Of a DNA stretch of 34,820 nt, positions 1 through 34,820 are shown one piece after another. Origin of the DNA: a virus; the IMG/VR virus record IMGVR_UViG_3300043464_000092, positions 1 through 34,820 of that record; one strand, given 5' to 3'. Position numbers and translations under genes: made by a program. The notes below the pieces were generated by a model. The model saw nothing but the letters and a program-made list of their open reading frames with translations. It made no database searches and was not told where the DNA came from. Numbering within the stretch: position 1 is the stretch's first letter; every line of letters begins with the position of its first letter.

Positions 1-1
1 C

Positions 2-301
2 CGTCTCAAGGACACAGATTCAGCGCGGGAGCGGGAGGTACAGATCTCCACATCTGACAAAGCCCCCTTGCTTAACAAGATCGTGACCCCCGTTCTCGCG
101 TTGTCTATTCTGCTGCTGACCTTCGTGCTGTTCGGTGTGGTCATGTTTGACGATACCCCGGTCGAGGCAAGCCGCAAGGACATCCTCATCTACATCTTGG
201 GTGTGCTGTCTGCCATCGCCAGCCAAATCGTTAGTTACTACTTCGGTTCCAGCCAGAGCAGCAAGGACAAGACCGACGCACTCAAGGAGGCTATCAAGTG
301 A
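2..301 (+). CDS. Holin-like membrane protein, 3' part (5' end cut by window edge)
   Basis: The reading frame is open from base 2, so the true start lies outside the left edge; internal TTG at 68 is not a convincing start. The 99 visible residues begin with a charged segment (RLKDTDSARERE), then a hydrophobic span at about residues 27-49, an acidic loop, a second hydrophobic span at about 60-81 ending in YYFGSSQ, and a charged tail. This charged-helix plus membrane-hairpin layout with a YYFGSS ending is typical of phage holins of the 3TM/GTA-holin type, which open the inner membrane at lysis. The endolysin start overlaps its stop (GTGA), as in a lysis cassette. The N-terminal half is probably the truncated gene at 34740-34820. 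Confidence 0.75.
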   Translation, partial: RLKDTDSAREREVQISTSDKAPLLNKIVTPVLALSILLLTFVLFGVVMFDDTPVEASRKDILIYILGVLSAIASQIVSYYFGSSQSSKDKTDALKEAIK

Positions 302-636
302 GTCTCGTAGCAGAACAGGCGGCGTTCCTGCTGGATGTCGCCAAACTCATCAACAAGGCGACGGAGTTGGGCTTTGTGGTGACGGGCGGTGAACTTGCCC
401 GTACCCCGGAACAGCAAGCCATCTATGTCAAGACGGGTCGCTCCAAGACGATGAACAGCATCCACCTCAAGCGGTGTGCCATCGACCTTAACTTCTTCAA
501 GGACGGCAAACTTTGCTACGACATCCCGGCTCTTACGCCGGTTGGTGAGTACTGGCAGAGCCTTTCACCGAAGAACCAATGGGGCGGCTTTTGGAAGTCG
601 TTTAAGGATGTGCCGCACTTTGAGCGTCGGGTGTGA
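298..636 (+). CDS. Endolysin, M15-family L,D-/D,D-peptidase
   Basis: This 112-residue protein has the M15 (VanY/peptidase-15) zinc site: H56 and D63 in SIHLKRCAID, and H107 in PHFE, preceded by the usual WGGFW segment at 95-99. GGELARTPEQQ at 30-40 is also typical of the family. M15 phage endolysins cut peptide cross-bridges in peptidoglycan. No signal peptide is visible, so release through the upstream holin is expected. The start is GTG at 298 overlapping the holin stop. A full family domain fits in the protein, so it looks complete. It ends one base before a tRNA gene on the other strand. Confidence 0.9.
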   Translation: MSLVAEQAAFLLDVAKLINKATELGFVVTGGELARTPEQQAIYVKTGRSKTMNSIHLKRCAIDLNFFKDGKLCYDIPALTPVGEYWQSLSPKNQWGGFWKSFKDVPHFERRV

Positions 637-706
637 TGGAGAGGGTGGAATCGAACCACCGTTAACGGAGTCAAAGTCCGTTGTCCTACCGCTAGACGAC
701 TCTCCA
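637..706 (-). tRNA. tRNA-Gln (anticodon UUG)
   Basis: Read on the minus strand, the sequence folds into a complete cloverleaf: a perfect 7-bp acceptor stem (TGGAGAG with CTCTCCA), D arm GTCT/GGAC with loop AGCGGTA, anticodon stem ACGGA/TCCGT with loop CTTTGAC (anticodon TTG), a 4-nt variable loop, and T arm GGTGG/CCACC with loop TTCGATT. CCA is not encoded and the base at the discriminator position is T. It reads CAA, and CAG by wobble. It is the last element of the leftward operon and abuts the endolysin stop codon, so it sits exactly where the two transcription units converge. Confidence 0.93.
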
Positions 707-711
707 ACAGA

Positions 712-816
712 TCACCAAGTGTCGCGGTAGCCCCGGCTGCATCGCCAGTTTGGGGGCGGTACTCGACCCCAGTCTGCCGCCCAAATTTGCCGTAATCGCC
801 TTATAAACGCTCTCAT
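712..816 (-). CDS. Small basic hypothetical protein, 34 aa
   Basis: This short frame starts with an ATG that overlaps the stop of the upstream gene (ATGA), as nearly every junction in this operon does, and ends six bases before the tRNA-Gln gene. The product is rich in Arg and Trp (MRAFIRRLRQIW at the start) with a Pro-rich middle, and has no family I recognise. Support comes only from the coupled start and from exactly filling the space between gene and tRNA. An overlapping frame on the same strand (692-925) lacks such a start. Confidence 0.4.
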   Translation of the reverse strand: MRAFIRRLRQIWAADWGRVPPPNWRCSRGYRDTW

Positions 817-1364
817 GGCATACCCTCAACGCTGTAGTTGGTTGATGGGGAGCGCCAATCCTTTGGCACCTCCCCGGTGATCCACGACGGGTCTGCCCAC
901 AACAGCCGATTGTTGGGGTAGGCAATCCATTGGCCCGCGTCTAATGCAATGATGTGATGGTCTTTCGATTGGTCAGGCATTTCGCTCCAACCGCCATCAC
1001 ACCAAAATATCGTCATCAAGTATGTACCCGGTCGCTGCACCCCGTCACGACCTATCGCCTTGACTCGGTGGTTACGCAGGAACGCTACTTCTTTAACTTG
1101 ACAGTTGCGACTAAACGAGTCCCACCACACGGTAAGCAGCAGCGTCATTTCGGGGCAGGGCTTGCTGCATAGCGCGTGGATTGGGATACGCGCCCATTGT
1201 GCGCCTGACTCCAGCATGACTTGGAAGTAAGGTACGCGCATAGGTTCTGCACGAAAGCCAAACACGGTGCAGAGGGTAAATTCACCCTTGCCCTTTTTAT
1301 GGTCGTGCAAAAACTCATTACGCACATAAGCCGTAATGTACGGCGTGTCGCACCAAAAATTCAT
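813..1364 (-). CDS. Conserved-looking hypothetical phage protein, 183 aa
   Basis: The ATG at 1364 overlaps the stop of the upstream YbcO-like gene by ATGA. The protein is soluble, rich in Trp, Cys and aromatic residues (for example FWCDGGWSEM and QWIAYPNNRLLWADPSW), with no membrane span or signal peptide. I do not recognise a catalytic motif. Its place at the end of a recombination operon suggests an early-expressed accessory protein, but nothing in the sequence defines its function. Confidence 0.7.
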   Translation of the reverse strand: MNFWCDTPYITAYVRNEFLHDHKKGKGEFTLCTVFGFRAEPMRVPYFQVMLESGAQWARIPIHALCSKPCPEMTLLLTVWWDSFSRNCQVKEVAFLRNHRVKAIGRDGVQRPGTYLMTIFWCDGGWSEMPDQSKDHHIIALDAGQWIAYPNNRLLWADPSWITGEVPKDWRSPSTNYSVEGMP

Positions 1365-1648
1365 ATTAATCCTTCTTTGTGTAATTGCATGATAGTGCGA
1401 ACCATGCCTTCAAAGTGCGCGAGACGCACATAGTCTCGTTCAAGGTCGGTGTGTGATCGTCGGTCAATAGCGTCGTGGCAGGAGGAACACGCCCACGCCC
1501 CGATTAAATCTGATGGCGCTTTCATGCCCATACCGCTAACTCCAACTAGGCGAACGTGACAAAGCACTACCGTCTCGTTGTTGTGATTGCAGATGTCGGG
1601 CAGTCGCACCGTACAACCGCGCCCTTTAGCCTCTTTGCGTAAGTTCAT
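1361..1648 (-). CDS. ybcO: YbcO-like putative nuclease (DUF1364)
   Basis: The 95-residue product beginning MNLRKEAKGRGC closely resembles the YbcO/DUF1364 family found in lambdoid prophages. Family hallmarks are visible: C12, C20, H31, the GVSGMGMKAP stretch, and C54-x2-C57-H58 followed by DAIDRRSH. Together these look like an HNH-type zinc-binding fold. Family members are described as putative nucleases and sit among nin-type recombination genes; here NinB is two genes upstream. I chose ATG at 1648 rather than the longer frame to 1723, because it overlaps the upstream stop (ATGA) and matches the family N-terminus. Both neighbours are translationally coupled. Confidence 0.88.
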   Translation of the reverse strand: MNLRKEAKGRGCTVRLPDICNHNNETVVLCHVRLVGVSGMGMKAPSDLIGAWACSSCHDAIDRRSHTDLERDYVRLAHFEGMVRTIMQLHKEGLI

Positions 1649-2139
1649 TTTAACCTCAAAAATTCTGGCCCAATTTCTCGCGTGTTTTCTGGATCGTATT
1701 TTGTCGGCACCGCAAGATTCCACGCATAGTCATAGTCAATAAAACCATAAATCTCAACGCTTCGCAGTTCTGGCATTACGGGTTTGGCGACAAACAACAC
1801 CAATCCTTTGCCAATTTGCTTGCGTCGTACCGCTGCATAATCTTTTGTACGCAATCGACGCACTTCAATGTTGTTGCCAACATCCGGTAAGTCTTTGTAA
1901 CTGTTGTGCGATGCTGCGGGCCATACATGACCAGACCAATATCTATTGGTGTATTTTGCTACTGCTAACTCTGCTACGCACGCAGCGACTTGAGCCGTTC
2001 TATCATCTTCCATTCGGTTTTGATCGTAATGCGCGGCATTTTGTCGATTCCAGTTTTCAATGTAACGCCTTGCTCCAACGTGAGACGCCCATTCGTACTC
2101 CCACGGGTTCAAAACAACAATAGGCCGGTCAACCTTCAT
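1645..2139 (-). CDS. Hypothetical protein, possible PD-(D/E)XK-type fold
   Basis: The 164-residue protein contains an early helix with AELAVAKYTNRYW (E57), then DVGNNIEVRR (D86, E92, R94) and a later hydrophobic strand and GFIDYDYAW. An acid in a helix, then D and E-x-[KR] on adjacent strands, is the arrangement of PD-(D/E)XK nuclease-like folds. The usual Lys is replaced by Arg, so catalysis is not assured and the assignment is inference. It overlaps NinB upstream by 11 bases and the YbcO-like gene downstream by ATGA, so it is made alongside DNA-processing proteins. Confidence 0.6.
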   Translation of the reverse strand: MKVDRPIVVLNPWEYEWASHVGARRYIENWNRQNAAHYDQNRMEDDRTAQVAACVAELAVAKYTNRYWSGHVWPAASHNSYKDLPDVGNNIEVRRLRTKDYAAVRRKQIGKGLVLFVAKPVMPELRSVEIYGFIDYDYAWNLAVPTKYDPENTREIGPEFLRLK

Positions 2140-2536
2140 ACGACGGTTCCGGTATCACGATGCCCATTTCCATGCATCTAGTTTCAAGGAACATCAAGTA
2201 ATTGCTAAACTCTTGTTTGGTGAGCGCAGATGAACGTTTGAGCGGTCGCAGGCGTTTCCTGCCAAACCCTTCCAACGTCTCCCACCCAAAGCACTCACCC
2301 AAAAAGTAATCGTGCAGGTCGTCGCGCTGCCATCCGCGCAAAGCCTCGCCACCGCCCTCTAAAATGCAGGGATAACAAACACCCCACAAAAACTTGTTCT
2401 GTTGATTGCTGCGCGGTTTCTTCCACTCCGTGACCTCAACCGCCCATGTCTTAAGCGGGTCAAGGTTAGACACCATCCGCGCCACGACAGATGCTATAAC
2501 GTCGGGTCTGGTGCCTCGCGGGAAGATACGCTTCAT
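2129..2536 (-). CDS. ninB: NinB/Orf-family recombination protein
   Basis: The 135-residue protein has the NinB signature: a VEVTEW strand followed by KKPRSNQQNKFLWGVCYP (about residues 39-56), then a helical part containing DDLHDYFLGECF and a C-terminal LETRCMEMGIVIPEP. Lambda NinB (Orf) binds single-stranded DNA and helps load the annealing recombinase, standing in for host RecFOR. Finding it in one operon with ERF- and YqaJ-type proteins supports that role. The ATG overlaps the upstream glycosyltransferase stop (ATGA). Confidence 0.88.
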   Translation of the reverse strand: MKRIFPRGTRPDVIASVVARMVSNLDPLKTWAVEVTEWKKPRSNQQNKFLWGVCYPCILEGGGEALRGWQRDDLHDYFLGECFGWETLEGFGRKRLRPLKRSSALTKQEFSNYLMFLETRCMEMGIVIPEPSYEG

Positions 2537-3216
2537 CGTTCAGATGCCCTCACACGCGCAGCGGTCTGTTTCCATTCGTGCGCGTACTCGACATTTTGGT
2601 AGGTGTCGAACCACGGGCCACCTTCCGTAAAATGCACGCAGGTTGGATCAGGAACCTGCGCCCGTGTATGCCAACCTTCCAAGTAGTTAAATGTCGTCGG
2701 CAACCCACCGATGTTTTTGTCGTTGCACCACATAAACCGATGCAGGTACATCCCGGTTTCTGTGTTCACAATGTCAGGCGTCAACCCCTGCACCATCGGA
2801 TGCTCACAGTTAAAATACATGAACGATGACCAGTTCTTGCGAGGGTATTGTCGCTGCGCTTGACCGTCCATTTTGGTCAACGCGGTAGGTTTGTAGTCGT
2901 GTTTGACTAACCATACCGCGATGTCGGGATTGTTGTAGTCAAGCAGCGGGGTTAAATCTTTCCGCACCAAAAAGTCGCAATCCATGAACAACGCTCGACC
3001 CTTAAAGTTGCAGAGCGCAGGAACGAGAAACCGCGAGAAACTAAACTCCGTCGCTGACAAGGGGTCAGGCGCACGCCAGTAAAGCCCCATCTCACGCAGG
3101 TCGTCCAGTCGCAGCGCCAACACCTCGGCATCCATGTGTTCAAGGATGGAGGCGCGTGCGACCTCATACGCGATATCCTCGCGGCTGTCGTAACCGATGA
3201 AGATTTTAAGTTTCAA
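2533..3216 (-). CDS. GT-A fold glycosyltransferase (GT8-like)
   Basis: The 227-residue protein begins with a Rossmann-like strand (KIFIGYDSRE) and has the metal-binding DxD motif at residues 79-81 (FMDCDFLV), followed by NWSSFMYFN and a C-terminal VHFTEGGPW. This order matches small GT8-like enzymes that move a sugar from a nucleotide donor. The substrate cannot be read from sequence. The start is TTG at 3216, overlapping the upstream stop (TTGA); the next Met is 27 residues in and would remove the first strand. Its position between an OB-like protein and NinB is odd for a sugar enzyme. Confidence 0.82.
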   Translation of the reverse strand: MKLKIFIGYDSREDIAYEVARASILEHMDAEVLALRLDDLREMGLYWRAPDPLSATEFSFSRFLVPALCNFKGRALFMDCDFLVRKDLTPLLDYNNPDIAVWLVKHDYKPTALTKMDGQAQRQYPRKNWSSFMYFNCEHPMVQGLTPDIVNTETGMYLHRFMWCNDKNIGGLPTTFNYLEGWHTRAQVPDPTCVHFTEGGPWFDTYQNVEYAHEWKQTAARVRASER

Positions 3217-3482
3217 AACGGCAAATCCTTGTCATCGTCGAACGGGGTTTCATCCATCACAGGCGCACGCTTCGGCGGTGCTGCGGTTTTAGACTCAAAT
3301 TTCAAAGACATAAACTTGTCGCCCGATTTTTTGGATTCTTTAATCCACGCGGAAATGTTCATATCCACGTTGTTGATCACGCACGATCCACGGTACATAG
3401 GTGCCTTGGCGTTGCCTTTTTGATTGTTTTTGAACAAAACTCCGCGCATATTTGGGTCGTAAGGGGTGTCGTAATTAGCCAC
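3213..3482 (-). CDS. Small putative single-stranded-DNA-binding protein
   Basis: The 89-residue protein begins MANYDTPYDP, has a compact strand-rich body (YRGSCVINNVDMNISAWIK, then KFMSLKFE), and ends in an acidic tail DETPFDDDKDLPF. The body resembles small phage DUF736-like/OB-type proteins and the tail resembles the acidic C-terminus of SSB, which docks partner proteins. Function is inferred from this and from its neighbours: it overlaps the exonuclease gene by 8 bases, next to the annealing protein gene. No zinc or catalytic motif is present. Confidence 0.65.
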   Translation of the reverse strand: MANYDTPYDPNMRGVLFKNNQKGNAKAPMYRGSCVINNVDMNISAWIKESKKSGDKFMSLKFESKTAAPPKRAPVMDETPFDDDKDLPF

Positions 3483-4086
3483 GATTTAACTCCTGTAGTT
3501 TGTTTAACTTTTCTTCCAACTCGTTCAAGAACTTTGTTACTTCAATTTCTAGTTCAGCAATGCGTTTGTCGTCGCGCTGGACGCGTTTGACAAACATCTG
3601 CAGGTGCGCTGGCAGCCGGTCGTCGTAGGACGCAAAATCGCACCACGGTCGCCCGGTGCAGGCCATTTGCCACTGCATTTGAGTGATGTATTTCCCCGGC
3701 ACGGCATCGGCTAGTAGCGTGTCAAGGTGGTTGGACGTGTTGGGGCACTTAAACTCCACCAACCCATCGGCCACCAGACCGTCTGGGGACGCTCCTGACA
3801 TGGGTATAACCGGATGGTCAATAAACCCCACCTCCTCGACCAACTCGCCTGTGCGGGCGCTGTAGGCGGCCCTAGCGTGTGGTTCTTGCTCCACGCCACG
3901 CTCCATTGCCGCGTTCGTGAATGTGCTGGCCTTCTGACCGGTCAACCGTTCCACGATTAAATCGGCCATGTAATTTTCTCGGCTGCTGCTGTAGCCGGTT
4001 TTGGTCTTGGCAACTACATCGGCTACTCGACTGGCTGTGACCTTGCCAAGCCTTGCCGCAAACCAATCGTCAGTACGCTGTTCCAT
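3475..4086 (-). CDS. YqaJ/lambda-Exo-type recombination exonuclease
   Basis: The 203-residue product starts MEQRTDDWFAARLGKVTASR, as in YqaJ-type viral recombinases. The PD-(D/E)XK site is complete: D102 in GASPDG, E111 and K113 in VEFKCPN, and glutamines in YITQMQWQM (136-140). Family members degrade one strand of a DNA end 5' to 3' and hand the other to an annealing protein, which is the next gene upstream. Start choice: ATG at 4086, overlapping the ERF stop by one base; a GTG one codon earlier is possible. The C-terminus is a charged coiled-coil-like helix. Confidence 0.92.
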   Translation of the reverse strand: MEQRTDDWFAARLGKVTASRVADVVAKTKTGYSSSRENYMADLIVERLTGQKASTFTNAAMERGVEQEPHARAAYSARTGELVEEVGFIDHPVIPMSGASPDGLVADGLVEFKCPNTSNHLDTLLADAVPGKYITQMQWQMACTGRPWCDFASYDDRLPAHLQMFVKRVQRDDKRIAELEIEVTKFLNELEEKLNKLQELNRG

Positions 4087-4625
4087 CACGCCAATTCCCT
4101 TTTGCGTGCGCTGAACGCATCCATGTGCGTTGCGCGGGCGTCTACCGGCAGCGTCTTAAAAAGCGCCGTGAGGGCGTCTGTAGAGTCGCAAGCGGCGATC
4201 TGATCAAGCACCTTGAGGTCGGTTTGGGCAAACTTGTTACGCGCCTGTGCGGCTTCTGCGTCGTCGTCAATTTGCGCCAACCCGACAATGGCAGCGAGGG
4301 CATAGCGTCGAGCGTAGGTGATGCCAGACCCCTGCGCCTGTGGCCCAGCGTCCTTGGTGACAATGGGCAGCACGCCACGCATCCATTCGCCGGATGAGTG
4401 GGCAAGCGTCGTGACCAGCACCACCCCGACGTTGGTCACGTCGGTGGTCTGAATCACCGCCAGACCGTTATCGGCCAGTTGCTTGCGGCAAGCATCCCAA
4501 CACGATGCAAGATCGGCGTATCTAGATTTGAAAAACGGGTTGCTGCTGTCCTTGAGTGCGCCCGTAATGCTGGCCTGCGCTTTGGAGAGCGCCGCTGCGA
4601 GGGCGGCAATGGATTCACTTTGCAT
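4086..4625 (-). CDS. erf: ERF-family single-strand annealing protein
   Basis: The 179-residue protein begins MQSESIAALAAALSKAQ and shows the ERF core: NPFFKSRYADLAS, then LAVIQTT, THLAHSSGEW-like TLAHSSGEW, GSGITYARRYALAAIVG and DDDAEAAQ. P22 Erf and its relatives anneal complementary single strands during phage recombination and genome circularisation. ATG at 4625 was chosen over the longer frame because it has a strong AGAGGAAG ribosome site and matches the family N-terminus. It overlaps the small upstream gene by 11 bases and couples to the exonuclease downstream. Confidence 0.92.
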   Translation of the reverse strand: MQSESIAALAAALSKAQASITGALKDSSNPFFKSRYADLASCWDACRKQLADNGLAVIQTTDVTNVGVVLVTTLAHSSGEWMRGVLPIVTKDAGPQAQGSGITYARRYALAAIVGLAQIDDDAEAAQARNKFAQTDLKVLDQIAACDSTDALTALFKTLPVDARATHMDAFSARKRELA

Positions 4626-4722
4626 TTGTTTCTTCCTCTTGTTGCTGTTGTTCCAAGTCCTGCTGATGCCACCAGCCGTCATCATCGGCCCACGGCGCGT
4701 CTGACTGGTCAAAGTCGTCCAT
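4615..4722 (-). CDS. Small acidic hypothetical protein, 35 aa
   Basis: This short frame encodes an acidic, Gln-rich peptide (MDDFDQSDAPWADDD at the start, then EQQQQEEE near the end). The ATG at 4722 overlaps the stop of the upstream membrane peptide as TAATG, and GAGGA lies at a suitable distance upstream. Its stop falls 11 bases inside the ERF gene, so it bridges the two genes without a gap. Codon-by-codon coupling is the main support; no family is recognised. The acidic composition might suit a protein partner or DNA mimic, but that is speculation. Confidence 0.55.
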   Translation of the reverse strand: MDDFDQSDAPWADDDGWWHQQDLEQQQQEEETNAK

Positions 4723-4799
4723 TAGAAAGTCCTCACGGCAAGCCACACTAAAGCGGCAAACATGACAAACGAGAACAGGTACAAACCAATGGTTTTCAT
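4722..4799 (-). CDS. Single-span membrane microprotein, 25 aa
   Basis: The frame encodes MKTIGLYLFSFVMF followed by more hydrophobic residues and a short basic C-terminus, so nearly the whole peptide is one membrane helix. ATG at 4799 overlaps the upstream stop (ATGA) and an AAGGTG ribosome site precedes it; its own stop overlaps the next ATG (TAATG). The two couplings and the clean hydrophobic profile support a real gene. The role is unknown. Confidence 0.55.
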   Translation of the reverse strand: MKTIGLYLFSFVMFAALVWLAVRTF

Positions 4800-5029
4800 T
4801 TCGGCACCTTTATTAGTAAATGCGCCAGCGATTGTTCAACTGTGGCGTATTCCTCCGCGCACATCGCCAACCGCCAAAACACGCTTGCGTCATCCGTGTC
4901 GTCTGCAATGTCTTGCACAAACGCACAATCGACAGGGTTGCGGGTCTGAACCATCCGCGCCCATGCGGCACGGAGCGTTTGATCTGTAATTTGGCTTTCA
5001 AGCCCAGCGAGTTCTGACCAAATATTCAC
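4796..5029 (-). CDS. Small helical hypothetical protein, 77 aa
   Basis: GTG at 5029 overlaps the stop of the upstream gene (GTGA); the longer frame to 5248 runs through that gene and is not used. The product (from NIWSELAGLESQITDQ) is an acidic, all-helical small protein with no recognisable motif and ends by overlapping the membrane microprotein start (ATGA). It is the second gene of the leftward operon, so it is probably made early. No function can be assigned. Confidence 0.6.
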   Translation of the reverse strand: MNIWSELAGLESQITDQTLRAAWARMVQTRNPVDCAFVQDIADDTDDASVFWRLAMCAEEYATVEQSLAHLLIKVPK

Positions 5030-5292
5030 AGGCCGTCCTCCCACGAGCGACGGCGGTCGAACCGATCTTCTGCGGCCCAATCTGCATCGCGCTCGGCTTT
5101 CTCGCGCTCGGCAAACGCTGCAAGTCTGTCGGTGTGAACAACGATGGGGGCCGGGAGGGTCAGCCAAGTGCCATTTGGCAGTTTGATAGAGGTGATGGCG
5201 GCTGAATCCATCGTGTTGTCGTTGCAAAACTCGAAGTCGAGTTCGCAATGCAACCCTTCGACTAGTTCGTATTCGCGTGTCATGTCAGTCAT
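5026..5292 (-). CDS. First gene of leftward operon, hypothetical, 88 aa
   Basis: ATG at 5292 is preceded by a good AGGAG ribosome site eight bases upstream; a second in-frame ATG at 5283 is less well placed. The N-terminal part is acidic and strand-rich (REYELVEGLHCELDFEF, then NGTWLTLPAPIVV); the C-terminus is a highly charged helix with many Arg, Asp and Glu. No DNA-binding helix-turn-helix is visible, so it does not look like the missing CI repressor. It lies directly behind the divergent control region and would be the first product of the leftward promoter. Confidence 0.65.
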   Translation of the reverse strand: MTDMTREYELVEGLHCELDFEFCNDNTMDSAAITSIKLPNGTWLTLPAPIVVHTDRLAAFAEREKAERDADWAAEDRFDRRRSWEDGL

Positions 5293-5330
5293 GTCTGTTG
5301 CTCCTATCTGTGGATTGACTCAACACCGAC

Positions 5331-5358
5331 AGGTTAACACAGGTTACGCCCTTGTCAA
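5331..5358 (-). promoter_or_regulatory. Candidate leftward early promoter
   Basis: Read on the minus strand, a consensus -35 TTGACA (5358-5353) is followed after 16 bases by TAACCT (5336-5331), a weak -10. Transcription would start near 5324 and reach the first leftward ATG at 5292. Two operator-like repeats overlap the spacer and -10. The -35 is strong, the -10 is poor, so the exact element is uncertain. Confidence 0.4.
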
Positions 5359-5379
5359 CATCTTACTTGCAATTATTTT
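5352..5379 (+). promoter_or_regulatory. Candidate rightward early promoter
   Basis: TTGTCA (5352-5357) and TATTTT (5374-5379) are 16 bases apart, matching sigma70 boxes at five and four of six positions. Transcription would start near 5386, about 16 bases before the Cro-like ATG and at the edge of an operator-like repeat. Its -35 overlaps the -35 of the leftward promoter on the opposite strand. Confidence 0.4.
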
Positions 5380-5401
5380 CACGCCCGTTAACCTGCGCGG
5401 C

Positions 5402-5596
5402 ATGGACATTCAGATCGCGCTTGCCGCTTGTGGAGGTCGCAAGGCCGAACTTGCCCGGCGACTTGGCGTTAGCAAACCTGCTGTCTCAAGGTGGGTTAAA
5501 ACAGGTCGTTTGCCCGAGATGCGGGTATGGCAATGGAAGGCTCTAGAAGCCGTCACCCCGCAGATTACAGCCGATTCCACGGCTACCCCCGGCTAA
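5402..5596 (+). CDS. Cro-like helix-turn-helix regulator, 64 aa
   Basis: The protein MDIQIALAACGGRKAELARR continues with a classic Cro/YdaS-type helix-turn-helix at about residues 13-31 (AELARRLGVSKPAVSRWVK), then a short helix and a Ser/Thr/Pro tail. Proteins of this kind repress divergent early promoters in lambdoid phages. ATG at 5402 is the only sensible start in the longer frame; no Shine-Dalgarno sequence is seen before it, and an operator-like repeat fills that space, so translation may be weak or from a very short leader. No CI-like partner is recognisable in the window. Confidence 0.82.
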   Translation: MDIQIALAACGGRKAELARRLGVSKPAVSRWVKTGRLPEMRVWQWKALEAVTPQITADSTATPG

Positions 5597-6066
5597 CCCC
5601 TGCCCCGGCTGTAAAGCCGCTATAAGCGATTCTGCGACCCCCAGAAACGACAAACCCCCGCACATGGCGGGGGCTTGACGGGCAGGGGGGCTGCCTATAC
5701 GCTTGCGAGGCTATTCGAGCGTGATGGTTAATCTACACGGCTGTTCTAGTCGTGTCAAACACCCCACCACGCAGCCCCTCGACATGGGTTAAATCTGTCG
5801 GCGAAGGGCCGTTCGTTTGGAACGGGCTGGGCATCGCTTACCAAAGTCCAGCGGGTCTAAACAACCGTGGCTATACGGGCATTTAGGCATGACCTCGCTA
5901 CCTTCCGATTTAAGGGGGGTAGGGGGGTCATTCCCGGGCTTCCGAGCATGGGTCTTACGAAACAATCCTACAGAGTTAAATCTTAAATCCTAGAAGCCTA
6001 AACTAAACTTGTTGCGTTTACCTCCGTTAACGAGTACCGTGCACCCTCCACAAACAGGAGACTGCG
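5597..6066. other. Long non-coding region (possible control or origin region)
   Basis: No convincing coding frame is seen in these 470 bases. They contain the hairpins at 5655-5673 and 5681-5695, another 6-bp hairpin CCGTTC/GAACGG at 5809-5825, two runs of six G separated by TA at 5914-5927, a 9-bp direct repeat GTTAAATCT (5788 and 5975), and an AT-rich stretch at about 5965-6010. An AGGAG ribosome site for the next gene lies at the end. No clear sigma70 promoter stands out. In a genome this densely packed such a gap is likely regulatory or an origin, but the sequence does not prove either. Confidence 0.5.
5655..5673. terminator. Hairpin, possible terminator after the Cro-like gene
   Basis: CCCCCGC and GCGGGGG form a perfect 7-bp stem with loop ACATG, 58 bases after the Cro-like stop. 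A short AAA lies before it and only TTG after it, so the U-tract is poor in either direction. A second small hairpin, GGCAG/CTGCC, follows at 5681-5695. Confidence 0.45.
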
Positions 6067-6597
6067 ATGAACGAACTAGACCAAGCCGCATGGGAACGAT
6101 GGGTTGCCTATAGGGTCGCCATCCGCAAGCCCATCAAACCCGCATCTGAACACGCGATGAAACTGAAGTTGTCGCGGTATGGCGCTGATCAAGATGCTGT
6201 GGTTAACCAAAGCATCAGCAATCAATGGCAGGGTTTGTTTGAACTTAAGGACAAGAAGAAGCCCGACCGCCCCCAAAAGTCACCGGAGCAGAAGGCGCAG
6301 GACGATGCGATGTTCATTGCCGCGCAAGATCGTGCTGCGAGGGGTTGGGACAAGCAGGAACCGACCCCGATAAACCGATTGAAACTCTGCGATGCGCTTT
6401 GGGCGAGGTATACCGTCGAGGAAGGCGCAGATACAGCCGAGCGCATGGAGTGGCTGCGCGGTGTCGTTGCGATGCACCTGCGCGATGCGCCTGCCGGGGA
6501 GGTATTGGGTAACCCGCACCTCAAGACGATGGTGTTTTGCCTCTTTGGCCCCCGTGGTATTTCACGGCTCAAAGAGCGGCAGGAGGTGCCGCGATGA
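6067..6597 (+). CDS. Hypothetical early protein, possibly replication-associated
   Basis: The 176-residue protein begins with WERWVAYRVAIRKPIKPASEHAMKLKLSRYG followed by SISNQWQGLF at about 49-58. A W-x-x-[WF]-x-x-x-R ... KP ... ngWqGLF pattern occurs in the C-terminal region of many phage replisome-organiser proteins, so a replication link is possible. The middle is charged and probably flexible (KDKKKPDRPQKSPEQKAQ), and the C-terminal half is helical. No ATPase or helicase motif is present. It has an AGGAG ribosome site. If it does act in replication, it is the only such candidate in the window. Confidence 0.65.
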   Translation: MNELDQAAWERWVAYRVAIRKPIKPASEHAMKLKLSRYGADQDAVVNQSISNQWQGLFELKDKKKPDRPQKSPEQKAQDDAMFIAAQDRAARGWDKQEPTPINRLKLCDALWARYTVEEGADTAERMEWLRGVVAMHLRDAPAGEVLGNPHLKTMVFCLFGPRGISRLKERQEVPR

Positions 6598-6610
6598 AGG
6601 AGGACAAGAC

Positions 6611-6874
6611 ATGACACGCGAGGACATCATCAGGATGGCGCGGGAGGCGGAGGATTACGTTGATACCATCTACTCTAAAGGCGAGTATCACCCCGGATGG
6701 TTGGAAGTCTTTAATGTTCGCTTCGCCGCCCTCGTCGCAGAGGCCGAGCGGGAGGCGTGTGCGAAGATTGCCGACAGCCAGATAGAAAACACCGCCATCT
6801 TGCTGGTCAACCCCGGCAAATCTGCCGCAGCATGGGACATCGCTAACGCCATCCGTGCGAGGGGGAGCAAATGA
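6611..6874 (+). CDS. Small conserved-type phage protein, 87 aa
   Basis: ATG at 6611 is preceded by AAGGAGG at a good distance, so the longer overlapping frame from 6392 is rejected. The product starts MTREDIIRMAREAEDY, contains RFAALVAEAEREACAKIAD and ends AIRARGSK. This layout of two charged helices with a variable linker is very common in small early phage proteins of unknown function. Its stop overlaps the next ATG (ATGA). Confidence 0.65.
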   Translation: MTREDIIRMAREAEDYVDTIYSKGEYHPGWLEVFNVRFAALVAEAEREACAKIADSQIENTAILLVNPGKSAAAWDIANAIRARGSK

Positions 6875-7050
6875 CCCGCACCTGCAAACAATGCGGGGAA
6901 AGGTTTAGCGGCGCTTCGGCTATCCTTCAACATCGCAGCGGTGCTTGCGGTAACGAGGAACTGCTGCGGTCACGCGGCTGGGTTAAGACCCGCGCAGGTT
7001 GGGTGTCTCCACAACGCGCAGCACACGATGCAAAAAACCGTGGAGTTTGA
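6871..7050 (+). CDS. Small zinc-finger-like protein, 59 aa
   Basis: The ATG overlaps the upstream stop (ATGA). The product begins MTRTCKQCGERFSGASAILQ; C5, C8, H21 and C26 form a possible C2HC zinc finger. The remainder is basic (RSRGWVKTRAGWVSPQRAAH), compatible with nucleic-acid binding. No larger domain is present. The function is unknown. A further 14-codon frame at 7055-7099 fills the gap to the methyltransferase, but I do not call it. Confidence 0.6.
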   Translation: MTRTCKQCGERFSGASAILQHRSGACGNEELLRSRGWVKTRAGWVSPQRAAHDAKNRGV

Positions 7051-7095
7051 ATTTATGAAGAACCAAAATGAGCCGCACATAAAACGAGATTTGTT

Positions 7096-7827
7096 GTGAT
7101 CCCTTTTGCAGCAATGTTCCACAAAGACTATCAGGACTTCAGCCTTGAAAAACGGCTTGAAGTGCAAAAAGCATTACAACAATTGATGTCGCTTCTTGGC
7201 GCAAACAAAGGAAACGATTGCACCTTGCACGACGATCTGTTTGTGTGGTTTAGAAACTTGTTTTTTACGACTGACCCGCGTTTCGACACCGCGTGCGGTA
7301 GCCTCAATTTTGCCTTACGCGCCCGCCTATGGCGGCTTTACACGTTGTGCTGGGCGTGTGAGCAGGCATTGGGCAAAGGCGACATAGTAGACATCGGTAC
7401 TTACGACGGTCGGGCGTTGGAAGTTGTGCTGCGTTATCAAACGTCACTCCCTGCCGTCCACGCCTACGACTTGTTTGACAACGTGCCCGAGGAAGCCCGC
7501 AAGGCTGACCACGGCCCTAACCTTTTTGAACAGGTGCGCCAGCGCCTCGCGCCCTTTAACGCCACGGTTTATAAGGGCGACATCTGCGCTGTCACCGCCC
7601 TGCCCGAACGGATCGGGTTCTGCCAAATTGACCTTAACAACGCCGAGGCCGAGGGTTACATTTTCCCGTTAATCTACGAACGACTGCAGCCGGGGTCGAT
7701 CGTCGTGTTTGACGACTACGGGTTCCGCCGATACCGTGAGTCAGCCCTAACGCACCAGCGATTTCTTGAGAGCAAAGAGCAGGTGTTAGAACTGCCGACC
7801 GGGCAGGGGCTATTGGTCAAACAATGA
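7096..7827 (+). CDS. TylF-type SAM-dependent methyltransferase
   Basis: The 243-residue protein has the class I methyltransferase core: VDIGTYDGRALEV (98-110, SAM loop), AYDLFDNVPEEA (123-134), and CQIDLNNAEAEGYIFPLI (176-193) followed by LQPGSIVVFDDYGF (197-210). The acidic metal-binding segments and overall order match TylF/MycF sugar O-methyltransferases. These act on sugars of natural products or surface glycans; the substrate here is unknown. GTG at 7096 is used, with ATG at 7114 as an alternative. It overlaps the downstream nuclease gene (ATGA). Confidence 0.83.
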   Translation: MIPFAAMFHKDYQDFSLEKRLEVQKALQQLMSLLGANKGNDCTLHDDLFVWFRNLFFTTDPRFDTACGSLNFALRARLWRLYTLCWACEQALGKGDIVDIGTYDGRALEVVLRYQTSLPAVHAYDLFDNVPEEARKADHGPNLFEQVRQRLAPFNATVYKGDICAVTALPERIGFCQIDLNNAEAEGYIFPLIYERLQPGSIVVFDDYGFRRYRESALTHQRFLESKEQVLELPTGQGLLVKQ

Positions 7828-8147
7828 GGTACGCGGCCCGCCGCGACGGCAACGACGCCATCATCACCGAGGCGCTACGCAAGGCCGGGTTTACGGTAAT
7901 GGATTACGGTACCGCTGGGCAGGGCATCCCCGACAAACTAATTAGTCGTTTACTGCCTGACGGCTTGCAGTGGATATGTTGGGTGGAGGTCAAGATGCCC
8001 AAGGGACGCCTTAAAACCGCGCAGGAAGCGTTTAGAGACGTTTTCGAGCCTAGGGGTGAGCATTACGTCGCCCGTGACGCAGAAACCGCTATACGCGAAC
8101 TCTACGCCCGGTACACGGCGGCTATTAAACCGGAGCAACTCCGTTAA
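7824..8147 (+). CDS. PD-(D/E)XK (VRR-NUC-like) nuclease, 107 aa
   Basis: An N-terminal helix RRDGNDAIITEALRKAGF is followed by GTAGQGIPDKLISR (D37) and WVEVKMPKGRLKTAQEAF (E55, K57). D then E-x-K after a G-x-PD turn is the site of the VRR-NUC/Holliday-resolvase branch of the restriction-endonuclease fold. Such small phage enzymes cut structured DNA during recombination or packaging; the exact substrate is not shown. The 3' end overlaps the 3' end of the opposite-strand glycosyltransferase by 23 bases, leaving no room for a terminator between them. Confidence 0.82.
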   Translation: MRYAARRDGNDAIITEALRKAGFTVMDYGTAGQGIPDKLISRLLPDGLQWICWVEVKMPKGRLKTAQEAFRDVFEPRGEHYVARDAETAIRELYARYTAAIKPEQLR

Positions 8148-8802
8148 GCAACGCTTTGCGCTGGCCTTTGTAATGGGTGATTGAGGGCCGGGGGTAGACG
8201 TTGGCGGCTTCTGGCAAGCAGGCAAACTCAAACTCGGGCAGATATTTCACCCAAGACGCAGGCAACAAATTAACGTAATTCCGCAAAACTTCTTGATCGC
8301 CGTACCAGCGCTTGAACTTGTCTGGCAAAGCGGCATAAGTCTCGGCCATTGTTTCCCATGCACCGCTACTAGCCGTAATCGTGCAACACCCAAGGATCGG
8401 GTACACTTCGTCCAGCGTCTTTCCTGCATATTCGCTGTAATCTTGCCCGCGCTGGCGGATGTTGAACATTGCTTCACGGTTGAACGAGCGACGGCAAACG
8501 GCGATGTGGTAGTCGTCAAGGAGCAATTCGACGTTAATTGGTTTGTTTACGATCATATCGGTGTCGAGGTACATCGCAGGTTCCGTTAGCCCCAGCCCGG
8601 CAAACGCTTGGGTGCGCCAAAGCATTAAGAACTCTGGGTCGCCGTTAGTCGGGGCCGTCCACGTTACCCCCGGCACCGTGCGGGTGTCGTGATCGGTAAC
8701 CTGTATTACTTCAACGGAAGGGTTATGTCGGCGGAGTGATTCCACCATCCTCGCGGGCATGGCGAGGTCTGGGCCAACGTGGAAAAACACAAAAGTTGAC
8801 AT
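8125..8802 (-). CDS. GT-A fold glycosyltransferase on the opposite strand
   Basis: The 225-residue protein starts MSTFVFFHVGPDLAMPARM, shows a first Rossmann-like half, and has the metal-binding DTD motif at residues 80-82 (MYLDTDMIV). A GDQEVLRNYVNLLP segment and a C-terminal SITHYKG are as in GT8-like enzymes. The substrate is unknown. ATG at 8802 is preferred over TTG at 8838. It is the only minus-strand gene inside the rightward unit and so resembles a separately transcribed moron. A TTGGCG-17-TATCGT pair lies just before the ATG, but would leave almost no leader. Confidence 0.82.
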   Translation of the reverse strand: MSTFVFFHVGPDLAMPARMVESLRRHNPSVEVIQVTDHDTRTVPGVTWTAPTNGDPEFLMLWRTQAFAGLGLTEPAMYLDTDMIVNKPINVELLLDDYHIAVCRRSFNREAMFNIRQRGQDYSEYAGKTLDEVYPILGCCTITASSGAWETMAETYAALPDKFKRWYGDQEVLRNYVNLLPASWVKYLPEFEFACLPEAANVYPRPSITHYKGQRKALLNGVAPV

Positions 8803-8821
8803 AGTTGCAACGATACACCTG

Positions 8822-8830
8822 TGTGATAAT
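8822..8830 (+). promoter_or_regulatory. Candidate extended -10 promoter
   Basis: TGTGATAAT is an extended -10 (TG-N-GATAAT, five of six to TATAAT) in the 47-base gap between divergent genes. Transcription would begin near 8837, directly before the GGAGG ribosome site at 8841-8845. No good -35 lies at normal spacing. Confidence 0.4.
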
Positions 8831-8849
8831 CTCGCCAAGCGGAGGTACT

Positions 8850-9218
8850 ATGTCGCACAAAGACGCAGCAGAGTTTGTCGGTGTATTACTGCACAGCAGT
8901 ACGGCAGCCCACTTCCTTCATTTGCAGACGGCCTCATACGCTGCCCACAAGGCACTTGGCCACTATTACGAGAACATCGTGGACTTGGCCGACAAGTATG
9001 CGGAAGCCTACCAAGGGCACTACGGCATTATCCCTCTCGCCGACTACCCCGAGGGGTTCAAGGTACAAAAGGACGCGGCCAAGTACGCCGATAGCCTGCT
9101 GACCTTTGTGAAAGGCACCCGCAAAGAACTGCCTAAAGACACCGACCTGCAGAACATCATTGACGAGATCGTGGGCGAGATTGCCGCGTTGCTCTACAAG
9201 TTGGAGCGATTTAAATAG
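8850..9218 (+). CDS. DUF5856-like ferritin/Dps-type helical protein
   Basis: The 122-residue product, MSHKDAAEFVGVLLHSSTAA, continues with HFLHLQTASYAAHKALGHYY and YAEAYQGHYG. These His- and Tyr-rich helices resemble the Dps-like four-helix bundle called DUF5856 in aquatic phages. Residues such as H15, H21, H24 and H33 could bind metal, but ferritin-like activity is not shown. ATG at 8850 follows GGAGG; the upstream extension to 8805 is unlikely. It probably starts its own transcript from 8822-8830, opposite the glycosyltransferase. The stop overlaps the next start (TAGTG). Confidence 0.72.
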   Translation: MSHKDAAEFVGVLLHSSTAAHFLHLQTASYAAHKALGHYYENIVDLADKYAEAYQGHYGIIPLADYPEGFKVQKDAAKYADSLLTFVKGTRKELPKDTDLQNIIDEIVGEIAALLYKLERFK

Positions 9219-10636
9219 TGCCTCGCCCTGCGCCATCACGGGTTGCCGCCGCGCTCGACTATCTCCAGCGGATGCGTGACCGTGCAACGCAATTTATAAA
9301 CACGCCGGGAACCGCACGCCCTGACGAATACCAAGAGCGATTCGGAATGGCTGGCGATGCCGTGCCTTCTATCGCTCAAACAGGTCAAGCAGCGGCAGCG
9401 TTTGGGCGTGGCACTACCCGTTTACCATTTCGGATGCTTGGCACCCCGGTAGACCTTTCTGCGCTCGGCATGGCGGCTGCTGGCTATCCAACAGATACAC
9501 CCGTCGGCGGTTCAGATTGGATGATTGACCAAGCCGCCCGAGCAGGACTTGCTTACCCGCGTACAGACAATGCGATGGAAGCGATTGGCGATGTTGCAGC
9601 CAGTTTTGTTAACCCAGTTGGCCCAGCAACACGCATCGGAACCACCATTGAAAGAGGCGCTGAATATGCAAAGTCAATCCCCGGATTTGAGTCACTTGGA
9701 CGACCCGGAGGAAATCGCAGCGTGGCAGAAGCACAGAGAGCGGCTTCGCGTGCAGCAGGTGGCACGCCTGCCCTCATCGGCACCCCAACAGAACCCCTCT
9801 CCGTTGCCGGTCGCACCTATGTTTCCGGGCCTACCAAAAAAGCCGTAAAGGCTGCGGAAAATTACGCATCACGCCGGGGAACTTCTTACGCTCCCCCAAA
9901 AACTTTTAGAAAGGTAATTCCCGAACGAGCAACTAAAATTGCCGCCGCTTACGATGCGATGCCACACGCCCCGAACGATCCAAAGGTTAAAGCAGCATAC
10001 GATGCGATGATTGACGAGACGCTTGACCAATGGAACGAGATTAAAAAATCTGGTCTAAAGGTCGAGTTTATTCGCCCCGATATGCAAGACCCGTATGCGA
10101 AAAGCCCTCGCGCCGCAATTATGGATGTGCGCGACAACAATCACCTGTGGGTGTTCCCTACGGAAAGCGGATTTGGAGGCAGCGAAAGCGCCCATGTAGA
10201 TATTAGCGGCAACCCGCTGCTTCGCAAGACAGGCGAGGTTATCGACGGCGTGCCGGTTACCGCAAACGATATATTCCGCATCGTCCACGACTACTTCGGG
10301 CATATCAAATACGGGCATGGGTTCCGCGCAGACGGAGAGGAAAACGCTTGGAGGGCGCATTCGGCTATGTACAGCCCGTTGGCCCGTAAGGCGATGACCT
10401 CGGAAACACGCGGTCAGAACAGTTGGGTTAACTACGGCCCGTATGGCAAACAGAACAGAACCGCCAGCGGCGCTGATACGCAATACGCTCCACAGAAAAC
10501 GGGGTTATTGCCTGACTGGGTAATCGAAGAAGGATTGGCTGACGAATTCTACCCAGAAACACCGCTACGGTTGCCGCCCACCAAAATTGCAGCAGGGTTA
10601 ACTGCATACGGTGAAGCAAAGAAAGAGCGCAAATAA
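9218..10636 (+). CDS. 472-aa protein with conserved HD/ENAWRxH domain of unknown function
   Basis: Residues 1-220 are Ala/Gly-rich and low in complexity, resembling the N-terminal parts of phage ejected proteins. Residues 230-440 form a distinct domain: an early helix with AYDAMPHAPNDPKVKAAYDA, then DVRDNNHLWVFP, FRIVHDYFGH (HD at 357-358, H362), GEENAWRAHSAMYS (375-388) and ETRGQNSWVN (396-405). I recall similar blocks inside large phage polyproteins, without an assigned activity. The invariant-looking His, Asp, Glu and Arg suggest an enzyme, possibly metal-dependent. GTG at 9218 has a GGAG eleven bases upstream. It lies just before the terminase genes. Confidence 0.7.
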   Translation: MPRPAPSRVAAALDYLQRMRDRATQFINTPGTARPDEYQERFGMAGDAVPSIAQTGQAAAAFGRGTTRLPFRMLGTPVDLSALGMAAAGYPTDTPVGGSDWMIDQAARAGLAYPRTDNAMEAIGDVAASFVNPVGPATRIGTTIERGAEYAKSIPGFESLGRPGGNRSVAEAQRAASRAAGGTPALIGTPTEPLSVAGRTYVSGPTKKAVKAAENYASRRGTSYAPPKTFRKVIPERATKIAAAYDAMPHAPNDPKVKAAYDAMIDETLDQWNEIKKSGLKVEFIRPDMQDPYAKSPRAAIMDVRDNNHLWVFPTESGFGGSESAHVDISGNPLLRKTGEVIDGVPVTANDIFRIVHDYFGHIKYGHGFRADGEENAWRAHSAMYSPLARKAMTSETRGQNSWVNYGPYGKQNRTASGADTQYAPQKTGLLPDWVIEEGLADEFYPETPLRLPPTKIAAGLTAYGEAKKERK

Positions 10637-10704
10637 GTTAACCCAAGGCAACAGCGGCAAAGATAGTTTCGTTAGATAAACAATCAAGATATATTAACCC
10701 CGGT

Positions 10705-10965
10705 ATGCCAGCAGGAAGACCCAAAGGAAGCCCGAACAAGTCAACCGCCGCCGCACGGGAGGCGATAGCCGCTTTTGTGGACAACAACGCAGACCGCCTC
10801 CAAGGGTGGCTAGACGAGATTGCAGCAGAGAAGGGAGCGCAGGCTGCGTTCGACGCTTTCAGCACTCTGCTGGAATACCACGTTCCCAAACTCGCCCGCC
10901 AAGAGATCACAGGCAAGGACAACGGCCCGGTCAAGGTACAGATCGGATGGATGGCACCCGAATAA
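10705..10965 (+). CDS. Probable terminase small subunit, 86 aa
   Basis: The product starts MPAGRPKGSPNKSTAAAREA, a basic arm common to phage small terminases, and continues with helices FVDNNADRLQGWLDEIA and AAFDAFSTLLEYHVPKLAR. Small terminases recognise the packaging site and load the large subunit. It overlaps the large terminase gene by 19 bases. No Shine-Dalgarno site is visible; a TATATT box at 10690-10695 lies only ten bases before the ATG, so a very short leader is possible. The small size is below that of P22 gp3, so the call rests on context and the N-terminal arm. Confidence 0.7.
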   Translation: MPAGRPKGSPNKSTAAAREAIAAFVDNNADRLQGWLDEIAAEKGAQAAFDAFSTLLEYHVPKLARQEITGKDNGPVKVQIGWMAPE

Positions 10966-12287
10966 TCCTGCCCTACCGCCCACGCAAGGCGTTCATGCCG
11001 TTTCATGAGCGCACGAAACGCTGGGCTTGCCTCGTAGCGCACAGACGCGCAGGTAAGACCGTCGCCGCTGTCAATGACATGATTCGCGCTGCTGCGATGT
11101 ACCAAGGGCCTTACGGGCTGTTCGCATACGTCGCCCCGTACAGGTCGCAGGCCAAGGCCGTTGCTTGGCAATATTTTAAGGACGGCGCACAGCCAATTAT
11201 CCAATCGGTAAACGAGCAAGAATTAACTATTACGCTAATTAACGGCGCACAAATACGCTTGTTCGGGGCTGACAACGCCGATGCCATGCGCGGAATGGGC
11301 TACTCGGGGGTATACGCTGATGAATATGGAGACTGGAAACCGAGTGTTTGGGGCAACGTAATTCGCCCCGCTTTGAGTGATAAAAACGGATGGTGCGTTT
11401 TCGGGGGTACTCCGAAGGGGCGCAACCAGTTTTATGACATTTATGAACTTGCCCAACGCTTACCCGATGAATGGTTCCTGTTGCGCTTGCCTGCCTCCAG
11501 CAGCGGGTTATTACCGGCGACTGAACTAGCAGCCGCCAAAGCGCAGTTGGCCGAGGATCAGTATCTACAGGAGTACGAGTGCAGTTTTGAGGCTGCGGTT
11601 CTCGGCGCTTTTTACGGCAAAGAGATGCGCGAGGCGCAGGATCAGGGCCGTATCTGCCAAGTCCCGCACGACCCCGGGCTGCCTGTGTATAGCAGTTGGG
11701 ATTTGGGATATAGAGACGACACGGCGGTGTGGTTTTACCAACTTGGGCGCGGGGAAATCCGCGTCATTGACTTCTACGCTGTAAGCGGCGAGGACATCCA
11801 TGACATTGCCGCCGTGGTTACGGGCAAACCGTATAAATACGCCCGTCATTACCTACCGCACGACGCTCGGGCAAAATCGTTACAAACCGGCAAAAGCATT
11901 GTGGAGCAATTGGCCGCCTATCTGGACATTGCCAAACTGGCCGTGGTACCCGACATTGGCGTGCAATCAGGCATCCAAGCCGTCCGTATGACGTTACCCC
12001 GCGTGTGGTTTGACTCCGAGAAATGCCGAGAGGGCATAGAGGCGCTGCGGCAGTATCAGCGCGAGTACGACGAGGATAAAAAGGCATACCGCCAATCGCC
12101 GCGCCACGATTGGACTAGCCACCCTAGTGACGCTTTCCGTATGTTGTGTGTATCATGGCAGGAAGTTGCAGAAAAGACCCCGGCGGCAGAGGTTAAACCG
12201 CTTATCGTCGGGCCGGGTAACACAGTTACGCTCAACGATATGTGGGCAGTGCATGACCGCACGTCGAGCAGGAGGGCAAGGATATGA
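10947..12287 (+). CDS. terL: Terminase large subunit
   Basis: The 446-residue protein has an N-terminal packaging ATPase with Walker A HRRAGKT (32-38), Walker B VYADEY (122-127) and coupling motif GTPKGR (154-159). The C-terminal RNase H-like nuclease has acids D252 in SSWDLGYRDD, D306 in LPHDARAKS and D395 in SHPSDAFRML. It pumps DNA into the prohead and cuts concatemers. ATG at 10947 lies within the small-subunit gene; the longer frame to 10806 is rejected because its first 47 residues are a shadow of that gene. It couples to the next gene by ATGA. Confidence 0.96.
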   Translation: MDGTRIILPYRPRKAFMPFHERTKRWACLVAHRRAGKTVAAVNDMIRAAAMYQGPYGLFAYVAPYRSQAKAVAWQYFKDGAQPIIQSVNEQELTITLINGAQIRLFGADNADAMRGMGYSGVYADEYGDWKPSVWGNVIRPALSDKNGWCVFGGTPKGRNQFYDIYELAQRLPDEWFLLRLPASSSGLLPATELAAAKAQLAEDQYLQEYECSFEAAVLGAFYGKEMREAQDQGRICQVPHDPGLPVYSSWDLGYRDDTAVWFYQLGRGEIRVIDFYAVSGEDIHDIAAVVTGKPYKYARHYLPHDARAKSLQTGKSIVEQLAAYLDIAKLAVVPDIGVQSGIQAVRMTLPRVWFDSEKCREGIEALRQYQREYDEDKKAYRQSPRHDWTSHPSDAFRMLCVSWQEVAEKTPAAEVKPLIVGPGNTVTLNDMWAVHDRTSSRRARI

Positions 12288-12577
12288 CCGCGATTAGTCC
12301 AGTACGCAACAATTACGTTGCGGTAGCCGCGACTTCTACGACGACGTTTGGTGCTGCGGGCGCGTACATTCACAGCGTCGTGGTTAACGTTGCCAGCAAC
12401 ACCGAGGCCACGGTTGTCGTCAGCGACAACGGCACGGAATTGGTACGTATCCCCGCCACGCAAGCCGCTGGCGCGTATGTGATCCCGCTGGAAGTGGCAA
12501 GTAAGGGCGCAATTACCGCGACCTGCTCGGGTAACTCCAACTGCCGCGTCGTCGGCCTGTTTAGCACTTACACATGA
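12284..12577 (+). CDS. Small beta-rich virion-type protein, 97 aa
   Basis: The product is rich in Val, Thr, Ala and Ser with alternating hydrophobic residues (YIHSVVVNVASNTEATVVVS, later CRVVGLFSTYT), predicting a small beta-sandwich. There is no signal peptide, membrane span or catalytic motif. Lying between the terminase and portal genes, with overlapping start (ATGA) and stop, it is probably a minor head or decoration protein, but this is inference from composition and place. Confidence 0.6.
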   Translation: MTAISPVRNNYVAVAATSTTTFGAAGAYIHSVVVNVASNTEATVVVSDNGTELVRIPATQAAGAYVIPLEVASKGAITATCSGNSNCRVVGLFSTYT

Positions 12578-12738
12578 ACAAGCCGGGCCTTTACGCCAAC
12601 ATCCTTGCAAAGCAAGAGCGCATTAAGGCTGGCTCTAATGAGCGCATGAAGCGTCCCGGTGAGGAGGGGCGACCGTCGGCAGCAGACTTCAAGCAAGCCG
12701 CCAAGACCGCTAAACCCGAGAGTAAAGGTAAGAAATGA
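12574..12738 (+). CDS. Small basic phage protein, 54 aa
   Basis: The ATG at 12574 overlaps the previous stop (ATGA), and its own stop overlaps the next ATG. The product begins MNKPGLYANILAKQERIKAG and contains KRPGEEGRPSAADFKQAAKT. I recall very similar short proteins (kpGLYaNI.aKr.RI..GS.e.M..pG) in many phages next to portal genes, role unknown. It is probably disordered and basic; an accessory role in head assembly or DNA binding is possible but not shown. Confidence 0.7.
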   Translation: MNKPGLYANILAKQERIKAGSNERMKRPGEEGRPSAADFKQAAKTAKPESKGKK

Positions 12739-13031
12739 GCGCAGCGTGGCAGCGTAAAGCAGGCAAAAACCCGAAAGGTGGTTTAAATGCCGCTGGCCGC
12801 GCCTCTTACAAAGCCGAGACGGGTGGCACATTGAAGCCCCCGGTAAAGGCTGGCGACAACCCACGCCGCGCCTCTTTCTTGGCCCGTATGGGCAATATGC
12901 CGGGGCCAATGGAGAAGGACGGTAAGCCCACGCGCCTCGCCCTCGCCCTCAAGGCATGGGGCGCTGGCAGCAAGGCAGAGGCCAAGAGCAAGGCCGCCGC
13001 CATCAGCAAGCGCAACAAGGGGAAAGACTGA
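12735..13031 (+). CDS. DUF6321-like small phage protein, 98 aa
   Basis: The product begins MSAAWQRKAGKNPKGGLNAA and continues with GRASYKAETGG, LKPPVKAGDNPRRASFLARM, GNMPGPMEKDGKPTR and a Lys/Ala-rich helix. This block (AWQRkeGkNP.GGLNakGRaSy, NPRRasFlaRm.gMPGP) is common in tailed phages and is called DUF6321 as far as I recall. Its function is unknown. It is positively charged and translationally coupled on both sides, lying directly before the portal gene, so it is probably co-expressed with head proteins. Confidence 0.75.
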   Translation: MSAAWQRKAGKNPKGGLNAAGRASYKAETGGTLKPPVKAGDNPRRASFLARMGNMPGPMEKDGKPTRLALALKAWGAGSKAEAKSKAAAISKRNKGKD

Positions 13032-15049
13032 TGGACGCAATGGTGCAACCGAAACTTGATCGTTACCTGCGCATCATTGGGCAGTACGACAACGAGTTTG
13101 CAAAGTGGGCGGCGCGTACTAAAAAGATTATTAAGCGGTACCGCGACGATACCCGTGGGCAGTCGCTTACTGAATCAGCCAAATTCAACATCTTGTGGAG
13201 CAATGTGCAGACGTTGCGCCCCGCCGTCTACGCTAAACTGCCAAAGGCCGACATTAGCCGCCGCTTTGGCGATAACGACCCCGTTGGCCGTGTGGCCTCG
13301 CAGTTGATTGAACGCGCCATAGACTTTGAGATCGAACATTACCCCGATTACCGGGCAACGATGAACTATTGCGTTGAGGACAGGTTCCTTGGCGGCCGTG
13401 GTACGGCATGGTTGCGATACGAGCCGCATACCGCCCCCATCGGGCTTGAGGATGATGGCGTCAGCATCACGCCAAACATTGAGCAAGGCGAGGGCGCTCC
13501 GCCGCCGTTGGAAAAGATTGAATATGAGTGCGCCCCGGTGGATTACGTCCACTGGCGCGATTTTGGGCATAGCACGGCCCGAACTTGGGAAGAAGTCACC
13601 TGCGTATGGCGCTGGGTGTACATGACCCGTGAGGCGCTTGTAGAGCGTTTTGGCGAAGAAGTTGCCCGCAAAATACCGCTCGATCAAGGCCCGGAACCGC
13701 TGAACGCCTACAACGAAAACAAGCGCTTATACAACCGCGCCAAGATTTGTGAGTTGTGGGATAAAGAGTCCGAAAAAGTCTACTGGTTTAGCAAAGGAAT
13801 GCCCGAGATCATCGACGAGCGCGATGACCCGCTCGGCGTGGAGGGATTCTTCCCGTGCCCCAAGCCGCTGTACGCTACGACCACAAGCGATACGCTGGTA
13901 CCCGTTCCTGACTTTGTTTTGTATCAAGATCAGGCGATGGAGTTGGACATCCTGTCTGACCGCATTGACGGTCTTGTGAAGTCGCTGCGTGTGCGCGGCG
14001 TGTACGACGCCAGCCAACCTGCACTGCAACGCTTGATGACCGAGGGTGACAACAATGCGCTTATTCCAGTTGATAAATGGATGGCTTTCAGCGAAAAGGG
14101 CGGCCTTAAAGGCAGCATTGACCTCCTTCCGCTCGACACCCTCGCCAACGCCCTCATCCAGTGCTACCGTGCCCGCGAAGACATCAAGAGCCAAATCTAC
14201 GAAATCACGGGCATCAGCGACATCATCCGAGGCGCGTCCTACGCCAGCGAAACCGCGACCGCGCAGCAAATCAAAGGACAATATGCTGGGTTAAGGCTGC
14301 GGTCGATGCAGGAGGACGTGGCTCTCTTTGCGTCGGAGTTAATTCGTTTGAAGGCGCAAGTAATGTGCGCCAAATACCAGCCCGAAACCATCCTCGCCTA
14401 CGCTGCGGCCCAGCAAATGACGCCAGCCGATCAGCAGTTGATTCCGCAGGCGTTGGAACTGCTCCGAGACAAGCCGCTGCGTAACTTCCGCGTGGACATT
14501 GCCGCTGACAGTCTTGTGATGCTGGACGAGAACCAGAACAAGCAAGACCGTATGCAGTTTCTGCAGGCGTTTGGCGGGTTCCTCGCCCAAGCGTTGCCGG
14601 TTGGTCAAGCCAGCCCGCAGATGGTGCCCATGATGATGGAACTGTTGCGTTTTGGTATGCAAGCGTTCAAGGCCGCACGCCCGATTGAGGGTCAGATTGA
14701 CGCTACGCTGCAGCAACTCCAACAGGCCGCTCAACAACAGCAACCGGACACACAGGCGCAAGGCAAACAGGCCGAACTGCAGCAAAAGGGGCAGGTTGAA
14801 CAGAGCCGTATGCAGATGGAATCGGCGTTGCAACAGGCAAAATTGCAGCAGCAAATGCAGATGGAGCAACTCAAGAACCAGACAAAACTGCAGATGGAGC
14901 AGCAAAAGCAGCAGTTTGAAGCGCAGTTGGAGGCTATGCGGCTGCAGAGTGAGCAGGCCGCCTCCAAGTACAAGGCTGACATGGACGCCCAAACGCGCCT
15001 TATCATCGCGCAGATGAACAAGGCTGCCCCGCCGTTGCTAAACCAATGA
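13031..15049 (+). CDS. Portal protein, podovirus (P22-like) type
   Basis: The 672-residue protein starts MDAMVQPKLDRYLRIIGQYD. Typical portal features follow: NILWSNVQTLRPAVYAK, DRFLGGRGTAWLRYEP, a wing region, GVEGFFPCPKPLYAT, a helical stem LDILSDRIDGLVKSL, and TGISDIIRGASYASETATAQ. The last 110 residues are an extended Gln-rich coiled coil (QQLQQAAQQQQ and similar). The portal forms the dodecameric DNA gate at one capsid vertex. ATG at 13031 overlaps the previous stop (TGATG); the 25-residue extension to 12956 is not used. The next gene overlaps by ATGA. Confidence 0.92.
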   Translation: MDAMVQPKLDRYLRIIGQYDNEFAKWAARTKKIIKRYRDDTRGQSLTESAKFNILWSNVQTLRPAVYAKLPKADISRRFGDNDPVGRVASQLIERAIDFEIEHYPDYRATMNYCVEDRFLGGRGTAWLRYEPHTAPIGLEDDGVSITPNIEQGEGAPPPLEKIEYECAPVDYVHWRDFGHSTARTWEEVTCVWRWVYMTREALVERFGEEVARKIPLDQGPEPLNAYNENKRLYNRAKICELWDKESEKVYWFSKGMPEIIDERDDPLGVEGFFPCPKPLYATTTSDTLVPVPDFVLYQDQAMELDILSDRIDGLVKSLRVRGVYDASQPALQRLMTEGDNNALIPVDKWMAFSEKGGLKGSIDLLPLDTLANALIQCYRAREDIKSQIYEITGISDIIRGASYASETATAQQIKGQYAGLRLRSMQEDVALFASELIRLKAQVMCAKYQPETILAYAAAQQMTPADQQLIPQALELLRDKPLRNFRVDIAADSLVMLDENQNKQDRMQFLQAFGGFLAQALPVGQASPQMVPMMMELLRFGMQAFKAARPIEGQIDATLQQLQQAAQQQQPDTQAQGKQAELQQKGQVEQSRMQMESALQQAKLQQQMQMEQLKNQTKLQMEQQKQQFEAQLEAMRLQSEQAASKYKADMDAQTRLIIAQMNKAAPPLLNQ

Positions 15050-15393
15050 AACGCACTTACGTTTTAGTTGACGGCGAATTTGTGGAGCGAAAAAAAGACT
15101 CCAAGGGCGGCTATCATTACATTATGCCCGACATCCAACCGTACCAATCCATGATTGACGGCAGGATGATTACCAGCCGATCCGAACACCGACGCCACCT
15201 CAAGGCAAACAACTGCATTGAGGTAGGCAACGACGACCCCGCCAAGCACATTGCCAAGCCAAAGGTGGATGGGAGCCGCTTTGAGCGTTTGAAGTATGAG
15301 GTTAACAATCGCCTCACCAACGCCCAAGCCGACGCAATCATTCGCAAATTGCGGGAGAACGCCAATTTCACCAATCCCCACAGGAGAGGATAG
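15046..15393 (+). CDS. Conserved portal-adjacent small protein, 115 aa
   Basis: The product begins with a short beta segment (TYVLVDGEFVER), then IMPDIQPYQSMIDGRMITSRS and EHRRHLKANNCIEVGND, and ends in a basic helix. I recall the block DIQPY.SM..G..I.SRs.Hr.hLr...CiEvGN directly downstream of podovirus portal genes. The role is unknown; a zinc site is not evident (one Cys). Start overlaps the portal stop (ATGA). It could be a head-assembly helper. Confidence 0.75.
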   Translation: MKRTYVLVDGEFVERKKDSKGGYHYIMPDIQPYQSMIDGRMITSRSEHRRHLKANNCIEVGNDDPAKHIAKPKVDGSRFERLKYEVNNRLTNAQADAIIRKLRENANFTNPHRRG

Positions 15394-15395
15394 AT

Positions 15396-16394
15396 ATGGA
15401 TAACAACAACCCCGCAATGGAAACCGCACGCGAAGAATCAATAGATGATCGGCGTGCAATGTTGGAGCAGGGCTTTGAGGCTGCCGAAAAAGGCGAACCA
15501 ATAGAGTCTGCAATTGGCCGTGACGAGCAGGGGCGCTTTGCCTCACGCACTGCAGAACGTGCTGAACCCGTGCAGGAGGCAGAACCGCCCGTGTGGCGTC
15601 GTCCTCCAGCGTCATGGAAAAAGGATTTTCACGACGTTTGGCAGAAAGCCGACCCAAAAATGCAGGAATACGCATGGCAGCGCGAAGAACAAATGCGTGC
15701 TGGCGTGGAACCGCTGCTTGCCAAGGCGCAGTTTGCTGACACAATGCAAGAAACCATTGCGCCGTACCTGCCAACCATTCAAGGCATGGGGTTAACGCCC
15801 GAAAAAGCCGTGTCTGCGTTGATGCAGGCTGACTACACGCTGCGCACTGCCCCGCCGCAACAGAAAATGCAGTTGTTTGCGCAGTTGGCGCAGTCCTATG
15901 GCATCAATTTGGGTGCGATGGGCGCAAATCCGCAGGCTGCCCCGCAAAACAGCGTTGATCCGCTGGTGTGGCAGTTGCAAAACGAACTTAACAACGTCCG
16001 TGGCGAGGTCATGGGTTGGAAACAGCAGCAAGAAATGCAGCAAAACCAGCAGTTGTTGGGCGAGATTAACCAGTTTTCTTTAAAAGCAGATCATTTTGAA
16101 GAAGCCCGGCCAACCATGATTCAACTCCTACAGAGTGGCATGGCAGAAACTTTGGATGAGGCTTACGACAAGGCGATCCGTCTTAACCCTGACCTGTTTG
16201 AACAGATCAACAAGGCCCAACAGGCCGAAGTGGCTGCAAAGCAGGCCAAGGAGTACAACCGGGCAGCAAAAGCGGCCCGTGCAGCAGCGGTGAGTGTCAG
16301 AAGCGCAACACCAAGCGCCAACACGGCTCCCAAGGCAGCAAACCGTCGCGCACTCTTGGAGGATGCTTTTTCCGAAACAGAGTCGCGTTTGTAA
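15396..16394 (+). CDS. Probable scaffolding protein
   Basis: The 332-residue protein is acidic at its N-terminus, helical and low in complexity, with motifs WRRPPASWKKDFHDVWQKAD and EYAWQREEQM, a long Gln-rich helix (VMGWKQQQEMQQNQQLL) and a basic, Ala-rich C-terminal helix. Scaffolds of this phage type have the same make-up: acidic N-terminus, coiled-coil centre, basic C-terminal coat-binding end. Its position between portal and coat genes is the standard one. No protease motif is visible. AGGAG precedes ATG 15396. It is expected in procapsids but not in mature virions. Confidence 0.82.
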   Translation: MDNNNPAMETAREESIDDRRAMLEQGFEAAEKGEPIESAIGRDEQGRFASRTAERAEPVQEAEPPVWRRPPASWKKDFHDVWQKADPKMQEYAWQREEQMRAGVEPLLAKAQFADTMQETIAPYLPTIQGMGLTPEKAVSALMQADYTLRTAPPQQKMQLFAQLAQSYGINLGAMGANPQAAPQNSVDPLVWQLQNELNNVRGEVMGWKQQQEMQQNQQLLGEINQFSLKADHFEEARPTMIQLLQSGMAETLDEAYDKAIRLNPDLFEQINKAQQAEVAAKQAKEYNRAAKAARAAAVSVRSATPSANTAPKAANRRALLEDAFSETESRL

Positions 16395-16417
16395 TCAACT
16401 GATATAGGAGCATTAAA

Positions 16418-17686
16418 ATGGCATTTGCCAATTCCAGTATCAGCGACATCATTGCTACCACAATCCAAAGCCGTAGCGGTGAGTTGGCTGATAACGTGAC
16501 GAACAACAATGCGTTGCTTCGTCGGCTAAAAGACCGAGGGAATGTGCGTACTTTTTCGGGAGGAAACGTCATCCTCCAAGAATTGATGTACACAGACCCA
16601 ACATCCGACAATACCAACTCGTACAGCGGCTACGAAGTGCTGAATGTTGGACAGAACAGCCCGATTTCGTCGGCGCAGTTCTCCATTACGCAGTACGCTT
16701 CCGCCGTGACCATTTCGGGTTTGGAAATGATCCAAAACTCGGGCAAGGAGGCCATCATTGACCTTCTTGACGGTCGCATGGAAGTTGCCGAGGCGCAGTT
16801 GGCAAACCGCATCAGCGGTGACCTGTATGGTGACGGCACCGGCAACGCGGGCAAGAACCTCACGGGCCTTGCTGCTGCTGTGCCGGATGATCCGACCACG
16901 GGCACCTACGGTGGCATCAACCGCGCTGTGTGGTCGTTCTGGCAGAGCAAGAAGTTCTCGGCTGCCGCTGATGGCGGTGGTGCGGGCGCTGTGTCCAGCA
17001 CGACGATTCAGGGCTACATGGACGCCCTCGCTGTGCAGTTGGTTCGTGGAACCGACAAGCCTGACCTGATCGTGGCCGACAACAACTATTATCGGTTCTA
17101 CCTGCAGTCGCTTCAGGCGATCCAGCGTATTACCGAGAGTGGTTCGGGCATGGCGGGTGCGGGCTTTGCCTCCCTCAAGTATTACGGCGCGGGCATGGCC
17201 TCCGACGTGGTGCTGGACGGTGGTATCGGTTCGTCCACCTACAACAGCGGTTCGGGTAACGCCAACCATATGTGGTTCCTGAACACCAAGTACCTGATGT
17301 TCCGCCCGCACAAAGATCGGAATTTCGTTCCGATTGGCGGCGAACGTCAGGCCGTCAACCAAGACGCTAAACCTACGATTCACTAATGGCGTCTATAAAC
17401 CCTCTCTAATTGACTTGGAAGCCCGGAAGCGGGTGACAGGGGCCAAGCGAAAGCAGGCTGAACGACTAAATGAGAGGGGGCGAACGAAAAAGGTTCGCCA
17501 TGCGATAGTCTGAACTGCGGTATAACCAAAGAAGCCGCAGAGGGTGACCCGAAGAGGTTGCCCCGCCATCCGAAAGGGTGGTCAGTAGCCGAAAGGCGAA
17601 GTAACAGAATGATTGTGAAACTGATTGGCTGGGCCGGTAACCTTACCTGCTCGGGCAGCCAGTTCCAAGGCGTGTTGATTGCTTAA
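16418..17686 (+). CDS. Major coat protein, split by a group I intron (exons 16418-17368 and 17612-17686)
   Basis: Exon 1 gives 317 residues starting MAFANSSISDIIATTIQSRS, with SGELADNVTNNNALLRRLKD, a central ALA-type core domain and FVPIGGERQAVNQDA at its end. Read straight through, translation stops after five foreign codons. The downstream bases 17612-17686 encode IVKLIGWAGNLTCSGSQFQG and four more residues, the hydrophobic C-terminal strand expected after NQDA in this coat family, so splicing yields 341 residues. Splice sites come from P1 (U-G at 17368/17388) and the terminal G at 17611. AGGAG precedes the start. The protein builds the capsid shell; scaffold and decoration genes flank it. 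Confidence 0.9.
17369..17611 (+). ncRNA. Group I self-splicing intron in the coat protein gene
   Basis: All core helices can be drawn. P1: exon GACGCT (17363-17368) with guide GGCGTC (17388-17393), giving the required U-G pair at the splice site. P3: CCCTCTC (17400-17406) with GAGAGGG (17472-17478). P4: CTTGG (17414-17418) with CCAAG (17443-17447). P5: CCCG/CGGG (17422-17433). P7: GACTA (17464-17468) with TAGTC (17506-17510). P8: GGCGAAC/GTTCGCC (17479-17499). P9: CTGCGG/CCGCAG (17515-17540). Further hairpins with GAAA loops lie at 17566-17581 and 17588-17597. The intron ends in G, and P10 pairs TAAT (17384-17387) with ATTG (17612-17615). At 243 nt it has no room for a homing endonuclease. 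Confidence 0.92.
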
Positions 17687-17700
17687 AGGGGTACACGACA

Positions 17701-18186
17701 ATGACTGTTTCAACAAGTAATTTGATTGGCGTGTCACTCGGCTATGCCGATACGTCTGCATCGTTCAACCTCGGAACGGCCGTCAACCTTGACGATGGTG
17801 GACAGGCTGTGTATGTGAAGGCTGCATCGGAAATTTCGCAGTACGCTGCGGTTGCCGTGCTGTCAAACAACACCGCCGTGATGCTTACCACGACCAACGC
17901 CGCGACCTCCAAGCGCGTCGGTTTCGCACAGGTGTCCATTGCCTCCGGCTCGTATGGCTGGGTGCAGACGGGCGGCGTGCCGGTCGTGAAGTTGGCTGCT
18001 TCTTGCGCCCCCAACGTGCCGCTCTTTACGACGGCGACTGCGGGCGTGCTGGATGACGCCACCGTGTCAGGCAACGGCGTCGGCCTTGTGGCTGGCATCG
18101 TGGCAACCGCCACGGCATCGGGCGCAACCGCAATCACCTGTGTGGCGGGTTACCCGCACGTCACGGGCGCAGGCGGCGCAGTCTGA
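17701..18186 (+). CDS. Capsid decoration-type protein, 161 aa
   Basis: The product is rich in Val, Ala, Thr and Gly with alternating hydrophobics (GGQAVYVKAASEISQYAAVA; KRVGFAQVSIASGSYGWVQT), predicting an all-beta fold as in DUF2190-like head-decoration proteins. There are no charged clusters or membrane spans. It lies directly after the coat gene with an AAGGGG ribosome site, the usual place for a decoration or head-stabilising protein. Its stop overlaps the next start (TGATG). Identity is inferred from composition and position. Confidence 0.65.
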   Translation: MTVSTSNLIGVSLGYADTSASFNLGTAVNLDDGGQAVYVKAASEISQYAAVAVLSNNTAVMLTTTNAATSKRVGFAQVSIASGSYGWVQTGGVPVVKLAASCAPNVPLFTTATAGVLDDATVSGNGVGLVAGIVATATASGATAITCVAGYPHVTGAGGAV

Positions 18187-18962
18187 TGAAGCCTCTGGAG
18201 ATCACGGTGCAGGCGGCGGGCACGCCGGAGGAACTTTGTTCCAACATACGGTCTGCCCTTGCCCGTGGTCTACCAGAACTGACCCTCGCTCCCATCACGC
18301 ACGATGCAACCATGGTGCTGGTGGCGAGCGGGTGGTCTATGCCGGACTACATTGACGACATCAAGGCGCACCGCGCCGCCGGTCATGTAATCGGTGCGGT
18401 AAAAAGTGCGCACGACTTCTTGTGCGAAAACGGCGTGGAGCCGGATTTCTGGGTTAACCTTGACCCCCGCGACCGCACCAACGGGATACAGCGCAAGAAT
18501 GACCGCACGCTGTATATGGTCGCCTCGCGCTGCCCCCCTGTCACGTTTGACTTCCTGCAAAGCAAGCGCGTGATGCTGTGGCACTCGTGGGCAGAGGGGC
18601 CGGAAATGGAAGCGATGGGGCCGGGCAAACTCGCCATTGGCGGGGGCACGACCTCGGGCCTACGGGCCATCAACATTGGCTACATTATGGGCTTCCGCAA
18701 GTTTGTGCTGTACGGGTACGACTCATGCAACAGCCCAGACGGCCGCAAGCGGTTTACCGGCGAACTGCCGGGCGTCACGGTGGATATCTGGGTGGGCGGC
18801 CCTACAGGCAAGAAATTTAACGCCAACGCTGCAATGGCCCAGCAGGCCAACGAATTCCAGAAACTGTTTGAAGTGATGCCCGACCTCAAGATTGAGGTAA
18901 TTGGGCCGGGGCTGATTGCAGAGATCATGCGCTGCCGTCGGGATACGGCGCAGGCAGCATAA
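18186..18962 (+). CDS. DUF115 (Maf/MptE-like) family protein
   Basis: The 258-residue protein has a Rossmann-type fold with motifs MVLVASGWSMPDYIDDI, VKSAHDFLCENGVEPDFWVN, and GGGTTSGLRAINIGYIMGF followed by KFVLYGYDSC. These match the DUF115/MAF_flag10 family (PF01973), which includes Maf proteins needed for flagellin glycosylation with nonulosonic acids and the archaeal pterin kinase MptE. Which activity applies here is unknown; a sugar-related role in modifying a virion or host protein would fit its phage context. It sits between head genes and is coupled on both sides (TGATG, TAATG). Confidence 0.75.
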   Translation: MKPLEITVQAAGTPEELCSNIRSALARGLPELTLAPITHDATMVLVASGWSMPDYIDDIKAHRAAGHVIGAVKSAHDFLCENGVEPDFWVNLDPRDRTNGIQRKNDRTLYMVASRCPPVTFDFLQSKRVMLWHSWAEGPEMEAMGPGKLAIGGGTTSGLRAINIGYIMGFRKFVLYGYDSCNSPDGRKRFTGELPGVTVDIWVGGPTGKKFNANAAMAQQANEFQKLFEVMPDLKIEVIGPGLIAEIMRCRRDTAQAA

Positions 18963-19789
18963 TGGCAATCCCGTCCCGTGTACTTGGCTCGGGCGTCTCG
19001 CAGTTATCCACGGTGTCCATCTGTGGTGACGGCAACGCCTCGGTCGTGGCTGCGGGCACATCGGCCGACAACGCCACGGCTATCACCTACGTCTACAATA
19101 ATGTGACTACTACCCCCTCGGGCGCTGGCGTCAAACTGCCGCCGACCGAAATGGGCGAGTTGATATGGATAACTAACTCGGGTGCAAACGCGCTGACGGT
19201 GTACCCGTATGAAGCAACGTCCACACTCAACGCCACAACGGCTGCAACGATCAACAAAAACTGCGCAGCGGTATTTTTTGCCATTAGCAACAGCGCGTGG
19301 GAAGAACTGCAAGGGTTTAACGGCGCAGTTCCGATTCTGCACTACGGTGCGTTTTCGGACACTACTTTACAAACCATTGCGTCCATCAACACCGCTTACG
19401 CGATGACGTTTAACACGACAGACGCAGCAAACGGGGTCAGCATTGGTTCGCCTACGTCGCGCATCGTGGTGGACAATCAAGGCGTCTACAACGTCCAGTT
19501 TTCAGCGCAATTAGATAAAACCTCTGGCGCAGCGGCAGTTATCCATATTTGGCTACGCAAAAACGGCGTTAACGTATCAAACACAACTAGCCGAGTAGTT
19601 ATCCAAGGCACCGCAGCCGAATTGGTTGCGGCATGGAATTTTGTTATCCAACTTGAACCCACCAATTATGTAGAATTGATGTGGGAGAGTAATGACGCAG
19701 ACGTTGTTTTACTTGCGGCAAGCGCCACAAGCGTTTATCCCGCAATCCCCTCTGTAATTTGTACCGTAACACAGGTCAACAACCTGTAA
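18962..19789 (+). CDS. Virion protein with C1q/TNF-like C-terminal domain
   Basis: The N-terminal 120 residues are Thr/Ala/Asn-rich beta segments. From about residue 135 a jelly-roll-like pattern follows: AMTFNTTDAANGVSI, GVYNVQFSAQLDKTSG, VIHIWLRKNGVNVSNT, TAAELVAAWNFVIQLE and NYVELMWES. This order is that of C1q-like domains that cap trimers in phage and spore surface proteins. It is therefore probably exposed on the virion, perhaps as a head spike or adhesin. The start overlaps the DUF115 stop (TAATG). No signal or membrane span is present. Confidence 0.7.
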   Translation: MAIPSRVLGSGVSQLSTVSICGDGNASVVAAGTSADNATAITYVYNNVTTTPSGAGVKLPPTEMGELIWITNSGANALTVYPYEATSTLNATTAATINKNCAAVFFAISNSAWEELQGFNGAVPILHYGAFSDTTLQTIASINTAYAMTFNTTDAANGVSIGSPTSRIVVDNQGVYNVQFSAQLDKTSGAAAVIHIWLRKNGVNVSNTTSRVVIQGTAAELVAAWNFVIQLEPTNYVELMWESNDADVVLLAASATSVYPAIPSVICTVTQVNNL

Positions 19790-19809
19790 TCCCCACAGGA
19801 GCAAGGACA

Positions 19810-20358
19810 ATGCCGTTAGACAGCGATGTAAACAATGCCGACGCCCAATTGCACGTTGAGTTCTACACCAAAGACTCTGGCGTAAATGAGGGCAAAACCT
19901 ATGTTCGTATCATGGCCCCCGGCGATAAGACCAACATCATCGACCAACCGTGCCGTGACGACCACAAGGAGCGTTTCCCGCGCCAATGGCTGTATTACCA
20001 AATGCAGCAGGGCGAGAGCGCCGCAGAGCAGATTGGCACCCCGCTGTCGCATTGGCATAAGGATGCTGCCGAGGAAATTAACCGTGATCAAATTGCCGAG
20101 TTGGCAATCCTAAAGTTTGTGACGGTGGAGCAGTTGGCGCTGGCGTCAGACGCGCAGTTGCAACGCATCGGGATGGGTGGCGTGGGCTTGCGTGAACGCG
20201 CCCGTCAGTACCTTAATCGTAAAAATCGGTCAGATGCAAGCGCAGAGTTGGAAGATACTAAAAAGCAATTGGCCGAACTGCAGTCGCAGATGGCGCAGTT
20301 GTTGGGAGACTCTCCCAAGCGTCGTGGACGACCGCCTAAAGAAATAGCGGAGGAATAG
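19810..20358 (+). CDS. Conserved head-to-tail region protein with AT-hook-like tail
   Basis: ATG at 19810 follows CAGGAGCAAGGAC; the frame extending to 19759 lies inside the previous gene. The 182-residue product has a conserved-looking core (GKTYVRIMAPGDKTNIIDQP, HKERFPRQWLYYQ, IGTPLSHWHKDA, LKFVTVEQLALASDAQLQRI), then a coiled coil (DTKKQLAELQSQMAQLL), and ends with KRRGRPPKE, an AT-hook-like motif that could touch DNA. Similar cores occur in podoviruses between coat and neck genes. Its exact job is unknown; a connector or DNA-contact role is inferred. Confidence 0.65.
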   Translation: MPLDSDVNNADAQLHVEFYTKDSGVNEGKTYVRIMAPGDKTNIIDQPCRDDHKERFPRQWLYYQMQQGESAAEQIGTPLSHWHKDAAEEINRDQIAELAILKFVTVEQLALASDAQLQRIGMGGVGLRERARQYLNRKNRSDASAELEDTKKQLAELQSQMAQLLGDSPKRRGRPPKEIAEE

Positions 20359-20359
20359 T

Positions 20360-21274
20360 ATGGGCAGCACGATGGTGCAATTGGTGCAGCAATGCACAAA
20401 CGAGTTGGGCATCCCGACTCCTTCCACGGTCGCAGGTAACGCCAGCCAAGACGTTATCCAAATACTTGCGTTGATGAACGCTTGCGGCTATGAATTGCTC
20501 CGTCGTGCTGATTGGCGTGAATTGACCAAACAGCACACGTTCTATACCGAGGCGATCACGACAACTGGCACATGGTCAACGTCGTCGTATACGATCACCG
20601 GCATCCCAACGACGGCAGGGCTGGACACGACCTATCAGGTGCAGGGCGTTGGTATCCCTAACGCTACCTACGTCACCGCCGTCACCGGCACGACAACGCT
20701 AACGGTTAACTACGCCCCAACCGAGGCTCAAGTTAATGGGCAGTTAATATTTCAAAAGGTCAAATACAACCTCCCGACCGACTACAACAGCACCGTAAAC
20801 CGCACGCATTGGGACAAGAGCAAGCGTTGGGAGATGCTTGGCCCCGAAAGCGCACAGCAATGGGAATGGCTGCTGTCGGGCTATATCAGCACCGGCCCCC
20901 GCATCCGCTGGCGATTGCTTGGGCCGTATTTCCAGATTTGGCCGGGCATGAACGCAGGCGAGTTGCTTGGGTTTGAGTACCGCAGCAACGCATGGGCCTA
21001 CAACGCCCTCGGCGTGCCAAAAAACAGTTTTACCTCCGACACCGATACCTGCGTGTATCCCGACCGCGTGATGGTTCTGGGTACCAAACTAAAGTATTTT
21101 GAGGCCAAGGGCTTTGACACTACGGCGCTGTACCGCGATTACCTTGCAGAACTGGAAACCGCCATCGGTCAAGACGTAGCCGCCGCCAACCTCTCGTTTG
21201 CCCCGCGACCGGGAACCGTACTGATTGGGTACGACAACATCCCCGATAGCGGTTACGGCACGGATAGTCAGTAA
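20360..21274 (+). CDS. Neck/head-tail adaptor protein (P22 gp4 / T7 gp11 role)
   Basis: The 304-residue protein begins with a helical segment VQLVQQCTNELGIPTPSTVAG and NACGYELLRRADWRELTKQH. Then come beta segments, the conserved LPTDYNSTVNRTHWDKSKRW, GPESAQQWEWL, FEYRSNAWAY, and a C-terminal KLKYFEAKGFDTTALYRDYL helix. This pattern is typical of podovirus adaptors that bind under the portal and join it to the tail hub. GGAGG precedes ATG 20360; Met at 20372 is an alternative start. The next gene overlaps by TAATG. Confidence 0.8.
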   Translation: MGSTMVQLVQQCTNELGIPTPSTVAGNASQDVIQILALMNACGYELLRRADWRELTKQHTFYTEAITTTGTWSTSSYTITGIPTTAGLDTTYQVQGVGIPNATYVTAVTGTTTLTVNYAPTEAQVNGQLIFQKVKYNLPTDYNSTVNRTHWDKSKRWEMLGPESAQQWEWLLSGYISTGPRIRWRLLGPYFQIWPGMNAGELLGFEYRSNAWAYNALGVPKNSFTSDTDTCVYPDRVMVLGTKLKYFEAKGFDTTALYRDYLAELETAIGQDVAAANLSFAPRPGTVLIGYDNIPDSGYGTDSQ

Positions 21275-22839
21275 TGGCTAGTCCGGTACGCAGGCGGCTA
21301 GTCCAGCGCACGACGGCAAACGTTGCGTCGTTGCCTGCCCCGGTGGGCGGTTGGAACGCTCGGGACGCACTGGCAAACATGGCACCGACCGACGCCGTGT
21401 ACTTGGAAAATATGTTTCCAAGCGTCAGCAACGTCAATTTGCGAGGCGGATTTGCCAAGCATAAGACAGGATTGCCGGGCACCGTTGATACGTTGATGAC
21501 GTACAACGCTGGCAGCACCATCAAGTTGTTCGCCATATCCACGGGTAACATCTACGACGTCACTTCGGCAGGTACGGCAGGATCGGCACTAGTTGCCAGC
21601 CTGTCTAACTCCGCATGGGAATACACTAACGTCACCACGGGCGGTGGCAGTTATCTTTACGCGGCAAACGGCGTGGACAAGCCGCTGCTGTACAACGGCA
21701 CGACATGGACGCCGATTGATGCCGCATCTACGCCCGCCATTACGGGCGTAACCACCACCGATTTAGAAAGCCCCACGCTGTTTAAAAACAGGGTGTGGTT
21801 TATTCAAAAAAACACGCTTAAAGCGTGGTATTTGCCGGTGGCGTCTGTGGGCGGCGCGGCCAACGTCCTTGACCTGTCCAGCGTCATGCATTTGGGCGGC
21901 AAACTTACGGCGATGGCGACGTGGACGATTGACGCGGGCTATGGCGTAGACGACAACCTTGTGCTGATAAGCGACAAGGGCGAGGTGGCCGTATATCGCG
22001 GCACCGATCCCACCAGCGCGTCTACATGGTCGTTGATCGGCGTGTGGATCATCGGCCAGCCAATTAGCCGCAGGTGCGTAACCAAATACGGCGGCGATTT
22101 GCTTATTCTGACGCTCGACGGGCTTATCCCGTTTGCTTCTGCGCTGCAATCCTCGCGCCTTGACCCCAACATTGCGCTGTCGGACAAGATACAGGGCGCG
22201 TTTGCTGCAGCGGCACGCACCTACAAGGACACATTTGGCTGGGCGTTGCTTTACAACCCGTTAAACAACGCCCTAATCGTCAATGTTCCGGTCAGCACTG
22301 GGCAGCAACAGTTTGTGATGAACAACATCACAAAGGCGTGGTGCAACTTTACGGGTTGGAACGCAAGTTCGTGGGCGCTAGTAGGCAGCGAACCGTATTT
22401 TGGCGGCAATACCTACGTTGCAAGGGCGTGGACAACGGGTGACAGCGGCTACATGGACGACGGAGAGCCGATTCCAACCAAGGCTCTGCAGGCGTTCAAC
22501 TACTTTGAAACGCGAGGCGTCATTAAGTATTTTACCCGCGCACGACCCAGCATCTTTAGCAACGGCCAGCCACAGATTGTCATTGGCATTAACACAGACT
22601 TTCAGACGGTTGACCAGACGGGTGCGCTGTCGTTCTCGCCCACCACTGCAGGGCTATGGGGTATTGGGTTATGGGACGTTGCGCTTTGGGGTTCGGATGT
22701 CGTCATCACGAACAACCAATCTGGCGTGACGGGTTTAGGTTATTCGGGAGCCATTTCGTTCACTAGCAGCAGCAAAAATCTGCAGATTCAGTGGGCCTCA
22801 ACTGACGTGGTGTATCAGATCGGATGGGCTGGAATATAG
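21274..22839 (+). CDS. P22 gp10-like tail hub / DNA-stabilisation protein
   Basis: The 521-residue protein begins with a basic arm (MASPVRRRLVQRT) and LPAPVGGWNARDALANMAP, the usual start of phage tail-hub beta-propeller proteins. It has repeated beta blades such as TLMTYNAGSTIKLFAIS, YLYAANGVDKPLLYNGTTW, LTAMATWTIDAGYGVDDNLV and FVMNNITKAWCNFTGW. P22 gp10 closes the neck and carries the tail needle and spikes. It follows the adaptor gene directly, as in P22-like neck modules. Its last 16 bases overlap the GNAT gene. Confidence 0.8.
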   Translation: MASPVRRRLVQRTTANVASLPAPVGGWNARDALANMAPTDAVYLENMFPSVSNVNLRGGFAKHKTGLPGTVDTLMTYNAGSTIKLFAISTGNIYDVTSAGTAGSALVASLSNSAWEYTNVTTGGGSYLYAANGVDKPLLYNGTTWTPIDAASTPAITGVTTTDLESPTLFKNRVWFIQKNTLKAWYLPVASVGGAANVLDLSSVMHLGGKLTAMATWTIDAGYGVDDNLVLISDKGEVAVYRGTDPTSASTWSLIGVWIIGQPISRRCVTKYGGDLLILTLDGLIPFASALQSSRLDPNIALSDKIQGAFAAAARTYKDTFGWALLYNPLNNALIVNVPVSTGQQQFVMNNITKAWCNFTGWNASSWALVGSEPYFGGNTYVARAWTTGDSGYMDDGEPIPTKALQAFNYFETRGVIKYFTRARPSIFSNGQPQIVIGINTDFQTVDQTGALSFSPTTAGLWGIGLWDVALWGSDVVITNNQSGVTGLGYSGAISFTSSSKNLQIQWASTDVVYQIGWAGI

Positions 22840-23267
22840 TTAACGGCCCCCGGGTGGGCCTATGGGTAACCGAGCAGACGCAGGGCGGGTTTGACCCGCA
22901 GCGGTCGGTTGCCATTGGGTTAGAGCGTGACGGCGAATTGGTCGCTGGGACGGTTTACGAGAATTGGAACGGGGTTAGCGTGATGTGCCACATTGTTTGG
23001 CAGCACGTTACCCCCGCGTATTTAGCGGCGGTGTACGACTATCCCTACAACGTCGCAAAAGTTGATAAGATTATAGGGCCAATCAACAGCAACCATACCC
23101 GGGCGCTAGCATTGGTCAGCAAGATGGGGTTTTCGGAGGAAGCGCGGATTAAAGGTGCCGCGCATGACTCTGGGGACATTGTTTTGATGACACAGACACC
23201 TGACAAGTGTCGATATTTGGAGCCTCGGTATGGGCAAAAGATCACCAGCGCCACCGCCAACGCCTGA
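22824..23267 (+). CDS. GNAT-type acetyltransferase-like protein
   Basis: The 147-residue protein shows strands SVAIGLERDGELVAGTVYE and VSVMCHIVWQH, a helix AYLAAVYDYPYNVAK, a strand DKIIGPINSNHTRAL and the usual GNAT end ALVSKMGFSEEARIKGAAHD. The acetyl-CoA loop is less clear than in classic members, so activity is not assured. Phages often carry such proteins among tail genes, with unknown targets. It overlaps the gp10-like gene by 16 bases and the Gln-rich gene by 38, so it is part of the tail operon. Confidence 0.72.
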   Translation: MGWNIVNGPRVGLWVTEQTQGGFDPQRSVAIGLERDGELVAGTVYENWNGVSVMCHIVWQHVTPAYLAAVYDYPYNVAKVDKIIGPINSNHTRALALVSKMGFSEEARIKGAAHDSGDIVLMTQTPDKCRYLEPRYGQKITSATANA

Positions 23268-26200
23268 TTACGCCGCAATAGCGCGTCAGCAAGGGCAAGA
23301 AAACGTAGAGGCCGCACGCCAGTCGGCTTATATGTCCAATCCCAACGTCTACACGCCAACGGCGAGTCAGACGGTATCGTGGGAAAAAACGCCGCAATTT
23401 AACCAAAGCGCCTACGACAAGGCGATGGATGAATTTCGGTCGCAATCAACAAGAGGCGTGGAGGGGCTTGCAGAACCCGACCGCGCAGCGTTTACCTCCT
23501 ATATTGAACAACCAACCGTCCGTCAGGAATTGGTTGGCGAATCCAAAAACATTTTTGACATTCAGCAGCAAGCCGAAAAAGCGATGGCATCGCTCGGCCA
23601 GCGCGAAATTGGTGACCTTTCCCAATATCTCAACCAAGACTTTATAGCCTCGCTGTCGCCGATCCTTACGGGATATGGCGATTACGGCACCACTACCGCC
23701 GCTCCTAACCTTGCCGCCTACGGGCAAGCGGGCGGCGTTGCGGCCGGAGCGGGTGGCGCAATTGAGGGCGCTCCATCGGCCGCTGGCTATGCGCCTACAC
23801 GGTCGTTTGCTGGCCCCGCCCTGCAGGGCGAATTTGGCACTACGGGTGCTGCAGGGTCAAACGTACAGGCTTTTGGCACGCCCGATTATTACGGCGTCGG
23901 CCAAGGCAGCGCATACGGCAATCTAGGCGGTTTTGGGCAGGTTTCGGGCGCTCCCAATATCACCGGCATGGGTCAGGCCGGAACCGGCGGTATGGCCGCT
24001 GGCGCGGGTTTGCCGGGGCAGGTTGATTTCGGCCAGTTTGGCGGCGCACGGGCCAATGTGACGCCCTTTGGAGCAACTGGCGGCCCGCAGGCTGGGATGT
24101 TTGGCATGGCAGCGGGTGGCCCGCAGGCCGCAAACCTCGGCCAACTGAACCTCGGCGGCGTTGGTGGCGTTACGGGCGCTCCCGGTGCCGGTCAGTTCGG
24201 TATGGCGGGCGGTGGCCCTGCCGCAGGCTTGTACGGCTTTGCAGCAGGTGGCCCGGGCGCAATGCAGTTTGGCGGGTTTGACGCCAGCCGCGTCGGTGAA
24301 CTTGGCGCAGCGCCGTCTTACGATCAGTTTGGCCGCGCCATTGGCGGCCCTGCCGCGCCAACGTTGCAGGAAAACATCAACCTTTCAGGCGTGGGCGACG
24401 TTGCCCGCAACGTGCAAGAAGGCCGATTTGGCTACGCACGCGGAGAACTGGCAACGCCAGAACTGCAGCGGCAGTTAGCCACGCAAGGACTGGCCGCGAT
24501 GCCGGTCAACGCTGGGATGACGGCGCAAAACGCCATCATGTCGCGCATTGAGCCGCAATTGCAGCGTGAGCGTGCGCAGTTGGAGCAGCGCCTTGTCAAC
24601 CAAGGTTTACGCCCGGGCGGTGAAGCCTACAACGCTGAAATGGAGTTGCAGGGACAGCGCGAAAACGACCTGCGCACACAAGCAGCATTGCAGGGCATCA
24701 GCCTTGACGCGCAGATGCGCCAGCAGGGGCTTGCCGAGCAGCAAACGCTGGCCGATTTTGCCAACCAAGCCGCCCAATCTCAATTTGGCATGGGTGCGCA
24801 GGGCCTTGGCCTCTACAACGAAGCCCTTGCGCAAAACTTCCAACAGAGCCTTGCCGCGCAATCAGCGCAAAACATGGCGCAGCAGCAAGCGTTCCAGCAG
24901 CGGATGCAGGCCGGTGAGTTTGGCCGTGAGGCGCAGATCGCATCGTTCGGCATGGGCCAACAAGCGCAGCAGGCGACAAACCAAGCGCAACAACAGAACT
25001 TTGAGCGTGCGCTAGCCGCCCAACAAGCCCAAAACGCCGCCCAACAGCAGGGCTTTGGGCAGCAGATGGCGCAGCAACAGTTTGGCCGTGAAGCACAGAT
25101 GGCGTCCTTCCAGACGGGACAAGCCGCGCAGGATGCGATCAACCGCGCTATTTCCCAAAACTTTGCACAAGGTCAGGCAGCGCAACAGGCCGTTAATCAG
25201 GCCGTGGGTCAGAACTTCCAGCAGGGATTGGCTGCACAGCAGGCCGCTAACGCTGCTCAAGCGCAGCAGTTTGGTCAAGCAGTTACAGGCGGTGAGTTTG
25301 ACCGTAACGCTTTGCTTGCACAGTTTGGAATGGGTCAGCAAGCCTCTCAAGCGCAGAATCAGGCCATTGCGCAAAACTTTGCACAGGCGCAGGCCGCTGC
25401 GCAGATGCAGAATCAGGCAAACCAGCAGGCTTTTGGACAACAGGTAACGGCGCAGGAACTTGCCAACCAAGCGATTGCGCAGAACCAAAGCGCTGCCGCA
25501 CAACAGGCACAGGTCAACGCCGCACTACAGGCGCAAGGATTTGGTCAGCAGCAGCAAGTAGCCCAAGCGGCTAATCAAGCACTGGCGCAGAACCAGCAAA
25601 CCGCCTTGCAACAACAGCAAGCGGCAAACCAAGCCCAACAGCAACAGTTTGCGCAGAGCATGGGCGCAGGCGAATTTGCAAATCAGGCGTTGGCACAGAA
25701 CCAAGCCGCTGCACAACAACGGTTTCAAGCGCAGATGGCTGCGCAAAACCAGCAGTTTGGTCAACAGGTCACGGCGCAGCAGATGCAGAACCAAGCCCTT
25801 GCGCAAAATCAAGCGCAGGCTTTGGCGGCGTATCAGGCCAACCTTGCCCGCCAGCAACAAGGGTTCCAACAGGCTGGCGCACAAGCCGAATTTGGCAACC
25901 AAGCGGGGATGCAGGCATATCAGCAATTGCTTGCGCAACAGGCCGCCGCAAACTCTGCACAACAGCAGCGGTTTGGTCAGGGCATGGACATCCAAGGGCT
26001 GTACAACGCTTCAATCCTGCAGAACCAGCAGGCTGCGCTGACGCAGCAAGCCGCAGCCAACGCCGCACAACAGCAACGGTACAACCAACTGGCCGGTGCT
26101 GCAGGGTTCCAAAACCAAGCCGTACAGCAACAGTTGGCGCAACAGATGGCGCTGCGCAACCAGCCGCTTAACGAGATCAGCGCGTTGTTGTCAGGCTCAC

Positions 26201-26601
26201 AGGTGCAAATGCCGCAGTTCCAAGGCTACACCGGCTCAACCGTTGCCCCAACTCCGTACCTGCAGGCCATGCAGGCGCAGGACGCTGCCGCAATGCAACG
26301 TTACGGTATTGCCGCAAATCAAGCCGCCAGCAACGCCAGCGGTTTGTATGGTTTGATGGGCGCAGGATTAGGCGCAGCGGGCATGGCGGGTGGATTTGGC
26401 GCGTTGTTCACATCAGATCGCCGCCTCAAGTCCAACATAGAGCGTATCGGTACTCACCCGCTCGGCATCGGCGTGTACGAGTACGACATTGGCGGCGAAC
26501 GCCAACGCGGCGTAATGGCCGACGAAGTGGAGACGGTGCTGCCGGTGGCCGTATTGACGCGGCCTGACGGTTACAAGATGGTCAATTACGGACTTCTGTG
26601 A
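23230..26601 (+). CDS. Giant Gln/Ala/Gly-rich virion protein with C-terminal S74 chaperone-like domain
   Basis: The 1,123-residue protein has four parts: a Pro-rich N-terminus with charged helices (1-150); a Gly/Ala/Pro repeat zone with AAGGP and FG units (about 155-385); a very long Gln/Ala helical repeat zone (about 440-1000); and a C-terminal Gly-rich hydrophobic stretch followed by SDRRLKSNIERIG (S1062, K1067), GVMADEVETVLP and MVNYGLL. The last is a short S74-type domain, which in tail spikes folds trimers and cuts itself off at Ser. Only about 62 residues remain of a domain usually longer. It lies between tail and ejection genes. Function is unknown; a tail or ejected structural fibre is likely. 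Confidence 0.8.
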   Translation: MGKRSPAPPPTPDYAAIARQQGQENVEAARQSAYMSNPNVYTPTASQTVSWEKTPQFNQSAYDKAMDEFRSQSTRGVEGLAEPDRAAFTSYIEQPTVRQELVGESKNIFDIQQQAEKAMASLGQREIGDLSQYLNQDFIASLSPILTGYGDYGTTTAAPNLAAYGQAGGVAAGAGGAIEGAPSAAGYAPTRSFAGPALQGEFGTTGAAGSNVQAFGTPDYYGVGQGSAYGNLGGFGQVSGAPNITGMGQAGTGGMAAGAGLPGQVDFGQFGGARANVTPFGATGGPQAGMFGMAAGGPQAANLGQLNLGGVGGVTGAPGAGQFGMAGGGPAAGLYGFAAGGPGAMQFGGFDASRVGELGAAPSYDQFGRAIGGPAAPTLQENINLSGVGDVARNVQEGRFGYARGELATPELQRQLATQGLAAMPVNAGMTAQNAIMSRIEPQLQRERAQLEQRLVNQGLRPGGEAYNAEMELQGQRENDLRTQAALQGISLDAQMRQQGLAEQQTLADFANQAAQSQFGMGAQGLGLYNEALAQNFQQSLAAQSAQNMAQQQAFQQRMQAGEFGREAQIASFGMGQQAQQATNQAQQQNFERALAAQQAQNAAQQQGFGQQMAQQQFGREAQMASFQTGQAAQDAINRAISQNFAQGQAAQQAVNQAVGQNFQQGLAAQQAANAAQAQQFGQAVTGGEFDRNALLAQFGMGQQASQAQNQAIAQNFAQAQAAAQMQNQANQQAFGQQVTAQELANQAIAQNQSAAAQQAQVNAALQAQGFGQQQQVAQAANQALAQNQQTALQQQQAANQAQQQQFAQSMGAGEFANQALAQNQAAAQQRFQAQMAAQNQQFGQQVTAQQMQNQALAQNQAQALAAYQANLARQQQGFQQAGAQAEFGNQAGMQAYQQLLAQQAAANSAQQQRFGQGMDIQGLYNASILQNQQAALTQQAAANAAQQQRYNQLAGAAGFQNQAVQQQLAQQMALRNQPLNEISALLSGSQVQMPQFQGYTGSTVAPTPYLQAMQAQDAAAMQRYGIAANQAASNASGLYGLMGAGLGAAGMAGGFGALFTSDRRLKSNIERIGTHPLGIGVYEYDIGGERQRGVMADEVETVLPVAVLTRPDGYKMVNYGLL
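24840..26160 (+). repeat. Gln/Ala-rich degenerate tandem repeats
   Basis: About 440 codons repeat a roughly 20-35-residue theme of the form QNFAQ.QAAQQ..NQA..Q.FGQQ, with alternating AAQQ, NQA and FGQ units. In a 50-residue sample from its start, 17 residues are Gln, about one third. CAA and CAG are both used freely. The repeats have drifted at the DNA level, so they are not a recent copy array. Confidence 0.8.
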
Positions 26602-26608
26602 GGACACT

Positions 26609-27016
26609 ATGAACGGACGACGCCCCATGATGATGATGCAGCCCGACCGTCGCCCACAGGAGTTAGCGCGGATGCTGGCAATGCAGGAACGCAACAGCAG
26701 CCTTAACAGCCCGTTTCCGCAACAAGCGATGCGTTCGTCGTCAGCGTATGCAGGCGCAACGCCTAACACGGCTCCCGGTATGCCGCCGCAAGCAATGAAC
26801 TTTAACGGCCCTCCCGGCCCGCAGCAGTACCAAGGGCCGATTAGCAACCCCGCCATGAGCATGACGGCTCCGCGTCAGCAGAGTGGCCCCGAAATAGCCC
26901 CGCAGATCGGCGGTATGCGTCGTCCGTCAGGCGCAGGAGCGCGTGGTTACCCATCCTCCCCCGGCATGACTACGCCGCAGGGAGGAACCTACCGAGGGGA
27001 CTTTGATGGAAACTGA
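26609..27016 (+). CDS. Disordered Pro/Gln/Met-rich protein, 135 aa
   Basis: The product begins MNGRRPMMMMQPDRRPQELA with one helix, then becomes rich in Pro, Gly, Ser and Gln (NTAPGMPPQAMNFNGPPGPQ; GGMRRPSGAGARGYPSSPGM) and lacks any folded-domain signature. GAGGAC precedes the ATG. It overlaps the next gene by 11 bases. Between the Gln-rich fibre-type gene and two ejection-type genes, it may be a flexible linker or ejected protein; this is inferred only from place. Confidence 0.65.
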   Translation: MNGRRPMMMMQPDRRPQELARMLAMQERNSSLNSPFPQQAMRSSSAYAGATPNTAPGMPPQAMNFNGPPGPQQYQGPISNPAMSMTAPRQQSGPEIAPQIGGMRRPSGAGARGYPSSPGMTTPQGGTYRGDFDGN

Positions 27017-28310
27017 AAACAAACGAGGCGGGTTAAAAACCTACCAAGCGTTTACGCCCCCATCACCTTACGAGCAGGAACGCCGTAAGGCAGAGCAAAT
27101 GCGCCGTTACGCCGAACTGCTGCAAGAACAGGCGGCGGCAGAGGACGAGCCGTTCACTTACCAAGGGTTTCGTGCGATGCCCTCGCCCGCTGCTGCCCTC
27201 GGTAAACTGCTAAAAGCGTACGGCTCTAAAAAGGCTGGCGAAAAGGCTGAAGAAGCCGAACAAAAAGCCCGTGAGGCTGATTTGCAAGGCTTTGAGACGC
27301 TGCGCCGCGAACTTGGCCCGCAACAGCAAATTATGGAGCCAGATATGTTTGCTGACCCAATGCAAATGGACAGCAAATACACGCTTCCGCAGATGCAGAC
27401 GGTTATGCCAACCTATGAACAGCGGCAAGACCGACTGACGCAAGCAATGGCGACTGGATCGCCAATGGCGCAACGTTACGCCCAACTGATGCTAGGCCGT
27501 GAGCCGCAAGTTGGCATTGAAGCCATCATGGAAGCGTCACCAGAAAGCCGTAGGCGTTATCAAGAAACACGCGATCCGTTTGCACTTGAAAAGCCGTTAA
27601 AAGCGCCAGAGAAAACTAACGATATGCAGAACTATGAGTTCTATGTATCGCAAGAAACAAAGGCTGGTCGCACACCAAAATCGTTTGAGCAGTTTCAAGC
27701 GGCCAAACGCTCATCAACTAACATTACCAATGTGTTGCCAAGTGAAAAAACGACAGCCGCATATACAACGGCGTTGAGTGGAAAATTAGCAGATCAAGAT
27801 GCGGCTGATCTTGCATTAGGTGAGCAATCATTACCACAGATTGACGCGTCGTTCCGTGTTCGTGATTTGTTAAAGCAAAATCCCATTACGGGAACTGGCG
27901 CAAATGCTCGGCTTGCGTTTGAGCGGGCATTGGCTACCGCAGGTTTTTCAAAAGGTCAAAAAGCCTCTGTTACGGAAAATTTGGCGGCTGAACTTGGCAA
28001 AGTCACATTGGCTGCGATTCCAACAAGCGGCCTCGGTTCAGGTCAAGGATTTACTGGTGAAGACCGAAAATTTTTGGAGAAAGCCGCTGCTGGTACGTTG
28101 GAGTTAACAAATGCCAACCTTCAATACCTTGCGGAACTAAACGAAAAGGTCGCAAGAGCAAACATTCAGCGCAGCAATAGAACGCGATCAAGATTGCGAA
28201 AAATTCCAGAATTTTCTGGGTTGGGCGATAGATTTTCCGACATTGTTGCGCCATCTGCGTATGGCAGTCAGTTGCCTCCGGGCGCGGTTCTTGACTCGTC
28301 GCCACGGTAA
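27006..28310 (+). CDS. Probable ejection/internal virion protein, 434 aa
   Basis: The first 130 residues are charged helices (YEQERRKAEQMRRYAELLQE; KKAGEKAEEAEQKAREADLQ). From about residue 270 a conserved-looking block follows: IDASFRVRDLLKQNPITGTG, ARLAFERALATAGF, LAAELGKVTLAAI and GFTGEDRKFLEKAAAGTLEL. I recall this block in podovirus proteins predicted to enter the cell with DNA. No signal or membrane span is present. ATG at 27006 follows GAGGGG; an in-frame TTG one codon earlier is less likely. It probably acts with the next gene's product. Confidence 0.72.
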   Translation: METENKRGGLKTYQAFTPPSPYEQERRKAEQMRRYAELLQEQAAAEDEPFTYQGFRAMPSPAAALGKLLKAYGSKKAGEKAEEAEQKAREADLQGFETLRRELGPQQQIMEPDMFADPMQMDSKYTLPQMQTVMPTYEQRQDRLTQAMATGSPMAQRYAQLMLGREPQVGIEAIMEASPESRRRYQETRDPFALEKPLKAPEKTNDMQNYEFYVSQETKAGRTPKSFEQFQAAKRSSTNITNVLPSEKTTAAYTTALSGKLADQDAADLALGEQSLPQIDASFRVRDLLKQNPITGTGANARLAFERALATAGFSKGQKASVTENLAAELGKVTLAAIPTSGLGSGQGFTGEDRKFLEKAAAGTLELTNANLQYLAELNEKVARANIQRSNRTRSRLRKIPEFSGLGDRFSDIVAPSAYGSQLPPGAVLDSSPR

Positions 28311-28321
28311 GCGAGGACGTT

Positions 28322-30421
28322 ATGGCATACAAAGAAGGACAGACCGCAACAAACAAACAAACCGGCGAAAAGTTTGTTTTCCGAGGCGGCAAGTGGGAGT
28401 CATTATCGCCACCGCCTGCCGCAGCGCGTGAACGAGGGGCAAACTTACCGTCGTTTGTTCAAGGCGCAATGACGTTTGGGCAAGGCGCAACGTTTAATAT
28501 GCTTGACGAGTTGGCGGGCGCTGCTGCGCTTGGGCAACTTGGGCAATCCTATGCTATGGGCGGCACCGATGTTGCGCCAACTCGCGCCGATTACACCGCT
28601 CCGCGTGACATGATTCGTGGTGGTACAGAACGCTTTGCAGAAACTAACCCAAACCTTGCCCTTGGCCTAGAAATAACTGGTGGCTTGGCTACGCTGCCAA
28701 TTAGCATGGGTAGTTCTGTTGCGCCTATTGGCGCAAACATTGCTGCCCGTAGCGGGCGATACATTGCCCCCGTTGCAGCGCAGAGCGCCGTTAGCGCGGC
28801 AGGCGCAAGCGAAGCAACAGACCCAACACAATTTGCCATGGATATTCTCTATGGCACGGGCGTTGGTACTGCTACGGGCGGTGCAACGGGACTTGGCATT
28901 AAGGGTGGTGGTTCGTTAATCCGTCGCGTAACACCGAGCATGAAACGCAACTTTGAATTGCAGCCCGCTCGGGAGCGTCTTGCCCAACTGTTGCAGCGCG
29001 ATGCGTACTCTCGTATGCCGCCTGACACACTTGCCAAGCAAGATCGCATTGCCGAGATTCAGCGTCAGTTGAAAACGTTGCGCGGCCCAACACAATTAAA
29101 AGCGCAGTTGCAAGAAGAACTGACCGCGCTGACAAGCGGCGTTGAGGCTGACCCAACGAAGGTTGCTGCCGCTCGGTTGCAGCGCCCCCGTGGCGGCGGC
29201 CTTGGCCCAGAGGCTCCCATTGCCGCAACTGGCTCTGCAACGCGCAGCGAATTAGCGTTGTTGCGTAATCAACCCGGCTCTACCGAAGGGATGATCGAGC
29301 GCGGCACCAAGCCTTTAATAAACAAACGCGGTGATCGGCTTATTGAGGCGTCAGATCAGTTACTTGATGCGGAAGGAATTCCTTTCCGCGCAACGGTTCG
29401 CCAATACACAGAACAAGCCAAAGCCAAATCAGCGCCGTATTACAACCAACTGCAAGATTTGGATTTTTCGGTAGACGTTAAACTTGCCGAGATATTGAAT
29501 CGCGCTCGTAAAGCGTACAACGAAGCAGAAGAACTGGCGTTAGTTTCGGGGATGCCAGAAAAACTTAACCTTAACGAGTTGCGCCCCGGTGATCGTGTGC
29601 CGTTTGGCGTATTAGACACGTTAAAACGTGCGCTTTACGACATTGAGGAAAGCGCAAAGGGTGAGTTTGGTAAAGCAACCGAAAAAAGCCGTGCATACAC
29701 AGGTTTGCGCCGTGAATTGACGGAAAAACTTGACCAAATTTCACCAAAAGACGATCAAGGTCGCAGCATTTATCAACTTGCCCGTGAAAACTTTAGCAGC
29801 GAGACGCAAATTGCTGAAGGCATGAAGCGTGGCCGCGATGTAATGACGGAAGACATTGAAGAATTGTCTGAAATTATTGATGACATGGAACCCGCGCAGT
29901 TGCGGGCATTTCGTCTTGGTGCTGCACAAGCATTAAGGGATCAATCGGGAACGCCAGCAGGCCAAGCCAAACTAATGAACTTGCAGAAATCTCCTGCAAT
30001 GCAAAAGCGGTTAAAATTGGTGTTTGGCAACAACTTTCGTAAGTTTCAAGCCACGGTGTTGCGTGAGACAGAACTGCAAAAGACTGCCCGAGCGGGTGAA
30101 GGGTCGCAAACCTTCCGTTTAGGAGCGGGCGAGCAAGATCAAAATGCGCTTGCCAAAGCGTTGCAAGTGGCGCAACTCGCGCAAGGCGACGTTTTAAGCG
30201 GCGCTGCTGCTGTTGTAGCCAAAGACAAAGGCAAGAAACTAGACGAAAGGCAGCGTCAACAGTTAGCAGAATTGCTGTTGTTAAAAGGCAAGCCTGCACA
30301 AGACGAATTGCGCAATGTGCGCTTGTATTTAGAGCAACGCGCAGCAGCGCAAAAACGCGCACAAGAAGCATCAGGACGCATTGGCGCATTCGGCGCTGGA
30401 TACGGCGCAGGCCAAGAATAG
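28322..30421 (+). CDS. Probable large ejection/internal virion protein, 699 aa
   Basis: A short SH3-like N-terminal part (MAYKEGQTATNKQTGEKFVF) leads into a Gly/Ala-rich, weakly hydrophobic zone at about 45-205 (for example GLEITGGLATLPISMGSSVA and GVGTATGGATGLGIKGGGSL), then long charged helices to the C-terminus (for example RARKAYNEAEELALVSG). A membrane-active glycine-rich part followed by a helical rod is what is seen in ejected proteins that line the DNA channel. Lysozyme or transglycosylase motifs are not apparent. It sits between the other ejection-type gene and the tail fibre gene. Confidence 0.72.
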   Translation: MAYKEGQTATNKQTGEKFVFRGGKWESLSPPPAAARERGANLPSFVQGAMTFGQGATFNMLDELAGAAALGQLGQSYAMGGTDVAPTRADYTAPRDMIRGGTERFAETNPNLALGLEITGGLATLPISMGSSVAPIGANIAARSGRYIAPVAAQSAVSAAGASEATDPTQFAMDILYGTGVGTATGGATGLGIKGGGSLIRRVTPSMKRNFELQPARERLAQLLQRDAYSRMPPDTLAKQDRIAEIQRQLKTLRGPTQLKAQLQEELTALTSGVEADPTKVAAARLQRPRGGGLGPEAPIAATGSATRSELALLRNQPGSTEGMIERGTKPLINKRGDRLIEASDQLLDAEGIPFRATVRQYTEQAKAKSAPYYNQLQDLDFSVDVKLAEILNRARKAYNEAEELALVSGMPEKLNLNELRPGDRVPFGVLDTLKRALYDIEESAKGEFGKATEKSRAYTGLRRELTEKLDQISPKDDQGRSIYQLARENFSSETQIAEGMKRGRDVMTEDIEELSEIIDDMEPAQLRAFRLGAAQALRDQSGTPAGQAKLMNLQKSPAMQKRLKLVFGNNFRKFQATVLRETELQKTARAGEGSQTFRLGAGEQDQNALAKALQVAQLAQGDVLSGAAAVVAKDKGKKLDERQRQQLAELLLLKGKPAQDELRNVRLYLEQRAAAQKRAQEASGRIGAFGAGYGAGQE

Positions 30422-30433
30422 GAGTAAGCACAG

Positions 30434-33400
30434 ATGTCTTTTAACGGTTCCGGCACGTTCGTCATTAACTCGGCGGGTCAACCCGTCGTCGCTAACACCG
30501 TCATTAGCGCGACCACGTTTAACGCGCTAACGTCTGACCTTGCCAACGGTCTGACAACCTGTATCACCAAGGACGGGCAGACCACGCCTACGGCTAACAT
30601 TCCGATGGGCGGGTTTAAGATTACAAACCTTGCCACGGGCACGGCCGCTACGGACGCTGCCACGGTTGCGCAGATTCAGAGCAATGGCGCAGCCCTTGTT
30701 ACGGTTACCGGAACCGACACGCTGACCGGATCGCTAACCCCGTCCCTTGTCGCCTACGTTACGGGCGCGGTGTACTATTTTGTCGCCCCGGCCACCAACA
30801 CGGGCGCTGTCACGCTCAACATCGACACGCTTGGCGCAAAAAACGTCACGCGAGACGGCACGACCGTTCTTGTGTCGGGTGACATCGTATCGGGCGAAAT
30901 GGTCGCCGTTGTGTACGACGGAACGCGCTTCCAACTTATTAGCCCGGTCAATAGTTTTACCAACCTTAACGTTTCGGGCACCCTGACCGTTGCCGGTGCC
31001 ACGACCCTTAACGGCAACCTCGCCGTGGGTGACGCGGCGGCTGACACGATCAACTTTAAGTCAAGCGGCTGGACGCTGACGAACAACGTATCGGTCATCG
31101 GAACGTGGGCCGACATCGGCACAATCACCACCGCCGACATCAATGGCGGCACCATCGACGGCACGACCATCGGCGGCGGTACGGCGGCAGCGGGTACGTT
31201 TACGACCGTTACGGCCACGACCGGCAACATCACCACGGTTAACGCTACGACGGTAGACAGCACCAACCTTGAAGTTACCAACCTCAAGGCCAAGGACGGT
31301 ACTGCGGCAGGCTCCATTGCTGACGCTACTGGCGTTGTAACGCTCAACAGCGTGGTTGCCACGACTGCTGACATCAACGGCGGCACGATTGACGCCACCA
31401 CCATCGGTGGATCGTCCCCAGCCGTAGGTAACTTTACGACCGTTTCGGCCGCCTCGGCGGTCTTTACAACGGCTACCATTACAACCGTTAACACGACTAC
31501 CCTAGACCTGACCAACCTTGAAGTCACAAACATCAAGGCCAAGGACGGCACGGCGTCTATGACGATTGACGACGTTACGGGCAAGGTCAACGTCACCACC
31601 GTATCGGCCGCCTCCATGAACGCGGGCGTGGCTGCGGTAACGTCCCTGACGACCACTGGAGCCTCTGTAGCCTCTGCCAACGTCGGCACTGCCGTTATCA
31701 CCAACGGCACCGTCACGGCTCTTACGGCCACAGGTGCGTCTATTGCCAGCATGAACGCAGGGGTAGCCCTGCTCACGACCGCAACCGTAACCAATTTCAC
31801 GGCCTCTGGGGCGTCCATTGCCTCGGCCAACATTGGCAACTTGCAGTTTACGGCCGCCTCCATCGCATCAATTAACGCTGGCGTAGCGGTGATCACAAAC
31901 CTGACGGCTACTGGTGCCTCTATTGCCTCGGCTAACGTTGGAACCGCCGTGATTACGGCAGCGACGGTGACGGGCGCATCCATTGCCAGCATGAACGCTG
32001 GAGTGGCTTTGCTGACCACGGTTACTGTTACAAACTTGACGGCTACGGGCGCGTCAATTGCGTCGGCTAACGTTGGTACGGCGGTTGTGACGGGCCTGAC
32101 GGTTACGGGTGCGTCTATTGCCTCAATCAACGCTGGCACGGCCACGATCTCCGGCAACCTCACGCTCAACGGCGGCACCGCCAACGGCGTGTTGTACTTG
32201 AACGGCAGCAAGGTGGCGACGAGTGGGAGTGCGCTGACCTTTGATGGGACTACGCTGGCGACCACAGGAAAGTTTGGCATTACAGGCAGCGGAGCAGTGC
32301 CAACTGCATCAGCGCTTCAAATAGGAACTAACGCTGCTGGTTCGCGCTGGCTATACAATGTGCCTACTGGCGGTGAGCACAATTTCACTGAAAACGGTAC
32401 GGTTCTGTCATGGCAAAACATAAGTTCGCTTGGGTGGTTAATTGGCGGCTCCGAACAGATGCGCCTCACCTCCACGGGCCTCGGCATCGGGACGAGTTCG
32501 CCGAGTGGAAAACTCCAAGTCAAGACACAGACGAATGGAAACGCAGCCTTTGTAAACTCGACTTCTGTTTCGGGTGGCGTAAAAATCAACTGCTTCAATG
32601 ACGCAGGAAGTTCCTCTTCCCCGTTTGAATTGGACGGAAGCACGCTGCAATTTAATATTGCAGCCGTCGAAAAAATGCGCCTCGACTCCTCCGGCAACCT
32701 CGGGATCGGGACGACTTCGCCGGGGGCTTATTTAAGCGGAACAGCAAAACTTGTTGCTTACGCAGCCGCCAACGCACAAAACAGCATTCTTGTTAGAAAT
32801 GACAGCGCCGGGTCTTCCGCTTCTGCAGCAATTGTGCTGAACGCCTATGGAAATGTTTGGGGCATTGAGATTGGTTCTGCAGCCAAAAACAGTAACGCAC
32901 TTACATTCCAACTGGATTACGGTGGGACTAACTCCACCAAGATGACCCTCGACTCCTCCGGCAACCTCGGTCTGGGCGTAACGCCGAGTGCGTGGTCTTC
33001 CTTTAAAGGGTTGCAGGTTGGTGATGTTGGTGCGGTTGCGTCTGCTGATTTCGGTGGGAGCAATGTCCAAGCATTTTTTGGAAATAATGCTTATTACGGA
33101 TCTGGTGGCTTTAATTATATAAAAACCAATGTTGCAGCCATGTACCGCATGGTTGGTGGGGCGCATCAATGGAACACTGCGGCTTCAGGAACCGCAAACA
33201 CCGTCATCTCGTTCACGCAGGCGATGACGCTGGAGGCTGATGGGGATTTGGGGATTGGACTCACAACCCCCGCAGCACGGCTTCATGTGCGCCATGAAAG
33301 TGCCAGCACAACAGTGATGACTGGAATTTACGTCCAAAATTTTTCTTTTGATGCAAATACCCAAGGCGGCATCGGGTTTTACGCGGCAGATAACTACAAC

Positions 33401-34087
33401 GCTAAGGTTTACACATTACGTTCAGGAACTTCAGCAGGAAATCTTGTTTTTGCAACGAATAACGGTAGCGGCACGGCAGAGTCGAATGTTATCGAACGCG
33501 CCCGCATCACGAGCGACGGTTATTTCAAAGCGCAAGCAAATTCCGCATACATTAGTTCATCCGGTTTGTATCACGAGTTTGTAGGCGATTCCGCTAACGC
33601 ATACATTTTTAGAATTGTTAATGACGGAAACAATGCAAACCGATATGGAATGTCAATTCAATGCGGCGCAGACAATGCCGCTGGCACCAACTATGCGCTG
33701 GTTTTTGACGACGGCGATGGCACACGCCAAGGCGAAATCACTTTTAGCGGCGGTACAACAACTTACGGAACATCGTCGGACTATCGGTTAAAAGAAAACG
33801 TCCAGCCAATTGAAAACGCGCTTAATCGCTTGGCGCGATTGAGGCCTGTCAAATGGAACTGGAAGCGAAACGGGCTTGAGTCAGAGGGCTTTGTTGCTCA
33901 CGAATTACAGGAAGTTGTGCCGATTGCTGTAGCGGGTGAAAAGGATGCCGTAAACGAGAACGGCGACCCGGTGTATCAAAGCGTTGGCGCAGCCAATGTG
34001 GTTCCGCTGCTGACTAAAGCCCTGCAAGAAGCAATGGCCCGTATCGAACAACTTGAGGCCGATGTGGCCGCACTAAAGGGGAACTAA
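30434..34087 (+). CDS. Tail fibre with repeats and C-terminal S74 intramolecular chaperone
   Basis: The 1,217-residue protein starts MSFNGSGTFVINSAGQPVVA, followed by a virion-attachment part containing TPTANIPMGGFKITNLATG. A Thr/Ala/Val-rich repeat shaft runs to about residue 580. Modules with MRLDSSGNLGIGTTSP-type turns follow. It ends in a full S74 domain from SSDYRLKENVQ (S1114/S1115, K1120) through FVAHELQEVVP to a coiled coil. S74 domains drive trimer folding and then self-cleave before Ser with help from the Lys. The fibre is expected to bind the host surface. AGGAG precedes ATG 30434. Confidence 0.9.
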   Translation: MSFNGSGTFVINSAGQPVVANTVISATTFNALTSDLANGLTTCITKDGQTTPTANIPMGGFKITNLATGTAATDAATVAQIQSNGAALVTVTGTDTLTGSLTPSLVAYVTGAVYYFVAPATNTGAVTLNIDTLGAKNVTRDGTTVLVSGDIVSGEMVAVVYDGTRFQLISPVNSFTNLNVSGTLTVAGATTLNGNLAVGDAAADTINFKSSGWTLTNNVSVIGTWADIGTITTADINGGTIDGTTIGGGTAAAGTFTTVTATTGNITTVNATTVDSTNLEVTNLKAKDGTAAGSIADATGVVTLNSVVATTADINGGTIDATTIGGSSPAVGNFTTVSAASAVFTTATITTVNTTTLDLTNLEVTNIKAKDGTASMTIDDVTGKVNVTTVSAASMNAGVAAVTSLTTTGASVASANVGTAVITNGTVTALTATGASIASMNAGVALLTTATVTNFTASGASIASANIGNLQFTAASIASINAGVAVITNLTATGASIASANVGTAVITAATVTGASIASMNAGVALLTTVTVTNLTATGASIASANVGTAVVTGLTVTGASIASINAGTATISGNLTLNGGTANGVLYLNGSKVATSGSALTFDGTTLATTGKFGITGSGAVPTASALQIGTNAAGSRWLYNVPTGGEHNFTENGTVLSWQNISSLGWLIGGSEQMRLTSTGLGIGTSSPSGKLQVKTQTNGNAAFVNSTSVSGGVKINCFNDAGSSSSPFELDGSTLQFNIAAVEKMRLDSSGNLGIGTTSPGAYLSGTAKLVAYAAANAQNSILVRNDSAGSSASAAIVLNAYGNVWGIEIGSAAKNSNALTFQLDYGGTNSTKMTLDSSGNLGLGVTPSAWSSFKGLQVGDVGAVASADFGGSNVQAFFGNNAYYGSGGFNYIKTNVAAMYRMVGGAHQWNTAASGTANTVISFTQAMTLEADGDLGIGLTTPAARLHVRHESASTTVMTGIYVQNFSFDANTQGGIGFYAADNYNAKVYTLRSGTSAGNLVFATNNGSGTAESNVIERARITSDGYFKAQANSAYISSSGLYHEFVGDSANAYIFRIVNDGNNANRYGMSIQCGADNAAGTNYALVFDDGDGTRQGEITFSGGTTTYGTSSDYRLKENVQPIENALNRLARLRPVKWNWKRNGLESEGFVAHELQEVVPIAVAGEKDAVNENGDPVYQSVGAANVVPLLTKALQEAMARIEQLEADVAALKGN
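31600..32150 (+). repeat. Tandem ~16-30-residue repeats in tail fibre shaft
   Basis: The units alternate GASIASMNAGVALLTT and GASIASANVGTAVIT, joined by TVTNLTATGASIAS-like linkers, at least eight times. The bases differ mostly at third positions, so the protein pattern is conserved while the DNA drifts. A regular beta-helical or trimeric shaft is likely. Confidence 0.8.
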
Positions 34088-34088
34088 C

Positions 34089-34412
34089 ATGACCACTATC
34101 ACTTGGAACATCTCGCAACTGGACTGCCTCCCGCAGTCTGCTGAAGGCGCTGACTATGTAGTCACGGCTCATTGGCAATGCACGGGCGTGGATGGCGCTT
34201 ACACGGGTCAGGTCTACTCGACCACCTCTTTTGCCGTCGTGCAGGGCGAGGCTTTCACCCCGTATGCTGACCTCACGCTCGACCAAGTGCTTGGCTGGAT
34301 ATGGGCTAACGGCGTGGACAAGGACGCTACAGAGGCTGCGGTGGAGGGCCAGATTGAGGCCCAGAAGAACCCGCCGGTCGTCTCGCCGCCGCTGCCGTGG
34401 GTGTCGCCGTGA
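34089..34412 (+). CDS. Conserved small phage protein after tail fibre, 107 aa
   Basis: The product begins MTTITWNISQLDCLPQSAEG, has DYVVTAHWQCTG, then FTPYADLTLDQVLGWIWANG and ends KNPPVVSPPLPWVSP. I recall this layout (TTITW.I..mdc, FTPY.dLT...v..W, npP.v.ppLPW) in small proteins following tail fibre genes in many phages. Its role is unknown; a fibre-assembly helper or small virion part is possible. Its stop overlaps the next start (GTGA). Confidence 0.75.
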   Translation: MTTITWNISQLDCLPQSAEGADYVVTAHWQCTGVDGAYTGQVYSTTSFAVVQGEAFTPYADLTLDQVLGWIWANGVDKDATEAAVEGQIEAQKNPPVVSPPLPWVSP

Positions 34413-34555
34413 TTAACCTCACGCTCACGACCGAAGAGGTTAACGCCATCCTGCAAGTGCTGGGGCAACTGCCCACTTCTTCGGGTGCGTGGCCCCTTGT
34501 AGTCAAAATCAAGGAGCAGGCAGAGCCGCAGGTGCCGAAGGACGGGGAGCCGTGA
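34409..34555 (+). CDS. Small conserved phage protein, 48 aa
   Basis: GTG at 34409 overlaps the previous stop and the stop overlaps the next GTG. The product starts with INLTLTTEEVNAILQVLGQL and contains VVKIKEQAEPQ. The short form "inLtLt.eEvn.iL..Lgq.P.......li.kI..Qa" is very widespread in phages near lysis genes. No function is assigned to it. It is a single strand plus two helices by inspection. Confidence 0.7.
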   Translation: MINLTLTTEEVNAILQVLGQLPTSSGAWPLVVKIKEQAEPQVPKDGEP

Positions 34556-34743
34556 CCACGGTACAAGACCTTGAGGTCACCGTGACCTCTCACATTGATG
34601 TCTGCGCGGTGCGCTACGAAGCCATCCATGCGCGGCTAAAGCGTCTGGAGAACCTTCTGATGCGGGTTGGCGGGACAATCATCCTCATCCTGCTTACCGC
34701 ATTTGGCACGGTGACGATGATGTTTCTGGAGTCCATCAAATGA
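34552..34743 (+). CDS. Small XhlA-like membrane protein of the lysis cassette, 63 aa
   Basis: GTG at 34552 overlaps the previous stop (GTGA). An N-terminal charged helix (HIDVCAVRYEAIHARLKRLE) leads to one membrane span at about residues 41-58 (GTIILILLTAFGTV). A short coiled helix followed by one C-terminal span is the arrangement of hemolysin XhlA-like holin partners. It lies directly before the holin gene (ATGA overlap), so a role in lysis is likely, as accessory holin or antiholin; which one is not determined. Confidence 0.7.
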   Translation: MTTVQDLEVTVTSHIDVCAVRYEAIHARLKRLENLLMRVGGTIILILLTAFGTVTMMFLESIK

Positions 34744-34820
34744 GTGAAGATATTGACTTGCTGAAGGTTCAAATCGAAGCCGAGATGAGACGGCTGGAGG
34801 CTAACAGCACCGCAAAGGAT
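34740..34820 (+). CDS. Holin-like protein, 5' part (cut by window edge)
   Basis: ATG at 34740 overlaps the upstream stop (ATGA). The 27 visible codons encode a charged amphipathic helix (MSEDIDLLKVQIEAEMRRLE, then ANSTAKD) that runs off the right edge. Holins of this type begin with just such a helix, and the left edge of the window opens with RLKDTDSARERE in the same kind of helix, followed by membrane spans. Joining the ends restores one holin of about 126 residues if the junction changes by one base (or has two more). The pairing is inferred. Confidence 0.7.
   Translation, partial: MSEDIDLLKVQIEAEMRRLEANSTAKD

Follow-up and report, generated by a model that had tools for sequence, protein, structure and literature searches.

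A compact group I intron without an open reading frame in the major coat protein gene of a metagenomic virus, and its relatives in phage head genes

The 243 nucleotides at positions 17369-17611 of the virus record IMGVR_UViG_3300043464_000092 (34,820 bases, analysed in full and called the window below) are confirmed, by comparison of sequences, as a compact, ORF-less group I intron in the gene of the major coat protein. We put at about 95% the probability that this insert is a compact group I ribozyme that acts as a self-removing passenger and belongs to a family rich in head-gene insertions and lying outside the Rfam model RF00028. Splicing in cells we infer from the anatomy of the RNA, from homology and from precedent.

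The coat open reading frame (16418-17386, plus strand) encodes 322 amino acids and ends in ...QAVNQDA followed by KPTIH and a stop codon. It matches the major head protein profile phrog_9953 (E = 2.9e-98) and is 53% identical to the major head protein of Myxococcus phage Mx8. The last 24 residues of the coat, IVKLIGWAGNLTCSGSQFQGVLIA, pick up again in frame at 17612, and no ORF of 60 amino acids or more was found on the plus strand within 17369-17611, which agrees with the preliminary description of a compact intron free of a homing endonuclease and placed 24 codons short of the gene's end. The gene is laid out as follows:

16418-17368, plus strand: first exon (exon 1) of the gene for the major coat protein, with 317 codons, identified by the phrog_9953 and Mx8 matches
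17369-17611, plus strand: group I intron, 243 nt, inserted cleanly when compared with 66 empty sites, matched by a held-out covariance model
17612-17686, plus strand: exon 2, 24 codons and the stop codon TAA, agreeing in frame and sequence with intron-free homologues

A structure model of the coat protein was given little weight, since it is poor overall (mean pLDDT 56) and its matches, to the HK97-fold capsids of cyanophages Mic1 and A-1(L), are weak; in this model exon 2 is predicted as two strands (pLDDT 73-84). Elsewhere, the window has a tRNA-Gln gene at 635-706 (minus strand), not far from its left end, and two large ORFs built of repeats, one rich in Gln/Ala repeats (23230-26601) and one made of TGASIASANVGTA-like units (30434-34087).

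The ends of the insert are set by relatives of the coat gene, of which 80 were fetched from IMG/VR, where the window itself is locus L081. The junction is readable in 78 close relatives; two more contigs break off within exon 2, where the frame beyond the site is still open, and one stops short of the site. An uninterrupted C-terminus of the form NQDA-[IV]VKLIG[WF]AGNLT... was found in 66 of the 78, the frame reading ...NQDA directly into IVKLIGWAGNLTCSGSQFQGVLIA, and the nearest intron-free relative (L002) is 98.4% identical. The remaining 12, window included, carry an insert of 241-243 nt at the identical bond. More distant intron-free coats, about half identical, share this C-terminal motif and have no insert: Mx8 reads NQDAEAQILAWAGNLTCSGAQFQG and phage BUCT555 reads NQDAEVQILGWAGNLTTCGAQFQG. 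The comparison with intron-free coats proposed in the preliminary description thus gave the expected result, the IVKLIGW strand continuing past NQDA in all 66 homologues. The intron is precisely absent from the uninterrupted gene of these relatives, and because homology sets the boundaries 17369 and 17611, they are fixed apart from the earlier argument from RNA structure. The base at position -1 (17368) is U in 12/12 intron-bearing sites versus 8/66 empty ones, most empty alleles having GCC in place of the GCU codon, and this U and the terminal G are invariably present in intron alleles of the site. The association has a Fisher p of 7.7e-10 (one duplicate record included), but it is no longer significant when shared descent is taken into account (p = 0.125 from 4:0 informative pairs), and we rejected a selected substitution at this position.

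The predicted elements of the intron RNA, all on the plus strand, are listed below, with the evidence for each:

17363-17368: exon side of P1, GACGCU, with U17368 in the U-G pair
17384-17386: in-frame UAA stop codon within the loop of P1, 13 nt ahead of P3
17388-17393: internal guide side of P1, GGCGUC; at other sites where the family has inserted, a matching P1 is seen as well
17400-17406: P3 5′ strand, CCCUCUC, pairing with 17472-17478; double changes at 6/7 pairs, 98.3% paired
17414-17417: P4 5′ strand, CUUG, with 17437-17440; 100% paired, one-sided changes only
17421-17424: P5 5′ strand, with 17431-17434; 4/4 pairs covary, 84.7% paired, the register being shifted in some introns
17441-17444: P6 5′ strand, GGCC, with 17456-17459; 4/5 pairs covary, C-G to G-C exchanges, 100% paired
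17462-17468: P7 5′ strand, A(C)GACUA, in which one base is bulged; outer pair changes from A-U to G-C, inner five invariant in 67 introns
17472-17478: P3 3′ strand, GAGAGGG, three bases past P7, from the core alignment
17479-17499: P8 hairpin, 17479-17484 with 17494-17499; 4/4 scored pairs covary, 98.8% paired
17500-17505: J8/7, AUGCGA, invariant in 67 introns, though these were partly selected by the J8/7 motif
17506-17511: P7 3′ strand, UAGUCU, from the covariation alignment
17515-17597: 3′ domain with P9 (17515-17521/17534-17540), P9.1 (17542-17549/17556-17563), P9.2 (17565-17571/17576-17582) and P9.3 (17588-17590/17595-17597), from the fold and from compensatory changes in alignment A2
17601-17611: 3′ splice site, GUAACAGAAUG, with terminal omega-G 17611; GUAACA...G is conserved in family members of other genes

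As group I splice-site rules demand, the U that ends exon 1 pairs with a G of the guide, and the intron ends in G. The pair G17464-C17510, invariant in 67 introns and preceded by a bulged base, is expected to be the guanosine-binding pair. Of the helices read from the sequence earlier, P1 with its U-G pair is present, and P3-P5, P7 and P8 have covariation and not just a single fold behind them; P10, which had been described as pairing cleanly, is short, with 3-4 bp between 17384-17387 and 17612-17615. The z-score of the folding energy is -5.4 for 17350-17630 and -5.3 for the 3′ domain.

Related introns were gathered with two short core patterns, for which the window plus three relatives had served as models, and 67 distinct ones from among the matches listed were aligned. 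Over these 67, 97.5% of the P3-P8 cells are paired, and there are 333 cells with double changes, compared with 92 in shuffles and 33-77 in registers slid by 1-3 columns. Thus, the P4-P6 and P3-P8 helices of a group I intron, with the P3/P7 pseudoknot, are backed by covariation. A covariance model was then built on 45 introns of other host genes, with neither the window nor any same-site intron among them; its sole match in the window is at 17397-17517 (107.5 bits, E = 3.2e-21). The empty sites, the covariation and this score uphold the initial proposal of a group I intron, exact ends included.

A search with RF00028, suggested earlier as a check, retrieved no match in the window at the gathering threshold, nor at E ≤ 10 on 501 bases, and none at the gathering threshold in six related loci. 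RF00028 finds nothing in the window because the Rfam model does not cover the window family, so this outcome does not refute the intron. In a control, RF00028 gave 105 bits for the T4 nrdD intron, which the window-family model scores at 13 bits; the introns of Tuc2009, Bas96, Barba19A and APECc02 obtain 27-49 bits with RF00028, and the older phage intron types reach at most 17.5 bits with the window-family model. Judged by these reciprocal scores, the window family is a family apart from the phage introns matched by RF00028. With introns of the T4 nrdD and Twort type (IA2) the window intron has in common the group I core, the splice-site rules and phage protein genes as hosts. Such IA2 introns have P7.1/P7.2. 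These elements, by which subgroups IA1-IA3 are recognised, are absent from the window family, the P3 3′ strand following P7 after three bases in 67/67 cores. The extended P5abc of IC1/IC2 is likewise absent, P5 being a short hairpin with some 4 bp. The family may thus fall into IB, IC3 or a new subgroup; subtype IA2 alone accounts for more than half of catalogued viral introns (PMC11835236).

At least 146 introns with the strict core are present in viral contigs, the host gene being named or grouped for 110 and the other 36 unassigned. Major head protein genes of at least seven coat families hold 85 of the 146 among the matches listed, in a tally whose intron records are not independent:

Major head genes (85, among the matches listed): N4-gp56 type 39, P22-type coat 34, PF19821 type 4, Mx8 type 4, SU10 type 2, two other types 1 each
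Non-head genes (among the matches listed): ribonucleotide reductase 6, portal 5, terminase 2, tape measure 1

Eleven more introns, among the matches listed, lie in a protein family (cluster 2; contigs L229, L180 and L094) that is probably a coat protein family. Its assignment to the SU10 type was rejected (Pfam SU10_MCP, E = 0.008, below the cutoff; hhalign found nothing), and since this link falls below the cutoff, cluster 2 was counted apart from the 85 head genes. The coat-gene bias, tallied for the window family alone, describes that family strongly but carries less weight as a comparison. We lean, with some reserve, towards a distinct compact phage subgroup specialised on major head genes through independent insertions at many sites in at least seven coat families; if so, efficient ribozyme splicing would be needed for late-gene expression in many phages. 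The recurrence in head genes may reflect conserved target sites for homing, a tolerance in late genes of splicing that is very efficient, or a link to recombination.

The family has many host genes and no single phase of insertion, and within coat genes its insertion points vary widely, often lying early in the gene. The 3′ splice ends used for the family are those of hand-checked examples, automatic calls being often wrong. In a rough automatic count, the first in-frame stop stands ahead of P3 in 46/64 family introns; as some frame calls are plainly wrong and the fraction is just 46/64, a stop before the core was dropped as a general rule. Several contigs carry two or three family introns (three each in L201, L236, L180, L094 and L270), and in L201 at least two introns interrupt a single P22-type coat gene, each at its own site. 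The core pattern was also found in 21 stretches of bacterial genome records (L205-L225), six of them assigned to N4-gp56-type coat genes; these stretches are probably prophages or phage contigs in the assemblies. The 36.6-kb contig L072 has matches near its opposite ends (1436-1556 and 35729-35849), which are probably duplicated contig ends and not two introns.

From this anatomy, the following course of events can be proposed. The transcript would fold into the P4-P6/P3-P8 core, and guanosine, presumably bound in P7, would be used for a cut after U17368, positioned by the U-G pair of P1. The freed end of exon 1 would then attack after G17611, and the joining of exons 1 and 2 would give a coat protein of 341 residues. 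The UAA at 17384, in the P1 loop upstream of the catalytic core, may keep ribosomes off that core, by analogy with work on T4.

Other readings of the insert have to account for the same data. The preliminary description had suggested that the rate of splicing sets the supply of coat protein, and that the unspliced 322-residue form serves as a working minor coat. Coat protein is as a rule made in greater amounts than any other late product, an insertion near the 3′ end leaves an almost full-length protein without splicing, and the family does recur in head genes. However, most close relatives have no intron and hence no truncated form, the 24 residues lost are conserved down to Mx8 and predicted as two strands (in a poor model), and elsewhere in the family coat genes are interrupted at many positions, often early. 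Neither the control of coat supply nor the usefulness of the short product has found positive support, and because so many close relatives are intron-less, we regard a regulatory role as unlikely. A split gene, in which the exon 1 product is accompanied by a separate 25-residue peptide started at AUG 17609 with no splicing at all, is less likely still. The intron does end in AUG in frame with exon 2, and the P22-type coat gene of MW202674, which carries a related intron, is annotated in GenBank as two coding sequences; but there is no convincing ribosome-binding site ahead of 17609, the last three intron bases vary within the family (AUG, UUG, GUG, CUG, AAG), and at sites with a different phase of insertion, such as that of L175, the AUG is not in frame with the exon that follows.

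Bypass of the 243 nt by ribosomes, as in T4 gene 60, in place of splicing would be consistent with a reading frame that is restored on both sides. We give it almost no credence, since the take-off and landing codons do not match (GCU precedes the gap, and AUG the landing site), the insert has a group I core with a covarying pseudoknot and obeys splice-site rules, and the same RNA sits in many genes and in differing phases. An assembly artefact or a dead, unspliced insertion, which might be suspected in a metagenomic contig, is just as remote: the insert recurs in 11 more contigs, mostly from separate metagenomes, and substitutions across the family preserve pairing.

In our reading, the group I intron is a neutral or mildly costly mobile passenger, repeatedly gained and lost among close phages. 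The tree of coat exon 1 requires at least seven gains or losses on well-supported branches, and nine on the best tree; in the sister coat clade around BUCT555 no window-family intron was found in 80 loci. The empty locus L066 and the intron-bearing L067, from different metagenomes, are identical over the 4946 nt upstream up to the site. Nucleotides 3 and 18 of exon 2 change together with the intron in the pairs L066/L067 and L080/L071, a marker pattern that fits co-conversion. Such natural pairs with and without the intron, L066/L067 being near-isogenic, make the reasons for the preference for head genes testable. The window intron encodes no homing endonuclease, and none was recognised in ten scanned window ORFs, where the nucleases are of the YbcO, YqaJ and VRR-NUC types. 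ORFs of the LAGLIDADG, GIY-YIG, endonuclease VII-like or I-TevI zinc-finger type do occur in some family members that interrupt other genes, and ORF-less introns can be moved by endonucleases acting in trans (Hausner et al., PMC3984707). The window intron may have spread in this way or by recombination.

According to reviews, the usual hosts of phage introns are the genes of DNA polymerase, ribonucleotide reductase and terminase. The preliminary description had presented the coat gene as an odd site. This no longer stands, given the share of head genes in the family and two published precedents, LittleE and Tuc2009. The intron in the major capsid gene of mycobacteriophage LittleE has been shown to splice by RT-PCR and protein sequencing (Pope et al. 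2013, PMC3706429); as in the window, the last base of exon 1 is U and the intron ends in G, but it is 819 bp long with a homing endonuclease, the two being compared by description. Lactococcal phage Tuc2009 (NC_002703) likewise has a group I intron in its major head gene, orf37 and orf39 being linked after excision according to the record. It encodes an HNH endonuclease, whereas the window intron does not, it has extra sequence between P7 and P3, and it is matched by RF00028 in two parts (27 and 43 bits) and not by the window-family model. A blast match to Tuc2009 was rejected as evidence of family membership, as only the P5 hairpin is shared and the intron is of another type.

Members of the window family proper, with alignable cores and blastn identities of 69-75%, are present in MW202674, in Roseobacter phage CRP-118 and in Desulfovibrio phage 7757. 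The window-family model scores the MW202674 intron at 113 bits and the 7757 intron at 93 bits, and the CRP-118 intron aligns with the core. Their hosts differ from that of the window: a coat gene of another family in MW202674, ribonucleotide reductase in CRP-118 and anaerobic ribonucleotide reductase in 7757. We did not find the family or its head-gene bias described in the open-access literature, and in these three records the introns are not annotated as such. Because the family is missed, many phage coat genes are annotated as truncated or as two genes, which a family covariance model would mend. In MW202674.1, the gap between two annotated coding sequences (3942-4209) is a family intron, joining HVD to TQFTTQDLA, and in CRP-118 the ribonucleotide reductase split by a window-family intron is annotated as gp44 and gp45.
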